A stretch of 64,000 nucleotides of DNA from Hydrogenobaculum sp. 3684 (GTDB lineage Bacteria > Aquificota > Aquificia > Aquificales > Aquificaceae), in the NCBI RefSeq assembly GCF_000213785.1, contig NC_015557.1, forward strand, positions 434,001-498,000. The letters are read 5' to 3'. This document shows positions 1 to 64,000 of the stretch, in pieces. The stretch's first letter is position 1; each line of letters begins with the position of its first letter. The position numbers were made by a program, and so were the translations under genes. The notes below the pieces were generated by a model, which ran no database searches, was not told the origin of the DNA, and saw only the letters and a list, made by a program, of their open reading frames with translations.

Positions 1-2
1 TT

Positions 3-683
3 TTAGAAGAAAAAATAGGTTATAGATTTAGGGATAAAAATTTAGTAAAAAAAGCTTTTACACATATATCTTTTTCCAAAAGCTCAGAAAACTACGAAGT
101 ATTAGAATTTTTAGGGGACGCTCTCGTTAACTTTATGACAGTAAATATATTGGTGGAGGCTTTTCCAAATAAAAAGGAAGGTGAGCTATCTCAATTGAAA
201 TCTTTTTTAATAAGCGAAGAGTTTTTAGCTAGTCTCGCCAAATCTCTAAACTTTGAAAAGTATATACTTATAAGTAAGGGTGAAGAGCTAAAGGGTTCTA
301 ACAAAAACCCTTCTATTCTCTGCGATGTGTTTGAAGCTTTTTGGGCTGCCATATACATAGACAGTGGATACGATTGTAAGCTCACAAAAAGTTTGTTTGA
401 GCATCATTTTAAAAGCCAAATACTTGAGATAGTAAACTCAAATAGCTTAAAGCAGGACTACAAAACAGCTTTACAGGAGATAACTCAAAAAAAGTGGAAA
501 GAAAGACCTATATACAACGTCATAAGCGTAGAAGGTCCAGAGCATAGGAAAACCTTTACAGTTGAATGTCTATTTAAAGATCTAAGAACTACAGGAAAAG
601 GCAACAGTAAAAAGAACGCGGAACAAGAGGCAGCAAAAAATATGCTTCATATGATTCAAGATAATGAAAAGAAAAAAACTTGA
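3..683 (+). CDS. rnc: Ribonuclease III (5' end outside window)
   Basis: Double-stranded-RNA endonuclease that processes rRNA precursors and structured mRNAs in the cytoplasm. The reading frame is open from the window edge, so the N-terminus is missing. The RNase III signature [12 protein letters not shown] is read before the first internal ATG at 135, followed by the second acidic helix ([11 protein letters not shown]) and a C-terminal double-stranded RNA-binding domain ending in [16 protein letters not shown]. The catalytic acidic residues of both motifs are present. The 3' end overlaps the next gene by 20 nt, implying co-transcription. Confidence 0.95.
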
Positions 684-1434
684 AGAAATTTTAAAAAAAA
701 TACCACCAAAAGCTTGGGATAAAATAATATCAAAAGAACCAGAGTATCTTTACTTTAAAGATCTTATGCCTTTTTATCATTTTGGGGCTTTTGCAATCAT
801 AATGGTTATGAGCGGTTTAAACGCTTATCAGCTAAAGGGAAAAGCTCAAGAAAAGTATTTTCCAATATTAAAAAATATCTTGTTGCTAAATGAAAACAAG
901 AAAGATTATGAAGCTCTTAGAAATACTTTTTTAAGCTTTTATGAAAAAGAAAGATCTTACAAAGGAAAGCTTAAAAGAGTGAACAACTTTTTTGATTCAA
1001 ACCTTGCAAAAACAATGTGGAAACAAGAAAATACCCATTATTTTAAAAGATATTTCAAAGATATATGGGAAGAGTTGGCTTTTACGATGGAGTCTAAAAA
1101 AGAGAGAAAAACCATAGCTTTTGCAATGAAGTGCTTAGGTGTAGGGCTTATTATGAAAGGTTGCAAAGATTTTGACTTTGACGGTATACCTATACCTGTG
1201 GATTCAAGGATAAAGCATTTTGCAACAAGAATAGGCTTAGAAAACGTTGATGATAATAAAATAATAACTTTTTTTGAAGAGATCTTGAAAAATGTACCCA
1301 ACATAAACATGATACATTTGGATTCTTTGATATGGCAAATAGCTAAACTTGATCACCAAGAACTAGACAAATATTTTGAAGAACTTGGATGTAAAATGCT
1401 ATCAAAAGAGCTTAAAAGTATTTTTAATGTTTAA
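664..1434 (+). CDS. AGOG-family N-glycosylase/DNA lyase (8-oxoguanine repair)
   Basis: Predicted bifunctional DNA glycosylase/AP lyase that removes oxidised guanine. The 256-residue all-helical protein matches the archaeal AGOG (DUF1886) pattern. It has a Lys in [10 protein letters not shown] (K149) and an Asp in [12 protein letters not shown] (D180), placed like the catalytic Lys/Asp pair of Pyrobaculum AGOG with nearly the same spacing, then HLDSLIW near the C-terminus. AGOG is mainly archaeal but occurs in thermophilic bacteria. It overlaps rnc by 20 nt and is translated from the same message. Family assignment is by motif memory; the oxidised-base substrate is inferred. Confidence 0.72.
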
Positions 1435-1462
1435 ACACATAGCTAAATTATATGAAAAGCTT

Positions 1463-1468
1463 TATAAT
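1463..1468 (+). promoter_or_regulatory. -10 box for the 90-residue protein/ychF unit
   Basis: A TATAAT hexamer stands 20 nt upstream of the AAGGAGGTG ribosome site of the gene at 1488. No clear -35 box is seen. It would give the small protein and ychF their own short-leadered transcript. Confidence 0.5.
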
Positions 1469-1487
1469 ATAAATAAGGAGGTGTAAT

Positions 1488-1760
1488 ATGGAAGAGAAAG
1501 TAGATGTAAAAAAAGCTATTGAGAGCTTAGAAGAGGAAATAGCAAGGATTAAAAAAGAGCTTGGTTTGGACAAAGAAAGCAAAAGCATAGTGGAGATACC
1601 ACTAGAAAAAGGTAAAGAAATAACCACCAAGCTTATGAATATGGCTCAAAGTATCATAAAGGTTGCTTCAGCAGCTGCAAACGGTGCTATAGAAGGAGCC
1701 AAAAAAGCTTTAGAAGAAGGGGAGAATAAGGAGCAAAACGAAGGAGAAAAAAAAGAGTAA
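1488..1760 (+). CDS. Small charged helical protein of unknown function
   Basis: Ninety residues, not recognised. The first third is a Glu/Lys-rich predicted coiled coil (VKKAIESLEEEIARIKKEL). The middle is an Ala-rich amphipathic helix (SIIKVASAAANGAIEGAKKAL) and the tail is very acidic/lysine-rich. It has no signal peptide or clear membrane segment. A strong AAGGAGGTG Shine-Dalgarno lies 7 nt before the ATG, and a TATAAT box precedes it. The stop codon abuts the ychF start, so the two are translationally coupled. The gene is real by codon pattern and ribosome site; function cannot be stated. Confidence 0.75.
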   Translation: MEEKVDVKKAIESLEEEIARIKKELGLDKESKSIVEIPLEKGKEITTKLMNMAQSIIKVASAAANGAIEGAKKALEEGENKEQNEGEKKE

Positions 1761-2867
1761 ATGCCCCTTAGTTGCGGTATAGTTGGTTTACCAAACGTAG
1801 GAAAGTCTACGTTATTTAATGCTCTTATAAAGGTGGCCAAAGCTCAGGCTGCCAATTATCCATTTTGTACAATAGAGCCAAACATAGGCACAGTAGAAGT
1901 CCCAGACGAAAGACTTTACGAAATAGCAAGACTAGAAAACTCTGCCAAAACAGTACCGACATTTATAGAGTTTGTGGATATAGCTGGTTTGGTAAGGGGT
2001 GCAAGCAAAGGTGAAGGCCTTGGAAATCAATTCTTATCACACATAAGAAACGTAGATGCCATAGTACAAGTGGTAAGATGTTTTGAAGACGACAATATTA
2101 CACACGTTGAAGGCTCTGTAAATCCCATAAGGGATATAGAAATTATAGATTTGGAGCTTATAGCAAAAGATTTAGAATCTGTACAAAAAGCTATTCAAAA
2201 AATAGAAAAAATTGCAAAAGGTGGGAACGCTGAAGCAAAACAAGAGTTAGAATACTTAAAAAATTTTGAAGATATTTTAAACTCAATGATACCCTTAAGA
2301 AGAGCTGATCTTACAGAAGAAGAGAAAGAATATGCAAAAAATAAGCTATTTCTTCTTAGTATTAAACCTACAATGTTTGTAGCAAATTTATCTGAAGAAG
2401 AAATTCAAGAACCTACTTCCAACCAACATTACAAAAATCTATTGGAATATGCAGAAAAAGAAAACGCTCCAGTAATTCCAGTGTGTGCAAAGCTAGAGTC
2501 AGAAATGATTGATATGTCAAAAGAAGAAGTTCAAGAAATGTTAAACCTTTATGGTTTAAAGGAAACTGGCTTATCTTCTATTATTAAAAGCGGATATAAA
2601 CTTTTGGGACTTATAACGTTTTTTACCGCCGGCCCAAAAGAGTCTAGGGCTTGGGCTATTGCAAAAGATACCAAAGCTCAAAAGGCTGCTGGCAAAATAC
2701 ATTCTGATATAGAAAGAGGCTTTATAGCTGCAGAAGTAATAAACTACGATGACTATATAAAAGTTAAGTCCATGACAAAGGCAAAAGAGCAAGGGCTTAT
2801 AAGGTTGGAGGGAAAAGACTACATTGTAAAAGATGGTGATATAATATACTTTAGATTCAACGTATAA
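1761..2867 (+). CDS. ychF: Ribosome-binding ATPase YchF
   Basis: Obg-related P-loop NTPase that prefers ATP and binds ribosomes, with roles in translation and stress. The 368-residue length is normal. G1 is GLPNVGKSTLFNAL at residues 7-20 and G3 lies in FVDIAGLVRGASKGEGLGNQF. The usual G4 NKxD is replaced, as is typical of YchF. The C-terminal TGS domain contains FFTAGPKESRAWAIAKDTKAQ and RGFIAAEVI. The ATG directly follows the stop of the small upstream gene with no Shine-Dalgarno of its own beyond the coupled context. Confidence 0.96.
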   Translation: MPLSCGIVGLPNVGKSTLFNALIKVAKAQAANYPFCTIEPNIGTVEVPDERLYEIARLENSAKTVPTFIEFVDIAGLVRGASKGEGLGNQFLSHIRNVDAIVQVVRCFEDDNITHVEGSVNPIRDIEIIDLELIAKDLESVQKAIQKIEKIAKGGNAEAKQELEYLKNFEDILNSMIPLRRADLTEEEKEYAKNKLFLLSIKPTMFVANLSEEEIQEPTSNQHYKNLLEYAEKENAPVIPVCAKLESEMIDMSKEEVQEMLNLYGLKETGLSSIIKSGYKLLGLITFFTAGPKESRAWAIAKDTKAQKAAGKIHSDIERGFIAAEVINYDDYIKVKSMTKAKEQGLIRLEGKDYIVKDGDIIYFRFNV

Positions 2868-2879
2868 AGAGGTTCTAGT

Positions 2880-4793
2880 ATGAAAATAGTATTTAACAAT
2901 CAAGAATACGATTTACAAGAAGGTATAGTTGGTATTGAGCTTTTAAAAGCTTTAAACTTAGATTCAAAAGATATTATAGGAATATCTATAGACGGTATTA
3001 TCTACGATCTTCAAACACCAATATACCACGGTGGAACGTTAAAACCTATAACGAAACAAGACAAAGAAAGCTTAGACATACTAAGGCATTCTTTAGCACA
3101 TATTATGGCACAAGCCCTAAAAGAAATATACGGAGATGAAAAAGTACATCTTGGGATAGGACCAACCACCGAGGATGGTTTTTTCTACGATGTAGAAGTA
3201 GAAGGGCATCACATAGGCGAAGAAGATTTAAAGATCATAGAAGATAAAATGAGAGAGATAATAAAAAGAAGCTTAGATATTAAAAGAAAAGAACTTTCAA
3301 GGGAAGAGGCTCTGAAGTTTTTTGAAAACAAAAAAGAAGTTTATAAGTTAGACATAATAAATTCTTTGCCAAACGATGCACGAATAAGTGTATACGAACA
3401 AGGAGAATTTGTAGATTTATGTAGAGGGCCGCATATTCCAAACACAGCATTGGCTGGGGCTTTTAAACTCAGTTCTATAGCTGGTGCTTATTGGAGAGGG
3501 GATGCATCAAAACCAATGCTACAAAGAATATACGGCATAGCCTTTTGGACGGAAAAAGAACTTGAAGAAAGGCTAAAACTTTACGAAGAAGCCAAAAAAA
3601 GAGACCATAGAAGATTAGGGAAGGAGCTTGAGCTTTTTACAATAGATGAACAAGTGGGTCCAGGGCTTATAATTTGGCTTCCAAAAGGTGCCATACTACG
3701 ACAGGTGGTAGAGGACTATCTTAAAGAAAAGCATAGAGCTTTAAATTATCAGTTTGTATATACACCTCACGTAGGAAAATCAACACTTTGGGAAACAAGT
3801 GGACATCTTAGCTATTACAAAGAAAACATGTTTCCAGAAATGAAGATTGAAGAAGAATCTTATTATGTAAAACCTATGAATTGTCCTTTTCATATGGCTA
3901 TATACAAATCAAAGATAAGAAGTCACAAGGAGCTTCCTATTAAAATAGCTGAGCTTGGTACTGTCTATAGATACGAAATGTCAGGAGTTTTACATGGACT
4001 GATGAGAGTAAGAGGTTTTACCCAAGATGATGCACATATTTTTTGCAAAGAAGAAGATGTAAAAAGTGTGATAAAAGAAACGCTTGAACTAGCTTTTGAT
4101 GTGTTGAAAGATTTTGGCTTTTCAGACTATCAAATATTTATATCCACAAAACCAAAAGATGCCATAGGCACGGAAGAAAACTGGAGAATATCGGAAGAGG
4201 CTTTAAAAGAAGCTTTAGAAGCCCTTGATAAAAATTACGAAATAGACGAAGGCGGTGGTGCTTTTTACGGTCCTAAGATAGATATAAAAATAAAAGATGC
4301 TATAGGTAGATTCTGGCAGTGCTCTACCATACAGTTTGATTTTAATCTTCCGGAGCGTTTTGATCTTACCTACGTAGGAGAAGACAACAAAAAACATAGA
4401 CCATACATAATACATAGAGCCTTGCTTGGTTCTATAGAAAGATTTACAGGTGTTTTGATAGAACATTATGCAGGCCACTTACCAATTTGGCTTTCTCCTA
4501 TACAAGCTGCTATAATACCTATAGCCGATAGACATTTAGATTATGCCAAAGAAGTTTTTGAGCTTTTAAAAGCCCGAAACATTAGAGCCTATATAGACGA
4601 TAGACCAGAAAGAATGAATGCAAAGATAAGGGACAACGAACTTCAAAAGATACCGATACTTTTAGTGGTTGGGGATAAAGAGGTGCAAGAAAAGTCACTT
4701 TCTGTTAGAAGTAAAAATGAAGAATTCCAAGGTGTTATGAATGTTTATGATTTTATAGAAAAGCTAAAAACTGCTATTCAAAATAAAAGATGA
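2880..4793 (+). CDS. thrS: Threonine--tRNA ligase
   Basis: Charges tRNA-Thr and edits mischarged Ser. The 637-residue full-length protein has an N-terminal TGS domain (1-60) and the editing/SAD domain with zinc-type motif LRHSLAHIMAQAL. The class II catalytic core includes RYEMSGVLHGLMRVRGFTQDDAHIF (motif 2), PMNCPFHM with the zinc Cys, and HRALLGSIERF (motif 3). The C-terminal anticodon-binding domain contains ADRHLDYAKEV. A GAGGT site precedes the ATG. The last codons overlap bioD by 4 nt, so the two genes are co-transcribed. Confidence 0.97.
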   Translation: MKIVFNNQEYDLQEGIVGIELLKALNLDSKDIIGISIDGIIYDLQTPIYHGGTLKPITKQDKESLDILRHSLAHIMAQALKEIYGDEKVHLGIGPTTEDGFFYDVEVEGHHIGEEDLKIIEDKMREIIKRSLDIKRKELSREEALKFFENKKEVYKLDIINSLPNDARISVYEQGEFVDLCRGPHIPNTALAGAFKLSSIAGAYWRGDASKPMLQRIYGIAFWTEKELEERLKLYEEAKKRDHRRLGKELELFTIDEQVGPGLIIWLPKGAILRQVVEDYLKEKHRALNYQFVYTPHVGKSTLWETSGHLSYYKENMFPEMKIEEESYYVKPMNCPFHMAIYKSKIRSHKELPIKIAELGTVYRYEMSGVLHGLMRVRGFTQDDAHIFCKEEDVKSVIKETLELAFDVLKDFGFSDYQIFISTKPKDAIGTEENWRISEEALKEALEALDKNYEIDEGGGAFYGPKIDIKIKDAIGRFWQCSTIQFDFNLPERFDLTYVGEDNKKHRPYIIHRALLGSIERFTGVLIEHYAGHLPIWLSPIQAAIIPIADRHLDYAKEVFELLKARNIRAYIDDRPERMNAKIRDNELQKIPILLVVGDKEVQEKSLSVRSKNEEFQGVMNVYDFIEKLKTAIQNKR

Positions 4794-5455
4794 TATTGTT
4801 TATAAGCGCCACAGATACAGGCGTTGGTAAGACTTATATTAGCTCTATTTTGGTGGAATATTTAAAAAATAAAGGTGTAAACGTTGATTATATAAAGCCT
4901 ATAGAAACTGGTGTTGATGAAAAACCAGAAGATGCTTACAAAATAAGTAGTATTTTAGGTAAACCATGGCAAGAAAGCGTAATATATACCTTCAAAAAAC
5001 CAATGTCGCCCTATGCTTGCTCTTTAGATGAAAAAGTAGATATAAATGTTGATAAAATCGTTGAAACAATAAAAGAAAGAGAACAAAAAGCTAGTGTGCT
5101 TATAGTGGAAGGAGCAGGTGGTATTGCTGTGCCTATAAAGGTAAAACCTTTGATAGATTATGCATATCTAATCAAATCTTTAAATGCGTTACCTCTTATT
5201 GTAGCAAGAGCTTATCTTGGGACGCTTAACCATAGCTTTTTAACTTATTTTTATCTTAAAAGCCACGATATAAAACCTCTTGGCTTTATTTTAAATGGTT
5301 TTGATTATGAAGAACCCTCGCAATATTCAAATGCTGATATACTTCAAGATATGATAGAAGAGCATATTAACATATGGAAACTAGATAAAAACCCAGACAA
5401 AAATCAGAGAATTAACCTTGCAGAAAATATCTGGAAAAGTATTGCTAATTTTTAA
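4790..5455 (+). CDS. bioD: Dethiobiotin synthase
   Basis: Closes the ureido ring of dethiobiotin from 7,8-diaminopelargonate, CO2 and ATP, the penultimate step of biotin synthesis. The P-loop ISATDTGVGKTY is at the extreme N-terminus, the substrate-contact region is YIKPIETG, and VEGAGGIAVP carries the conserved Glu-Gly-Ala-Gly-Gly. The length of 221 residues is normal. It starts inside the end of thrS (ATGA overlap). The other biotin gene in the window, bioF, is 20 kb away, so the pathway is not an operon here. Confidence 0.93.
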   Translation: MILFISATDTGVGKTYISSILVEYLKNKGVNVDYIKPIETGVDEKPEDAYKISSILGKPWQESVIYTFKKPMSPYACSLDEKVDINVDKIVETIKEREQKASVLIVEGAGGIAVPIKVKPLIDYAYLIKSLNALPLIVARAYLGTLNHSFLTYFYLKSHDIKPLGFILNGFDYEEPSQYSNADILQDMIEEHINIWKLDKNPDKNQRINLAENIWKSIANF

Positions 5456-5502
5456 TTTTATTTTAAATTTATATTTATCACTTCGTTTTGGAGGTAAGTG
5501 CT

Positions 5503-7413
5503 TTGCAAACAGCTAAGAATATCCTTATTTGGTTTCTAATTATAGGTTTTATGATAGTGGCTTTTAATCTGTTTGAGGAAAAAGGTTCATCCTCACCAAG
5601 TGCAACTCCTATGTCTTTAACAACGTTGGTAAACATGGTAAAACAAAGCAAGATAGGTGAGGCTGATATCAAAGGCGATAAGATAATAGCTTATACCAAA
5701 GACGGCCAGAAAGTAGAAACCTATATTCCAAAAGGTTATACATCTATTATAGATGAAATGATAAAAGATGGAGTAAAGGTAAAAGCTTCCCCATCTGGCG
5801 GAGAAGATATATCCTCCAGTGGAAACTGGCTTGTATCAATGCTAATATCTTGGTTTCCAGTGCTTTTGTTTGCTGGTATTTGGATTTTAATGATGAGACA
5901 AATGGGAAATGGTGGACCCACAAGAGCTTTCTCTTTTGGAAAATCAAAGGCAAAAGTTTATATAGAAGAAAAACCAAACGTAAAGTTAGACAATGTAGCT
6001 GGTATGGATGAAGTTAAAGAAGAGGTGGCTGAAGTTATAGAATACTTAAAAGACCCAGCAAGATTTAGAAAATTAGGTGGTAGACCTCCAAAAGGCATAC
6101 TATTTTATGGAGAACCAGGTGTTGGAAAGACCCTTTTGGCTAAGGCTCTTGCGGGAGAAGCACATGTACCTTTCATATCGGTATCTGGATCAGATTTTGT
6201 TGAGATGTTTGTAGGTGTAGGTGCAGCTAGAATGAGAGATACGTTCGAAACAGCTCGTAAAAATGCTCCTTGTATAGTATTTATAGATGAGATTGATGCG
6301 GTAGGAAGAACCAGAGGGGCTATCAACCTAGGTGGTAACGATGAAAGAGAGCAAACGTTAAACCAGCTTCTAGTCGAGATGGATGGCTTTGACACTTCTG
6401 AAGGCATACTCATAATAGCAGCTACAAATAGACCGGATATTTTAGACCCAGCCCTTTTAAGACCTGGAAGGTTTGATAGGCAAATATTTATTCCAAAGCC
6501 AGACGTAAAAGGAAGATACGAGATATTAAAAGTCCATGCTAAAAATAAACCACTTGCAAAGGATGTAGATTTGGAACTTATAGCAAGAGCAACACCAGGG
6601 TTTACTGGAGCTGACCTTGAGAACATATTAAACGAAGCGGCACTTTTGGCGGCTAGAAAAAGAAAAGATCTTATACATATGGAGGATTTGGAAGAGGCTA
6701 TAGATAGAGTTATGATGGGATTGGAAAGAAGAGGTATGGCCATATCACCAAAAGAGAAAGAAAAAATAGCCGTTCATGAAGCAGGGCACGCTTTAATGGG
6801 ACTTATGATGCCAAACGCTGATCCTCTTCACAAAGTTTCAATTATACCAAGAGGTATGGCTTTAGGAGTGACTACACAGCTTCCACTAGACGATAAGCAT
6901 ATTTACGACAAAGCAGATCTTCTTTCAAGAATACATATACTTATGGGTGGAAGATGTGCAGAGGAAGTGTTTTATGGTAAGGATGGTATAACTACAGGAG
7001 CAGAAAACGATCTTCAAAGAGCTACCGATTTAGCTTACCGTATAGTAGCTACTTGGGGAATGAGCGAAAATGTAGGACCAATATCTGTAAGAAGGAATAT
7101 CAACCCTTTCCTTGGTGGTTCTACAGTCATGGAAGGTAGCCCAGATCTTCTAAAAGAGATAGACAAAGAAGTACAAAAACTCCTCGCATCTGCTTATGAA
7201 GAAACAAAAAGAGTTATAGCCGAGAACAAGGAAGCCTTAAGCAGTGTGGTCAAAAGACTAATAGAAAAAGAGACCATAGACTGTAAAGAGTTTGTAGAGA
7301 TACTTAGCTTACACGGCGTTGAGATAAAAAATGCTTGTAAACAAGAGGAATCTTTAGAGAAAAAAGAAAATAACGTAGAGCCTAAAGTTGATAAAGATGT
7401 GGTTAACATATGA
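5503..7413 (+). CDS. ftsH: ATP-dependent zinc metalloprotease FtsH
   Basis: Membrane-anchored AAA+ protease that degrades misfolded membrane proteins and short-lived regulators. It has an N-terminal membrane helix, a short periplasmic domain, and a second membrane helix near [21 protein letters not shown]. The AAA module has Walker A GEPGVGKT, Walker B IVFIDEID and the [17 protein letters not shown]. The M41 zinc protease motif is [11 protein letters not shown] choose the TTG at 5503 because GGAGG at 5490-5494 sits 8 nt before it; an in-frame TTG at 5488 would place that site inside the gene. It stands alone. Confidence 0.96.
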
Positions 7414-7424
7414 GGAAACCACTG

Positions 7425-7453
7425 TTGACAATAAATTTCTCATATTGTAAAAT
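7425..7453 (+). promoter_or_regulatory. Sigma-70 type promoter of leuC
   Basis: Consensus -35 TTGACA (7425-7430), a 17-bp spacer, then TAAAAT (7448-7453). It lies between ftsH and leuC and would give a leader of about 20 nt carrying the GAGGTG ribosome site. Confidence 0.8.
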
Positions 7454-7481
7454 AGTTAGCTAGATTTTAAGAGGTGATTAT

Positions 7482-8756
7482 ATGGGACATACTATTACTG
7501 AAAAAATAATTGCAGATCATGCTGGGAAAAAGGAAGTGTTTCCTGGAGAGCTTGTTACTGCCAAAATAGATTTGGCAATGGCCAACGATGTCACTGCTCC
7601 TTTGTCCATAAAAACTTTAGAAAAATACGGCATAGAAAAAGTATTTGACAAGGACAAAATTGCACTTGTCCTATCTCATTTTGTTCCAGCAAAAGATATA
7701 AAATCTGCAGAACAAGCCAAAATAGTGAGAGATTTTGCTAAAAAACACAATATAAAATGGTTTTTTGGGGAAGGTGAAGGTATAGAGCATACATTGTTGC
7801 CAGAAAACGGAATAGTCGTGCCAGGTGATTTGGTAGTAGGAGCTGACTCTCATACTTGCACCTACGGAGGTATTGGAGCTTTTTCTACAGGTGTAGGAAG
7901 TACAGACTTAGCTTATGCTATAGCCACTGGCGAGATATGGTTAAAAGTGCCAGAATCGATGAAATTTATATTCTACGGAAAGCTTAATAAGTGGGTTAGT
8001 GGTAAAGATTTGATACTTTATACGATAGGTCAAATAGGTGTTGACGGTGCGCTTTACAGAGCTATGGAGTTTGACGGAGAAGCCATAAGAAGCTTGGACA
8101 TATCCCAGAGACTAACCATAGCAAATATGGCGATAGAAGCTGGTGGAAAAAGCGGTATCATATCTCCAGATGAAAAAACCATAGAATATGTAGAAAAAAG
8201 AGCAAAGAAACCCTACAAGATATATCAAAGCGATAAAGATGCACACTATGTAGAAGTATACGAGTGGGATGCTTCTTCTATCGAACCTATGGTGGCATGG
8301 CCTTATTTACCATCAAATGTACATCCAGTATCTGAATCTACTCATATAACTATAGATCAGGCTTTTATAGGTTCTTGTACAAATGGTCGTATTGAGGATT
8401 TGAGAATAGCGGCAAGCATATTAAAGGGTAAAAAAGTTCATCCTTACACGAGATGCATTGTCATACCAGCTTCAAAAAATGTATACTTGCAAGCTCTTCA
8501 TGAAGGTTTGATAGATATATTTATAGAAGCTGGGTGTGCCGTTAGCACATCAACATGTGGTCCTTGTTTAGGTGGGCATATGGGAATACTCGCTAAAGGA
8601 GAAAGATGTATATCTACTTCCAATAGAAACTTTCCTGGTCGTATGGGTCATCCACAAAGTGAAGCTTATTTGGCAAGCCCAGCCGTAGTTGCTGCGAGTG
8701 CTGTTTTGGGTAGAATTGCTCATCCTGAAGAAGTAGCTTCTGAAGTATTAGTATAA
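7482..8756 (+). CDS. leuC: 3-isopropylmalate dehydratase large subunit (LeuC/aconitase family)
   Basis: Iron-sulfur hydro-lyase subunit that isomerises 2- to 3-isopropylmalate in leucine synthesis. The 424-residue size and sequence fit the short archaeal/thermophile LeuC type. Substrate and cluster motifs are visible: GADSHTCTYGGIGAFSTG, the first cluster Cys in FIGSCTNGR, and the Cys pair in STCGPCLGGHMG. The small subunit LeuD is not adjacent, as is common when the genes are dispersed. Homoaconitase or methylmalate-type specificity cannot be excluded by sequence reading alone. Promoter at 7425-7453, ribosome site GAGGTG. Confidence 0.88.
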   Translation: MGHTITEKIIADHAGKKEVFPGELVTAKIDLAMANDVTAPLSIKTLEKYGIEKVFDKDKIALVLSHFVPAKDIKSAEQAKIVRDFAKKHNIKWFFGEGEGIEHTLLPENGIVVPGDLVVGADSHTCTYGGIGAFSTGVGSTDLAYAIATGEIWLKVPESMKFIFYGKLNKWVSGKDLILYTIGQIGVDGALYRAMEFDGEAIRSLDISQRLTIANMAIEAGGKSGIISPDEKTIEYVEKRAKKPYKIYQSDKDAHYVEVYEWDASSIEPMVAWPYLPSNVHPVSESTHITIDQAFIGSCTNGRIEDLRIAASILKGKKVHPYTRCIVIPASKNVYLQALHEGLIDIFIEAGCAVSTSTCGPCLGGHMGILAKGERCISTSNRNFPGRMGHPQSEAYLASPAVVAASAVLGRIAHPEEVASEVLV

Positions 8757-8767
8757 AGGAGGTAAAT

Positions 8768-8989
8768 ATGGATTTTCTTAAAAGCCTAACAATTAATCAA
8801 GGCCTAAGATTGTTATCTGGTAGTATGCTTCTTTTTATTTTCCTATTTGGTATATTGGGTTCTGATGTAGGTTTCCTTTGGAAACTTCTCATACTGTTTA
8901 TGGCTATAAATCAAATACAATCTGCTTTTACAAATTGGTGCCCAGCCATTACAATGCTTAAGAATCTAGGGTTAAAAGAGGATTGTTAG
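8768..8989 (+). CDS. DUF2892-type small inner-membrane protein
   Basis: A 73-residue protein with two hydrophobic helices (LLSGSMLLFIFLFGILG and FLWKLLILFMAINQIQSAF) and the C-terminal NWCPAITMLKNLGL. This is the arrangement of the YgaP-type transmembrane domain (DUF2892), which often accompanies rhodanese or sulfur-handling proteins; no rhodanese is fused or adjacent here. The Cys in NWCP is the typical conserved one. It is preceded by AAAGGAGG and sits 11 nt after leuC. Its stop overlaps the start of acpS, so leuC, this gene and acpS probably form one transcript. Confidence 0.8.
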   Translation: MDFLKSLTINQGLRLLSGSMLLFIFLFGILGSDVGFLWKLLILFMAINQIQSAFTNWCPAITMLKNLGLKEDC

Positions 8990-9357
8990 GTATAGACATT
9001 GTAAAAAACATAAGGATAGCTAAAGCCCTAGAAAGGTTTGGTTATCATTTTTTAAATAGGGTATATACAGAGTACGAAATAAATTTATGCAAAATGAATA
9101 TTGAATGTCTAGCTGGTAGATTTGCTGCTAAAGAAGCTTCTATAAAAGCTTTCTCATTTTTATCCGTTAGACGTTTTAGCTTTAAAGATTTTGAAATAGT
9201 AAAGTCTAAAAACGGGATACCGGAGTTAAGGATTAAAGATACTCATACAAATGATTTCCTAAAGGCTCAAAAATTAAAACCTTTTATATCCATATCTCAT
9301 GAGAAGGAGTTTTCTGTGGCCGTTTGTTATATCACAAGAGAGGAGAGAATATGCTAA
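8983..9357 (+). CDS. acpS: Holo-[acyl-carrier-protein] synthase
   Basis: Transfers the 4'-phosphopantetheine arm of CoA to apo-ACP, activating fatty-acid synthesis. The metal-binding start GIDIV and the second signature LAGRFAAKEASIKAF (residues 44-58) are both present. The 124-residue length is normal for AcpS. Translation starts at TTG 8983, overlapping the stop of the upstream membrane-protein gene; the conserved GIDIV motif immediately after it fixes the start. The 3' end overlaps lysA by 7 nt. Confidence 0.92.
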   Translation: MLGIDIVKNIRIAKALERFGYHFLNRVYTEYEINLCKMNIECLAGRFAAKEASIKAFSFLSVRRFSFKDFEIVKSKNGIPELRIKDTHTNDFLKAQKLKPFISISHEKEFSVAVCYITREERIC

Positions 9358-10610
9358 AAGATTACAACAAGTATTTAGATTACAAAGAAGATAAGTTATT
9401 TTTAGAAAATGTGGATTTAGAGGAGCTTGCTAAAGAATTTGGGACACCTCTTTACGTGTATTCGGCTTCTTACATAAAAGACAAAGCTAAAGCCTATAAA
9501 GAAGCGTTCGAAGATACGGATTTTCATTACGCTTTGAAGGCAAATGGAAATTTAAGCATTGTAAAGCTTTTAAAGGATGAGGGTTTTGGAGCTGACATAG
9601 TTTCTGGCGGCGAGCTTAGAAAAGCTATAAAAGCCGGGATAGAGCCTTCTAAGATAGTTTATGCTGGTGTTGGTAAAACTATACAAGAGTTAAAAGCTGC
9701 CGTTGAAGCAGAGATTAAAATGTTTAACGTAGAATCTTCAATGGAACTCGATATATTAAACGATATAGCAAAAAATCTTGGGAAAAAAGCCAACGTAGCA
9801 ATAAGAGTAAATCCTGACGTAGACCCTAAAACCCATCCTTATATATCCACTGGTATGAAAAAAAGCAAATTTGGAGTTGATATAAAAACTGCTTACAAAG
9901 AGTATCAGTATGCTAAAAGCCTAAAACACCTTAATGTAATAGGTATACACTGTCACATAGGTTCCCAGCTTTTGGATGTATCACCCTATATAGAAGCTTC
10001 TGAGAAAGTAAGAGAGCTTTACGACAAGCTTGTAAAAGATGGGTTTGATATTAAGTATATAGATATGGGAGGAGGCTTAGGTATAAAGTATAAACCCGAA
10101 GAGCAGGAACCACATCCTAAAGATTTAAAAGAAGCTTTGTATCCGGCTTTTAAAGATATAAAAGCAAGGCTTTGTTTAGAACCTGGCAGATCGATGGTAG
10201 GCAACGCTGGTATCTTGATAACAGAAGTGCAATTTTTAAAAGATAAAGGTCATAAACATTTTGTAATAGTAGATGCTGGCATGAATGACCTTATAAGACC
10301 CTCCATATACGGAGCTTATCACCACATAGTTCCTACCCACAACAAATATAAAGAAGATTTTATTAAAACCGATATAGTAGGACCAATATGTGAAACTGGA
10401 GACTTTTTAGCTCAAGACAGAGAAATACATAAAGTAGACAGAGGAGATTATCTTGCAGTATTAAGCGCCGGTGCTTATGGATTTTCTATGTCAAGCCATT
10501 ACAACATAAGGCCAAGAGCTGCAGAAGTGCTTGTAGAAAATGGAAAATATAGGCTTATAAGAAGCAGGGAAACTTACGATTACATAGATTACGACGAAGC
10601 TATTTTATGA
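9351..10610 (+). CDS. lysA: Diaminopimelate decarboxylase
   Basis: PLP-dependent fold-III decarboxylase making lysine from meso-diaminopimelate. Visible are the PLP lysine in FHYALKANGN, the glycine-rich phosphate loop GGGLGIKY, HCHIGSQ, EPGRSMVGNAG, and the catalytic Cys-Glu motif ICETGDF near the C-terminus. The start at 9351 is preferred over an upstream in-frame codon at 9324 because GAGGAGAG lies just before it. It yields MLKDYNKYLDYK, a typical LysA N-terminus. Length 419 residues. It overlaps the end of acpS, implying translational coupling. Confidence 0.95.
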   Translation: MLKDYNKYLDYKEDKLFLENVDLEELAKEFGTPLYVYSASYIKDKAKAYKEAFEDTDFHYALKANGNLSIVKLLKDEGFGADIVSGGELRKAIKAGIEPSKIVYAGVGKTIQELKAAVEAEIKMFNVESSMELDILNDIAKNLGKKANVAIRVNPDVDPKTHPYISTGMKKSKFGVDIKTAYKEYQYAKSLKHLNVIGIHCHIGSQLLDVSPYIEASEKVRELYDKLVKDGFDIKYIDMGGGLGIKYKPEEQEPHPKDLKEALYPAFKDIKARLCLEPGRSMVGNAGILITEVQFLKDKGHKHFVIVDAGMNDLIRPSIYGAYHHIVPTHNKYKEDFIKTDIVGPICETGDFLAQDREIHKVDRGDYLAVLSAGAYGFSMSSHYNIRPRAAEVLVENGKYRLIRSRETYDYIDYDEAIL

Positions 10611-10619
10611 TGTTATAAT
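10611..10619 (+). promoter_or_regulatory. Extended -10 promoter of the V4R gene
   Basis: TGTTATAAT (TGnTATAAT) immediately after the lysA stop. Transcription would start near 10626, leaving a 12-nt leader with a GGTGA ribosome site before the ATG at 10638. Confidence 0.6.
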
Positions 10620-10637
10620 AGTAGGGTGGGTGAAAAT

Positions 10638-12391
<1,754 letters not shown>

Positions 12392-12410
12392 TCTCTAATG
12401 ATTAAAACCC

Positions 12411-12438
12411 TTGACTTGCTTAAGATTTAAGCTATTAT
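12411..12438 (+). promoter_or_regulatory. Promoter of the GlcD-like gene, leaderless
   Basis: TTGACT (12411-12416), 16-bp spacer, TATTAT (12433-12438). The +1 expected 7 nt downstream coincides with the ATG at 12446, and no Shine-Dalgarno is present. Confidence 0.72.
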
Positions 12439-12445
12439 CTAATAC

Positions 12446-13816
12446 ATGGAAAAAAAATTAAAAAAACTTAAAAACGCTTTGGGCGATAAAATTAACGATT
12501 CTATAGTAGAAAGAAAACTCTACTCTTACGATGCCACTGCCATTCCAATAGAACATATTACTCCTATAGCTGTAGCTTTTCCCACATCTTCAGAAGATAT
12601 AGAAACAATAGTAAAAATCTGTTATGAAGAAGATATACCCATTGTACCAAGAGGTGCCGGATCAGGTTTGACAGGTGGCGCTACACCTGTTGTAGAGGGG
12701 TCTATCGTGATATCCCTTGAAAAAATGAATAAATTTTATGTAGATGTAGACAACACCACAGCTTACGTGGAGCCAGGGGTTGTTACATCGGAGTTGCAAG
12801 ACTACGTGGAGTCTCTAGGATTATTTTATCCGCCAGATCCCTCTAGCTTTAAATATTCTACTATAGGTGGCAACATAGCAGAAAATGCCGGTGGTCCAAG
12901 GTGTTTGAAGTATGGGGTTACAAGGGAATATGTGTTAGGGCTAGAAATGTACATAAAAGAAGGAAAGCTGTTAAAAACTGGAAATCCCATTATAAAAGAT
13001 GTAGCAGGATATGATCTAACTAGACTTGTAGTTGGTTCGGAAGGAACACTTGGTATAGTATCAAAAGCTATATTAAAATTGATACCAAAACCACCTTACA
13101 AATCAACCATAATGGGCATATTCAACAACATAGAAAATATAGGTAAATCTGTAACTAAAATACTGACGTCTGGTATATTGCCTTGTGCATTGGAATTTAT
13201 GGATAAAAATTCTATACAAGCTGTACAAAAATTCTATCCAGCAGGTATTCCAGAAGATGCCGAAGGAGTCTTGCTGATAGAGCTTGACGGACAAAAAGAA
13301 AGTGTAGAAAAAGAAAAAATGGAGGTATCCAACATACTAAAGTCTTTAGGAGCTGATGTTATACCAGCCCAAAACCCTCAACACGAACAAAAACTTTGGA
13401 GTGCAAGAAAAAATATAGGTCCAGCCCTTGCTAACATCAAATCCGGTAAGATAAACGAAGATATAGTTTTCCCACGGATATATCTATCTGAAGCACTGCA
13501 AAAAATAAACGAAATAGCAAAAAAATATAACCTTACTATAGTAAACTTTGGGCATATAGGAGACGGCAACCTCCACGTAAACATACTTTACGATAAATTA
13601 AACAAAGAAGAATTAGAAAGAGCAGAAAAGGCAGTAGATGAAGTATTTGAGTTAGCTCTTCATTATCAAGGTTCTATCACTGGCGAACATGGTGTTGGTC
13701 TTACTAAAAAGAAATTTTTAGAATGGCAGTTAAAAGATGTTGGTATTGAGCTTTTAAAAGCCATAAAACAAAGTTTTGATCCAAAAAATTTATTTAATCC
13801 AGGCAAAGTTATTTAG
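12446..13816 (+). CDS. FAD-linked 2-hydroxyacid oxidase/dehydrogenase (GlcD family)
   Basis: Flavoprotein of the glycolate oxidase GlcD/D-lactate dehydrogenase family, 456 residues. The N-terminal PCMH FAD domain shows PRGAGSGLTGGATPV, DPSSFKYSTIGGNIAENAGG and VGSEGTLGIVSKAILKL. The C-terminal cap has NFGHIGDGNLHVN and TGEHGVGLTKK, with the histidines expected for substrate/metal binding. Partner subunits GlcE and GlcF are not next to it, so electron transfer partners are unknown. Glycolate, D-lactate or another 2-hydroxyacid are all possible substrates. No ribosome site; a leaderless promoter lies immediately upstream. The gene ends convergently over the cytochrome b561 gene by 8 nt. Confidence 0.85.
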   Translation: MEKKLKKLKNALGDKINDSIVERKLYSYDATAIPIEHITPIAVAFPTSSEDIETIVKICYEEDIPIVPRGAGSGLTGGATPVVEGSIVISLEKMNKFYVDVDNTTAYVEPGVVTSELQDYVESLGLFYPPDPSSFKYSTIGGNIAENAGGPRCLKYGVTREYVLGLEMYIKEGKLLKTGNPIIKDVAGYDLTRLVVGSEGTLGIVSKAILKLIPKPPYKSTIMGIFNNIENIGKSVTKILTSGILPCALEFMDKNSIQAVQKFYPAGIPEDAEGVLLIELDGQKESVEKEKMEVSNILKSLGADVIPAQNPQHEQKLWSARKNIGPALANIKSGKINEDIVFPRIYLSEALQKINEIAKKYNLTIVNFGHIGDGNLHVNILYDKLNKEELERAEKAVDEVFELALHYQGSITGEHGVGLTKKKFLEWQLKDVGIELLKAIKQSFDPKNLFNPGKVI

Positions 13817-14336
13817 AAACTATTCTATGCAACAAAGCCATAAACATATGACCTACCATATAAACCCACATTGAATTTCCAAAAAAATCATGAATTTCCA
13901 TAAAAAAATGAATGATTGGTTTTAAAGATGGATCTTTCAAAGAAAATGGAAACAGAAAGTGCATTATAACACCTGCTACAAGCACTATGCTAACGTCTAT
14001 TAAACCAAGCCCATGAGCAAAACCAGGAAGCCCAGGCCTTGGTCCAGTCTCTGCTAGTTTAAACTTTGTAAGGTTTTTAAAATCATTGACTACTTCATCC
14101 CATCTATTGTAAGGGAAAAAGTGAGATCTTATAGAAGCATTTGTTAATATATATATCCATAGAGCTATTATAACACCAGCTAGAATAGGACCTATTGTTA
14201 TATGAATGTTAAATAGCAAATATGGAAGCCCTTGTTTCTTAGAGCTCATGAAAAGCGATAGCAACAGCTGCAATGCTATCAAAGGGGCAAAAGTCCAATG
14301 TAAAAATTTATAAGTATTTGACCAATCCCTATGCAT
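13809..14336 (-). CDS. Cytochrome b561-family membrane protein
   Basis: A 175-residue four-helix diheme membrane protein. Histidines are placed as in bacterial cytochrome b561: YKFLHWTF in helix 1, FNIHITIGP in helix 2, IMHFLF and IHDFFGNSMWVYMVGHMF in helices 3 and 4. The signature HRDWSNTYKFLHW at the N-terminus is typical. It would shuttle electrons between the quinone pool and a periplasmic or cytoplasmic partner. It lies convergent to the GlcD-like gene; a functional link is possible but unproven. An extended -10 TGGTATATT ends exactly 7 nt before the ATG, so the mRNA is probably leaderless. Confidence 0.85.
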   Translation of the reverse strand: MHRDWSNTYKFLHWTFAPLIALQLLLSLFMSSKKQGLPYLLFNIHITIGPILAGVIIALWIYILTNASIRSHFFPYNRWDEVVNDFKNLTKFKLAETGPRPGLPGFAHGLGLIDVSIVLVAGVIMHFLFPFSLKDPSLKPIIHFFMEIHDFFGNSMWVYMVGHMFMALLHRIVSK

Positions 14337-14342
14337 ACATAA

Positions 14343-14351
14343 AATATACCA
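14343..14351 (-). promoter_or_regulatory. Extended -10 of the cytochrome b561 gene, leaderless
   Basis: Minus-strand TGGTATATT. The predicted +1 falls on the A of the start codon at 14336; no Shine-Dalgarno is visible. Confidence 0.65.
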
Positions 14352-14378
14352 TATAGTTGTGAAAAAAATATAAAATAG

Positions 14379-15587
14379 TTAAGATTTTATCAACGAGCCT
14401 ATTTTAAATATTGGCATATATAGAGCTATTAATATAACACCTATTATACCTCCTATTATTACAATCATAGTAGGCTCTATCAAAGATATCATAGCATCTA
14501 TTGCTTTATCTACTTCGTCTTCGTAAAACCTTACGATACTTTGTAACAAATCATCAAGGCGTCCGGTGTCTTCGCCTATTTTAACCATAGATATAAAAAG
14601 ATCGTCAAATAGCCCTGTCTCTTTTAGAGATAGCCATAGCGGTTTTCCTTCTTTTACAGATTTAGAGGCTTTTTCTATCCCCTCTTTTACTATTTGCATT
14701 GTGCTAGTTTGAGATATTAATTCCATAGATCTATCCAAAGACACACCGCTAGAAAACAAAGACGATAACGATGTAGCAAAGGAGTTCATCATTATTTTAT
14801 GGAAAACATTGCCTAAAACAGGTAGTTTTAACAGTGTTTTTTCTATTCGTTTTTTAAACTTCATATTATTTTGATAAAGGCGCTTAAAAACAAAACCTGA
14901 AATAAAAAGAAGAATTACAAATTTTAATATATTTTCATGTAAAAAATTAGAAGCTTTTAAAAGCATTAACGTAGGGAGAGGTAGCGATGCGCCGAAACCT
15001 TTGTATATGCTAGCAAATATTGGTACCAAAAAGTAAATAATGGCTGTTGTTATAATGGTGGCTATTATAAGTACAAAAGAAGGATAAAAAGAAGCGCTTT
15101 TTATTTTACCTTTTATTTTAGCTAATTTTTCATAATATTCTGAAGCCAAAATTAGTGATCTATCTAGCTGTCCGGTTTCTTCTCCTGTTATTACTAGACT
15201 TATAAGAAGCGGTGGAAAAACATTTTTTCTTTTTTGCATCGCTTGACCTACAGTAAGCCCTTCACTAACATCTTTAGCAACTTCTAAAAGCGTTTTTTGA
15301 AAATATTTGTTATGTATTTGTTTTGCTGCCATTTCAAAAGCTTGTGGTACACTTATACCTACTTGAATTAAAAACCCAAGCTGTCGCAATACTAAAGATA
15401 ATTCTTTTTCTTTCACTTTCTTACCAAAGGAAAAAGAAAGAGTTCTCTCTTTGGCAAGCTCTATAGATACAGGAATAAGTTCTTTGGAAGATAATATTTG
15501 AGCTATCACATCTTGATTTTGAGCTTCTATAACGCCTTTTTCTACTTTACCATCTTTTGTATAAGCTACATATTGAAATTTAGGCAT
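14379..15587 (-). CDS. Type IV pilus/type II secretion inner-membrane platform protein (PilC/GspF)
   Basis: Polytopic platform protein on which the assembly ATPase acts. The 402 residues begin with the short N-terminal KFQYVAYTKDGKVEKGVIEA segment. Two repeated T2SF cytoplasmic domains follow (LVLRQLGFLIQVGISVPQAFEMAA and FATSLSSLFSSGVSLDRSMELI), each with the GE(E/D)TG(Q/R)LD signature (GEETGQLD, GEDTGRLD). Three membrane helices are visible, the last being PTMIVIIGGIIGVILIALYMPIF. It is the last gene of the pilus block, starting in the stop of the PilM-like gene (TGATG). No ATPase or pilin gene lies in the window. Confidence 0.93.
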   Translation of the reverse strand: MPKFQYVAYTKDGKVEKGVIEAQNQDVIAQILSSKELIPVSIELAKERTLSFSFGKKVKEKELSLVLRQLGFLIQVGISVPQAFEMAAKQIHNKYFQKTLLEVAKDVSEGLTVGQAMQKRKNVFPPLLISLVITGEETGQLDRSLILASEYYEKLAKIKGKIKSASFYPSFVLIIATIITTAIIYFLVPIFASIYKGFGASLPLPTLMLLKASNFLHENILKFVILLFISGFVFKRLYQNNMKFKKRIEKTLLKLPVLGNVFHKIMMNSFATSLSSLFSSGVSLDRSMELISQTSTMQIVKEGIEKASKSVKEGKPLWLSLKETGLFDDLFISMVKIGEDTGRLDDLLQSIVRFYEDEVDKAIDAMISLIEPTMIVIIGGIIGVILIALYMPIFKIGSLIKS

Positions 15588-16405
15588 CAGTAAATGCTTC
15601 TGTTAACCTGTAGAAGATAACAATCAAAATCGTAAGGAGGAAAGATCTCCCCTCTAACATGCAAAAGATTTCTTAATCTGTCGTAAAAATCATGATCTTC
15701 TGCAAACAAGCTTGAATACACAAGTTTTACATCTTCTAACCCTAGAAAAAGTGCTGAACTGTCAATATCTTTCAAAATACTTTCCTTTTGCTCATTAAAG
15801 TTAGTTATATCTACTTTTTTATAATCTATAAATCTTTCTCCTAGTTTTAATAAAAAATAATAATCTTTATTAATATAAACAGCATTTATAGGTATATTTA
15901 CATTCAATTCTATCAAGGCGTTTATAAAATATACCACAAAATGAGATACACTTTTTACGTTTAACCCATATTTTTTAAAAGATTTTTCAGCAAGTATCAC
16001 ATCCTCTTTTTCCGCATAAGCCACCAAATATATATTCCCATCATCAGTTTTCAACAATATGTCATAAGCTAAATAATGCTTGTTTAATTTATGACCAATA
16101 TCAGTTTCAAGCGATAGCTTTAAAGCATTCTCAATATCTTTTTGTTTTATAGCTTTTGGTAAAAACCTAGTCTTAACTATGCTAAGTCCTACATCTAAAA
16201 TTATATGGGCGTCGCCTGGCTCTATATTTTTAAATAAAGAAGCATTTGATCTTATATCATCAATTATAGTATAAGAATCTTGACTTTTCTCATGCTTTGT
16301 TATCAATTCACAAGAATCTTTTTTTAAAAGCGTTAAACTAAAATAAGTATTAGATAGAAAAATACTATAAGCTTTTTTATGTTTTAAACCTAAACTTAAC
16401 TTCAT
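15587..16405 (-). CDS. PilM-like actin-fold pilus assembly protein
   Basis: A 272-residue protein placed between the secretin and PilC. Its pattern fits the PilM/GspL cytoplasmic actin-like fold: an N-terminal GLKHKKAYSIFLSNTYFSL strand pair, AHIILDVGLSIVKTRFLP followed by KDIENALKLSLETDI, and a second half with AYAEKEDVILAEKSFKKYGLNVKSV. It is shorter than typical PilM (about 350 residues) and weakly conserved, so the call rests partly on operon position. It would bridge the ATPase to PilN/PilO. Its ATG overlaps the secretin stop (ATGA). Confidence 0.6.
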   Translation of the reverse strand: MKLSLGLKHKKAYSIFLSNTYFSLTLLKKDSCELITKHEKSQDSYTIIDDIRSNASLFKNIEPGDAHIILDVGLSIVKTRFLPKAIKQKDIENALKLSLETDIGHKLNKHYLAYDILLKTDDGNIYLVAYAEKEDVILAEKSFKKYGLNVKSVSHFVVYFINALIELNVNIPINAVYINKDYYFLLKLGERFIDYKKVDITNFNEQKESILKDIDSSALFLGLEDVKLVYSSLFAEDHDFYDRLRNLLHVRGEIFPPYDFDCYLLQVNRSIY

Positions 16406-18366
16406 TTCTCAACCCTCTTAGCGGTTATGAATATAAAAAGATTTGTGTTATTTTTTGATTCGTTTTTTGTCATACCAATATTACCAACAATTGGAACCTT
16501 ATCCAATCCTGGTATTCCTTGTAAACCATTGCTTTCATTCTTAAGCCCCACTCCTCCTATCGCTAAAGTTGCGCCGTCAGATAAAACTATCGATAGAGAG
16601 TTGCTATTTTGGTTTATAGTAGGTTGTCCATTGGCCGCTAAAGGACCTAAAGACATGTTTTGAATATTTATATTTAGCAATATTTTACCATTAGGCAGCA
16701 CTTGAGGTGTAACTTTTATGGAGTTAAGAACATTCTGTAATGTAACTGTAGGCACTGCTTGGCCCGGAGTTGATATTGTGGTAAATGGATATTCAATGCC
16801 TTGGGTTAAAGACGTTGGCTGATCATTCATAGCTAACAAAGTACTTTTGAAAACGCTCTTTGCTTTGTTTATAGATTCTAACGCTTGAATCTCAAAACCT
16901 AGGACATGAAACTTGCCTTCTGAATATATGCCTGATATCAAACCGTTAGGAGCGTTTATAGGTGTAGCTGTAACCTCTGGGCTACCACCACTACCTATAA
17001 AACTAAAAGCATTTGCCAGTGGACTTGTTGGATTAAAATTGCTGGTATTTAAAATCGTGATACCTCTACCTGCGTAAGAACCGCCTATGCCTAAGCCTAA
17101 TTGTTTCTGATAGTCTTTGCTTATCTCAACAGCTTTTACGTCTATCTGTATATATAGTGGTTTGGTGGATATATATTCTTTTAGATGTTTTTTTATATCT
17201 TCAAGGTTTTGAATATAATCTACTACCGTTACAGCATCCATTTTATTTATAGGTGTTACTATAGCTTTGTCTGAAAGATAAGGTTTTATAAGCTTTTCAA
17301 ACTTATCAAGCGTGATATATTTTATATAAAATGTTTGGGATTTCATTACGTTTTGTCTTGGAGCGCTTGAGACATAGGCTGAAAGCACTTTTTCACAAGA
17401 TATAACGTTACTTGGATTACCAGTTAGTATTATGGCTTTAAACTCTTCGCTTTTAGCTACTTTTTTAAGTTTACAGGATTTTGCTAAATTATACGCTTTT
17501 TCCAAGTCTTTTTTTATAAATAAAACCTCTGTAATATATTTTGGTTTAAGAGACACATATTGAGGAAAATAATCTAATATATCTTCAATGTTTTGTGGAT
17601 AATCTTCTAAAATGATTTTGTTACCTTCTTCATGTATTATAACGGCGTCTTTTGAAAGATAATGAGTTATAAGTTTTTCAAAGTTAACAGGGCTTATGTT
17701 GTAAACATAAAGCGGAACACTTATCATTGCTTCTCCAGGTCTTGGTGGTTGTGCAAAATATGGTTTTAGCTTTTCATTTACTTGCTTTATAGCCTTTGGA
17801 GAACCACTAACTATTATTACACCAAGTTCATCAGCTCTATAAACCTTAAGTATACCTTTAATAGGTTTAATTAGTGAATACGCTTCTTCAGCAGATATAC
17901 CTCTTAATATCATCGTTTCAGTGTTTACTAATTCCTCTCTATTAACACTTTGCAAAGAACTTGGTGTAGTAGCCAAGCTTCCACTTTTTAAAAGGGAAGA
18001 CAAAGGTGGCAAACCACTAGGTGATGTGCTCGCTTCACATTTTCCAGAGTTTATAACTACTATACCATTTGTTGTAGTATAAGTTAAGCAATATTCTCTT
18101 ATAATGTCATGAAATAGTTGATCTGCTGATATAGGTTTTGTAATACTTATATTCACTTTTTCATCCTTAAATTTTGGACCAAATATAATGCTTTTATTAT
18201 CTATAGTTGCTATTGTTTTAATTACATCAGATAGATTAGCATTCTCAAATTTCATATTTCTTATAGTTACAGCGTAAGAATTGTTCATAATCATTAGGTT
18301 AAAAGCAAAAAACGATAGTGTAGCCAAAAGTTTATGTTTAAATCTGTTCTTCAATTTATTTTTCAT
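16402..18366 (-). CDS. Secretin (PilQ/GspD family outer-membrane channel)
   Basis: Outer-membrane ring for pilus or type II secretion. The 654-residue protein has a signal peptide (residues 1-32, ending NNSYA) and an N0 domain with MKFENANLSDVIKTIATI. Repeated N1-type domains follow (AISAEEAYSLIKPIKG and two copies of a LEKLIxxYLS(K/D)(D/K)A region). The C-terminal secretin domain has EYPFTTIS, VTPQVLPNGKILLNI, SDGATLAIGGV and the closing GIPGLDKVPIVGNIG with FIFITAKRV. Ribosome site AAGGAGGAAAT lies 8 nt upstream. It overlaps both neighbours. Confidence 0.93.
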   Translation of the reverse strand: MKNKLKNRFKHKLLATLSFFAFNLMIMNNSYAVTIRNMKFENANLSDVIKTIATIDNKSIIFGPKFKDEKVNISITKPISADQLFHDIIREYCLTYTTTNGIVVINSGKCEASTSPSGLPPLSSLLKSGSLATTPSSLQSVNREELVNTETMILRGISAEEAYSLIKPIKGILKVYRADELGVIIVSGSPKAIKQVNEKLKPYFAQPPRPGEAMISVPLYVYNISPVNFEKLITHYLSKDAVIIHEEGNKIILEDYPQNIEDILDYFPQYVSLKPKYITEVLFIKKDLEKAYNLAKSCKLKKVAKSEEFKAIILTGNPSNVISCEKVLSAYVSSAPRQNVMKSQTFYIKYITLDKFEKLIKPYLSDKAIVTPINKMDAVTVVDYIQNLEDIKKHLKEYISTKPLYIQIDVKAVEISKDYQKQLGLGIGGSYAGRGITILNTSNFNPTSPLANAFSFIGSGGSPEVTATPINAPNGLISGIYSEGKFHVLGFEIQALESINKAKSVFKSTLLAMNDQPTSLTQGIEYPFTTISTPGQAVPTVTLQNVLNSIKVTPQVLPNGKILLNINIQNMSLGPLAANGQPTINQNSNSLSIVLSDGATLAIGGVGLKNESNGLQGIPGLDKVPIVGNIGMTKNESKNNTNLFIFITAKRVEK

Positions 18367-18661
18367 CGGTATTTCCTCCTTGATTGTTTATGTTGCTGAC
18401 TATGTTGTTTACGCTTTTCAGAACTTTTGCTGGATTTTCCTTTACCGGAATAAGCCCTATGCCATTTCCATTAGATACTACTATAAAATGTTTTACAACA
18501 CCATTTTTTTCTACACTTACATATCCTTCGGCATTTTGTAGATTATAACCATTTATAGAACTTGGTAAACCTTGAGAATAAGACATGTTCACTAAACCAA
18601 TTAGCAGTAAAACTATAATACCTTTACCAATACTAAATAAAATGTTATTTCTTTTTTTCAT
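18356..18661 (-). CDS. Small exported protein in the pilus block, PilP/GspC-like position
   Basis: A 101-residue protein with a signal peptide or anchor (KGIIVLLLIGLVNMSYSQG) followed by a short beta-rich region (INGYNLQNAEGYVSVEKNGVVKHFIVV). The position directly before the secretin is that of the PilP pilotin-type lipoprotein or GspC. There is no lipobox Cys and the sequence is too short and divergent to assign by homology. Ribosome site AAGGAGGAT lies 6 nt before the ATG; the gene overlaps the neighbours at both ends. A role in connecting the inner-membrane PilN/PilO pair to the secretin is inferred from position only. Confidence 0.6.
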   Translation of the reverse strand: MKKRNNILFSIGKGIIVLLLIGLVNMSYSQGLPSSINGYNLQNAEGYVSVEKNGVVKHFIVVSNGNGIGLIPVKENPAKVLKSVNNIVSNINNQGGNTDEK

Positions 18662-19406
18662 TTTTTAATCCTCCTTGCTCTTGGGGAAAAGTAGATATTA
18701 AATTGGCAGTTAAATTGAAATTTTTATCAAAATATACAAATCCGAATTTATTTACTTTGAGCGTATCTTTTTCTTGGATAGAACCAACACATAATCCATT
18801 TATATCGATATTGTAGCAACCATTAACATACTTAAAAGAAGAAAATGGAGAACTATTTTTAAAAGAGCTAGCTTCTATGGATATATTTACAATATTTGGA
18901 TTTATATTAACAGGATTGGTATTTATGCTTATATAAGATGGATATATACCATTAGCTGTAAAACTATCTAAAGCAAAATCTACAAAATGATATAAAGAAG
19001 AATATTGCTTATAATAGTTATCAAATATATTATTTATATCTTTAAAGCTATAAACGAGTTCGTTTAATTTATCGTATTTAGCTTTTAAAGAAAATACTTG
19101 ATTGTTTAGCATAGATAACCTATCTTGATAAGGTTTGACAGCCTGTAATTTTTCATTATAAGCATGTTTAAGTGATAAGTTAGAGAAAAACAAAAAAGTG
19201 TCTAAAATTAGAAAAATTATAGTAGCGATTAGGGATAAAGACAAGATTATAAAACTGGGGCTTTTTATCTTCTCTTCGTCTAAACTAACATGTAACAAAG
19301 AAAATATAGCTTGAGTAGGAATCTTTGAAATGAAAGAACTCTCATTGGAAAGTCTGTCTTTAAGCAAGTTGACATTTAGCTTTTTAAGTTTATTTTTATT
19401 TGGCAT
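18645..19406 (-). CDS. PilN-like bitopic pilus assembly protein
   Basis: A 253-residue protein. It begins MPNKNKLKKLNVNLLKDRL, close to the conserved INLLP-type N-terminus of PilN that docks to PilM. One membrane helix follows (IILSLSLIATIIFLILDTFLFF), then a coiled coil (KAKYDKLNELVYSFKDI) and a periplasmic domain. I choose the ATG at 19406 because GGGAG precedes it; the frame continues upstream to 19463 without a ribosome site. It overlaps the PilO-like gene by 11 nt. Confidence 0.65.
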   Translation of the reverse strand: MPNKNKLKKLNVNLLKDRLSNESSFISKIPTQAIFSLLHVSLDEEKIKSPSFIILSLSLIATIIFLILDTFLFFSNLSLKHAYNEKLQAVKPYQDRLSMLNNQVFSLKAKYDKLNELVYSFKDINNIFDNYYKQYSSLYHFVDFALDSFTANGIYPSYISINTNPVNINPNIVNISIEASSFKNSSPFSSFKYVNGCYNIDINGLCVGSIQEKDTLKVNKFGFVYFDKNFNLTANLISTFPQEQGGLKNEKKK

Positions 19407-20199
19407 TTTTGACTCCCTGTTTTTCGTTAAAATGCTCTTTGCTTGTAATACTAGAAACAACATAGCCTGACATACACAATATTACTGGTTTAGATGTATC
19501 TAAAAATTGAGAATATACATTTGTTGTATCTACAATGTAGAAGCTTTTATCTTCAAAAATATTGTTGCTGCATTGAGATTTGCCGAATCCAAATTTAACG
19601 CTATTAATAAATAAAAACGGATAAGCTGGGTTTGGTTTATTCAAAGAAGATAAAAAGCTTTTTATATTGTTTTGTGATACAGCCACTGTTAATTTCACTG
19701 GTAAAATTTCAACATCAAAAAGTTCTTGCATATGTTCAACATTTTTGGATTTCTTATTGTTTGCTTTAGGTTTTAATACTGTAACCTCTTTCCCGTTTTT
19801 ATCAACTGTAACATCTCTTGGTATACCTTCTTCCATAGATGTAATATAGCCTCCTGCTTTTGATATAGCAGAAGATAAAACTATTGGTATTTGATTTGGT
19901 GTAGTGGCATAAGCATAATTTATGTTGGGATTTAAAAGCTCTGCTTGCAACTTTGGTATTTGGCTTTTATAGTAAAGAAGTTGTTTTTCTAGGGCAATGC
20001 TTTGCAATTTCAATTGTTCCAAAGAAGGTAAGCTTGATATCTTTCGTTCTATTTTACCTCTTTCAGCTGTTTGCTTGAAATAAAAATATACAAATATCCC
20101 TGGCAACAAAACAGCTATAAAGATAATAACTATGTTTTTATCCCTTTCCGTAAGGGAATTATACCAGTTTAAAACTTTTTCCTTAAGTTCATTCATCAT
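19396..20199 (-). CDS. PilO-like pilus assembly protein
   Basis: A 267-residue protein: cytoplasmic stub LNWYNSLTERDKNI, one membrane helix (VIIFIAVLLPGIFVYFYF), a coiled coil (LKLQSIALEKQLLYYKSQIPKLQAEL), then a periplasmic ferredoxin-like domain with LPVKLTVAVSQNNIKSFLSSLN. This is the PilO/GspM layout, and it directly precedes the PilN-like gene. It heads the contiguous block PilO-N-(P)-secretin-M-PilC. A weak TATAAA lies in the 43-nt gap to the upstream gene, so it may be internally promoted or part of a longer message. Confidence 0.68.
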   Translation of the reverse strand: MMNELKEKVLNWYNSLTERDKNIVIIFIAVLLPGIFVYFYFKQTAERGKIERKISSLPSLEQLKLQSIALEKQLLYYKSQIPKLQAELLNPNINYAYATTPNQIPIVLSSAISKAGGYITSMEEGIPRDVTVDKNGKEVTVLKPKANNKKSKNVEHMQELFDVEILPVKLTVAVSQNNIKSFLSSLNKPNPAYPFLFINSVKFGFGKSQCSNNIFEDKSFYIVDTTNVYSQFLDTSKPVILCMSGYVVSSITSKEHFNEKQGVKNAK

Positions 20200-20242
20200 A
20201 TGTTCCCTAAATCGGCTTTTATTTTAAAAACTTTATACGTGC

Positions 20243-21025
20243 TCATAAAATCTTGTTTTTATCCAATGTTTTAGGATAAAATTCCTCAGCTATATCTACA
20301 CCACATTTTAATTCCCATAAGAAATCTAACAAGTTATTTATATTATCACCGCTATACAAATATCCATGCTGAGGAGCGATGATATGCGGATTTAGTTCTC
20401 TTACATAATTTACCCACAACCTTAAAGTCTTGTTTGAAGACATATATCTTGTATGAAATGGTGTAATACATCTTTTGTAAATAGGCCAATCTGTTACCCA
20501 TACATCGTTATGAGGACAGCCTTGAGCACCAGCACCGATATCTCCAGAAAAAAGTATGTTTGATATGGGATCGTACAAATTCAAATTTCCTGGCGAATGA
20601 TTGAAATAAGCTGGTACTACCAATAGATTAGCATCTCCTACTTTTATAATACCCCCATTGTCATCTATAGAAATAAACGATGAAGGATCGTCTATATTAT
20701 AATGAGGGATAAACCTATGCCACACATGAGACATGTATACTTTTGCATCCATAAATACTCTTAACCATGTGCCAACGCCTCCAGCTACGTCAGGATCTTG
20801 ATGGGATAAAAAGATAGCCACAAGGTCTTCGGTAGAGTCCAGATATTTTAACAGCCTTTGAGATAGTTTTGGATATAAACCAAATCCTCCTGGATCTAAT
20901 AGTATACCTTTACCATTGTTTACTATCAGATATTGATTTGTTGGCACACCATCTTCGTTGGCAGCTTCGCTAAATCCTAAAAGTATAAATTTATGTTCGG
21001 AGTTTTCAAATAAAATCCTTTCCAT
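20243..21025 (-). CDS. ODP-type metallo-beta-lactamase-fold diiron protein
   Basis: A 260-residue metallo-beta-lactamase fold protein. Metal ligands are visible in order: H75, D77 and D79 in LSHQDPDV (the flavodiiron-like HxDxD variant rather than HxHxDH), H143 in YFNHSPGN, D162 in LFSGDIGAG and H220 in IAPQHGYL. This set fits the oxygen-binding di-iron protein (ODP) family related to flavodiiron proteins but without the flavodoxin domain. Binding or reduction of O2, or sensing, is inferred. The fold is clear. A GAGGAT site precedes the ATG. It lies between the coiled-coil gene and the pilus block. Confidence 0.78.
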   Translation of the reverse strand: MERILFENSEHKFILLGFSEAANEDGVPTNQYLIVNNGKGILLDPGGFGLYPKLSQRLLKYLDSTEDLVAIFLSHQDPDVAGGVGTWLRVFMDAKVYMSHVWHRFIPHYNIDDPSSFISIDDNGGIIKVGDANLLVVPAYFNHSPGNLNLYDPISNILFSGDIGAGAQGCPHNDVWVTDWPIYKRCITPFHTRYMSSNKTLRLWVNYVRELNPHIIAPQHGYLYSGDNINNLLDFLWELKCGVDIAEEFYPKTLDKNKIL

Positions 21026-21035
21026 GATATGATCC

Positions 21036-21716
21036 TCAAGAACCTAATTGAATTGGTTTTATCAAATTATCCCACACATTTGTAACTTCTTGGAATACCT
21101 GAGTGAATCCAGCAAGTTCTACCAAAGCCATTTTAGCTCTCTTTGAATCCTCCTCTATGTGATTTCTAGCAAGCTCGAGTTGTTCTCTAGCAAAAGCATC
21201 TATTTCCTTTATCTGCTCATCAAGCTTATTTTTAAGTTTTGCTAATGTATTTTCTATATTACCTTCTAAGGCGCTAAACACTTGATAAGTATGTTTTTTT
21301 ATTGCATAAATTATATCTACTATCAAAGAGTCAAGGTCTCTTATGTTGTAAACTGTTTTTTTAAAGAATAAAAATCCTCTTTTTTCTCGAGTTATATATT
21401 CATCATAGTCTAATTTGATATCTGAAGTAGACTTTACTAACTCGCTTAATATAGATATTAAATCTTCCATTTTGATTTGTATATCTACTTTTAATTCTGG
21501 GAAAAATGAATCTACATCCATGTCAGATTTTATTATCTCGTTGATTCTTTTTATAGTAGCATTATATTCATCTCTAACAAAAGATAGTTTTTGTTGAACT
21601 ATAACAACATTTTGATCTAACATCGTCTTTATTTGTTTAATAATATCATCAATATATTTTGAAAACACTATGGATCCTTCTTCTGTTATCTTCTTGATTT
21701 GATTTTCTAATATCAA
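21036..21716 (-). CDS. Coiled-coil protein downstream of, and possibly fused to, the dynamin-like GTPase
   Basis: The annotated TTG start gives 226 residues, almost entirely helical, with long heptad-like stretches (LEGNIENTLAKLKNKLDEQIKEID, FAREQLELARNHIEEDSKRAKMAL) and one aromatic patch (EKRGFLFFKKTVYNI). No good ribosome site precedes the TTG. The same frame stays open another 150 nt upstream, running into the GTPase gene with coding-like residues (SSIEELVNKEIENVKDRLSS). It may therefore be the C-terminal half of one protein reached by slippage on an A9 tract, or an independent partner. Stalk/effector function is inferred from context. Confidence 0.6.
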   Translation of the reverse strand: MILENQIKKITEEGSIVFSKYIDDIIKQIKTMLDQNVVIVQQKLSFVRDEYNATIKRINEIIKSDMDVDSFFPELKVDIQIKMEDLISILSELVKSTSDIKLDYDEYITREKRGFLFFKKTVYNIRDLDSLIVDIIYAIKKHTYQVFSALEGNIENTLAKLKNKLDEQIKEIDAFAREQLELARNHIEEDSKRAKMALVELAGFTQVFQEVTNVWDNLIKPIQLGS

Positions 21717-21804
21717 ATATATCTCTTCTTTAGATTTTATTTCTTTTGAAGATAACCTATCTTTTACGTTTTCTATTTCTTTATTTACTAGCTCTTCTAT
21801 ACTG

Positions 21805-23481
21805 CTAATTAGATTTTTTTTTAATATCTTCTGTATAGTATGACGCAGATCTTGCGTCTTGATCTCTTTTGGCTAAGTATTCTTCTACTTGCTTGTTGAT
21901 AGAGTCTACACTGGATTGGAATATATCAAATATAGCTCTCAATCTTTCTTTATTTTCTGAAAGTTGTAGTTTTATTATAGATAGCCCTGTAATGATAGAT
22001 ACTTTATCTTCATCAAGTTTATATATTAAATTCCTAAGTTTTTCAAACATAGCCCTATCTTTGGCAACAGCTCCAATATAGTTAAGGGCAAAAGGAATAC
22101 CACTAAGCTCTTTTAATCTTTCAAGGGTAATATTCTCCTCGTTTTCCATTCTCATATATCTTCTTGACATTTCGTAAGCAAAATTGATCAAAGTTGATTC
22201 TTCAGAATTTCCAAACTGATATGTTAAATCATCTAGCTTATCTACAAGTGCTTTACCAGATAGATTTTTACATTCACTGCATACTCTCTCTACTATTAAA
22301 GCAGAAAAATATTGCAAAGCCGATACGCCAAACACTACAAAATCATGATATCCTAAAAGAGTTAATTTATATCTTATATAATCTAATATTCTAGTGCCAC
22401 TTCTGTTTGTATCTTCTGATAAAAACTTCTGATCCATTTTATTTACAATAATAACAAAAGAATGAACTTTACCATACTTTTCAAATTCTGTTTTTAAGTG
22501 TTTTAAAAACTCTTCTTCATCGCTTTCCAGATGTTTGGTATAATCTATCAAAAATATCGCAACATCACTTTCCCTTATAACTCTTTCTGTAATTTCTCTA
22601 TGTTTAGTAGCTCCTGCTAAGTTAGGCCCTGGAGTATCTAATGTTTCATAACTATAATCTTCATTCTCTACTCTGTAATATACTTCCATATCATCCAAGC
22701 CTTCGTTTTTGTCCCTAGCTTCTATATATATTTTTTCTAAATATTTGTATAAATCTTTTGGCTTCTCGAACCTCATTTCTTGACCACGATATTTGAATAC
22801 AATTTCTTTATTCTTAGATGGAATAAATCTACATATGTTTGGTGTAGGTAGTTCTAAGCTAGTAGGAGAATACCAGTCTTTTAGGATGGAATTTACAAAC
22901 ACGCTTTTTCCAGATTTTTTACTTGCAAGTACTGAAACTTTTAGATTTCTGCTTTTTATGTCGATAACATTTTTATATATATTTTCAAGTTTTTTTATAA
23001 AAAGCTCTTTTACATCCTTGTAACCATAGTTATCTATATTTGTGTTCTTTATCATATCTAATAGCTGGATAGTTGCATTCTCAAACATTCCTATATTATG
23101 ATATAAACTCTCATATACGTTTAACCATTTTAAATCTTCCTTGGTATAGATATTTATAAATATCTGAACATACGATAAATTTTGCAAAAGTTTAAATAGG
23201 TCTGTTTTATTTTCTGTTATAATTTTATATTTCTTTAAATCTTCGTCATTTATATACCATAGTAAATCCTCTATATTAGTAAATTCTAAATCGGAAGTTG
23301 GAGTAACAAGCTTAACAGGTTTATCAAACTCTATATAGTTTGTAAGTTTAATTCGCATTATATCTTTATTATCTTTACCAATACTTTCTATAAATTTGAA
23401 AAGCTCTAAACCTCCATTGTAAAGATAAATTACATCCAAATCCCCTATTTCATATGCATCAGTTATTTTTTTTACCTTCAC
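21805..23481 (-). CDS. Dynamin-like large GTPase
   Basis: A 558-residue GTPase. G1 is ASKKSGKSVFVNSIL near residue 190, G3 is ETLDTPGPNLAGATKHREIT, and G4 is IIVNKMDQKFLSEDTN. The long N-terminal extension (1-185) and helical C-terminus fit bacterial dynamin-like proteins, which remodel or tether membranes. The first P-loop residue is Ala rather than Gly. The start is GTG 23481, preceded by AGGAGAT. The gene ends in KKKSN just after an A9 run (21814-21822), where the downstream coiled-coil frame can take over. Dynamin-like genes often occur as adjacent pairs; here the partner lacks a GTPase domain. Confidence 0.8.
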   Translation of the reverse strand: MKVKKITDAYEIGDLDVIYLYNGGLELFKFIESIGKDNKDIMRIKLTNYIEFDKPVKLVTPTSDLEFTNIEDLLWYINDEDLKKYKIITENKTDLFKLLQNLSYVQIFINIYTKEDLKWLNVYESLYHNIGMFENATIQLLDMIKNTNIDNYGYKDVKELFIKKLENIYKNVIDIKSRNLKVSVLASKKSGKSVFVNSILKDWYSPTSLELPTPNICRFIPSKNKEIVFKYRGQEMRFEKPKDLYKYLEKIYIEARDKNEGLDDMEVYYRVENEDYSYETLDTPGPNLAGATKHREITERVIRESDVAIFLIDYTKHLESDEEEFLKHLKTEFEKYGKVHSFVIIVNKMDQKFLSEDTNRSGTRILDYIRYKLTLLGYHDFVVFGVSALQYFSALIVERVCSECKNLSGKALVDKLDDLTYQFGNSEESTLINFAYEMSRRYMRMENEENITLERLKELSGIPFALNYIGAVAKDRAMFEKLRNLIYKLDEDKVSIITGLSIIKLQLSENKERLRAIFDIFQSSVDSINKQVEEYLAKRDQDARSASYYTEDIKKKSN

Positions 23482-23490
23482 AACTATCTC

Positions 23491-24057
23491 CTATGGTAAA
23501 GCTTCTAAAGTAGTATAAATGTTGTTTAAGGCTTTTACAACACAATGCTTATTTTCAATAGTTTTTATACAATCCCTTAAATTGCTTGATATCTCTGGCA
23601 AAGATATAGGATAGCCTCTGTTTGTATTTTTACTATTTACAACTATGTTGCACTTTGTTAAAAGGTTTTTATTGCTTTTAGTATAGAAATTCATTGTAAC
23701 GATTTTATATCCATCATTTTCATCTTTAATCTTTCCTATTCTAAACAAAAGCTCATTGTTGTCTTTAGCACATATAAATCTATTTTCTTGGCATATTTTT
23801 TTTACTTTTTCGTAAGATGTTAGAGGGGTTATGTCAGCGTTATATTCATTAGCCTGATTTCTGTATATAGCATTTGCAACATCGTATAAATGTTCACAAG
23901 ATTTGCCAGTTAATACGTTAAAAACCAAATTAACCTGATCTTTAAAATCAGAAGGATATGCCAAAGACACCAAGGGGCTTAACAGACTAAAAGCCAATAT
24001 ACAAAATTTTATAATCTCATATCCTATCTTCATAGGTCTTCTTGTTTGTATTCTCAT
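23491..24057 (-). CDS. Secreted protein of unknown function
   Basis: About 188 residues with a basic N-region and a hydrophobic signal sequence (IIKFCILAFSLLSPLVSLAYP). A presumably periplasmic domain with seven cysteines follows (for example GKSCEHLY, KKICQENRFICAK and KTIENKHCVVKAL). Not recognised. The start at 24057 is chosen because AGGTG lies 6 nt before it; an ATG at 24033 would give a shorter signal peptide. The gene overlaps the oxidoreductase beta-subunit gene by 41 nt and stands 9 nt before the dynamin gene, so it belongs to the same transcript. Confidence 0.65.
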   Translation of the reverse strand: MRIQTRRPMKIGYEIIKFCILAFSLLSPLVSLAYPSDFKDQVNLVFNVLTGKSCEHLYDVANAIYRNQANEYNADITPLTSYEKVKKICQENRFICAKDNNELLFRIGKIKDENDGYKIVTMNFYTKSNKNLLTKCNIVVNSKNTNRGYPISLPEISSNLRDCIKTIENKHCVVKALNNIYTTLEALP

Positions 24058-24805
24058 ATATAACACCTATAGGAATTTTTGCATCTGTTTTTATGTAATC
24101 CCATTCTTTGGCTATTTTGTAAGCTTTTTCAAAATCTGAAGGGTCGTGGTTTTCTATCTTATAGACTCTGCTGTTGTAAAAGTCATATGTATTGTAAAAT
24201 ATCACGCAAGGCTGGAGGGTTTCCACAATGGAAAAACCTTTATGGAGCACCGCTTTTTTTATAATATCCTTAAGATGGTCTATATAGCCAGAGTATCCTC
24301 TTGCAACAAAAGTGGCTCCAGCTTCCATTAAAAGCGATATGGGATTTATAGGATCTTCTGGTGGTCCTTTTGGTGTAGATTTGCCTTTGAAATCTAAAGC
24401 ACTGGTGGGTGTAAACTGTCCAGTAGTAAGACTATAAGATCTATTATCATGTACTATGACTGTAATATCTATGTTTCTTTTGGCAGCAAAGATAAGATGC
24501 TCAAGACCTTCGCCGTATCCATCACCATCTCCAACAAAGCATATTACTTTTAAATCTTCATTGGCTAGTTTTATACCACTTGCAGTGGCAATAGCTCTTC
24601 CGTGTAAAGAATAGAAACCGTTTATATCAACATAATCAAATATTTTGCCATGACAGCCTATGCCTGTTACCATGACAAATTTTTCAAGAGGTATACTATC
24701 TGTAAGTTCGTTGATAGCTGCCCCCAAGGCACCCATGATGCCAAAGTTCCCACAATTCCTACACCAAGTTATTTCTGCCCCCGTATATAAGCTTTTAGTA
24801 ATCAT
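24017..24805 (-). CDS. 2-oxoacid:ferredoxin oxidoreductase, beta subunit (no alpha subunit nearby)
   Basis: A 262-residue thiamine-diphosphate subunit of the pyruvate/2-oxoglutarate:ferredoxin oxidoreductase family, which in Aquificae carboxylates acetyl-CoA or succinyl-CoA in the reductive TCA cycle. The 4Fe-4S ligands are C15 and C18 (TWCRNCGNFGI), C51 (GIGCHGK) and the Cys of LQPC near residue 198. The ThDP-Mg motif is VGDGDGYGEG through HDNRSY. The usual WCPGCG is changed to WCRNCG. No alpha, gamma or delta subunit lies next to it, so its partner must be encoded elsewhere. Predicted leaderless from an extended -10. Confidence 0.88.
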   Translation of the reverse strand: MITKSLYTGAEITWCRNCGNFGIMGALGAAINELTDSIPLEKFVMVTGIGCHGKIFDYVDINGFYSLHGRAIATASGIKLANEDLKVICFVGDGDGYGEGLEHLIFAAKRNIDITVIVHDNRSYSLTTGQFTPTSALDFKGKSTPKGPPEDPINPISLLMEAGATFVARGYSGYIDHLKDIIKKAVLHKGFSIVETLQPCVIFYNTYDFYNSRVYKIENHDPSDFEKAYKIAKEWDYIKTDAKIPIGVIYENTNKKTYEDRI

Positions 24806-24813
24806 AATAATAA

Positions 24814-24822
24814 ATTATATCA
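24814..24822 (-). promoter_or_regulatory. Extended -10 of the oxidoreductase beta-subunit operon, leaderless
   Basis: Minus-strand TGATATAAT; the predicted +1 is 2 nt before the ATG. It sits back to back with the bioF promoter in a 44-bp divergent gap. Confidence 0.68.
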
Positions 24823-24837
24823 CTTTTTAAAAGTTTG

Positions 24838-24843
24838 TATAAT
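24838..24843 (+). promoter_or_regulatory. -10 box of bioF, leaderless
   Basis: TATAAT; the base 7 nt after it is the A of the bioF ATG at 24850. No Shine-Dalgarno is present and the -35 is weak. Confidence 0.68.
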
Positions 24844-24849
24844 ACATTT

Positions 24850-25968
24850 ATGAACTTTGAAGAAGAGTTGGAACACATCAAAAGCCAAAAACTGTACAGG
24901 AAAAGAGAAGCTATAGAAAACAAGAGAATATTTTGTTCAAACGATTATCTTGGTATGTCTAAAAACAAAGAAGTAATAGATTATGTTGTAGAAAAACTAA
25001 GGGAAGTAAACACTATAGGCGCTACTGCCTCAAGCCTTGTAAATGGATATACAAAATACCATAAAGAGCTAGAGCTTCTACTTAGTCAGTTAAAATCCAA
25101 AGAAGATTGCGTAGTTTTTCCGTCTGGATACTCTACAAACATAGGACTTTTTCAAGCGCTTGGAAATGAAAAAGATGTTTTTTACAGCGATGAATTAAAC
25201 CATGCATCAATAATAGATGGAATAAGACTATCAAAAGCTTCAAAATATATTTACCAACATAACAACATAAATCATCTTTTTGAGCTTTTAAAATCTACAA
25301 GACAAAAACACAGAAGAGCTTATATAGTATCTGATTCTGTATTTAGCATGGAAGGAGATTTAGCAAGGCTAAAAGAGTTAATAGATATTTCAAAAGAGTT
25401 TGAAGCTTATATTGTTATTGACGAAGCGCATGCCACCGGCACTATAGGAAAAGGTATATACAATTATTTTGGGCTTTTACCAGAAGAAAATGTCATCATA
25501 ATGGGTACTTTATCAAAAGCGATAGGCTCTCAAGGTGGATTTGTTTGTGCAAAAAGATCAATTGTAGAATATATCGTTAATAAAGCGAGGTCTTACATAT
25601 TTTCTACAGCTTTGGGACTTCCAATGGTTTTTGCCTCTATAAAAGCCTTAGAACTTATTGAAAAAAATTTAAACAAATACAAAGAAGAGCTACAACAAAG
25701 GACAAAATTTATATTAGATATGATAAAAGAATTCAATTTTCATACAAAAGAAGACTTTATCACACCTATAATACCAATAAAAATAGGTGAAGAAGATGAA
25801 GCTCTAAAACTAAGGAACAAATTGTTAGAAAATGACGTATTTATACAAGCTATAAGATACCCAACAGTACCAAGAAAAAAAGCCATTCTAAGGTTAACTG
25901 CGTCGCTATCTTATTCCAGCGAGGACTTAGAGATTCTTTATGAAGCTTTTAAAAGCTTGAAAAATTAA
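24850..25968 (+). CDS. bioF: 8-amino-7-oxononanoate synthase (KAPA synthase)
   Basis: PLP enzyme of the alpha-oxoamine synthase family joining pimeloyl-thioester and alanine in biotin synthesis. Visible are RIFCSNDYLGMSKN, SSLVNGYTKYHKELE, the Asp-His pair in VIDEAHATG, and the PLP lysine in GTLSKAIGSQGGFV. The protein is 372 residues from the ATG at 24850. The frame also opens at a TTG 15 nt earlier, but the TATAAT box covers that codon, so it cannot be translated from this promoter. Glycine C-acetyltransferase is the main alternative in this family; bioD in the same window favours biotin. Confidence 0.85.
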   Translation: MNFEEELEHIKSQKLYRKREAIENKRIFCSNDYLGMSKNKEVIDYVVEKLREVNTIGATASSLVNGYTKYHKELELLLSQLKSKEDCVVFPSGYSTNIGLFQALGNEKDVFYSDELNHASIIDGIRLSKASKYIYQHNNINHLFELLKSTRQKHRRAYIVSDSVFSMEGDLARLKELIDISKEFEAYIVIDEAHATGTIGKGIYNYFGLLPEENVIIMGTLSKAIGSQGGFVCAKRSIVEYIVNKARSYIFSTALGLPMVFASIKALELIEKNLNKYKEELQQRTKFILDMIKEFNFHTKEDFITPIIPIKIGEEDEALKLRNKLLENDVFIQAIRYPTVPRKKAILRLTASLSYSSEDLEILYEAFKSLKN

Positions 25969-26020
25969 AGTATCTTCATATATTTTTCATCAAAAATTAA
26001 TAAAATATTAACATTAAAAG

Positions 26021-26039
26021 AGTATATTTAAGATATACT
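26021..26039. promoter_or_regulatory. Inverted repeat, possible operator
   Basis: AGTATATTTAAGATATACT: 7-bp perfect arms around a 5-nt centre, 18 nt before the ATG of the 91-residue gene and just before its AAAGGAGG site. It could be a dimeric repressor site or part of the promoter; AT-richness makes chance symmetry more likely. Confidence 0.35.
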
Positions 26040-26056
26040 TAAAAGGAGGTAAAAGC

Positions 26057-26332
26057 ATGAAGTTAAGAAGCTTGTGGCGAGCTAAGATGTTAAACCGAGT
26101 TAGGCTTATAAGATGTAAAAGTCAAAAATCTCTAGAGAGAATGGAAGAAAAGCTAATCAAAATGAACAAAAGAGTGGCAATCGTAGATAGAAATGGATTG
26201 CTTAATATTGTTAAAAATGAAGGTGCTCAAGATTGGTACAGTTTTTCAAATCAATCTCAAAATATGCCGAAATTCATCAGTCTTGATATCTCAAGGATAA
26301 ATGTCTTGCTCGTTTTAGACGAAGAGTCGTAA
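26057..26332 (+). CDS. Small basic protein of unknown function
   Basis: Ninety-one residues, not recognised. The N-terminal half is strongly basic and helical (KLRSLWRAKMLNRVRLIRCKSQKSLERMEEKLIKMNKR). The C-terminal half is beta-like and ends VLLVLDEES. There is no signal peptide. A strong AAAGGAGG ribosome site is 9 nt before the ATG and an inverted repeat lies just upstream, suggesting a regulated gene. It is isolated between bioF and the NRAMP transporter. A nucleic-acid-binding role would fit the charge pattern but is only a guess. Confidence 0.65.
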   Translation: MKLRSLWRAKMLNRVRLIRCKSQKSLERMEEKLIKMNKRVAIVDRNGLLNIVKNEGAQDWYSFSNQSQNMPKFISLDISRINVLLVLDEES

Positions 26333-26343
26333 AAAATCTTGCC

Positions 26344-26394
26344 CTATCTTCAGACATTATCTATCTTTAGACATTATCTATCTTTTGGCATTAT
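26344..26394. repeat. Three tandem 17-bp direct repeats
   Basis: Units at 26344-26360, 26361-26377 and 26378-26394: CTATCTTCAGACATTAT, CTATCTTTAGACATTAT, CTATCTTTTGGCATTAT. They lie in the 197-bp gap between the small basic gene and the NRAMP gene. The remainder of that gap is AT-rich with no gene recognised. Multiple regulator-binding sites or a slipped-strand duplication are both possible. Confidence 0.85.
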
Positions 26395-26517
26395 CTCTTA
26401 AACTCTTTTCTTAAAATCCAAAAACAAATCTTATAAAATTAAACAAGTTAAAATAAAAAGGTTTTATCTCTACATAAAATAAATTAACATTTTAATGAAA
26501 ATTTAATAAAGACAAAG

Positions 26518-26523
26518 TATAAT
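26518..26523 (+). promoter_or_regulatory. -10 box of the NRAMP gene, leaderless
   Basis: TATAAT, with the expected +1 exactly at the ATG (26530). No Shine-Dalgarno precedes the gene. Confidence 0.66.
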
Positions 26524-26529
26524 ATTAGC

Positions 26530-27795
26530 ATGGTAGAACAATCAAAATTCACACAAATTGCAAAAAGGGTTATAGCACCGTTTTTAGTGCTTGGACCAGG
26601 TTTCTTAGTGATGATGGCAGATAACGATGCCGGTGGCATCACCACCTATGCCGTTACAGGGGCTCAGACAAAGTATACGCTTGTGGGTGCTGTAGTTATC
26701 ATGTCATTCCTTGCTTTTGTGGTTCAAGAGATGACTGTAAGGCTTGGAGCTGTTACAAAAGAAGGACATGCTGAGCTTATATACAAAAAATTTGGTAAGT
26801 TTTGGGGGTTTTTCTCATTGGCAGACCTTTTTATAGCAAACACATTTACCCTTGTTACTGAGTTTATAGGTATAGGTGCCGCTGTCAAAATGGTGTTTGG
26901 ATTTCCTTACGAAGTGACTATTCCAATAGCTGTTGGGGCTATGATACTGCTTGTTTTAAGCGGTGGATACATGTTTGTAGAAAAATCTCTAATAGCTTTT
27001 GCCCTTTTACAGCTAGTTTTCATACCAGCGGCTATAAAAGCCCACCCAGATATAAATGAGGTGTTGAAATCTTTTACGTTTCAAGGTATAGATATATTTT
27101 CACCTACGTTTCTAACACTTTTTATAGCAAACATAGGTACCACTATAGCCCCCTGGATGCTTTTCTTCCAACAAAGCGCTGTGGTGGATAGAAAAATGGG
27201 CGTAGAGGATATAAAAATGGGAAGAATAGATACGTTTATAGGTAGTCTTGGTACTGCTATAGTAGCTGCTTCAATCATAATAACCACAGGTGCTACTTTA
27301 TACGGACATCCACCTTACAACAATATACAAGATGCTTCAGAGGCCGCAAGAGCTCTTGTACCATTTTTAGGTAAGTACGCTGGGACTATATTTGCAATAG
27401 GGCTTTTTTCCGCTGGTGCTGTGGCTGCTGTAGCACTGGCTCTTTCCACTTCTTGGGCTTTTGGAGAAGTGTTTGGTTGGGAACACAGTTTAAACTTACC
27501 TTTTCAAAGGGCAAAATGGTTTTATACAATTTATATACTTAGCGTAAGTGTAGCTGGTAGCATAGTTCTTATACCAAACGCCCCTTTGGTAATTATAAAT
27601 CTTTTGGTACAGGTTATGAATACATTTTTATTACCACCAGCTTTGTTGTTTTTGCTTTTGCTTTTAAACGATAAAGAACTAATGGGAAACTATACAAACA
27701 ACCTATGGTCAAACGTTTTTGTAGCTTTGATAATAGTGTTTGTTATGGTGCTCTCTGTAGTGTATGCTTTTCAGACTCTATTTCAAGGAGGTTAA
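26530..27795 (+). CDS. NRAMP-family divalent metal transporter with non-canonical metal site
   Basis: Inner-membrane metal transporter of the NRAMP fold, 421 residues with about 11 membrane helices. In canonical Mn/Fe transporters, helix 1 carries DPGN and helix 6 carries MPH. Here helix 1 reads ADNDAGG (D31, D33) and helix 6 reads APW (A207, P208, W209). Loss of the metal-liganding Met suggests altered selectivity, as in NRAMP-related clades that handle other ions such as Mg2+ or trivalent metals. The substrate cannot be assigned. It is followed 5 nt later by a 36-residue membrane protein. Confidence 0.82.
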   Translation: MVEQSKFTQIAKRVIAPFLVLGPGFLVMMADNDAGGITTYAVTGAQTKYTLVGAVVIMSFLAFVVQEMTVRLGAVTKEGHAELIYKKFGKFWGFFSLADLFIANTFTLVTEFIGIGAAVKMVFGFPYEVTIPIAVGAMILLVLSGGYMFVEKSLIAFALLQLVFIPAAIKAHPDINEVLKSFTFQGIDIFSPTFLTLFIANIGTTIAPWMLFFQQSAVVDRKMGVEDIKMGRIDTFIGSLGTAIVAASIIITTGATLYGHPPYNNIQDASEAARALVPFLGKYAGTIFAIGLFSAGAVAAVALALSTSWAFGEVFGWEHSLNLPFQRAKWFYTIYILSVSVAGSIVLIPNAPLVIINLLVQVMNTFLLPPALLFLLLLLNDKELMGNYTNNLWSNVFVALIIVFVMVLSVVYAFQTLFQGG

Positions 27796-27800
27796 GGATT

Positions 27801-27911
27801 ATGAGCAAGTATAATTTTTGGGTGAAGTTTTCTTTGATATTTCTAAGAATCTATGTGCTTTTTATGCTGGGGCTTTTATTTTACAAATTTTACCAGGTAC
27901 TAAGCCATTAG
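27801..27911 (+). CDS. 36-residue single-pass membrane protein behind the NRAMP gene
   Basis: A very short ORF with a strong AGGAGG (27786-27791) 9 nt before its ATG. It encodes MSKYNFWVKF followed by one hydrophobic helix (SLIFLRIYVLFMLGLLFYKF) and a short tail. It is separated from the NRAMP stop by only 5 nt, so it is co-transcribed. The ribosome site and the positive-inside charge pattern support a real protein. A small accessory or regulatory subunit of the transporter is inferred. Its last bases overlap the convergent permease gene by 4 nt. Confidence 0.62.
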   Translation: MSKYNFWVKFSLIFLRIYVLFMLGLLFYKFYQVLSH

Positions 27912-28843
27912 AAAATAGTATCTCTTTTGATCCTTGGATCATTGATAAATAATAATACATCGGCTATAATGTTACCAAGTATAAGCATTATACTTCCAAC
28001 GTAAAGGCTACCCATTACTAAAAATAGATCCTTTGATAATACAGCGTTTAGTATAAGAAGTCCCATGCCGGGCCAGTTGGTAACTATTTCCACCAAGGCA
28101 GCTCCAGATATCAAAGATGATAACTCGTATCCAAGAAGTACTATAAAAGGTGGCATTGCATTCCTCAAAACATGCCATACAACAACACTCTTATTAACTT
28201 TTGAAGCTTTTAAGAAAATATATATAGGACTATTTAATATCTCAATCACATTTGCTCTTACAAGCCTTGATAGTCCACCAAAAGAAGAGAGAACAAGAGC
28301 GCTTACTGGTAGCACAAGATGCTTTATGTTGACACCGCTTAACATATCGGATATATTGATCAAATGCGTTTGATAAAAAAACATCATAATTAAAAACCCC
28401 ATCACAAAAGATGGAATAGACATTGATATATAAGCTAGACCTTGTAAAAATTTATCTAATTTTGTATCTTTTTTAAAAGCCGATAAAACACCGATAAAAA
28501 AGGCTAAACTCCAAGATAAAAAAGCCGATGGTACAGATACCATCAGGGTATTTGGTATGCGTTCTAAAATAAGTTTTTTTACACTTTCGTTGTACTCTAT
28601 AGAATAACCTAAATTGAACCTCAAAGCATTAGAAAGCCAATCTATGTATCTTATTAAAAGCGGTTTATCAAGACCGTAAAAAGCCTCAAGCTGTTTTATA
28701 GTCTCTTTGGATACACTTGGGTTTAGTTTAAGCTGATCAAAAAATCCCCCTGGTGCAAAGTTGATGGCTAAAAATGATAGAAAACTTATAGTCAAAACTA
28801 CAAAAATACCCTGCAAAATTCTTATACTTAAGAATCTAAGCAT
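27908..28843 (-). CDS. DppB/OppB-type ABC transporter permease
   Basis: A 311-residue inner-membrane permease of the dipeptide/oligopeptide/nickel family. The N-terminal helix RILQGIFVVLTISFLSFLAINFAPG is typical, as are LGYSIEYNESVKKLILERIPNTL, the EAA loop region with LVRANVIEILNSPIYIFLKASKVNKSVVVWHVLRNAMPP, and EIVTNWPGMGLLILNAVLSKDLFLVMG. No solute-binding protein, second permease or ATPase is adjacent, so the system must be completed elsewhere. It starts in the stop codon of polA (TAATG), giving an unusual permease-polA-permease operon. Substrate unknown. Confidence 0.88.
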   Translation of the reverse strand: MLRFLSIRILQGIFVVLTISFLSFLAINFAPGGFFDQLKLNPSVSKETIKQLEAFYGLDKPLLIRYIDWLSNALRFNLGYSIEYNESVKKLILERIPNTLMVSVPSAFLSWSLAFFIGVLSAFKKDTKLDKFLQGLAYISMSIPSFVMGFLIMMFFYQTHLINISDMLSGVNIKHLVLPVSALVLSSFGGLSRLVRANVIEILNSPIYIFLKASKVNKSVVVWHVLRNAMPPFIVLLGYELSSLISGAALVEIVTNWPGMGLLILNAVLSKDLFLVMGSLYVGSIMLILGNIIADVLLFINDPRIKRDTIF

Positions 28844-30600
28844 TACTTTACCCAGCGATCGTTAATAACTATCTCCGCTTCTACTTTTACATTGTTAAGA
28901 AGTATAGAACCAGCTTTTATCATAGATTTCTCCAAAAGCTTAGATACTTCCTCTTTATAATTTTCTTTTGCTTCCACCACTATCTCATCGTGTACTAAGT
29001 TTACAACGTTTGCTACTTCGTGAAATATACTTGGAAAAGCTCTTTTAAGCTCTTGGGAGAAAATTAAGACTGAGAGCTTCAACAATTCTGCTCCAGTACC
29101 TTGTATTGGATAGTTAGCAGCATCGGTAAAAGTATAGGCTATCATAGGTTTTCCGCCAAGAGTTTTTACCCTGATTTCACCTTTTGCCTTCAACTCTTTT
29201 TTTATTCTTTCATGCCAAGCTTTTATCCCTTGGAATGTAGAAAAAAACACTTCCCTAAATCTCTTGGCTTCTTCTATAGACATATCAACCCCGTAAGAGT
29301 TTCTTGCATACAAAGAAAGAGATTTTTCTGATATGCCGTATATAAGACCAAAATTTGCCGCTTTTGCCCTTTGTCTTTCTTCTTTTGTAATATCTTCCAA
29401 AGATTTACCAGTAATTAAGGAGGCTGTGAATTTGTGAAGATCCTCTCCTTTGTTTATTATATCTATCATTATCTCGTCTTTAACATACTCTGCCGCTATT
29501 CTTAGTTCTATTTGTGAGAAATCAGCTATTACAAACACGTATCCATCTTTAGCTTTTAAAATACTTCTTAAATCTCTTGGTATGTTTTGAACGTTTGGTC
29601 TTGAAGAGGACATTCTTCCGGTAACGGCTCCTATTTGCCAAAACTCTGGATGTACGCGGTTGTTTTCGTTGTACTCTAAAATCTCCGATAGCTTTTCTTG
29701 CAACTTATGAAGCTTTCTAAACTCCAATACGCTACTTATCACATCTTTTGCTTTTTCGTTTTCGCTGTCAAGATACTCCGCCAACACACTATCATCTGTG
29801 ATTATATTGTCTTTATCAGTGCGAGGGAGCAAAATATTTAAATGATTTTCTAAAAATTCACCTACTTTTTTAGGGCTACTTATATCTATACGGTACTTTA
29901 TATAAAAGTTCATAGCAAGCTCTTGGGTTTTCCTTTGTAATTGTTTTTTCATGGCTTCTATTTCTTTTGTATCTATTCCTATCCCGGTGTGTTCAATTTT
30001 AGCAAGCTCCTGCACAAAGCCCATTTCTATTATAGCGTGCGCACTTTCCAATCCAAAAACCTTCGCCACTCTTGATTTTTGTAATATCTCAACGATAGTA
30101 GGTTCTTTGTTTAATTCATTTTTTAGCTTTTCGTATAAAAGCCTCAAAACCTCTACATCTTTTGCAGCATAAAAAATTTGACTTTCTGTAAGCTCTTTCG
30201 AAGACCAATTTGAAAACTGCTCTTTTTTGTCTATACTTTCACCTGTAAAATAATTGTAAACACTGGCCAGAGAAAATCTATTTAAACCTATCAACTGTGC
30301 TCCTATCATAGTATCAAACGTAGTATAAGGATGTATATCGTATTTCATAAGATACTTTAAATCATATTTTAAGTTGTGTCCTACCACACCCTTTTTAGCT
30401 ATTATATCTTTTATAAGTTCTGGAGCTCTTTTTACAAAAAAGAAATCTACCACATAAATAGGGCCATTCTCTAATCCTACTTGAAAAAGTCTTATATCTT
30501 TTGGCGTGGTTTCTGTGTCTATAAACCAAACATCACCAGAGGAAAGATAGTCTAAAGCTTTTATTAAAACAGGCTCTTTATCTACATAAACAAAATTCAT
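28843..30600 (-). CDS. polA: Family A DNA polymerase lacking the 5' nuclease domain
   Basis: DNA polymerase I-type enzyme of 585 residues instead of the usual about 900: the 5'-3' exonuclease domain is absent. The 3'-5' proofreading domain is intact, with FIDTET (D28, E30), VGHNLKYDLKYL and FYAAKDVEVL. The polymerase domain has motif A VIADFSQIELRIAAEY, the O-helix RQRAKAANFGLIYG and motif C LVHDEIVVEA. This compact form is known from Aquifex and relatives, where it groups with apicoplast and phage polymerases. Its neighbours are two permeases, with overlaps of 4 nt and 1 nt. Confidence 0.95.
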   Translation of the reverse strand: MNFVYVDKEPVLIKALDYLSSGDVWFIDTETTPKDIRLFQVGLENGPIYVVDFFFVKRAPELIKDIIAKKGVVGHNLKYDLKYLMKYDIHPYTTFDTMIGAQLIGLNRFSLASVYNYFTGESIDKKEQFSNWSSKELTESQIFYAAKDVEVLRLLYEKLKNELNKEPTIVEILQKSRVAKVFGLESAHAIIEMGFVQELAKIEHTGIGIDTKEIEAMKKQLQRKTQELAMNFYIKYRIDISSPKKVGEFLENHLNILLPRTDKDNIITDDSVLAEYLDSENEKAKDVISSVLEFRKLHKLQEKLSEILEYNENNRVHPEFWQIGAVTGRMSSSRPNVQNIPRDLRSILKAKDGYVFVIADFSQIELRIAAEYVKDEIMIDIINKGEDLHKFTASLITGKSLEDITKEERQRAKAANFGLIYGISEKSLSLYARNSYGVDMSIEEAKRFREVFFSTFQGIKAWHERIKKELKAKGEIRVKTLGGKPMIAYTFTDAANYPIQGTGAELLKLSVLIFSQELKRAFPSIFHEVANVVNLVHDEIVVEAKENYKEEVSKLLEKSMIKAGSILLNNVKVEAEIVINDRWVK

Positions 30601-31967
30601 CTGCTTAATTGGCTATGTTTGTATCCATAAAATATATATATTAAAAGCCCAACAAGACACCATACTAAAAATCTTATCCATGTTAACAAAGGTAATCCTG
30701 CCATAATAAGAAGAAGTGTAAACAAGTTTAATGGTAAAAGTATCTTAGCCATTGGCATTCTAAACTTTGGATTATAGTCCTTAGATTTTCTTAATAAAAC
30801 AACGCTGATACCTACCATAAAATAAGCAAACAATGTACCTATATTAACCATTTCTGCTAAATCCTTTAAAGGAAATAATCCAGCCGCTAAAGAAAGCACA
30901 AGTGCTCCTACTATAGTAGCTTTATGCGGAGTGCCAAATTTCGGATGAATGTCAGACAAAGACTCAAACAAAAGCCCGTCTCTTGAAAGAGCATAAATTA
31001 CCCGTGTAAACCCAAGCCCCATAACCATAATAACACTTGTAATGGTAATAACAGCACCTATTGATATGATGCTTGCTATAAAATGCATGTTTAACTTTTC
31101 CATAGCAAAAGCAATAGCATCTGGTACATTTAACTCTTTGTAGTTTACAACTCCTGTCAACGTAAAGCTAACTACAATGTAAAAAAACGTACTTAGCGAT
31201 AAAGAACCTATCAGACCAATTGGTAAATCCCTTTGAGGATTTTTGACTTCTTCAGCTACAGTAGAAACAGCGTCAAAACCAAGATAAGCAAATATTATAA
31301 GACCAGTGGCATGCCAAACACCAGATATACCATAAGGTAGAAAATCTTTATAGTTTTTAAAATCTATATGAGGCAGTGCAAACACCACAAATATAATAAG
31401 TACCAAAATTTTTAATACCACCACAAAAGAGCTTACAAAAGCACTTTCTTTTATTCCTAAAAGCAAAATAACAAACATAAAAAGTATTATCAAAAAAGCA
31501 CTTATATCTATATAAGTACCAGCGCTTGGATTGTAAGCCCCCGTTAATGCATGAGGCAGTGTTATACCAAAGCTATTTTTTAAGAAAGATCTAAAGTAAG
31601 AAGACCACCCAACAGCCACAGCGGCAGTGGATATGCCATATTCTAAAACAAGATTCCATCCTACAAGCCACGCTATTATCTCACCTAAAAAAGAGTAGGT
31701 ATAACTGTAAGCACTGCCTGAAACTGGTATAGCAGAACCAAGCTCAGCATAGGCAAAAGCGCTAATACCAAGTGAAATAGCCCCAAGTATAAAAGATAGC
31801 ACAATACCAGGACCTGCCATTGTAGCGGCAGCAATACCAGTAATAACAAATATACCAGCGCCTATTATAGCGCCTACACCCATTAAAACCAGCTCTGTGG
31901 CTTTAACTTCTCTTAGAAGTTTTTGCTCTTCAACATAATGCTTTTTTCTAAAAATATCTAAACTCAT
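30597..31967 (-). CDS. APC-family amino-acid permease (CAT/YfnA-like)
   Basis: A 456-residue, roughly 12-helix amino-acid transporter. After a short basic N-terminus it has LREVKATELVLMGVGAIIGAGIFVITG, the helix-1 motif of cationic amino-acid transporters, then AISAFAYAELGSAIPVSGSAYSYTY and FAYLGFDAVSTVAEEVKNPQRDLP. The ATG at 31967 is chosen because an extended -10 box TGGTATATT places +1 exactly on it; an in-frame codon 36 nt upstream would lie inside the promoter. It overlaps polA by 4 nt. The exact amino acid cannot be told. Confidence 0.9.
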   Translation of the reverse strand: MSLDIFRKKHYVEEQKLLREVKATELVLMGVGAIIGAGIFVITGIAAATMAGPGIVLSFILGAISLGISAFAYAELGSAIPVSGSAYSYTYSFLGEIIAWLVGWNLVLEYGISTAAVAVGWSSYFRSFLKNSFGITLPHALTGAYNPSAGTYIDISAFLIILFMFVILLLGIKESAFVSSFVVVLKILVLIIFVVFALPHIDFKNYKDFLPYGISGVWHATGLIIFAYLGFDAVSTVAEEVKNPQRDLPIGLIGSLSLSTFFYIVVSFTLTGVVNYKELNVPDAIAFAMEKLNMHFIASIISIGAVITITSVIMVMGLGFTRVIYALSRDGLLFESLSDIHPKFGTPHKATIVGALVLSLAAGLFPLKDLAEMVNIGTLFAYFMVGISVVLLRKSKDYNPKFRMPMAKILLPLNLFTLLLIMAGLPLLTWIRFLVWCLVGLLIYIFYGYKHSQLSR

Positions 31968-31973
31968 ATATAA

Positions 31974-31982
31974 AATATACCA
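31974..31982 (-). promoter_or_regulatory. Extended -10 of the permease-polA operon, leaderless
   Basis: Minus-strand TGGTATATT; +1 predicted at the A of the ATG (31967). It shares the 66-bp divergent gap with the aldehyde dehydrogenase promoter, whose -35 occupies the position where this promoter's -35 would lie. Confidence 0.66.
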
Positions 31983-31996
31983 TAAGTCTTTTAGCA

Positions 31997-32025
31997 TTGA
32001 CAAAAACCAATAGAAAATTTATAAT
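31997..32025 (+). promoter_or_regulatory. Perfect consensus promoter of the aldehyde dehydrogenase gene
   Basis: TTGACA (31997-32002), 17-bp spacer, TATAAT (32020-32025). The predicted +1 is 2 nt before the ATG at 32034, so the mRNA is practically leaderless. It is the strongest promoter seen in the window. Confidence 0.85.
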
Positions 32026-32033
32026 GTAAACCT

Positions 32034-33467
32034 ATGATAGTAAAAAAACCCATTTTAGGCGGGGAATTTATACAAACAGATGTAGTTTTGGACGTAATAT
32101 ATCCATACGATAATACAAAAGTAGGAGAATCTTACGTTGTTAACGATTCTTATGTAGAAAAAGCTATAGAAAAAGCAAAAGTTGGACTTAAAAAACTATC
32201 AAGTTTAAGCGCTTTTGAAAAATATGAAATACTTTACAAAACTTCTGAGCTTTTAAGAAAAAACAAAGAAGAAATAGCAAGGGCCATCGTATACGAAGTA
32301 GGAAAAACCATAAAAGAGGCAAGGATAGAAGTAGATAGAGCTATAGAAACCTTCAGATTTTCAGCGGAGGAGGCAAAAAGAATATATGGTAAGACGTATC
32401 CAGTGGATGCACATCCAAATGGCAAATCAAAATTTGGATTTTACATAAGAGTACCTGCTGGTATAGTGGTGGCTATATCACCTTTTAACTTCCCTTTAAA
32501 TTTAACAGCCCATAAAGTAGGTCCAGCTACAGCTGCTGGATGCCCTGTCATAGTAAAACCTTCCGAAAAAACACCTTTGAGCCCAATTATAATGGGTGAG
32601 CTTCTTCTTGAAGCAGGATTACCAAAAGAAGCCATATCTGTTTTACCAGGCTATGGAGATTTAGGAAAAGCTCTCACCACACATAAAGATGTAAGGGTGG
32701 TATCTTTTACAGGAAGCAAAATGGTGGGAGAGCTTATAGCAAAACAAGCAGGTATTAAAAAACTTGTTTTAGAGCTTGGTTCTAACTCAGCTCTGGTGGT
32801 CCATAAAGATGGAGATCTAGAAAAAGCAGCTATAAAAGCAGTTCAGGGCGGTTTTTCAATGGCTGGGCAAGTGTGCATATCCATTCAAAGAATCTTTGTA
32901 CACGAAGATGTTTTAGAACCATTTTTAAGGCTTTTAGAAGAAAAAATATCAAATATAAAGATAGGAGATCCCATGGATGAGGAAGTAGATATGGGACCTA
33001 TGATAGATAAAAATCAAGTGGAAAAGGTAAAACAGTGGATAAAAGAAGCCGTGGGAAAAGGTGCAAAAGTAGTGCAAAAAGCAAAAAACATAGAAAATAT
33101 AAAAGGTACAAACTATCTTTTACCAACGCTTCTTTTAGATGTGGATAAAGATAGTACAATATTTAAAGAAGAAGCTTTCGCACCAGTGGTAAATATAAAC
33201 AGATACAAAGATATAGACGAGGTGATAAGCATAATAAACGAAGGGGATTACGGCTTACAAATAGGGGTTTATACAAAGGATATAAATGTAGCTATGGAGT
33301 TTGTGAGAAAGTGTGAAGTAGGAGGCGTAAACATAAACGAAGGTCCAAACTTTAGGGTAGATCACATGCCATACGGGGGTTTTAAATTTTCTGGCATAGG
33401 AAGAGAAGGACCTTCATTTGCTGTAGAAGATTATACTGAGATAAAAAATGTTTTAATATCAATCTAA
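32034..33467 (+). CDS. Aldehyde dehydrogenase (lactaldehyde/GapN-like)
   Basis: NAD(P)-dependent aldehyde dehydrogenase superfamily, 477 residues. The N-terminal cofactor region is [35 protein letters not shown]. Then come [16 protein letters not shown], the catalytic Glu in [15 protein letters not shown] and the catalytic Cys in [14 protein letters not shown]. The C-terminal EEAFAPVV and [30 protein letters not shown] resemble lactaldehyde dehydrogenase (MJ1411 type) and non-phosphorylating GAPDH. The substrate is not determined. It is strongly promoted and divergent from the permease operon; its 3' end overlaps hemB convergently by 9 nt. Confidence 0.85.
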
Positions 33468-34427
33468 AAACTTTTGAAGAGCAAACTCTTTGGCAAAGTA
33501 TGTTATGATAATATCAGCTCCGGCTCTTTTTATTGATAAAAGCGTTTCATTCATCACATCTACGCCGTTTATGTAACCAAGTTTATGAGCTGCTTTTATC
33601 ATAGAGTATTCACCGCTTACGTTGTAAGCAGCTATTGGTATATTGTAGCGCTCTTTTGCAATATGTATTATATCAAGATAAGCTAAGGCTGGTTTTACCA
33701 TTATAATATCTGCCCCTTGCTCAAAGTCTAAGTCCATTTCTATGATAGCTTCTCTTTTGTTGGCAGGGTCCATCTGATAAGTTCTTCTATCACCAAAAGA
33801 CGGTGCAGAATCTGCGGCATCCCTGAAAGGTCCATAAAACTTAGATGCGTATTTAGCGGAGTAAGCCATAATAGGTATTTTATAAAAACCTGCACTATCA
33901 AGAGCCTCTCTTATAGCAGATATCATATTATCCATCATACCAGAAGGTGCTACCATATCTGCTCCATGTTTTGCATGAGAAACCACTTGTTTTTTCAGAT
34001 TTTCTAACGTCAAATCGTTATCTACGTCGTTGTTTAATATAACACCACAATGTCCATGGGAAGTATATTCGCAAAAGCATACATCGGTTATTAGGTATGC
34101 TTCTGGGTACTTTTGTTTTATAGCTTCTAAAGACCGTTGTATGATACCGCTATCACACCACGTATCTCTACCTTCTTCATCTTTTTTCTCTGGTATACCA
34201 AAAAGTATAAAAGCTTTTATACCAATATCAAGGCATTCTTTTATCTCTTCCAACACTTTGTCTATAGAAAACCTATAAACTCCCGGCATAGAAGAAATAG
34301 GCTCTTTTATATTCTCTCCGTATGTTATAAAAAGAGGATACACCAAATCTGATAAATCTATGCTTGTCTCTCTTACAAGCGTTCTTATGGTCTCATTTGC
34401 CCTTAATCTTCTTGGTCTTCTATTCAT
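33459..34427 (-). CDS. hemB: Delta-aminolevulinic acid dehydratase (porphobilinogen synthase), zinc type
   Basis: Condenses two 5-aminolevulinate molecules to porphobilinogen in haem synthesis. The 322-residue protein carries the three-Cys zinc site in [15 protein letters not shown], the first Schiff-base region [18 protein letters not shown], and the second active-site lysine in [13 protein letters not shown]. The N-terminal [19 protein letters not shown] is the usual arm. A TATAAT box places transcription start exactly at the ATG, so no leader is expected. It ends convergently with the aldehyde dehydrogenase gene. Confidence 0.95.
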
Positions 34428-34433
34428 ACATTT

Positions 34434-34439
34434 ATTATA
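34434..34439 (-). promoter_or_regulatory. -10 box of hemB, leaderless
   Basis: Minus-strand TATAAT with +1 predicted on the A of the ATG (34427). A second TATAAT lies 8 nt further upstream. Confidence 0.66.
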
Positions 34440-34497
34440 ATATTATACCAGGCACTTGAAAATGTCTATTTGTCATATATATTTTTAGGAGGTGTCT

Positions 34498-35229
34498 ATG
34501 GTTTACTTGGCTATTGTTTTGATGGGCGCATTGCCTTATTATATACTTTTTAAAAGCCCAAAACCAAGAAATGCACTTATTATATTTTCTATATCAGCTA
34601 TTGGATTTTTAATATACACACTATTCCCTTACTTACCAAAAAGCTCTTACAATATAATACTTGAAGCAGCGGCTTTTGCTACATCTTTACTGACATTTTA
34701 TCTGTCTTATAAAACCACAAATCTTACAAGGTTAAGTTATTATTTTTTATTTCTAAACGCAGTCTCGGTGTTTGTGCTACCAAGTCATATTTTTAACGTG
34801 TATTACTTATCCGTTTTAGGAAGTGCGTTCTTACTCTATACGATATCCATAAAGTACATAGAGATATTTGAAAGTGCAAATTTTTACAATGTAAAGGGCC
34901 TTGCCTTAAAATCTCCAAAGTTGGCTCTTATGTTAAGATTAACGCTTATGGCTTTGGGACTTTATCCACCTTTTTCAAACTTCTTTTCGTTGTTTTTGGG
35001 TATTTTAAAAGAAAGTGCTAACACTGTAAATTATATAATATTTAGCTGGATATTCTTTGCAAACTTTTTTATGGCTTTTAGGATAATGAAAAATACCATC
35101 TTTGGAGCACCTAATGAAAACATCGTCTACAAAGATATATCTGGTAAGACTGCTATAGCTATGACATTTTTGCTTTTGGTGCTCGCTTTAGTTGGGTTTT
35201 CTAATCTTTTGGAGGCTTTAACATGGTAA
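34498..35229 (+). CDS. Short DabB-like (NuoL/MrpD-related) membrane subunit
   Basis: A 243-residue membrane protein with about eight hydrophobic helices, directly before dabA and overlapping it by 7 nt. In known DAB inorganic-carbon pumps the partner DabB is a NuoL/MrpD-type antiporter subunit of about 500 residues. Here only a reduced form is seen, with LTLMALGLYPPFSNFFSLFLGIL recalling the antiporter-family G(L/I)PPFSGFFSK segment. A 14-helix antiporter core is not present. ATG 34498 is chosen because AGGAGG (34487-34492) precedes it. The role as the ion-coupling partner of DabA is inferred from context. Confidence 0.6.
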   Translation: MVYLAIVLMGALPYYILFKSPKPRNALIIFSISAIGFLIYTLFPYLPKSSYNIILEAAAFATSLLTFYLSYKTTNLTRLSYYFLFLNAVSVFVLPSHIFNVYYLSVLGSAFLLYTISIKYIEIFESANFYNVKGLALKSPKLALMLRLTLMALGLYPPFSNFFSLFLGILKESANTVNYIIFSWIFFANFFMAFRIMKNTIFGAPNENIVYKDISGKTAIAMTFLLLVLALVGFSNLLEALTW

Positions 35230-38108
35230 AAGCTTATCTTGATAATATTAGAAAATATATACCACACTATTGGCCCATGACTACGTTTGTACATCATAAT
35301 CCTTTACACGGATTTGAAGATATGCCTTTTAAAGAAGCCTTAAAACAAGCTTCAAAACTTTATAAGGCAAAAGTTTATATGGATCCAGATTACTATGTAG
35401 AGCTCTACAAAGAAGGTATTATAAAAAGAGATATTTTAGAAAAAAATCTTTTTGAGTTTTTAAAAAGCATTGGGCTTCAGATGTATTTTGCTGAGTCCAA
35501 AAAGTTTATAACAGAAATAAGTCAAGACTGGAAATATTACAAAGTAAAATCTTCCACAACCCCAGATATAAACCTCATAGATTACTTCAATCAAAAGATA
35601 GTTAAAGACGAAGACACGCTATTTCAAGAGCTTATAGAAGATATGATGCTATCTGAAATATTAGATGCAATATTTGAAGATAACATAACAGATATCATAG
35701 AAAAAGAGATAGTGGAGTTTGTAGCAAGGTTTTTAGATGAAGGTCAGACTACAATGTCTATGCCAGAAAGACAAAAAGGCATGTTTGGAGCTTTTAAACT
35801 ATATGAAGGTTTAAATACTAGCTTAAACGAAGAAGAGTATGCAGATACCATACTACATGAGTTCTCTCCAAAAAACGTTGAAAGATATATACTAAATCAT
35901 CTTTTAAAAGATTTTGGATGGGCAGCTTTTATAAAATATAGAGAAGACAACGAGGATTATTATTTCCAGCAGATACACCCAGCATCTTTGCTTGAATATT
36001 TAGCCGTAAGGCTTCATTACGAGAAAAAATATCTAAACCGTTATCCTATATCAAATTTTGTAGAACTTCAAAAGGCTTTCGAGCAAAATAAAACGCTTTT
36101 TGTTTTGAAGCTTTTAAAAGCCAAAAACATACTTCCATCAAAATATATAGATAGATTAGAAGAAAAAGATAGCCCAAAAGCTATTTTAAGCGACTATCTC
36201 TCAGAGGAGGTGTTTTTAGAGGCTTACCGCATTCAAAACATAGCAAACGAACTTTTACTACACCTTGATAAACAAAAAGATATAACGGATTTTGCGTTTT
36301 TAATAGAAAAGTTAAAAGAAGAGGAAGGATACATATGGCTTAAATCTTTAGAAGATTCATATATAAAAGAGTACACTATAGATTTCTTGCAATCTAACGA
36401 AAAAATTCAAAGGGATATATTGGCAAGCGCCGTTTTTTGTATAGATGTAAGATCTGAGGCCATAAGAAGACATATTGAGAGGCTTGGAAACTACAACACC
36501 TACGGAGTAGCAGGCTTTTTTGGTACTCCAATAGCCTTTATAGAATTTGACAAAGGCCATGAGCAATATTTATGTCCAGCTTTGATAAAACCTCAAAAAA
36601 TAATATTTGAGCTTCCAGAAGACGAGCACCATGATTATAAGACAAAGCACAACATAAACTACACATTTAAAAAGACCTTAGAATCTCTTAAAAATAACCC
36701 CTACACACCGTTTTTTATGGTAGAAGCTATGGGATGGCTTTTTGGTGTAAACTTGTTTGGCAAAACCCTTTTTCCAGATTTTACACTAAAGATTTTATCT
36801 TTTATAAAAGCCAAAAAACCAAAAACACGTTTTACAATAGACAAACTAAGTGAAGAAGAAATAGAATTTTATGCAAAAAAGTTTTTTATACAAAAGATTC
36901 AAGAAGCTTATCATCAAGAGTTCAAAAAACACATAAACGATAAAAAAGCCAAAGATTTATTTGAAGCAATTATAAATGAAAACCACAAAGGTATAGATGA
37001 ACGTATTTTAGAGATTTTAAAAACAAAATACAACATAAACAAAGAAAGCTTTGAACTGGAAAAGATTAGACTTTCAAACGTAGGCTATACAGAAGAAGAA
37101 CAGATAAATCTTGTGGAAAACTTTTTAAAACTTATAGGACTTACAGAAAACATACCAAAGTTTGTACTTTTGATAGCTCATGGAAGCACTTCCGATAACA
37201 ATCCTTTTGAATCTGCCCTTGATTGTGGTGCTTGTGGTGGTAACAACGGACTTCCAAACGTTAGAATACTGGCAAATATAGCAAACAAAAGCCAAATAAG
37301 AAAAGGTTTAGAGAAAGTTGGTATCAAAATACCAGAAGATACAATATTTATACCAGGCATACACAACACTACCACCGACGAGATAACTTTTTACGATACA
37401 GAAGTTATACCTCAAAAAGATAGGGCGTTATTTGATAAAATAGTAAAAGATTTTAAAATAGCTTCTCAAAAAACAAGGGAAGAAAGGGCAAAAACGCTTC
37501 CCTATGCAGGTTCTGGTGATAGAATACCTGTTAGGGCTATAGACTGGTCTGAAACAAGGCCAGAGTGGGGACTTTCAAAAAATATGGGGGTTTATGTAGG
37601 AAAGCGTTCTAGCACCCAAAATATAGCTCTAAAAAATAGATTCTTTATGCAATCTTACACCTGGGAGATAGACAAAGACGACAAAATCCTCAAAAACATC
37701 CTTTCAGGGCCATTTATAATAGGTGAATGGATAAATATGGAACATTATTTTTCTACTACAGACAACGAAAGGCTTGGAGCTGGGTCTAAAGTATACCACA
37801 ACGTAGTAGCAAAAGTAGGCGTTTGGACAGGAAACTACGGTGATCTAAGGACAGGCCTTCCTTATCAAACTGTCTATCATGACGGGATACCTTACCATGA
37901 ACCCATAAGGCTTTTAACCTTTATAGAAGCACCTGCCGAAAAAGTCTTAGAAGCTGCCCAAGAGGTAAAAGAGGCTTTAAAACTAGTGGTTAACGAATGG
38001 GTAAGGCTTATAATAATAGACAAACTAAAAGGCGTAGCTTATACCTTTAAAGATGGAAACTTAGAAGTGCTTGTGGATTCTAGGGGCATAAATCAGTTTG
38101 TAATATAG
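35223..38108 (+). CDS. dabA: DabA-type inorganic-carbon pump subunit (DUF2309)
   Basis: A 961-residue cytoplasmic protein of the DUF2309/DabA family, a beta-carbonic-anhydrase-like zinc subunit that converts CO2 to bicarbonate when coupled to an ion-driven membrane partner. The proposed zinc and catalytic residues are present: C406 and D408 in FCIDVRSEAIRRHIE, and H653 and C668 in LLIAHGSTSDNNPFESALDCGACGGNNG. The H-to-C spacing of 15 equals that of the characterised Halothiobacillus enzyme. The N-terminal HYWPMTTFVHHNPLHGFED is also typical. In an rTCA-cycle autotroph this would supply bicarbonate or CO2 to the carboxylases (inference). Confidence 0.9.
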   Translation: MVKAYLDNIRKYIPHYWPMTTFVHHNPLHGFEDMPFKEALKQASKLYKAKVYMDPDYYVELYKEGIIKRDILEKNLFEFLKSIGLQMYFAESKKFITEISQDWKYYKVKSSTTPDINLIDYFNQKIVKDEDTLFQELIEDMMLSEILDAIFEDNITDIIEKEIVEFVARFLDEGQTTMSMPERQKGMFGAFKLYEGLNTSLNEEEYADTILHEFSPKNVERYILNHLLKDFGWAAFIKYREDNEDYYFQQIHPASLLEYLAVRLHYEKKYLNRYPISNFVELQKAFEQNKTLFVLKLLKAKNILPSKYIDRLEEKDSPKAILSDYLSEEVFLEAYRIQNIANELLLHLDKQKDITDFAFLIEKLKEEEGYIWLKSLEDSYIKEYTIDFLQSNEKIQRDILASAVFCIDVRSEAIRRHIERLGNYNTYGVAGFFGTPIAFIEFDKGHEQYLCPALIKPQKIIFELPEDEHHDYKTKHNINYTFKKTLESLKNNPYTPFFMVEAMGWLFGVNLFGKTLFPDFTLKILSFIKAKKPKTRFTIDKLSEEEIEFYAKKFFIQKIQEAYHQEFKKHINDKKAKDLFEAIINENHKGIDERILEILKTKYNINKESFELEKIRLSNVGYTEEEQINLVENFLKLIGLTENIPKFVLLIAHGSTSDNNPFESALDCGACGGNNGLPNVRILANIANKSQIRKGLEKVGIKIPEDTIFIPGIHNTTTDEITFYDTEVIPQKDRALFDKIVKDFKIASQKTREERAKTLPYAGSGDRIPVRAIDWSETRPEWGLSKNMGVYVGKRSSTQNIALKNRFFMQSYTWEIDKDDKILKNILSGPFIIGEWINMEHYFSTTDNERLGAGSKVYHNVVAKVGVWTGNYGDLRTGLPYQTVYHDGIPYHEPIRLLTFIEAPAEKVLEAAQEVKEALKLVVNEWVRLIIIDKLKGVAYTFKDGNLEVLVDSRGINQFVI

Positions 38109-38109
38109 T

Positions 38110-38595
38110 TTATATATAAAGTCCAGAGAAAAACTCCAACCTGTTTATAGGTTTTGTGTTTATATCTTTTAGCTTTGCCCTTTTTAATGGATGATACACC
38201 TCAGGGTCTATTTCCAACAGAGGATAATAAAAAAAATCTCTTTCTAAAAGATATGGATGCGGAACTTCTAAAGGTTTCGTGAGTATGATGTTCTTATTGA
38301 AAAGTAATATATCTATATCTATTTCTCTTGGATACCATCTTGGTCTTTCTTGTCTTCCTAAATCTTTTTCTATTTGTTTTATAGTTTTTAAAAGCTCAAA
38401 ATCACCTAAATTAGTTTGGATTTTTGCTACAAAGTTTAAAAATTTTGGCTGATTTTCCATACCAAAGGGCAAACTTTCATACACAAAAGATATTTTTTCT
38501 ACATAAGATATCTCTTTTAACCTGTCTAAGGCTTTTATTAGATAAGAAATTCTATCACCCAAGTTGCTTCCTATACCAAGGTATACGACATTCAT
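38110..38595 (-). CDS. folK: 6-hydroxymethyl-7,8-dihydropterin pyrophosphokinase
   Basis: Transfers pyrophosphate from ATP to the pterin in folate synthesis. The 161-residue protein has the N-terminal YLGIGSNLGDR, the substrate region ESLPFGMENQPKFLNFVAKIQT, and the signature RPRWYPREIDIDILLF followed by PHPYLLERDFFYYPLLEI. All expected acidic magnesium ligands (DIDIL) are present. It overlaps the end of the upstream amidohydrolase gene by 4 nt. Other folate genes are not in the window; RibH two genes upstream belongs to the flavin pathway. Confidence 0.94.
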   Translation of the reverse strand: MNVVYLGIGSNLGDRISYLIKALDRLKEISYVEKISFVYESLPFGMENQPKFLNFVAKIQTNLGDFELLKTIKQIEKDLGRQERPRWYPREIDIDILLFNKNIILTKPLEVPHPYLLERDFFYYPLLEIDPEVYHPLKRAKLKDINTKPINRLEFFSGLYI

Positions 38596-39869
38596 ACCAA
38601 AGCGCTTTGGATTTTTTCTTTCCAGCGATTTACGTTGAATTTGAGTTTTTCTATGTCTATAGTCCTAAACTCCCCTTTATGATACAACACTTTGCCCCTT
38701 GCTATAGTAGTTTCTACCGAACTTTCGTTTAAAGAGTAAAGAAGTAGTGCTTTCTCATTGTAAATAGGGATATTTGATATATCTTCGCTTGGGTTTATTA
38801 TAAGTATATCAGCGTCATAACCTTCTTTTATAATACCAGCTTTTATATTAAAAGCCTCAAAACCATTTTTGGTAGCTATATCTATGGCGGTGTTTACAGG
38901 CATAGCGGTTGAATCCTCGAAATAACCTTTTTGAAGTTTAGCCATAATAGACATCTCCTCCAACATAGAAAGGTTATCGTTAGAAGCTTCCCCGTCTGTA
39001 CCAAGAGCTACTTTGACACCTTTTTTAACATACTCCCAAATAGGCGCTATGCCAGATCCAAGCTTTAGATTGCTATCTGGACAATGAACTACTGTTATCT
39101 TCCTTTGAGAAGCTATAGATACTTCGTCTTCATTGAGGTGCACAGCATGGGCTCCTATAAACTTATCAGACAATATACCTATTTCATCTAAATATTCTAA
39201 CGGATGTTTTGAATATTTTTCCAATATTCCTTCTACTTCTTTTCTGGTTTCAGATATGTGCATATGTATATAAGCGTCAAACTCTTTTGCTAGCTCAAGG
39301 GATTTTTGAAGGGTATCTTTAGAACAGGTATAAACACTGTGAGGGCACAAAACCGGTATAACAGACTTATGAGATCTAAAGGTTTCTAAAAAATATTTTG
39401 CTCTTTCGAGGTATTCTTTTGGAGTAGAGGCAACTTTTGTTGGAAAATCAAGTATCCCAAAACCAATACCAGCCCTTATACCAACTTCTTCTACCACACT
39501 GGCCACTTCTTCTTCAAAAAAATACATATCAAGAAAAAATGTGGTGCCCCCTCTTATCATCTTTGCAGCAGCCAACAGTGTACCATCTTTTACAAACTCT
39601 TTTGATACAAATTTTGATTCTAAAGGCCATATAACTTTTTGAAGCCAATCCATGAGCGTGAGATCTTGACCGATACCTTTTAAAAGGCTCATGGCTGCAT
39701 GGGTGTGCATGTTACAAAAAGCGCTCATAACGATCTTATCTTTTGCGTTTATAGTTTCTTTTGCTGGTTCTTCTATGTTTTGTTTTATGCTTTTAATAAT
39801 ACCATCTTTTATACCAATATCTAAAACAGCGCCATCTAAGTGAGCGTTTTTTATAAGTATGTCAAACAT
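38592..39869 (-). CDS. mtaD: Amidohydrolase: 5'-methylthioadenosine/S-adenosylhomocysteine deaminase type
   Basis: Zinc-dependent TIM-barrel deaminase of the TrzA/AtzA/MtaD group, about 425 residues. Metal and substrate motifs are MHTHAAMSLLKGIGQDLTLMDWL (HxH), HMHISETRKEVE, GAHAVHLNEDE and ALGTDGEASNDNLSM. MtaD-type enzymes deaminate methylthioadenosine and S-adenosylhomocysteine. Other cytosine/guanine-type substrates are possible because the family is promiscuous. The ATG at 39869 is the likely start; the frame also has a TTG 6 nt earlier that overlaps the ribH stop. No strong ribosome site, so translation is probably coupled to ribH. Confidence 0.82.
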   Translation of the reverse strand: MFDILIKNAHLDGAVLDIGIKDGIIKSIKQNIEEPAKETINAKDKIVMSAFCNMHTHAAMSLLKGIGQDLTLMDWLQKVIWPLESKFVSKEFVKDGTLLAAAKMIRGGTTFFLDMYFFEEEVASVVEEVGIRAGIGFGILDFPTKVASTPKEYLERAKYFLETFRSHKSVIPVLCPHSVYTCSKDTLQKSLELAKEFDAYIHMHISETRKEVEGILEKYSKHPLEYLDEIGILSDKFIGAHAVHLNEDEVSIASQRKITVVHCPDSNLKLGSGIAPIWEYVKKGVKVALGTDGEASNDNLSMLEEMSIMAKLQKGYFEDSTAMPVNTAIDIATKNGFEAFNIKAGIIKEGYDADILIINPSEDISNIPIYNEKALLLYSLNESSVETTIARGKVLYHKGEFRTIDIEKLKFNVNRWKEKIQSALV

Positions 39870-39871
39870 AA

Positions 39872-40327
39872 TCAAAGGTTTCTTAAAACGTTTATAGTCT
39901 CTATTAAAGCCATTGCCGCTTCAAAACCCTTGTTGCCTTGTTTAGTACCAGAGCGCTCTATAGCTTGCTCTATGCTGTCTGCTGTTATCACACCAAAAGC
40001 TATAGGCTTTTCAAGTTCTAAGGATATAACTGCCAAACCCTTAGATACTTCTGCGGCTATATAGTCAAAATGAGGCGTCTGACCTCTTATGAGCACTCCA
40101 AGAGCCAAAACACCATCTACATCTTTTTTTGCAAGCTTTTTACAGGCTAAAGGCAATTCCCATGCTCCTGGTACTCTTACCAGCATTATATCTGTTTCTT
40201 TTACCCCGTGTCTTTTTAGAGCATCGTAAGAGCCCTCTATAAGCCTATCTACAAGGGTTGAATTAAACCTAGAAGCTACTATACCTATCCTTAAACCTTC
40301 ACCTAAAAAAGAGCCTTCTATAATCAT
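39872..40327 (-). CDS. ribH: 6,7-dimethyl-8-ribityllumazine synthase
   Basis: Penultimate enzyme of riboflavin synthesis, forming 60-mer capsids in Aquifex. The 151-residue length is normal. It has [24 protein letters not shown], the substrate loop [41 protein letters not shown] with the catalytic His, and [38 protein letters not shown] box lies about 10 nt before the ATG, implying a leader of only about 3 nt. The amidohydrolase and folK follow in an overlapping array. Confidence 0.95.
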
Positions 40328-40350
40328 AACTATTAGATTATAAACTATTT

Positions 40351-40752
40351 TTACCGCTTTTTCTTAACAAAAACTCTGACATATGTGGGTTTTGATAGAT
40401 TTGGTTTTACCAAAAAAGGTATAGGTGCTTCAATATTTACTTTTGCAATATTTATTCCGGTTTTAAGAGTCCTAGCGTTTATATAGGCTTTTGTATCTCT
40501 TAACGTTTTAGGATTTAAAACCCTATCCACCACCAGTACGCTTAAAATAACGTTCTTAGGTTCCACTATGTAAACGTAATCCTTAGATTTATGCTTTACG
40601 TGAACGGTTTTGTAGACCTCTATCGGTACATAGTTTCCATAGTTTACGTAAAGCCACAATCCAACGCTTATAAACAAAGCCAAAAGTTTTAGCTGCCAAT
40701 CCTTAATTATAATATCTTTACTAAAAGCCATAAAATCTTTTGATTTTACCAT
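40351..40752 (-). CDS. Single-repeat YbbR-like membrane-anchored protein
   Basis: A 133-residue protein with an N-terminal membrane helix ([20 protein letters not shown]) and one YbbR-type beta repeat ([34 protein letters not shown]...[14 protein letters not shown]). YbbR proteins in other bacteria have several repeats and sit next to the diadenylate cyclase gene. Here there is only one repeat and no cyclase gene, so that link is absent. The N-terminal [22 protein letters not shown] pattern is the family hallmark. It starts 1 nt after the stop of the DnaC-like gene, so both are co-expressed. Confidence 0.72.
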
Positions 40753-40753
40753 A

Positions 40754-41689
40754 TTAAGTTCCTTTTTTCGTTTTCCCTTTTAACGCTCTTCTATCCTGCC
40801 CAAATATATATATAAAATCACACATCTCCCCCAACCTTGAAGCTATACTATCTCCCAACCTTAAGGCTAAGTCTCCTCTTAAAGCATTTGGTAGATCTTT
40901 GTAAGAAAATACTTTTCCACGCACGTCTTCTTGCTCGTTCTCAAAAGGTTTCTTTTGTAATTTTAATGTTATCATATCCATCTTTTTCTTGTTGCTTTTG
41001 GTGGCTGGTTTATCTTCAAGTCCCACATCTTTTGGGTTAATATCGTATCTTGCAAGATCAAAATTTGTAGTTATAACAATTGGCCTCATGTCGTTATAAC
41101 GAGAAGATATTATATATGTAATTAAATCTCTATTGTAATCTGTTAGCACTTCGCTACCAAGATCATCTAAGACAAGTATGGGCGATTTGATTATCTTTGT
41201 AAGAAATTTATCATAACTGTTCATATTCTCAGCATATCTATCTTTACCTATAAGAGCTTTTAAATCTACTATAAGCGTTCTCACATCGTAAAAAAGCCCT
41301 TTTATTTTGTATTTTTCTTCTAAATAAAGCAAAAGAAATACAGACAAATAAGTTTTTCCAACCCCTGGTGGTCCTATTAAAAAAAGTCCTTTCCCTGAAT
41401 TTTCTTTAAATTTATTAACGTAATCAAGTACAGATATATAGGCATTTGTATAGCTTTGATTTACGCCTTCGTTGTTTAAAATATCTTGGTTGTTTGCTAT
41501 ACTCCAATATCTTTTTGGTATGTTCATAGCCCTTAGCAAAGGTTCTTTAGAAGAAAACATACAATCGCAATGTTCTACAGTGTTATCCTCTGTTATTATA
41601 AACCCTTTGCCTTTACATTTTGGGCATACAGATTTTTTATTTAAATTAAGATTTTCAAAAGATTTTAAATCGTTATTTACATTGTTCAT
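40754..41689 (-). CDS. dnaC: DnaC-like AAA+ helicase loader
   Basis: A 311-residue AAA+ ATPase. An N-terminal Cys cluster (CPKCKGKGFIITEDNTVEHCDC) is followed by Walker [13 protein letters not shown], Walker B ILVLDDLGSE and sensor 1 VITTNF, the arrangement of DnaC/DnaI helicase loaders. Aquifex DnaC, structurally characterised, is of this type. The C-terminal helix RLGEMCDFIYIFGQDRR follows an extended insertion. An IstB-type transposition ATPase is unlikely because no transposase is adjacent. An extended -10 TGATATATT places the transcript start exactly at the ATG. Confidence 0.85.
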   Translation of the reverse strand: MNNVNNDLKSFENLNLNKKSVCPKCKGKGFIITEDNTVEHCDCMFSSKEPLLRAMNIPKRYWSIANNQDILNNEGVNQSYTNAYISVLDYVNKFKENSGKGLFLIGPPGVGKTYLSVFLLLYLEEKYKIKGLFYDVRTLIVDLKALIGKDRYAENMNSYDKFLTKIIKSPILVLDDLGSEVLTDYNRDLITYIISSRYNDMRPIVITTNFDLARYDINPKDVGLEDKPATKSNKKKMDMITLKLQKKPFENEQEDVRGKVFSYKDLPNALRGDLALRLGDSIASRLGEMCDFIYIFGQDRRALKGKTKKGT

Positions 41690-41695
41690 AATAAC

Positions 41696-41704
41696 AATAT
41701 ATCA
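41696..41704 (-). promoter_or_regulatory. Extended -10 of the dnaC-like gene, leaderless
   Basis: Minus-strand TGATATATT, +1 predicted on the A of the ATG at 41689; no -35 consensus and no Shine-Dalgarno. Confidence 0.66.
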
Positions 41705-41721
41705 AATTGCCAAAAAAGTTT

Positions 41722-43206
41722 CTATGCTTTTAACTTTATCTTAAAATCAATGGCAAAAAACAACACCCCTATAAGGGCAAACACCACACACCAGAAAAAT
41801 AAATCTTGGAAAGCTTCCGAAAAAGCCTGTAATTCCATAGCCTTGTATAAAATAGCCTCTTTTATTGGTTTTGATAGATAATTGGAATTTAAAAACTCTT
41901 TTATTTTAAAAGCGTTAAAACTTTGGATAAAACTTATATTGTCAAAATGAAAATCTGTTCTGGCATTTAATATATTTGTAGCAATAGCCGTACCAAAAGA
42001 GCCCCCTATAAACCTTATATAATCAAGAATGGTAATCACTATAAGCATTTTTTCCTCTAATCCAGATAAAGCGATAACGGTAACCGGTGGGAAAAATAAA
42101 CCAAGTCCAACACCAACTATTATAAGCTGTAATTCTGCCACTGATTTTGGTGTATAGTAATCAAATTTTAACAAGAAAAAATAAAGACTTCCAATATATA
42201 TAGCAGTTGATACCAAAAGAACGATCTTCGGATTTTTCTTATCGCTCAGTACTCCCCCTACAGTCGAAAAAACAGCTATAGAAATGGCAAAAGGAAGCAG
42301 TATGAGACCTGTTTTAAAACTCTCTATTCCTTTTAACTTTTCAAAAAACAAAGGCAACGCATAAAAAACAGCATACATAGAAAAACCAAGGATCCAAAAA
42401 TATGCAAAAAACGCCATAAGAAAGTTTCTTTTTGAAAATACGCTAAGGTCTATAAGCTTATTTTTAGAATATAGATCTATTCCTATATAAAGTAAAAAGC
42501 TTATCAAAGCTATATAGGAAAATATTATAGTGATATTTGAACTAAACCATCCCCATTTCTGACCATTTGATAAAAGCACTATCAAAGATACTGTGCTTAT
42601 ACTTATAAATAAAAGGCTTATCAGGTTAAAACTTTCTATTTTTTTACCAGTTTTTAGGTTTTTAAGAAAGAAAATAGATAAAAACGTGTTTAAAATACCC
42701 ACAGGAACATTTACAAAAAATATAGCTTCCCAGCCTATATGTTGAGTAAGCCATCCGCCTATGGTAGGACCAGCTGCCGGGGCTAAACTAGCTCCAAGAC
42801 CAAAAATACCCATAGCAGTGCCTTTGTTTTCAAAAACACTAAAAAGTATCGCCTGAGCTGATACCATTATAAGAGCTTCCGCAGCCCCCTGAATACTTCT
42901 AAATACTATAATCTCACTTAGACTGTGAGATGTTCCACACATATAACTTGCTCCTGTGAAAAGCCCAATACCTGCTACAAACATATTTTTTAAACCAACT
43001 TTGGATTCTATATACTCAATTAAAGGTAAAAGCACTGCAGAAGATATCATATAAGCGGTAACTACCCATTGAATACCATATAAATCTGTGTGTAAAGGTG
43101 CAATCATTTTAGGCAAAGCAACATCTACTATCGTGGTATCCAAAATGGCCATGAAGGCCCCTATCATTACGATTATTGCATGAAGTATTTTTTCTTGAAC
43201 GCTCAC
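41722..43206 (-). CDS. DHA2-family (EmrB/QacA-like) multidrug efflux transporter
   Basis: A 494-residue, 14-helix proton-driven exporter of the major facilitator superfamily. The helix-1 motif is GAFMAILDTTIVDVALPKM. Motif A region IEYIESKVGLKNMFVAG and the motif C region GIFGLGASLAPAAGPTIGGWL identify a drug:H+ antiporter. No membrane-fusion partner such as EmrA is adjacent, so it may work alone in the inner membrane. Translation starts at GTG 43206, which overlaps the carB stop (GTGA), so it is co-translated with carB. The substrate is unknown. Confidence 0.88.
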   Translation of the reverse strand: MSVQEKILHAIIVMIGAFMAILDTTIVDVALPKMIAPLHTDLYGIQWVVTAYMISSAVLLPLIEYIESKVGLKNMFVAGIGLFTGASYMCGTSHSLSEIIVFRSIQGAAEALIMVSAQAILFSVFENKGTAMGIFGLGASLAPAAGPTIGGWLTQHIGWEAIFFVNVPVGILNTFLSIFFLKNLKTGKKIESFNLISLLFISISTVSLIVLLSNGQKWGWFSSNITIIFSYIALISFLLYIGIDLYSKNKLIDLSVFSKRNFLMAFFAYFWILGFSMYAVFYALPLFFEKLKGIESFKTGLILLPFAISIAVFSTVGGVLSDKKNPKIVLLVSTAIYIGSLYFFLLKFDYYTPKSVAELQLIIVGVGLGLFFPPVTVIALSGLEEKMLIVITILDYIRFIGGSFGTAIATNILNARTDFHFDNISFIQSFNAFKIKEFLNSNYLSKPIKEAILYKAMELQAFSEAFQDLFFWCVVFALIGVLFFAIDFKIKLKA

Positions 43207-44789
43207 CTTATCTCCTGCAAGGAGAAAACTTCTATTTTTCCATTGCTAGTTTTTATAGCTTTTATAGCTTCTAGTATTGCATATCCTCCTCTTATAGTGG
43301 TGGTGTAAGATATTTTATGATTTATGGCAGCTCTTCTTATATAAAAAGCATCTGAGCGTTCTTTATGACCAGAGGGTGTGTTTATGATTATCTGAATATC
43401 TCCATTTGCTATGTAATCTACTATATTTGGACGTCCTTCTGAAACTTTTAAAACTTTTTCCACCAAAATATTCTTTGATTTTAAGAAAGACGCTGTTCCT
43501 TCAGTGCAAAGTACTTTAAAGCCAAGATTTAAAAACTCAGATACTAGCTCAACTATCTTTGGCTTATCTCTATCGGCTACTGAAATAAAAACGTTTCCAG
43601 AAAGTGGTATTTTGCTTCCAACCGCTAATTGGGCTTTATAGTAAGCTATACCAAAAGAAGTACCAATACCCATCACTTCACCGGTACTCTTCATCTCTGG
43701 TCCCAATATCGGGTCTACCTCTGGGAATTTATTCCAAGGAAATACCGCCTCTTTTATAGTAAAGTATTTAAAATCTTTAGGCAAAAAATCAGATGCTATA
43801 TGATGCTCTTTGTTAAATACTTCAGGAGCAATTTCTCTTAGCTTTTTGCCAAGCGATATTTTTGTAGCTATCTTTGCCAACGGATATCCAACGCTTTTGC
43901 TAACGTAAGGTACGGTTCTAGAGGCTCTTGGGTTTACTTCAAGCACATATGGAATGTTGTCTTTTATAGCAAATTGAAGATTTATAAGCCCTTTCACCTT
44001 TAAAGCTTTTGCTATTTTTATAGTTTGCTCTCTTATTTCTTTTAAAACATCCTCTTTTAAGGTATAAGGTGGGATAGAAGCTGCACTATCACCAGAATGA
44101 ATCCCAGCTTCTTCTATATGTTCCATGATAGCACCTATTAAAACATCCTCTCCGTCTGATAAAGCATCTACGTCTACTTCTATAGAATCGTTCAAGTATT
44201 TATCTATTAAAACAGGTCTTTGATAGCTTACATCCACTGCCTGTTCAAGATAATCAAGAAGTTCGTCTTCTGTGTAAACGATTTTCATAGCCCTTCCCCC
44301 CAGTACGTAAGAGGGCCTTACTAAAACAGGATAACCTATATCTTTTGCAACTTTTATAGCTTCTTCTTTTGTGATAGCGATACCGCCTTCTGGTTGCAAA
44401 ATACCAAGCTCTTTCATTAAAGCGTTAAACCTTCCCCTGTCCTCAGCCAAATCTATACTGTCTGGAGATGTGCCCAACACTTGGATATTTTTTTCCCTAA
44501 ACTCACTAGCTAACTTCAAAGGTGTTTGACCGCCAAACTGAAGAAGTACTCCAAGTACATCGCTTTCCCTTTTTATCACATAGCTTACATTTTCCATTAC
44601 GATAGGCTCAAAATAAAGTCTTGTGGCAGTATCATAATCTGTGGAAACAGTTTCTGGATTACAGTTTATCATAATAGCATCAAAGCCTTCTTCTTGCACT
44701 GCCTGTATGGCATGTACACAAGCGTAATCAAACTCTATGCCTTGGCCTATTCTATTTGGGCCGCTTCCTAGTATAATAACTTTCTTCAT
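43203..44789 (-). CDS. carB: Carbamoyl-phosphate synthase large subunit, C-terminal half
   Basis: Encodes only the second half of the usual about 1,070-residue CarB: 528 residues with a second-half start (KKVIILGSGPNRIGQGIEFDYACVHA). The second ATP-grasp domain shows GGQTPLKLA and VRPSYVLGGRAMKIVY, and VLEVNPRASRTVPYVSK carries metal ligands. The C-terminal MGS-like allosteric domain has FISVADRDKPKIVELVSEF and INTPSGHKERSDAFYIRRAA. Split carB genes are known in Aquifex and some methanogens; the N-terminal half is not in the window. The first codon of the frame is a TTG; ATG 44789 is the better start. No ribosome site is seen. Confidence 0.93.
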   Translation of the reverse strand: MKKVIILGSGPNRIGQGIEFDYACVHAIQAVQEEGFDAIMINCNPETVSTDYDTATRLYFEPIVMENVSYVIKRESDVLGVLLQFGGQTPLKLASEFREKNIQVLGTSPDSIDLAEDRGRFNALMKELGILQPEGGIAITKEEAIKVAKDIGYPVLVRPSYVLGGRAMKIVYTEDELLDYLEQAVDVSYQRPVLIDKYLNDSIEVDVDALSDGEDVLIGAIMEHIEEAGIHSGDSAASIPPYTLKEDVLKEIREQTIKIAKALKVKGLINLQFAIKDNIPYVLEVNPRASRTVPYVSKSVGYPLAKIATKISLGKKLREIAPEVFNKEHHIASDFLPKDFKYFTIKEAVFPWNKFPEVDPILGPEMKSTGEVMGIGTSFGIAYYKAQLAVGSKIPLSGNVFISVADRDKPKIVELVSEFLNLGFKVLCTEGTASFLKSKNILVEKVLKVSEGRPNIVDYIANGDIQIIINTPSGHKERSDAFYIRRAAINHKISYTTTIRGGYAILEAIKAIKTSNGKIEVFSLQEIR

Positions 44790-44817
44790 CAATATAATAA
44801 TATATAATAAAAATCCA

Positions 44818-44826
44818 TGTTATAAT
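44818..44826 (+). promoter_or_regulatory. Extended -10 of trpE, leaderless
   Basis: TGTTATAAT (perfect TGnTATAAT) with +1 predicted 1 nt before the ATG at 44834. No Shine-Dalgarno. Confidence 0.7.
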
Positions 44827-44833
44827 AAGAAAA

Positions 44834-46324
44834 ATGAAAGTAAATATAACTAAAGATGATTTTTTAAGCCTTTGCAAAGATTACAACACTATCCCTTTGT
44901 ATACCGAGATATTGGCTGATTCTGAAACCCCCTTTTCTATATTCTATAAGCTAAAAGATGAAGAGAGTCAAAATGTTTTATTAGAGAGTGCCGAAACAAA
45001 AGAAAACTGGGGAAGATATTCTTTTATATGTAAGGGCAAAAATTTACGCTTTTATCAAAAAGATGATACTTATTTTATAAAAGATGGCGATACGATAACC
45101 AAAGGAACCTCAAAGCCTTTAGAAGCTTTAGAAAATCTTTATAAAAGCTTTAAATTTTATAACGATAAGACGCTTGGAACATTCTGTGGTGGTTTTGTTG
45201 GATATATAAGCTATGATATAGTAAAGCACTATCATCCTATTGAAAAATATAAAAAAACACAAAAACCTGGTTTAGACATACCAGATGTAGATATGATATT
45301 TACTGATTTTTTAATAGTATTTGACAATTTAAAAGCCACTATCAAAATTATAAAACTTATAAGGGTAAGAAATCCTGAAGAAGATTACGAAAAGGCTTTA
45401 AAAGACATAGAAGATATAATTATCAAACTAAAAAACAACAAAGATGTTTCATTTCTTGATATAAACAATAAAGAACCCGATTTAAAAGAATGGTCTTCAA
45501 ATATGACCAAAGAAGAGTTTATTAATATAGTTAACATATGCAAAAACTATATAGAAAACGGTGATGTGATACAAGTGGTGCCTTCTCAAAGGTTTCACAA
45601 AAAAATACATACAAATCCTTTAAACATATATAGGGCACTTAGGTATTTAAACCCATCACCTTACATGTATTTTTTAGATTTTGATAATGTAAAAATCATA
45701 GGTTCTTCTCCAGAAACATTGGTTAAAATCCAAGACGATACGGTAGAAATAAGACCAATAGCTGGAACTATAAAACGTGGCAAAACCCAAGAAGAAGATG
45801 AAGAGCTTGCAAAAAAACTTCTAAGCGATGAAAAAGAAATAGCAGAACACGTTATGCTCGTTGATTTGGCAAGAAATGATATAGGTGCCATAGCAGAACC
45901 AGGAAGTGTTTATGTGGATAACATGATGCATATAGAAAAATTTTCTCATGTTATACACATAGTCTCAAATGTATACGGGAAAAAAGCAAAGCAACATTCT
46001 ATCTTTGAAGTAATAAAGCATGCGTTACCAGCCGGTACTCTATCTGGAGCTCCAAAAGTAAGGGCTATGCAGATTATAGAAGAGTTAGAGCCCACAAAAA
46101 GAAATATATATGGTGGTGCTGTTGGTTATATAAGCCTAAATCAAAACATAGATTTTGCCATCGCAATAAGGACAGCTACAATATTGGGCAATGATCTTTA
46201 TGTGCAAGCAGGGGCTGGTATAGTAGCAGATTCAATACCAGAAAAGGAATACTTAGAATCGTTATCAAAAGCTTCGAGTGTTATGAAAGCTGTAAGCGTT
46301 GCAGAAGCTTCTCGTGAACTTTGA
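44834..46324 (+). CDS. trpE: Anthranilate synthase component I
   Basis: Converts chorismate to anthranilate with ammonia supplied by TrpG. The 496-residue protein has the tryptophan feedback-site element NVLLESAETKENWGRYSF, PSPYMYFLDFDNVKIIGSSPE, RPIAGTIKRGKT, LVDLARNDIGAI, LPAGTLSGAPKVRAMQIIEELE and YGGAVGYISLNQNIDFAIAIRT. This is the full chorismate-binding set. No trpG or other trp gene is adjacent, so regulation by a classical operon attenuator is not seen. The mRNA is predicted leaderless. Confidence 0.95.
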   Translation: MKVNITKDDFLSLCKDYNTIPLYTEILADSETPFSIFYKLKDEESQNVLLESAETKENWGRYSFICKGKNLRFYQKDDTYFIKDGDTITKGTSKPLEALENLYKSFKFYNDKTLGTFCGGFVGYISYDIVKHYHPIEKYKKTQKPGLDIPDVDMIFTDFLIVFDNLKATIKIIKLIRVRNPEEDYEKALKDIEDIIIKLKNNKDVSFLDINNKEPDLKEWSSNMTKEEFINIVNICKNYIENGDVIQVVPSQRFHKKIHTNPLNIYRALRYLNPSPYMYFLDFDNVKIIGSSPETLVKIQDDTVEIRPIAGTIKRGKTQEEDEELAKKLLSDEKEIAEHVMLVDLARNDIGAIAEPGSVYVDNMMHIEKFSHVIHIVSNVYGKKAKQHSIFEVIKHALPAGTLSGAPKVRAMQIIEELEPTKRNIYGGAVGYISLNQNIDFAIAIRTATILGNDLYVQAGAGIVADSIPEKEYLESLSKASSVMKAVSVAEASREL

Positions 46325-46913
46325 GCAGTTTATAAAAGGTAAAAATATTTGTTTTTTAGCAAAGGGTTGGCGAGGTGAAATATATACTTACGAAGATAAT
46401 AAAGAGCGTTTTTGTATAAAAAAAGCCATACATCAAGAAGCCATCTACGCTATAAAAAAAGAGGCAAATATATTGTCATTTTTGTATGACGATAAAAGGT
46501 TTCCACAGATAGTATGCCAAGGAGAAGATTTTTTCGTTTACAAATATATAGATGGTAAGCCTTTTGAAAAAGTTTTTTGGCTTTTAGAAGAAGAAAAGAA
46601 AAGGTATGTTTTAGGGTCCATATTAGAGGCGGCTTACTATTTAGACAGTATAGGATTAAACAGAGGAGAGTTTGATCAAGAATACAAAAATATATTGATA
46701 GATGATTCGCTCAATATATACATATTGGATTTTGATAGGGGCAGTTTCTCAAAGAATCCTAAAAATATAACACAGTTTATACAGTCTTTAAGGAGAAAAA
46801 ATATCTTAAACAAAGATCAAGCTATAGAATTAGGGAAGCTATATAAAACAAACAAAGAAAAAGTCTATGTTGAGTTAAAAAAACTCCTCTCCCAACCCCC
46901 ATCCACTTTTTAA
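46299..46913 (+). CDS. Predicted Ser/Thr kinase-like protein (COG2112-type)
   Basis: A 204-residue small kinase-fold protein. The nucleotide loop is LAKGWRGEIYTYE and the invariant Lys is in FCIKKAIHQEAIYAIKKEA. The hinge-like stretch is FFVYKYIDGKPF, the catalytic-loop-like segment is LNRGEFDQEYKNILI and the metal motif is YILDFDRGSF. The GWRGEIY and LDFDRG features recall a predicted kinase family common in archaea (RIO/LPS-kinase related). Activity is unproven. The start is uncertain: TTG 46299 or GTG 46314, both within the end of trpE, so translation is coupled. Confidence 0.7.
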   Translation: MQKLLVNFEQFIKGKNICFLAKGWRGEIYTYEDNKERFCIKKAIHQEAIYAIKKEANILSFLYDDKRFPQIVCQGEDFFVYKYIDGKPFEKVFWLLEEEKKRYVLGSILEAAYYLDSIGLNRGEFDQEYKNILIDDSLNIYILDFDRGSFSKNPKNITQFIQSLRRKNILNKDQAIELGKLYKTNKEKVYVELKKLLSQPPSTF

Positions 46914-46917
46914 AAGA

Positions 46918-47409
46918 TTAAGGACAAACGTTGGTTTGAGCAGGTATTCTTCCTAAAAGCCTTAAAAACTTTGAAAACGGTCCCATATTAGCCATAGCCA
47001 CAAATTTAGGGCCAGAAAATGAGAGTTCACCAAACATCATGGCATGCATTGGGCCATAGTCACCTCTACCCATTTCTATCCAATGTTTTGTGGTAGCATA
47101 CATAAGAAAATCGTTTCCAGTGCGTCTATCTTTTGCCCAACCACCATAAACACATTCAGCTTTCCCGTTCATATTCTGAATGTATAGCTCAATTTGTTTG
47201 CTAGGAGAGCAATCTTTTCTGTATAAAAACAGCTTTCTTACAGGTGCTCCTCTCCATTCGCTACTGGAAGAGGCCATACCCACCAATGCCGGCGTTTGGT
47301 CCCAAAGGTTACAGAGTTCCCTGGCATAATTTGCATCCATCATCACAATAGCATTAGCAAGACCGCTCAATGCACCCACTAAACCCATAGCTAAAATAGC
47401 TTTTTTCAT
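46918..47409 (-). CDS. Secreted protein of unknown function
   Basis: A 163-residue protein with a clear signal peptide (KKAILAMGLVGALSGLANA, cleavage near residue 20). The mature domain contains four Cys (ELCNLWDQTP, RKDCSPSK, KAECVYGGW and a C-terminal NVCP). Near the end, MFGELSFSGPKFVAMANMGPFSKFLRLLGRI vaguely resembles SCP2-type sterol-carrier domains, but this is weak. Ribosome site AAGGAGG is 6 nt before the ATG. It is a monocistronic gene divergent from purS and convergent with the kinase-like gene 4 nt away. Confidence 0.7.
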   Translation of the reverse strand: MKKAILAMGLVGALSGLANAIVMMDANYARELCNLWDQTPALVGMASSSSEWRGAPVRKLFLYRKDCSPSKQIELYIQNMNGKAECVYGGWAKDRRTGNDFLMYATTKHWIEMGRGDYGPMHAMMFGELSFSGPKFVAMANMGPFSKFLRLLGRIPAQTNVCP

Positions 47410-47549
47410 AAAAACCTCCTTAAAATTCTTTATAAAGTTTATATTATCTAGATAAATACATACTTAATTCTTTCTTATGCAAAGGAAAGAAATGCAAATA
47501 TAACAATATTCTAATTACTAAATTTTACACCTAAGACAATAAAATGATT

Positions 47550-47555
47550 TATAAT
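47550..47555 (+). promoter_or_regulatory. -10 box of purS-purQ, leaderless
   Basis: TATAAT with +1 predicted exactly at ATG 47562. It decides the purS start: the in-frame ATG at 47544 lies upstream of this -10. Confidence 0.68.
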
Positions 47556-47561
47556 AAAATC

Positions 47562-47774
47562 ATGAAGAAGAGAGTAATAATAATGCCAAAAGAAGGTATT
47601 CTAGACCCTCAAGGTAGGGCTTTAAAAGATGTGTTAAACGAAGCTGGTTTCAATATAAAAGATGTAAGAATAGGGAAAATAGTAGAAATAGAAGCTGATT
47701 CACTTGAAAATCTACAAAAGATGATTGAAGATTATATTATAAATCCACTTATTGAAGATTACGAAGTGCTATGA
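47562..47774 (+). CDS. purS: Phosphoribosylformylglycinamidine synthase subunit PurS
   Basis: Small bridging subunit of the PurLQS complex that converts FGAR to FGAM in purine synthesis. It is 70 residues from ATG 47562: KKRVIIMPKEGILDPQGRALKDVL, then FNIKDVRIGKIVEIEA and YIINPLIEDYEVL, the full PurS pattern. The start at 47562 is chosen because the -10 box overlaps the earlier in-frame ATG. Its stop overlaps the purQ start. The large PurL subunit is not in the window. Confidence 0.92.
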   Translation: MKKRVIIMPKEGILDPQGRALKDVLNEAGFNIKDVRIGKIVEIEADSLENLQKMIEDYIINPLIEDYEVL

Positions 47775-48430
47775 TGAAAATAGGTATTTGCGTGTTCCCG
47801 GGTTCTAACTGCGATTACGATACTTACTATATAGTAAAAGACATTTTGCAAGAAGACGCAGAGTTAATTGATTATACAGTTAGAGATTTGGATCGCTTTG
47901 ATGCTGTTATATTACCAGGAGGATTTTCTTTTGGAGATTATTTAAGACCTGGGGCTTTAGCTTCCAAAACGCCTTTGGCAGAAGCCATAGTAAACTTTGC
48001 AACAAAAGGTAGATATGTGCTTGGTATATGTAACGGTTTCCAAATTTTAACAGAGTTAAGACTATTGCCTGGAGCGCTCCTTCCAAACGAAAACGATAGA
48101 TTTATATGCAAAAGAGTAAATATATCAGTAGAAAATGTTTCTACAGCTTTTACAAAAGAATTAGAAGAAAAAGAGATAATAGTGCTACCCATAGCTCACC
48201 ACGATGGTAGATTTTACGCGCCAGAAGATGTGTTGGAAGAGATTGAAAAGAACAACCAAGTGGTGTTTAGATACGAAGGAGAAAATCCAAACGGTTCTTT
48301 GAATTCCATCGCTGGAGTGTGTAATAAAACCGGCAACGTAGTCGGTATGATGCCTCATCCTGAGCGTATATCTGAAGATATTTTAGGTGGTTTGGATGGC
48401 CTAAAAATTTGGCATTCTCTTATAGCCTAA
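47771..48430 (+). CDS. purQ: Phosphoribosylformylglycinamidine synthase glutaminase subunit PurQ
   Basis: Class I glutamine amidotransferase delivering ammonia to PurL. The 219-residue protein has VFPGSNCDYDTYY and LPGGFSFGDYLRPGALA. The nucleophile Cys is in VLGICNGFQILTEL, and the catalytic His/Glu are in GMMPHPERI. The start ATG overlaps the purS stop (two adjacent ATGs, 47771 and 47774, are possible). It is followed 15 nt later by lon with its own AAAGGAGG site. Confidence 0.95.
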   Translation: MMKIGICVFPGSNCDYDTYYIVKDILQEDAELIDYTVRDLDRFDAVILPGGFSFGDYLRPGALASKTPLAEAIVNFATKGRYVLGICNGFQILTELRLLPGALLPNENDRFICKRVNISVENVSTAFTKELEEKEIIVLPIAHHDGRFYAPEDVLEEIEKNNQVVFRYEGENPNGSLNSIAGVCNKTGNVVGMMPHPERISEDILGGLDGLKIWHSLIA

Positions 48431-48445
48431 CTTAAAGGAGGCAAT

Positions 48446-50869
48446 ATGGATTTAGAGACCCAAAACATTTACACAAGCCAAGAAATTCAAAAGTTAAATT
48501 TGATGCCACTAAGAGATATTGTTGTATTCCCTGGAATGGTTATACCACTTTTTGTGGGAAGACCATTTTCTGTAAGAGCTATAGAAGATGCTTTTAAACA
48601 CAATAAGCTTATGTTTTTTGTACTACAAAAAGATAGAGACCAAGAAGAGCCAAAGTCTCTAAATGATCTATATAAAATAGGTACTATAGTCAAAATACTA
48701 AGGGCAGTTCCCCTAGAAGATGGTAGACTTAAGATATTAGCCCAAGGTTTGGAAAAAGGTGAGCTCAAAGCTTTAGAAAAAGTAAACAACATTTATGTTG
48801 CAGATGTTTTGCCTATAAAAGAAGAAATAATAAAAATAGATGATTTACCACCAAAAGAAAAGGCTTATGTAAATTCCATAAAAGATCTAATAGAAAAAGC
48901 TGTCAATTTGGGTAAGCAAATAATACCTGATTTTGTAGGAATAGTTAGGGAAACCGAAGAGTTAGATAAATTTTTAGATCTTGTAGCTTCTATACTTGAT
49001 TTAAAAGCCCAAGATGCTCAAAGCATATTAGAAATTACAGATCTTAAGAAAAAGCTTGTTAAAATTCATGATTTGCTTCTCTCGGAAGTTGGCATATTGG
49101 AGTTACAAAATCGCATAAAAAATAGTGCCAGAGAAAAAATGGAAAAGGAGCAAAAAGAATACTATTTAAGACAGCAGATGAAAGCAATACAAGAAGAGCT
49201 TGGAGAAAGCGATGATAGGCAAGCAGAGATAAAAGAATATTTAGAGAAATTAAAAAAATTAAAAGCACCAAAATCTGTAAAAGAAGATATAGAAAAACAG
49301 ATAAATAGATTATCCAAGATGTATCCAGAATCAGCAGAGAGCACAGTCATAAGAACATGGCTTGATTGGATTTTTGAACTGCCTTGGAACAAAAAAACCA
49401 AAGATATTTTTGATATAGAAAAAGCCCAAAAACTTTTGGATAAAGACCATTATGATTTAGAAAAGATAAAAGAGCGTATAATAGAATACTTATCTGTTAG
49501 AAAACTTACAAAGGGTAAGGGCTCTAAGTCTACAATACTTTGTTTCATTGGACCACCGGGCGTTGGTAAAACATCTTTGGGGCAATCTATAGCAAAAGCC
49601 ACAGGAAGAAAATTTGTAAGGATTTCTTTAGGTGGCATAAGAGATGAAGCAGAAATAAGAGGCCATAGACGAACATATGTAGGGGCTATGCCAGGGCGTA
49701 TAATTCAAGCTATAAAGCAAGCTGGCGTTAAAAATCCTCTTATTATGCTTGATGAGATAGATAAGCTGTCTGTGTCTTTCCAGGGAGATCCAGCGGCAGC
49801 TCTTTTAGAGGTGTTGGATCCAGAACAAAATAAGTCTTTTACTGATCTTTACATAGGGCATCCTTTTGATCTTTCGGAAGTGCTTTTTGTAGCAACTGGT
49901 AATAGAGTAGATACTATACCACAACCTCTTTTAGATAGAATGGAGGTGCTTTATCTTTCCGGGTATTCTGAAGAAGAAAAGCTTCATATAGCAAAAAATC
50001 ATTTGTTACCTGCAATCATAAAAGATCACGGCTTTAAAGAATCAGAAGTGAACATAGAAGATGAAGCTATATTAGAAGTTATTAGAAGTTACACAAGAGA
50101 AGCAGGCGTTAGAAACCTAAAGCAAAAGTTGGCATCTTTATTGAGAAAATTGGCCGTTAAAAAGCTAAAAGGTCAAAAACCACCTTTTGTGATAAATAAA
50201 GCTGCAGTTAAAGAGCTTCTCGGTGTACCTCGTATTATCAGAGAAAAAGAAGAATTAGAGCAAGCCATTGGTCTTGTTACAGGCCTTGCTTGGACTGAGG
50301 TGGGTGGTGAAATAATGTATATAGAAGTTACAAAATTAAAAGGCAAAGGGGCTCTTATATTGACCGGTTCTTTAGGAGATGTTATGAAAGAATCTGCCCA
50401 AGCTGCTCTTTCTTATATAAAATCTAAAGCAGATCAGTATGGAATAGATAGCTCATTGTTTTCAAAATACGATGTGCATATACACGTTCCAGAAGGCGCT
50501 GTGCCAAAAGATGGTCCGTCGGCTGGCATTGCTATAGCTACCGGTATATTATCTACATTTGCTGAAAAGCCAGTAAGACTTGACGTAGCTATGACGGGCG
50601 AGGTTACTTTAAGAGGAAGGGTCTTGCCCATAGGTGGTGTAAAAGAAAAAATTCTTGCTGCAAAAAGAGCTGGTATATATGAAGTTATATTACCATCAAA
50701 AAACAAAGTTGAAGTAATGGAAGATTTGCCAGATTATGTGAAAGAAAAAATGCAATTTCACTTTGTAGACCATCTAGATGAGGTATTTAAAATTGTTTTT
50801 AAGGATAACATCGTAAAGCAGGAGTCTAAAAAAAGTTCTAAATCTAAAAAAGCTAAGGAGAAGTCTTGA
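48446..50869 (+). CDS. lon: ATP-dependent Lon protease
   Basis: Cytoplasmic AAA+ serine protease for damaged and regulatory proteins. The 807-residue protein has the N-terminal LON substrate domain ([21 protein letters not shown]), Walker [12 protein letters not shown], Walker [12 protein letters not shown], and [19 protein letters not shown]. The Ser-Lys dyad is in [14 protein letters not shown] and [18 protein letters not shown] lysine/serine-rich tail ([13 protein letters not shown]) ends the protein. Ribosome site AAAGGAGG precedes the ATG. It overlaps dcd by 4 nt. Confidence 0.97.
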
Positions 50870-51399
50870 TACTAAGCGATAGAACCATATTGGACTACAT
50901 AAAGAGCTCAAAAATTATAGTAGAGCCTTTTGATGAGTCTTCTTTACAGTGCTCTTCTTTGGATCTAAAACTTAGCAATTCAATAGCTTTTTATGAAGAT
51001 TTAGATACAATAGATATTAAAAGCCCTATACAGGCAAAAACTGTAACTTTCGAAGAGTATTTTATTATAAACCCCGGCGAATTTTTATTGGCCTCTACCA
51101 TGGAATATATAAAACTTCCAGAATTTATAACAGCTTTTGTAGAAGGAAGAAGCTCCTTGGGTCGTCTTGGGCTTTTCATAGAAAATGCTGGTTGGGTAGA
51201 TGCTGGATTTGAAGGTCAAATTACATTAGAGCTTTACAACGCCAACAAATACCCTATTAAGCTTTATAAAGGCATGAGGATATGCCAGCTTGTTTTTGCT
51301 AAACTCGACGAAATACCAAGCAAAGTTTACAGAGGCAAATACTTATGTCAAAAAGGAGCTACGCCTTCAAAGATTTTTATGGATTTTGATAAGAAGTAG
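50866..51399 (+). CDS. dcd: dCTP deaminase
   Basis: Deaminates dCTP to dUTP for thymidylate synthesis. The 177-residue trimeric dUTPase-fold protein has [12 protein letters not shown], the signature [35 protein letters not shown] with the catalytic Glu, and [12 protein letters not shown]. The bifunctional dCTP deaminase/dUTPase form is possible. Translation begins at TTG 50866 inside the lon stop, with AAGGAG 5 nt upstream. The 3' end overlaps the convergent transglycosylase gene by 23 nt. Confidence 0.92.
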
Positions 51400-51919
51400 C
51401 GTATATGCTGTTATGATTTTGAAGCCATATGAGTGCATGGTATACTTTATAAGCGTAAGAAGGTCTTCCGTTGTAATGCCAAATGGCCTGCCAACTAAGC
51501 CCATACCTATCTACAAGCTCTCTTAAAAGTTTAGCGGATACATCAAGGTTATAACAAGGGTCTAGCAGAGCGTAAGGGTCCAAACCCCATCTTTTTATAT
51601 TCATTATATTTATTTGAGCTATTCCTACGTCGAAGTTATAGCCATGCCTAAGCAAATAATTTAACACTATTTTGGCTTGGTATTTATTCTTTGGATAATA
51701 TTCTTTTATACTCCTGCCATTGGCATTCACATTTATTGCATAGGGATTAAAATCACTCTCAACTTTTGCTATGGCATAAAGGAGTTTCACATTTACACCG
51801 TACTTATTTGCAGCCTGTTCAAAGCAATAGTTATATTTAAAAGCGTATACATTTTTAGTATAAAAGCCAAAAACAACAAAAAACATTGCCAAAAGTACAC
51901 TTACACTAAACCTTTTCAT
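51377..51919 (-). CDS. Secreted SLT-type lytic transglycosylase
   Basis: Periplasmic murein-cleaving enzyme, 180 residues. It has a signal peptide (SVSVLLAMFFVVFGFYTKNVYA) and then an SLT domain: CFEQAANKYGVNVKLLYAIAKVESDFNPYAI with the catalytic Glu in VESDF, YNFDVGIAQINIMNI, and LRELVDRYGLSWQAIWHYNGR with a Tyr typical of the active site. It resembles VirB1/IpgF-like enzymes that open the wall for secretion or pilus machines; a link to the pilus block in this window is possible but unproven. A TATAAT box lies about 8 nt before the ATG. Confidence 0.88.
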   Translation of the reverse strand: MKRFSVSVLLAMFFVVFGFYTKNVYAFKYNYCFEQAANKYGVNVKLLYAIAKVESDFNPYAINVNANGRSIKEYYPKNKYQAKIVLNYLLRHGYNFDVGIAQINIMNIKRWGLDPYALLDPCYNLDVSAKLLRELVDRYGLSWQAIWHYNGRPSYAYKVYHALIWLQNHNSIYATSYQNP

Positions 51920-51927
51920 GGCAAATA

Positions 51928-52128
51928 TTATAATAAATTTTCTGAAGGTTTGCCCAAATATCCTTGCTTAAAATCTATATCAGCAGCGATGAGAGCTTGT
52001 AATATCTTTTAATTTTAGACAAACTCTGGAGATCTTCCAGTTGTTTTTTTTATTGCAGCTACTAAGATAGACACAAGCCTTGCTATTAGCAATATAAAAA
52101 CGCTTTAGTTTTTTTTCAATTTAAGCAT
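51928..52128 (-). pseudogene. Relic ORF with internal stops, resembling the C-terminus of DNA polymerase III delta subunit
   Basis: One frame across most of the 251-bp gap between hisS and the transglycosylase gene reads like protein but is broken by three stops. After the first stop comes SVFILLIARLVSILVAAI with GRSPEFV, then two stops 3 codons apart, then KILQALIAADIDFKQGYLGK up to a terminal stop at 51928. The segment ALIAADIDFKQGYLGK recalls the end of HolA (ADxxxKxG pattern). Identity is tentative. It is best read as a decayed 3' end of a gene that once preceded the transglycosylase gene. No other feature is seen in this gap. Confidence 0.42.
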
Positions 52129-52170
52129 ACTAAAATAAAAATACAAATATAAGTTATATATACTTGGTTA

Positions 52171-53382
52171 CTACACGTTAACCAAGGATTCTAAATCTCT
52201 TATCTCTTGCTGTTCTTTTGTGCTCATATTTTTTAATATATAAACACCTTTTTGCAACTCTTCTGGTCCAATTATTAATACGTATGAAGCACCTAACTTA
52301 TCAGCTATCTCAAGCTTTTTCTTTAAATTTGACCCTTTTGATATAAGTTCTACCCTTTTGCCTTTTTCTCTTAGTATGTTTGCAACTTTTAAAGCTTCTA
52401 ATACCGTGTTTTCTATATAAACTACAGCGTATAAATCTTCTTTGTATTGGGATTTTAAAAACAACATAATACGCTCTATACCAGCAGCAAAACCCACGGC
52501 AGGTGTTTTTGGACCACCCAAACTTTCTACTAAATTATCGTATCTTCCACCGGCTAAAAGGGTAAGATTATCTTTTACAAATTCAAACACAGTTTTTGTA
52601 TAATAATCTAAACCCCTCACAAGGCGTGGGTTTTCTTTATAAGGTATCCCAAAAGAATCCAAATAGGTTTTTAGGCTTTTATAATGATTAGAACAATCTT
52701 CACAAAGATAATCAAGCATCATTGGAGCTTCTTTTGTAAGGTCTTTGCAGGTTTCAACTTTACAATCCAAGACCCTTAAAGGATTTTTAAAGCGCCTTTC
52801 TTCGCAATCTTTACATAGTCCTTCGATATCTTTAAGATAATTTGTTAGAGCTTCTCTATATTTTGGCCTACATACGGGGCATCCAATAGAGTTTATTTCA
52901 AGGGTTATATCTATGTTTAGTTTTTTAAAAGCCTCAAAACAAAGGTTTATTATTTCAAAATCGGCAATTGGATTATCAAGACCTAAAACCTCACAACCTA
53001 TTTGATGGAATTGGCGTTTTCTACCAGACTGAGGTCTTTCATATCTAAACATAGGCCCTTCGTAAAAAAGTTTTAGGAAAGGTTTTTTATACAAAAGTCC
53101 ATGTTCTACCACTGACCTCACCACTCCAGCTGTGCCTTCTGGTCTTAATGCCAGCACTCTCTTGCTCTTATCTTCAAATACAAACATCTCTTTTTGAACG
53201 ATGTCTGTAATTTCACCCACACTTCTATCGAAAAGCTCTTTGTATTCAACTATAGGAAGAATTATTTCTTCAAAATTGTAAACTTCAAAAAGCTTTCTAA
53301 AAGTATCTGTTATATACCTAAATTTCTTAACTTCTTCAAAAAAGATATCGTCAAATCCCCTTATAGCTTTTATGTTTTCCAT
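52171..53382 (-). CDS. hisS: Histidine--tRNA ligase
   Basis: Class II synthetase for tRNA-His, 403 residues. It has the N-terminal IRGFDDIFFEEVKKF, motif 2 FYEGPMFRYERPQSGRKRQFHQIGCEVLG and the histidine-specific ARLVRGLDYYTKTVFEF. There is a Cys-rich insertion (CPVCRPKY, CKDCEERR, CEDCSNHY) consistent with a zinc or structural site as in many bacterial HisRS. Motif 3 is GFAAGIERIML and the anticodon-binding domain is at the C-terminus. The ATG overlaps the end of the upstream flavoprotein gene by context (stop 1 nt away). Confidence 0.96.
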   Translation of the reverse strand: MENIKAIRGFDDIFFEEVKKFRYITDTFRKLFEVYNFEEIILPIVEYKELFDRSVGEITDIVQKEMFVFEDKSKRVLALRPEGTAGVVRSVVEHGLLYKKPFLKLFYEGPMFRYERPQSGRKRQFHQIGCEVLGLDNPIADFEIINLCFEAFKKLNIDITLEINSIGCPVCRPKYREALTNYLKDIEGLCKDCEERRFKNPLRVLDCKVETCKDLTKEAPMMLDYLCEDCSNHYKSLKTYLDSFGIPYKENPRLVRGLDYYTKTVFEFVKDNLTLLAGGRYDNLVESLGGPKTPAVGFAAGIERIMLFLKSQYKEDLYAVVYIENTVLEALKVANILREKGKRVELISKGSNLKKKLEIADKLGASYVLIIGPEELQKGVYILKNMSTKEQQEIRDLESLVNV

Positions 53383-53383
53383 A

Positions 53384-54730
53384 CTATACCCAAAGAGGTA
53401 TATCTTGAGCTGGATTTGAAAGAGCCCTTAAATTACCCATCTTCATAGACTCTATATCAAACTTGGTAAGCGGTTTTTTTGTTCTCATAAAGTGATGCAT
53501 TAAAACACCTGAAGATTCTAAGCCAATACCACCCATTTTTATTTCTTTTGAAGGTAAAAATCTATTTTTTGGGTTTAGCTTTATTGGGCTTTTATAACCT
53601 ACAAATTGATATCCATATACCAAATCATCTTTTATGAAAATCTTAAAAAACACCCCGTCTTTTTCAAACGTAAAAGATCTCTCGGCATCTTCAAAAAGAC
53701 CGCCAGAGCCAGCCGTTACTTTTTTTGTTTTAACAGCATTGTAATCAACGCTTCCAGTGTTTATGACCTTTTTACCAGCCATGTTAAACCCAGCCACGTA
53801 ACCCTCTTGCACAGCAGCAGGAAAAAGAGCTATCCACCTATGGCGACCCCATATATCAACACTCGAACATATATCACCTGCAGCGTACAAGTCTTTTGCA
53901 GATGTTTCTTGATACTCATTTGTAAGTATACCACCTACAATTCTTCCGTTTTCTTTGTGTATTTCTACATTTTTAACTATATTTATGCTTGGTCTTACTC
54001 CCACAGACATTATTATCATATCGGCATGTATTTCAAAGCTATTGTCGTTTGAGAGCTTTTTTACCAACACAGACTTTACTTTTCCATCTTTTCCTTGAAT
54101 GGCTATTACCTGATGCCCAGTATAAAAATTTATACCATCTTTTTCCAAAGCTTGTTGATAAATGTAAGACATTTGATGATCCAGCATTCTTGGAAGTATT
54201 CTATCAAATATCTCTATAACATGCACTCTGTATCCCATATGTAAAAGTGTCTGGGCATCTTCTACGCCTATTGGACCTGCTCCTATGATAACGATGTTTT
54301 TAACATCGTTTCTTTTTAGGTAATCTTTTATTTTATGAACATCTGGTAAACTTTTAGCACTAAACACACCTTCTAAATCTACACCTTCTATAGGAGGTAT
54401 AAAGGAATAGGTACCTATAGCCACAAGACACTTATCGTATTTATATGTCTCACCGCTTTTGGTTTTTAGGCTTTTAGCATCTGGATCTATTTCTACTATT
54501 GGAGTCTCTAAAAGGATATCAACGTTATTTTTTTTATAAAACTCGAAGCCACCTTTAAAAAAAAGAGCCTCTTCGCCAATATCTTCTCTAATTACGTTTT
54601 CCATACAATTTGGAGCATAAGCTGGAAAACTCTCGGCGGAAAAAAGCCTTATTGGTATATCTTTATCTACTTTTCTTATAGCCTCTACGGCGCTAACTGC
54701 CGCAGGGCCGTTTCCTACTATTACAATCAT
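53384..54730 (-). CDS. FAD/NAD-linked disulfide reductase (CoA-disulfide reductase/NADH oxidase family)
   Basis: A 448-residue flavoprotein. The FAD loop is IVGNGPAAVSAVEAIR and the NAD loop is IVIIGAGPIGVEDAQTLLHMGY. The second FAD motif is DLYAAGDICSS and the dimerisation domain is C-terminal. C42 in YAPNCMENVI occupies the position of the redox-active Cys of CoA-disulfide reductases and NADH oxidases, but the surrounding SFCxC motif is not kept, so the substrate may differ (oxygen, polysulfide, rubredoxin or a protein disulfide). The gene begins in the pepA stop (ATGA) and is coupled to hisS. Confidence 0.78.
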   Translation of the reverse strand: MIVIVGNGPAAVSAVEAIRKVDKDIPIRLFSAESFPAYAPNCMENVIREDIGEEALFFKGGFEFYKKNNVDILLETPIVEIDPDAKSLKTKSGETYKYDKCLVAIGTYSFIPPIEGVDLEGVFSAKSLPDVHKIKDYLKRNDVKNIVIIGAGPIGVEDAQTLLHMGYRVHVIEIFDRILPRMLDHQMSYIYQQALEKDGINFYTGHQVIAIQGKDGKVKSVLVKKLSNDNSFEIHADMIIMSVGVRPSINIVKNVEIHKENGRIVGGILTNEYQETSAKDLYAAGDICSSVDIWGRHRWIALFPAAVQEGYVAGFNMAGKKVINTGSVDYNAVKTKKVTAGSGGLFEDAERSFTFEKDGVFFKIFIKDDLVYGYQFVGYKSPIKLNPKNRFLPSKEIKMGGIGLESSGVLMHHFMRTKKPLTKFDIESMKMGNLRALSNPAQDIPLWV

Positions 54731-56163
54731 TTTGTATTTAATACATAGTCAATAAGTGTTCTCACGCCAAAACCTGTACCGCCCTTTGAATAATATTTGT
54801 ATTCTTTTTCTGTGAAAGCTGGTCCTGCTATATCAAGGTGAGCCCATTTTATACCTTCTCCAATAAACTCTTGCAAGAACATAGCAGCCGTTATAGCACC
54901 GCCGTATCTTCCACCTGTGTTTTTAATATCCGCCACAGGAGATTTTATCTTCTCTCTTAGGTTATCATCGTCTAATGGCAGTTGCCACAACCTTTCACCG
55001 GTTTTTTTGGAAAGCTCTAAAAGCGTATTCCCTAAATCTTGGTCATTTACAAAAAGCCCTGCAGTAAATTCACCAAGCGCTACAACACAAGCACCAGTAA
55101 GGGTAGCCATATCTATTATGACATCAGGTTTTTGTTCAGAAGCATAAGATAATACATCTGCCAGTGTTACTCTACCCTCTGCGTCTGTATTGTCTATCTC
55201 AGCGGTTTTACCGTTTCTAAACACTATTATATCATCTGGCCTATAAGCTTTGCCATCTGGCATATTTTCAGCTGCTCCTATGAACCCATGCACTTCAACA
55301 TCTGGTTCAAGCTTTGCTATAGCTCTCATAATAGCTATTGTATTACAAGCCCCAGATTTGTCTAACTTCATAGTTCTCATATAATCACCAGTTTTTATAT
55401 TTAACCCACCGCTATCAAAGGTAAGCCCTTTACCCACTATAGCAAGTTTCTTTCTATTTTTCTTATTTTTCTTAGGTTTATATATTATGTGTATAAACCT
55501 TGGAGGTGTTTCTGAGCCTTTGCCCACCATCCAAAGACCGTTCATACCTTGCTCTTGAATCCATTTTTCATCGTATACATGGACTTCTAAACCAACTTTT
55601 TCACACTCTTCTTTTGCTATATTAGCAAGCGTTATCGGATTTATAACACATCCTGGTTCGTTTACAAGGTTTCTTGAAAAAATTTGAGCATCGGCTACTA
55701 TACTACCGATATTTATATCCTTTTGATCACCGTTTAATATGTTGACAGCTTCTATCTCAAACTTTTCTTCTTTGTCTTTGGTTCTGTACTTATCAAAATC
55801 ATAGTTTCCTAATAGTAGCCCCTCTGTAATAGCTCTTGAATATTTTGTATCAGCTATTAACACAGCTTTAGATATCTTATCTTTTTTTAGTTTTGCGCTT
55901 GCTTTTGCTGCCACTTCTCTATACACGTCTTCTGTAATTTTATCCGGCTCTCCTAAAGAATATATATAAGTAATAGGATCTATAAGTTTAATAAATTCTC
56001 CTTTTTTACCTTTAAATCTCTCCACTTCCATTGTTTTTTCTATAGTCGGTTTCAAGCTTTTAAAATTTTTAATATGTTTTTCTAAAAGCTCCAAAGAAGT
56101 CCCTTCTATTAGGAAAACTTTTACATCTTCTGGTTTTACATTTTTAACAGAGTTTACAAGCAT
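54727..56163 (-). CDS. pepA: Leucyl aminopeptidase (M17)
   Basis: Hexameric dinuclear-zinc exopeptidase that trims N-terminal residues in the cytoplasm. The 478-residue protein has the C-terminal catalytic domain with IVGKGLTFDSGGLNIKTGDYMRTMKLDKSGA (metal and Lys ligands), the signature NTDAEGRVTLADVL, and GGAITAAMFLQEFI. No strong ribosome site precedes the ATG. The 112-nt gap upstream holds the unusual folded element and 32-codon ORF described separately. The gene is co-transcribed with the flavoprotein and hisS. Confidence 0.94.
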   Translation of the reverse strand: MLVNSVKNVKPEDVKVFLIEGTSLELLEKHIKNFKSLKPTIEKTMEVERFKGKKGEFIKLIDPITYIYSLGEPDKITEDVYREVAAKASAKLKKDKISKAVLIADTKYSRAITEGLLLGNYDFDKYRTKDKEEKFEIEAVNILNGDQKDINIGSIVADAQIFSRNLVNEPGCVINPITLANIAKEECEKVGLEVHVYDEKWIQEQGMNGLWMVGKGSETPPRFIHIIYKPKKNKKNRKKLAIVGKGLTFDSGGLNIKTGDYMRTMKLDKSGACNTIAIMRAIAKLEPDVEVHGFIGAAENMPDGKAYRPDDIIVFRNGKTAEIDNTDAEGRVTLADVLSYASEQKPDVIIDMATLTGACVVALGEFTAGLFVNDQDLGNTLLELSKKTGERLWQLPLDDDNLREKIKSPVADIKNTGGRYGGAITAAMFLQEFIGEGIKWAHLDIAGPAFTEKEYKYYSKGGTGFGVRTLIDYVLNTK

Positions 56164-56173
56164 AACATTACCA

Positions 56174-56272
56174 TTAAAACCAAACCCAACATATCGGCTT
56201 GGGCTGAGGTATTTCTATCCCGCCATTATAGTGTGTCCATGCCTCAGCAGGCGGTATTTGGACTATATACAT
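56174..56272 (-). CDS. Doubtful 32-codon Trp-rich ORF between alaC-like gene and pepA
   Basis: Begins 3 nt after the aminotransferase stop and ends 10 nt before pepA. The peptide contains IPPAEAWTHYNGGIEIPQPK and ends ICWVWF, with three Trp and five Pro in 32 residues. There is no Shine-Dalgarno. Codon usage is richer in G+C than in neighbours (CCG, GGC, CCC codons). It could be a leader peptide, a gene fragment, or not coding at all but a by-product of the folded element on the same bases. Confidence 0.25.
   Translation of the reverse strand: MYIVQIPPAEAWTHYNGGIEIPQPKPICWVWF
56185..56254. other. Structured, relatively G+C-rich element with pseudoknot potential
   Basis: Three pairings nest in 70 nt. 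GCTGAGG (56203-56209) pairs with CCTCAGC (56242-56248), extendable to 10 bp. CCGCC (56220-56224), inside its loop and presented by a CTAT/ATAG hairpin, pairs with GGCGG (56250-56254), making an H-type pseudoknot. CCCAA (56185-56189) and TTGGG (56199-56203) form a side hairpin. Pairings hold for either strand. On the minus strand it would be the 5' region of pepA. No known riboswitch or ribozyme consensus was recognised. Confidence 0.45.
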
Positions 56273-56275
56273 ATA

Positions 56276-57487
56276 TTATGCACTAAGTTTAAGCTGATGA
56301 CTTAAGACTTTTTTCATATTTTTAATGGCTTGTCTTATACGCTTTTCATTTTCTACTAAAGCAAACCTAACATATCCTTCTCCCATCTCACCAAAACCCA
56401 CACCGGGAGAGACAGCCACTTTAGCTTCTTTTAAAAGATACATAGAAAAATCCAAAGAATTCATATTAATAGAAGAAGGTATTTTAGCCCAGACAAACAT
56501 ACCAGCTTTTGGCGGTTTTACATGCCATCCCATATCGTTTAGACCTTTTACCAATACATCCCTTCTTTTCTTATAAATATCCCTATTTTTTTCTACAAAA
56601 GAGTAATCTCCATCCAACGCTTTTATAGAAGCCACTTGAATTGGTGTGAAAAGACCATAGTCTAAATAGCTTTTAAGATGAACAAGGTTCTTGACAAGTA
56701 TTTCGTTGCCTACCATAAAAGCTACACGCCAACCAGCCATTGAAAAGCCCTTAGACATCGAATAAAGTTCCACAGCTATATCTTTGGCTCCTTCCACTTG
56801 AAGAATAGAAGGAGGATTGTATCCATCAAAACCAAGATCAGCATAAGCAAAATCGTGTATGAGCCATATACCTTTTGATTTTGCAAAAGCTACAACTTCT
56901 TTAAAAAATTCAAGGCTAACAGTAGCCGTTGTGGGATTGTGAGGAAAGCTAAGCACTATGGCCACTGGTTTTTTGAGGCTATTTTTAACTAAATTAAAAA
57001 GATTTTCAAGGTATTTGTTTTCAAAATCTTCTGAATCTGGCTCTTCTATATTTATGCTTATGACATTGCCTCCACTTATAATGGGTGCATAGTAGTGTAT
57101 AGGGTATGTGGGATTGCTTACTACAATGCTGTCTCCTGGTGATAACATAGCAAGCATAAGATGGGAATAACCTTCTTTTGCCCCCATTGTCATTACAACT
57201 TCTCTATCTTTGTCTAAATCTACACCGTATCTTTTTTTATAAAAACTCGCTATCGCCCTTCTTAGACCTGGTATGCCTTTTGACGCTGAATAACCATGCA
57301 CATTTGGTTTTTTGGCAGTCTCACAAAGTTTTTCTATAACTTCTTGATTTGGGGGCAAATCTGGGTTTCCCATACCCAAGTCTATAACATCCTCATTGTT
57401 TTTTCTCATATTTGTTTTTAACTCGTTTACCACAGCGAACACATACGGCGGTAAACTTTTAATACGCGGAAACATCCAATTATCCAT
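56276..57487 (-). CDS. alaC: Class I/II aminotransferase (AlaC-like)
   Basis: PLP-dependent aminotransferase, 403 residues, closest in pattern to AlaC (glutamate-pyruvate aminotransferase) and related aspartate/LL-diaminopimelate aminotransferases. It has VIDLGMGNPDLPPNQEV, HGYSASKGIPGLRRAIASFY, NPTYPIHYYA, FPHNPTTATVSLEFF, the PLP lysine in ELYSMSKGFSMAGWRVAFMVG, and VRFALVENEKRI. The exact amino donor is not certain. It overlaps the DksA-type gene by 8 nt. Downstream lies the folded element before pepA. Confidence 0.85.
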   Translation of the reverse strand: MDNWMFPRIKSLPPYVFAVVNELKTNMRKNNEDVIDLGMGNPDLPPNQEVIEKLCETAKKPNVHGYSASKGIPGLRRAIASFYKKRYGVDLDKDREVVMTMGAKEGYSHLMLAMLSPGDSIVVSNPTYPIHYYAPIISGGNVISINIEEPDSEDFENKYLENLFNLVKNSLKKPVAIVLSFPHNPTTATVSLEFFKEVVAFAKSKGIWLIHDFAYADLGFDGYNPPSILQVEGAKDIAVELYSMSKGFSMAGWRVAFMVGNEILVKNLVHLKSYLDYGLFTPIQVASIKALDGDYSFVEKNRDIYKKRRDVLVKGLNDMGWHVKPPKAGMFVWAKIPSSINMNSLDFSMYLLKEAKVAVSPGVGFGEMGEGYVRFALVENEKRIRQAIKNMKKVLSHQLKLSA

Positions 57488-57836
57488 CTTCGTTCTCCTC
57501 TTCTAACTCTTTGCATCTTATGCACATACTTGTGACGGGTCTTGCTTTCAATCTTTCGTAAGGTATTTCTGCTCCGCATACTTCACAATACCCGTAAGTA
57601 CCGTTATCTATCTTAGCCAGCGTATATTCTATCTTTTTAAGTAGCTTTGTTTCTCTATCAGTGGTTCTATATCGTAAAAGCCTAGAACCTTCAAGACCTC
57701 CCCTGTCTAACTCATCCCCACCTGAAAAAATGACATCTTCCACGTCGTCTATTTGTTTTTCGAGTCTTTCTATTATCATATTTTTTTGCTCTATTAGCAT
57801 ACTTTTAAGTTCATTCAATTGCTCTTCTGTTAGCAT
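57480..57836 (-). CDS. DksA/TraR-type zinc-finger transcription factor
   Basis: A 118-residue protein with an N-terminal coiled coil (LNELKSMLIEQKNMIIERLEKQIDDVEDV), RGGLEGSRLLRYRTTDRETKLLKKIEYTLAKIDNGTYGYCEVCG and a four-Cys zinc finger (CEVCG...CIRCK). This is the DksA/TraR layout; the proteins bind RNA polymerase secondary channel and modulate initiation, with ppGpp in the DksA case. The acidic coiled-coil tip is of a variant type, so DksA-like rather than true DksA function should be assumed. The ATG is preceded by overlapping TATATT/TATTAT boxes and no ribosome site, suggesting a leader of about 1 nt. Confidence 0.85.
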   Translation of the reverse strand: MLTEEQLNELKSMLIEQKNMIIERLEKQIDDVEDVIFSGGDELDRGGLEGSRLLRYRTTDRETKLLKKIEYTLAKIDNGTYGYCEVCGAEIPYERLKARPVTSMCIRCKELEEENEDG

Positions 57837-57872
57837 ATATAATAATATAACGTATTTTTATATAAAAAGCTA

Positions 57873-58772
57873 TTAAATTTGTTCACGAATAAGCAATTCT
57901 TTTTCTTCATTTTCTACAATTTTATCAGTATATTCAAACATTTCTCCACTTCTGTTCACCAGCACGAGCTGCTTCTATCTCAGCATTTAAAGACAGCATA
58001 TTGGTTTGATCGGCTATTTCTCTTATAGTTGTTAAAATCTTTGTAATATTCTCCGTTTTTGATATAAGCGTTTGAATAGACTCGTTAGAACTTTTGATAT
58101 CTTCTAAAATATTTTCTAAATCCTTTACCACATCCTCTACATCTTTAGTGGCGTTATTTGATAGCTGAGAGGTTTGTACGCTTTGTTCTTTTATAACGTT
58201 TAGCTTTGTAAAAATATTTTTTATATCTTTTTCTATTAACTTTAGGTTAGAAGATATCCCTCCACCTATTCTAGAAAGTTCTTGAGAAAAGTTTGCTCTT
58301 TCCATAAATCTTTCGTTTTCTTCTATTAAATTTAAAAGCTCTTTAAAACTTTTGGCTACTTCTAAAAAACTTCCCTTAAATATAGATTCGTTCATTGTTA
58401 TATTTGTATTTTTAGTGGAAGCAGCTTTTATTATATTTGTTAAATCTACGATAAAGCTTTCTATTTGATTTAGTAAATTGTTAACGCTTTCTCTTAAGAG
58501 CTCAAGTTCACCGGCATCCTGAAAGTGTATTCTATCTGTGAGATCGCCATCAGAAGCTTTTTTAGTACCATAGATGCATCTTTTATAAACGATTGGACTT
58601 TCCTTATATTTACAAAAATAAACCATGCTGCTAAGAAGTTAAAAATATTTAAAACCCTTGCTATATCAAACAAACCATATTGGTAAATCTCTACTATCAA
58701 AGATATAGCAAATATTACTATAGATAGTATGTTAGTATACTGAATCTTTTCAAGCGATGATAACCTTTTCAT
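57873..58772 (-). pseudogene. Broken methyl-accepting chemotaxis protein
   Basis: The N-terminal part (58772-58494 frame) has two membrane helices (ILSIVIFAISLIVEIYQYGLF and a second one) and runs to DASMVLKK. The frame then must shift at an A6 run near 58560 to continue as ASDGDLTDRIHFQDAGELEL, a HAMP-like region, into a signalling domain ending DQTNMLSLNAEIEAARAGE. There the hairpin tip and the returning helix are missing. The remaining sequence, in another frame, is a C-terminal fragment (MFEYTDKIVENEEKELLI) up to a stop at 57873. One frameshift plus one internal deletion. The original function was chemoreception. Confidence 0.8.
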
Positions 58773-58778
58773 AAAAAT

Positions 58779-58787
58779 ATTATATCA
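58779..58787 (-). promoter_or_regulatory. Extended -10 of the chemoreceptor pseudogene
   Basis: Minus-strand TGATATAAT, +1 predicted exactly at the ATG (58772). The promoter is still consensus although the gene is broken. Confidence 0.62.
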
Positions 58788-58795
58788 TTAAAATT

Positions 58796-59449
58796 TTACT
58801 TTCCTAAAGTAGGAAACGCTAACTGTATTCCTTTTATAATAAACTGCATAGCCAAAGACATCAGAAGTATCCCCATAAGTCTTGATAATATGTTTATACC
58901 AATTTTACCAAGTATTTTGACTATTTTGTCTACGCTTTTAAAAACTAAAAACACTCCTATACAGGCCACTAAAATACTCAAAATCAACAAGACATGGTAA
59001 AATACGCTACGGTAAGAGGACGCTATTGTTATAACAGTACTAATAGCACCGGGTCCTGCCAAGAGGGGTATTGCTATGGGTACTATGGCTATATTTTCTT
59101 TTTGTTCAGCCTCTTCAAGTTCTTGATGGGAAGCTCTTTCTCTATGGGGCTGGCCAAATATCATATTTACAGATACAAACGATAGTATGATACCACCGCC
59201 TATTTGAAAAGCCCCAAGACCTATACCAAATATTTCAAACAAAAGATCGCCAAACAACACAAAAAATATCAAAGTAAGACCAGCGTATATGGAAGATGTT
59301 TTAACCACATAAGACAAGTCCTCTTTTGCATAGCCTTTTGTGAGGCTTACAAGCACCGGCAAAGCACCAAAGGGATTTAGGATAGCAAAAATAGATATGC
59401 TAAATTTTATTATAAAATAAATTATGTCAATTGCCTGCTTTCTGTCCAT
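58796..59449 (-). CDS. MarC-family integral membrane protein
   Basis: A 217-residue, roughly six-helix membrane protein. It has SIFAILNPFGALPVLVSLTKGYAKED, the first MarC repeat signature, then FGIGLGAFQIGGGIILSFVSVNMIFG, and the second repeat IAIPLLAGPGAISTVITIASS. The family name refers to an old antibiotic-resistance locus, but its members have no established function; a small-solute transporter fold is likely. The gene overlaps the preceding membrane-protein gene by 28 nt and follows it in the same operon. Confidence 0.86.
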   Translation of the reverse strand: MDRKQAIDIIYFIIKFSISIFAILNPFGALPVLVSLTKGYAKEDLSYVVKTSSIYAGLTLIFFVLFGDLLFEIFGIGLGAFQIGGGIILSFVSVNMIFGQPHRERASHQELEEAEQKENIAIVPIAIPLLAGPGAISTVITIASSYRSVFYHVLLILSILVACIGVFLVFKSVDKIVKILGKIGINILSRLMGILLMSLAMQFIIKGIQLAFPTLGK

Positions 59450-59994
59450 TTGAGTTTATTGTAAGCTATTATATGTAAAAATACAAGTATAAGATAGGTA
59501 AATGCCATTCTTGTATAAGTGGAAGAAAAATTTACATGTAAATGGTGTATTGGTAAATATTTTATTAAAAGCAAAGTATAGACAACATCCAACAAGAGTA
59601 CTGCTAAAAACAGCTTTTTGTTCACTTTCCTCAAAAATATCGCTATCGCAAAAATGGGAAATATGTATATGTAAGGATGGTATTTTACTACAAAATCAAA
59701 AAAAACATCGGCTTTTCTAACACTTACCAAGATACTAAGTACAAGCCCCACCATACTGTATAGTATACCCATTGGGTAAAACTTGTTGGTTTTTCCTTTT
59801 AGGCTTTTAATATGAATAAAAATAAGTAAAACAGGTATCACATACAAAAGCAAAAACAGATATCCCGTATCGTAAGATGACACCTTGATGTAATTTATAA
59901 CATCATGTCTTATACTCTTTGTAAAAGCCTCAAACAAGGCAAGTATTGAAAACAACATGGATATAGCCGGAATGATATATACTTTAGGTTTCAT
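59422..59994 (-). CDS. Polytopic membrane protein of unknown function
   Basis: A 190-residue protein with about six hydrophobic helices (for example YIIPAISMLFSILALFEAF, LFLLLYVIPVLLIFIHI, FYPMGILYSMVGLVLSILVSV and MAFTYLILVFLHIIAY). Not recognised by sequence; the TM spacing recalls small heme or quinone-associated membrane proteins but no ligands are clearly placed. The start at 59994 is chosen because AAGGA lies 8 nt before the ATG; a longer frame reaches 60039 inside the RND gene. It overlaps the RND gene by 11 nt. Confidence 0.65.
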   Translation of the reverse strand: MKPKVYIIPAISMLFSILALFEAFTKSIRHDVINYIKVSSYDTGYLFLLLYVIPVLLIFIHIKSLKGKTNKFYPMGILYSMVGLVLSILVSVRKADVFFDFVVKYHPYIYIFPIFAIAIFLRKVNKKLFLAVLLLDVVYTLLLIKYLPIHHLHVNFSSTYTRMAFTYLILVFLHIIAYNKLKWTESRQLT

Positions 59995-62900
59995 TGTTTT
60001 GTCCTTTTTTAGAAAGTAAATAATAAAACGTTGGTACATAAACCAAGCTTAAAAATGTACCTAAAAGAAGTCCACCTATAGCCACTGCCGCCAAAGGAGC
60101 AAGTCTTTCAAGTCCTATAGCCCATTCTAAGGCTATTGGTATCATACCCACTGCTGTACCAAAGGCTGTCATCAAAACAGGTCTTGTTCTTAGTCTTATA
60201 CTTTCTGATATGGCTTGTTTTAAATCCATGCCCTCTTTTTGACGCTCTTGGATAAAATCTATAAGAAGTATTGAGTTTTTAACTATTATGCTTCCTAAAA
60301 GCACAAAACCCATAATAGCTGGCAATGAGCCGTGTTTATCCATTATAAGCAAAGCCCAAGCCCCACCTATTGCACCAAGGGGTATCGCAAGTATGATAGC
60401 AAGAGGGGACCTCCAAGAACCAAACACAGGCACAAGCACCAGATAAAGAAGCACTATGCCTATACCTATGGCTTTTGCCATCCTACCCATAGAATCGCTC
60501 ATCATGGATATATCTCCAGTTTGTTCCATTTTTACATCTGGTGGGAGTTTTATGTGTAGTTTCTTAAATTCTCTGTCAAAACTATCCATTATATGAGTGA
60601 TTGGATATGTAGATCTATAACCATAAAGATCAATGGTATACTCCATAGCTTGTCTTGTGATAACGGTGGGTTGATGACTTACTACAAAATGCCCAAAAGC
60701 TTCCAATGGTATAAATCCATCCGGTGTTTTGATAGGGTAAGTTTTAAACTTAAAAAGCTTGTCCCTATCTTGAGGATAGGATATAACCCTTATGAGATAT
60801 CCAGTTTGATTTGGTATTGTGAAAACAGATGAAACCAAACCGCTAAGCCCCTGAGCTACCTGCGATGCTACGGCAAAAGGAGTAGTGTGATAAAATGCAC
60901 ATTTTTGCTTATCTATCTTAAAATCATATTCCAAAGCGTTCATATCCCAAGATCTCGAGTAGGATTTTAGACCTTTGGTATGGGCAAGTACTTTCATAAT
61001 CTCATTACCCGCTTCGTTTAGAGCGCTCAAAGATGGGCTAAAAAGTGTTACATCGAGGTTAGCGGTTATAGAAGAAACTGCTGTAGCACCATAATCATAA
61101 ACATCCGCATACTCAACATCCGGAAGCGTATGTATAAAATTTCTTATCTCATCTTCAAGTTGCCACAAAGTTTTTGTCCTTTTGAAGCGATTTATAAAAT
61201 GAATAGTCATTGAAGCTTGGTAAGGCGTACCACCACCCACTGTAAAAACACCTGGCTCTGTACCTATGGCTATGGATGTGGTTTTTGTAACGTATCTGCC
61301 GTCTGATTTTAAGCTATATATGTATTTTTCTATCTTGGCGGTTTCTTCATCTACTTTGTATATAGATGTGTTTGGATAAAATGTTACTTTTGCTATAGCA
61401 ATACCAGTATCCATAGGCGGCATAAGATCTCTTCCTTCTAAAGGCAAGATATCCCTCAGGCTTATGACAAAAAGAAGCACCCCCAAAATCATGAAAACCC
61501 TCATAGCTATTTTGTTGTTTATCATAAGAGCGTTCCAGCTTATATAAAAGCTCTTAAGAGGGTTCAGTATCTTTTCTACAACGTTGTTTATAAATGTCTC
61601 AAAGGGTAGTTTTTTACCTTCAGATTTTAAAAACCTAACACTAACAATAGGTATAAACGTTATAGAAACAATATAAGAAACAAGCACTGCTATTATAAGC
61701 GTTCCAGCTAAAGGTCTAAATATACGTTCAGGATAGCTTCCTACAAACAAAAGTGGCAAAAGCACTATAGATGTAGCCAAAGTCCCGGCAAACACCACAA
61801 GCATAACCTCTTTGGTACCATCGATCGCCGCTTGTATTGGGCTTTTATTAAGCTCTACATAATGCCTTTCTATATTTTCAAGTATAACTATAGCATCATC
61901 TACAAGCATGCCAAGTGCAAGGATTATAGCTGTAAGGGTAACTAAGTCAAACTCCATACCCAGTATCCACATAATACCTATGGTACCAGCGTAAACAAAA
62001 GGTATTGACATAGCAGAGATCAAGGTCATCCTAAGATCTGCTAAGAATATAAATATCACCAAAGATGTAAATATAATTGCATCTCTTAGAGCTTCAAACA
62101 TGTTGTCGTTTGATAACTCTATTAGTCTTTTTTGAGAATCAGCTACTTGTATGTTTAGTTCTGGGAACTCGTTTCTTAATTTTGGCAAAAGCTTATAAAC
62201 CGCATCTATAGTGGTAAGAGCAGCTCCTCCGTAAGGCCTTTGTATAGCTAAGGCTATAGCCTGATGCCCATTTGCTCTATACATGGATCTTGGGTCTTGG
62301 ATAGCGTATTTGACGGTGGCGATATCTTTTAGGGCTATATTGGGTGTTATGTATATGTTTTTAATTTGATTTAAGCTCTTGGCTTCAGTTTTTAGCTTAA
62401 ATACATATTGGGAGTTTTTGTTTAATATAATACCCATAGGTACATCTTTGTTGGCAAACTTAACAGCATCTATAACATCTGAAACGCTTAGATGATAAGA
62501 GGCGAGCTTTATAGGGTCTATTTCTACATCTATCTCTTTTTGATAACCCCCAAACACATCTACGTTTGACACGACACCTGTTCTAAGAAGAGAGGGTTTT
62601 AGATAGTTATCCGCTATATACCTTACGTCTGCAAGAGATAAGTTTGTACCCTTTTTAGGCCATACGCCTAATACTACCACCGGTGGGGTGTAAGAGGTGA
62701 TGGGATATATGGCTGGTTCTTGGATATCTGAAGGAAGTAAGCTTCTTATCTTTGTGATAGAGTTTGCCACGTCTGTTTCTGCTTGGCCTATGCTTTTACC
62801 GTAATGAAACTCTGCAGTGACCACAGAAAGCCCATCCTGAGAAGCAGAAAACACCCTTCTTACTCCATCTATAGTATAAAGCTCTCTTTCTATCACAGAA

Positions 62901-63085
62901 CTAACGTGATCGGCTACATATTTAGCAGAAGCACCGGGTTCTATGGTAACCACTGCCACTTGAGGCCTATTGGAAGGTGGAAACAAATCCCTTGGGAGTT
63001 CAAAATATCCAATGATCCCAAGAAAAATGGCAACTATAAGAATGGCAAAAACTGCGTGAGGCTTTTTTATATAGTAGTTTATCAT
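59984..63085 (-). CDS. RND-family efflux pump inner-membrane subunit
   Basis: Proton-driven resistance-nodulation-division exporter, 1,033 residues with 12 membrane helices and two large periplasmic loops. The proton-relay residues are complete: the Asp pair in helix 4 (LALGMLVDDAIVILENIERHY) and the helix-10 Lys in LGSIIVKNSILLIDFI. The DD motif places it in the hydrophobe/amphiphile (AcrB-like) group rather than the heavy-metal CzcA group, though bacterial members of mixed type exist. The adaptor gene lies directly upstream (4-nt overlap). The outer-membrane channel is not in the window. Confidence 0.92.
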   Translation of the reverse strand: MINYYIKKPHAVFAILIVAIFLGIIGYFELPRDLFPPSNRPQVAVVTIEPGASAKYVADHVSSVIERELYTIDGVRRVFSASQDGLSVVTAEFHYGKSIGQAETDVANSITKIRSLLPSDIQEPAIYPITSYTPPVVVLGVWPKKGTNLSLADVRYIADNYLKPSLLRTGVVSNVDVFGGYQKEIDVEIDPIKLASYHLSVSDVIDAVKFANKDVPMGIILNKNSQYVFKLKTEAKSLNQIKNIYITPNIALKDIATVKYAIQDPRSMYRANGHQAIALAIQRPYGGAALTTIDAVYKLLPKLRNEFPELNIQVADSQKRLIELSNDNMFEALRDAIIFTSLVIFIFLADLRMTLISAMSIPFVYAGTIGIMWILGMEFDLVTLTAIILALGMLVDDAIVILENIERHYVELNKSPIQAAIDGTKEVMLVVFAGTLATSIVLLPLLFVGSYPERIFRPLAGTLIIAVLVSYIVSITFIPIVSVRFLKSEGKKLPFETFINNVVEKILNPLKSFYISWNALMINNKIAMRVFMILGVLLFVISLRDILPLEGRDLMPPMDTGIAIAKVTFYPNTSIYKVDEETAKIEKYIYSLKSDGRYVTKTTSIAIGTEPGVFTVGGGTPYQASMTIHFINRFKRTKTLWQLEDEIRNFIHTLPDVEYADVYDYGATAVSSITANLDVTLFSPSLSALNEAGNEIMKVLAHTKGLKSYSRSWDMNALEYDFKIDKQKCAFYHTTPFAVASQVAQGLSGLVSSVFTIPNQTGYLIRVISYPQDRDKLFKFKTYPIKTPDGFIPLEAFGHFVVSHQPTVITRQAMEYTIDLYGYRSTYPITHIMDSFDREFKKLHIKLPPDVKMEQTGDISMMSDSMGRMAKAIGIGIVLLYLVLVPVFGSWRSPLAIILAIPLGAIGGAWALLIMDKHGSLPAIMGFVLLGSIIVKNSILLIDFIQERQKEGMDLKQAISESIRLRTRPVLMTAFGTAVGMIPIALEWAIGLERLAPLAAVAIGGLLLGTFLSLVYVPTFYYLLSKKGQNNET

Positions 63086-64000
63086 TTTGAGCCCTCTGTT
63101 AGGACTTTTTGTCCTTCTTGGATGGATAGCATCTCAGATCTATTTGCTATACCAAGTCTTACATTTGGAGGTATATCTTTTGTACAAAAATACTCGTCGT
63201 TTCTTGCAATTGGTGTAAAAGCTGCCCAGTGGACCTTGTTGTTTATTATCTCAAGAGCATAATAGCCTTTTGATGTATGATTCACTGCATTTTTTGGTAT
63301 AAGAGTAGCGCTACACTGGCCTTTTGTAAGCTCTGTCTTCACATACATATCTGGGATTGCACCTATGGTGTTTTGATCTAAATATAGTTTTATGCTTACC
63401 ATATTGTTTTGGGCTTTTGGTATGATAGTTTCTACTGTGGCATTTTGAGTTTTTCCATTTAGTTTTATGGTTTCTACATCACCTACTTTTACATAATTTA
63501 CAAAGTCTTGTGGCACATCCACATAAACCTCATATTTACCATCGGTGCCTTCCAAATCAAGGATTGGTTTTCCGGGTATAGCCAAATTCCCCTCTTTTAA
63601 ATAGCGCTTTGATACCACACCATCAAAAGGAGCTACAATGGTTGTATACTTTAGATCATCTTCTAAAGCCTTTATTTGATTGCCAATGCCCATCATTGTC
63701 TGTGAGAGCCCTTCTATTTGATTTATAGTAGCCTCATATTGGGACTTTGCCTCTTGATATAGATCTTGGGATTTTTCAAAAGCCTCTTCTGATATGGCAT
63801 CGTGATGATAAAGCACCGTGTCTCTTTCATATATCTTTTTTTGGTTTATATATTTGGTTTTTAAAGCTTCTAAATTCCTTTTTAAAGCCTCTTGTTGAAA
63901 AGCTATGGATGCTTGGTTATTTCTTAAAGCGTTTATATTAGAAACTATATTTGAGTCGTCTAATTTTACCAACAAATCTCCTTTTTTAACCTTTGTGCCT
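63082..64000 (-). CDS. RND efflux periplasmic adaptor (membrane fusion protein), 5' end outside window
   Basis: Adaptor linking the RND pump to an outer-membrane channel. The frame is open to the window edge; the N-terminal signal is missing. The first visible residues are the biotinyl-lipoyl half-motif GTKVKKGDLLVKLDDSN, then an alpha-hairpin coiled coil (QQEALKRNLEALKTKYINQKKIY through SQYEATINQIEGL), the returning lipoyl half TIVAPFDGVVSKRYLKEGNLAIPGKPI, a beta-barrel domain and a C-terminal membrane-proximal domain. It overlaps the pump gene by 4 nt. Confidence 0.92.
   Translation of the reverse strand, partial: GTKVKKGDLLVKLDDSNIVSNINALRNNQASIAFQQEALKRNLEALKTKYINQKKIYERDTVLYHHDAISEEAFEKSQDLYQEAKSQYEATINQIEGLSQTMMGIGNQIKALEDDLKYTTIVAPFDGVVSKRYLKEGNLAIPGKPILDLEGTDGKYEVYVDVPQDFVNYVKVGDVETIKLNGKTQNATVETIIPKAQNNMVSIKLYLDQNTIGAIPDMYVKTELTKGQCSATLIPKNAVNHTSKGYYALEIINNKVHWAAFTPIARNDEYFCTKDIPPNVRLGIANRSEMLSIQEGQKVLTEGSK

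What the first reader, a model, noticed from the sequence alone, without database searches (positions are those of the whole stretch)
34498..38108. Candidate inorganic-carbon pump with a half-size DabB
DabA is complete (C406, D408, H653, C668 in the expected motifs) but the overlapping upstream gene encodes only 243 residues, about eight helices, where known DAB systems use a NuoL/MrpD-type subunit of about 500 residues. It is too short for a 14-helix antiporter, yet retains a GLYPPFSNFF segment. Either energy coupling works with a minimal membrane subunit, or a second membrane protein is recruited from elsewhere. In an rTCA autotroph a compact DIC pump would be a notable variant.
Basis: partly seen in the sequence, partly recalled or inferred. 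Interest (0 to 1): 0.7.

Follow-up and report, generated by a model that had tools for sequence, protein, structure and literature searches.

The report
CO2 pump operon missing its antiporter
The short gene beside dabA is not a shrunken version of the usual proton-conducting subunit but the known third, small membrane subunit of a widespread CO2-uptake pump (DAB1 type), and the full-size subunit this copy needs is encoded half a megabase away beside a second copy of the pump.

Summary
In detail: a 243-aa membrane protein overlaps a complete 961-aa DabA, and no NuoL/MrpD-size gene lies beside them. Calling it a half-size DabB is wrong. A paralogous locus in the same genome reads full DabB (529 aa), small protein (242 aa), DabA (961 aa). 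The same order occurs in Campylobacterota, Gammaproteobacteria, Nitrosomonas, Nitrospira and other Aquificota, and in many Aquificaceae the first two are one ~760-aa protein. H. neapolitanus DAB1 is described as having just such an additional small membrane protein (Hneap_0908). The small protein matches the C-terminal half of MrpD/NuoM-type antiporters in profile and in a confident model (pLDDT 91). It lacks the half carrying the essential Glu/Lys, and the MrpD TM12 lysine is replaced, so it is unlikely to couple energy alone. The genus keeps one full DabB for one or two small+DabA units. One complete relative deleted the second small+DabA but kept DabB intact (99% identical, dN/dS 0.05). Best reading: a DAB1-type vectorial carbonic anhydrase whose DabB is supplied in trans. 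Trans assembly is inferred, not shown.

The parts
34487..34492 (+). Ribosome-binding site AGGAGG of the small-subunit gene
   Evidence: sequence
34498..35229 (+). Small membrane subunit, 243 aa (third subunit of DAB1-type DACs, Hneap_0908-like; C-terminal-half-antiporter fold)
34957..34986 (+). GLYPPFSNFF stretch (residues 154-163), the conserved PPF motif; it aligns with MrpD TM12 'GIPPLSGFF', and the lysine two residues further on in MrpD (K392) is Leu165 here in an ungapped reading
35223..38108 (+). dabA, 961 aa, cytoplasmic beta-carbonic-anhydrase-like subunit; overlaps the small-subunit gene by 7 nt
36438..36452 (+). DabA C406-I-D408-V-R410 (equivalent to DabA2 C351/D353/R355)
   Evidence: PMC13144422
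36723..36725 (+). DabA E501, equivalent to the essential finger-motif Glu444 of DabA2
   Evidence: PMC13144422
37179..37226 (+). DabA H653 ... C668, zinc ligands (equivalent to DabA2 H524/C539)
   Evidence: PMC13144422

Best explanation
The window holds the small-subunit and catalytic-subunit genes of a three-subunit (DAB1-type) DIC-accumulating complex, duplicated within the genus without the third gene. The working complex most likely is one DabB (529 aa, NuoL-like, encoded at genome 1012020-1013606, about 540 kb away), one small subunit and one DabA. By analogy with the solved DAB2 complex, protons run down the membrane potential through DabB and past the Glu in DabA's membrane 'finger' (E501 here). 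This drives one-way hydration of CO2 to bicarbonate at DabA's zinc site. The small subunit, the C-terminal half of an antiporter without its charged residues, most likely packs against DabB/DabA as a structural or gating element; in many Aquificaceae it is simply the C-terminal domain of DabB. The two small+DabA pairs share the single DabB in trans. Shown here: gene content, homology, fold, conservation of key residues, duplication history, and retention of DabB after loss of its neighbours. Inferred: physical assembly in trans, proton coupling, CO2 hydration, and the role of the small subunit.
For: The second locus in the genome is dabB(529 aa)-small(242)-dabA(961), with 62% DabA identity and 44% small-subunit identity to the window pair. 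The order DabB+small+DabA is found in Campylobacterota, Gamma- and Betaproteobacteria and Nitrospira-type genomes, and with DabB+small fused (~760 aa) in Aquificaceae. DAB1 of H. neapolitanus has an extra small membrane protein, Hneap_0908 (PMC13144422). The locus-II DabB carries the NuoL/DabB2 proton-path positions K212, H237, K287, S293, H316, H320 and K324 as invariant. DabA has all zinc ligands and E501. Complete relative G032 has one DabA (window type) and lost small+DabA of locus II, leaving a 97-bp dabA remnant, yet keeps DabB intact: 99% aa identity, dS 0.098, dN 0.0045. G030 likewise has a stand-alone DabB 82% identical. DabB is the slowest-evolving subunit: 95% identical between G000 and G033, against 70% for the small subunit and 83% for DabA. 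Trees show one DabB clade but two small and two DabA clades inside the genus. All ten other PF00361 proteins lie in two nuo-like clusters (by count and spacing of the hits) and two hydrogenase-4-like clusters (my reading of the ORF tables). Unlinking of DabA from DabB also occurs in Aquificaceae MAGs G006 and G015.
Against: No direct evidence that DabB binds the window pair. The small subunits of the two loci are only 44% identical, so interface compatibility is not certain. G030, G006 and G015 are draft assemblies. The model of a fused DabB (DabB with the small domain) failed (pLDDT 44).
Confidence: 0.8

Rival explanations
1. Minimal pump: the 243-aa protein alone serves as the membrane and energy-coupling partner of the window DabA.
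For: The pair is maintained by selection (dN/dS 0.04-0.16), is translationally overlapped and has no DabB neighbour in any of the four genomes where the context is readable.
Against: The protein is only the C-terminal half of an antiporter, without the N-half that carries the essential Glu/Lys and with the MrpD K392 position replaced. A DabB is present in 5 of 5 genomes of the genus, including one where it has no other DabA to serve.
Confidence: 0.06
2. The window pair recruits a different NuoL/MrpD-like subunit (from complex I or a hydrogenase-4-like complex) instead of DabB.
For: The genome encodes ten other PF00361 proteins.
Against: They all sit in nuo-like or hydrogenase-4-like clusters, and those detected with the DabB query are only 24-34% identical to DabB. 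The single dedicated DabB is retained as an orphan.
Confidence: 0.05
3. The window pair is a divergent paralogue with another job (for example regulation, or DIC handling not coupled to protons), not forming a DAB-type pump.
For: DabB is missing next door; a duplicate exists; the small subunit evolves fairly fast (70% identity between G000 and G033).
Against: All zinc-site residues and the coupling Glu501 are kept, DabA-I is under purifying selection (dN/dS 0.04-0.08), and in G032 it is the only DabA.
Confidence: 0.09

Closest known systems
DAB1 of Halothiobacillus neapolitanus (DabA1 Hneap_0907, small membrane protein Hneap_0908, DabB1 Hneap_0909)
   Same: Three components: NuoL-like DabB, small membrane protein, DabA (PMC13144422; a MAG titled H. 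neapolitanus shows 570+250+1052 aa in that order).
   Different: In the window unit dabB is not in the operon; one distant dabB must serve one or two small+DabA units. The letters of Hneap_0908 itself were not compared.
DAB2 of H. neapolitanus (DabA2/DabB2; PDB 9rd0, 9rd8, 9rd9)
   Same: DabA zinc site and finger glutamate; NuoL-type proton-path residues of DabB.
   Different: DAB2 has two subunits, a 551-aa DabB and no small subunit; the DabA2 chain is 870 aa.
Fused DabB of Aquificaceae (about 760 aa, with DabA of about 1000 aa)
   Same: Its residues 1-530 are DabB and its C-terminal ~220 residues are homologous to the window's small protein.
   Different: One chain instead of two; next to dabA in most genomes.
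MrpD / NuoM antiporter subunits
   Same: The small subunit matches their C-terminal half in sequence profile (7qru_D residues 260-459, E=3e-7) and in fold (TM-score about 0.7).
   Different: No N-terminal half, and the TM12 lysine is replaced by hydrophobic residues.

Membership tests
DabA (PF10070) | Profile match and zinc-site Cys/Asp/Arg/His/Cys | tested here: met
   PF10070 E=1.2e-217; C406, D408, R410, H653, C668, aligned with 9rd0_A
DabA (PF10070) | Finger-motif glutamate (Glu444 in DabA2) | tested here: met
   E501, invariant in 21 DabA sequences
DabB (PF00361, NuoL-like) | Proton_antipo_M domain and about 500 residues or more | tested here: not met
   The window small protein has no PF00361 match at E<=10 and is 243 aa; the locus-II 529-aa protein does match, E=2.5e-46
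Third subunit of DAB1-type complexes (Hneap_0908-like) | Small membrane protein encoded between dabB and dabA, or as the C-terminal domain of DabB | tested here: met
   Homologues between dabB and dabA in many genomes; fused in Aquificaceae
Third subunit of DAB1-type complexes (Hneap_0908-like) | Direct sequence similarity to Hneap_0908 itself | tested here: inconclusive
   Only a MAG titled H. neapolitanus was compared (L120, 50 bits to the Aquificota profile); the record of Hneap_0908 was not available
Three-subunit DAB1-type DAC | dabB, small gene and dabA in one operon | tested here: not met
   Window unit lacks dabB; locus II has all three
Three-subunit DAB1-type DAC | Energy-dependent CO2 uptake / rescue of a CA-deficient strain | not testable with these tools
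   Needs experiment
MrpD/NuoM-type antiporter | 14-helix protein with two half-channels and key Glu/Lys residues | tested here: not met
   Only the C-terminal half is present; MrpD K392 position replaced

The most novel reading that the evidence does not exclude
The window pair works without any full DabB: a half-antiporter plus DabA's own membrane finger form a complete proton path, making this the smallest energy-coupled carbonic anhydrase.
Probability: 0.06. Interest if true: 0.75.

Novelty: new variant of a known kind. Interest (0 to 1): 0.38.

Why it matters
It turns an apparent 'compact pump' into a clear case of subunit sharing: two catalytic units and one proton-conducting subunit per genome, with a natural knock-out of one unit in a relative. 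It also suggests what the uncharacterised third DAB1 subunit is: the C-terminal half of an MrpD/NuoM-like antiporter that has lost its charged residues and is fused to DabB in Aquificaceae. That gives a testable idea for how DAB1 differs from the solved DAB2.

Tried and rejected
1. Pfam and NCBIfam on the small protein alone: no family above cut-off; only a weak HyfF hit, E=1e-6; phmmer against the PDB found nothing. The profile of 21 sequences was needed. 2. The idea that the small protein is a truncated or frameshifted DabB: rejected by the intact paralogue and the homologues aligned. 3. The idea that it is the C-terminal half of a split canonical DabB: rejected, because the 529-aa protein is already a DabB2-size protein (551 aa in 9rd0_B) and the small part matches MrpD's C-half rather than DabB2. 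4. AlphaFold of fused DabB from four sequences: unusable, pLDDT 44, so the small-subunit/DabB interface could not be modelled. 7. Literature: nothing on Hydrogenobaculum and this transporter, and one paper naming Hneap_0908; the open-access library only.

Full report
OBSERVATION. The finding's coordinates and residues hold. The small gene is 34498-35229 (+), 243 aa, with AGGAGG five bases before its ATG. dabA is 35223-38108 (+), 961 aa, overlapping by 7 nt. DabA matches PF10070 over its whole length, E=1.2e-217, and carries C406, D408, R410, H653 and C668. No PF00361 protein lies in the window. The genes on both sides lie on the other strand (hemB- and folK-like by reading), so the unit is a two-gene operon.

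THE SECOND LOCUS. The genome (one contig, 1,552,775 bases) has a second dabA at 1008498-1011263. There the order is a 529-aa NuoL-like protein (PF00361 E=2.5e-46), a 242-aa membrane protein and a 961-aa DabA. The DabAs are 62% identical and the small proteins 44%. So the small protein is normally an addition to a full DabB, not a replacement for it.

DISTRIBUTION. In 136 Aquificota genomes, 52 have DabA. In the second family (Hydrogenothermaceae by record titles) the order is DabB ~535 + small 187-246 + DabA ~960; in most Aquificaceae the first two are one ~760-aa protein whose residues after ~540 are the small protein. Among 80 loci from named genomes the same three-part order occurs in Sulfurovum, Sulfuricurvum, Sulfurimonas, Thioalkalivibrio, Acidithiobacillus, Thiobacillus, Nitrosomonas, Nitrospira and others; in Nitrospira-type genomes the small part lies inside a ~435-aa protein. 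PMC13144422 states that H. [quoted passage not shown] The window protein belongs with that third subunit; the letters of Hneap_0908 itself were not compared.

WHAT THE SMALL SUBUNIT IS. A profile of 21 homologues hits the C-terminal half of MrpD (7qru_D 260-459, E=3e-7). Several members hit NuoM/MrpD models in NCBIfam. AlphaFold gives a confident eight-helix model (pLDDT 91.1, pTM 0.89), and its best PDB matches are MrpD, NuoM and NuoL chains, TM-score about 0.7 over ~220 columns. The GLYPPFSNFFSLF stretch aligns with MrpD GIPPLSGFFSKF; the lysine there (K392, my count) is Leu165 in the window, and across the 39 aligned sequences the only charged position conserved inside a helix body is Arg/Lys195, near a helix end. 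That this lysine is functionally important in MrpD, and that the missing N-half carries the key Glu and Lys, is recalled knowledge. A half antiporter without these residues is unlikely to form a proton path alone.

WHERE THE PROTON-CONDUCTING SUBUNIT IS. DabB of locus II has the NuoL/DabB2 proton-path positions invariant among 18 homologues (residue list from PMC13144422, transferred via the NuoL alignment by my own counting). DabA of the window keeps E501, the equivalent of the essential finger Glu444. The other ten PF00361 proteins of the genome lie in two nuo-like clusters (inferred from number and spacing of hits) and two hydrogenase-4-like clusters (my reading). Hence the only free DabB is the one 540 kb away.

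NATURAL EXPERIMENT. Genome G032 (one contig, 1,559,514 bases) has one DabA, of the window type, and one small subunit. Its locus II has lost small+dabA: DNA is collinear on both sides of the gap, with a 97-bp remnant of dabA left. The 529-aa DabB is intact, 99.2% identical, dS 0.098, dN 0.0045. The timing of the deletion is unknown, so this dN/dS covers time before and after it. G030 (draft) also has DabB standing alone, 82% identical. DabB is the most conserved of the subunits, as expected if it serves both units. Trees put the two small and two DabA clades inside the genus with a single DabB clade, so the small+DabA pair was duplicated without DabB. DabA is also unlinked from DabB in the drafts G006 and G015, so unlinking is not unique.

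MECHANISM. By analogy with the solved PMF-driven carbonic anhydrase DAB2 (PMC13144422): protons through DabB and the DabA finger drive one-way CO2 hydration. This is inferred for the window; no activity was tested. The role of the small subunit is unknown; packing or gating is my guess.

NAMING. The genus is taken to be Hydrogenobaculum because 1,559,514 bp is, from memory, the size of strain Y04AAS1; no tool named it.

VERDICT. Real observation, wrong label. A DAB1-type pump unit with its DabB supplied in trans is a new variant in gene arrangement; the identification of the third subunit as half an antiporter is the more useful by-product.

Noticed in passing
L085:9422-9600: Deletion of small+dabA of locus II in G032, with a 97-bp dabA remnant (L085:9496-9592 against L014:8208-8304): a natural half-knockout.
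   Followed up: yes
L050:1-4523: Draft G030 carries a further three-gene DAB related to Hydrogenothermaceae G077/G097/G100 (its DabB is 54% identical to locus II), with a shortened 189-aa small subunit; possible transfer between families, or contamination of the MAG.
   Followed up: partly
L109:2108-9060: Nitrosomonas eutropha Nm 57 has two DabA frames of 1046 aa in tandem behind one DabB and one small subunit: another case of more DabA than DabB.
   Followed up: no
L060:6253-7556 and L061:6721-8031: About 1.3 kb separates the small subunit from dabA in these two genomes; the intervening sequence was not examined.
   Followed up: no
L133-L165 (Nitrospira-type loci): The small subunit has a ~190-aa N-terminal extension (about 435 aa in all), and two loci (L157, L165) have two DabB genes in a row.
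   Followed up: no
G000:C1:672000-687000: Two nearby sets of three PF00361 proteins (NuoL/M/N-like), i.e. apparently two complex I clusters side by side.
   Followed up: no
DabA tree: DabA of the window's genus groups with Hydrogenothermaceae/Campylobacterota DabA, not with those of its own family, which suggests horizontal acquisition.
   Followed up: partly
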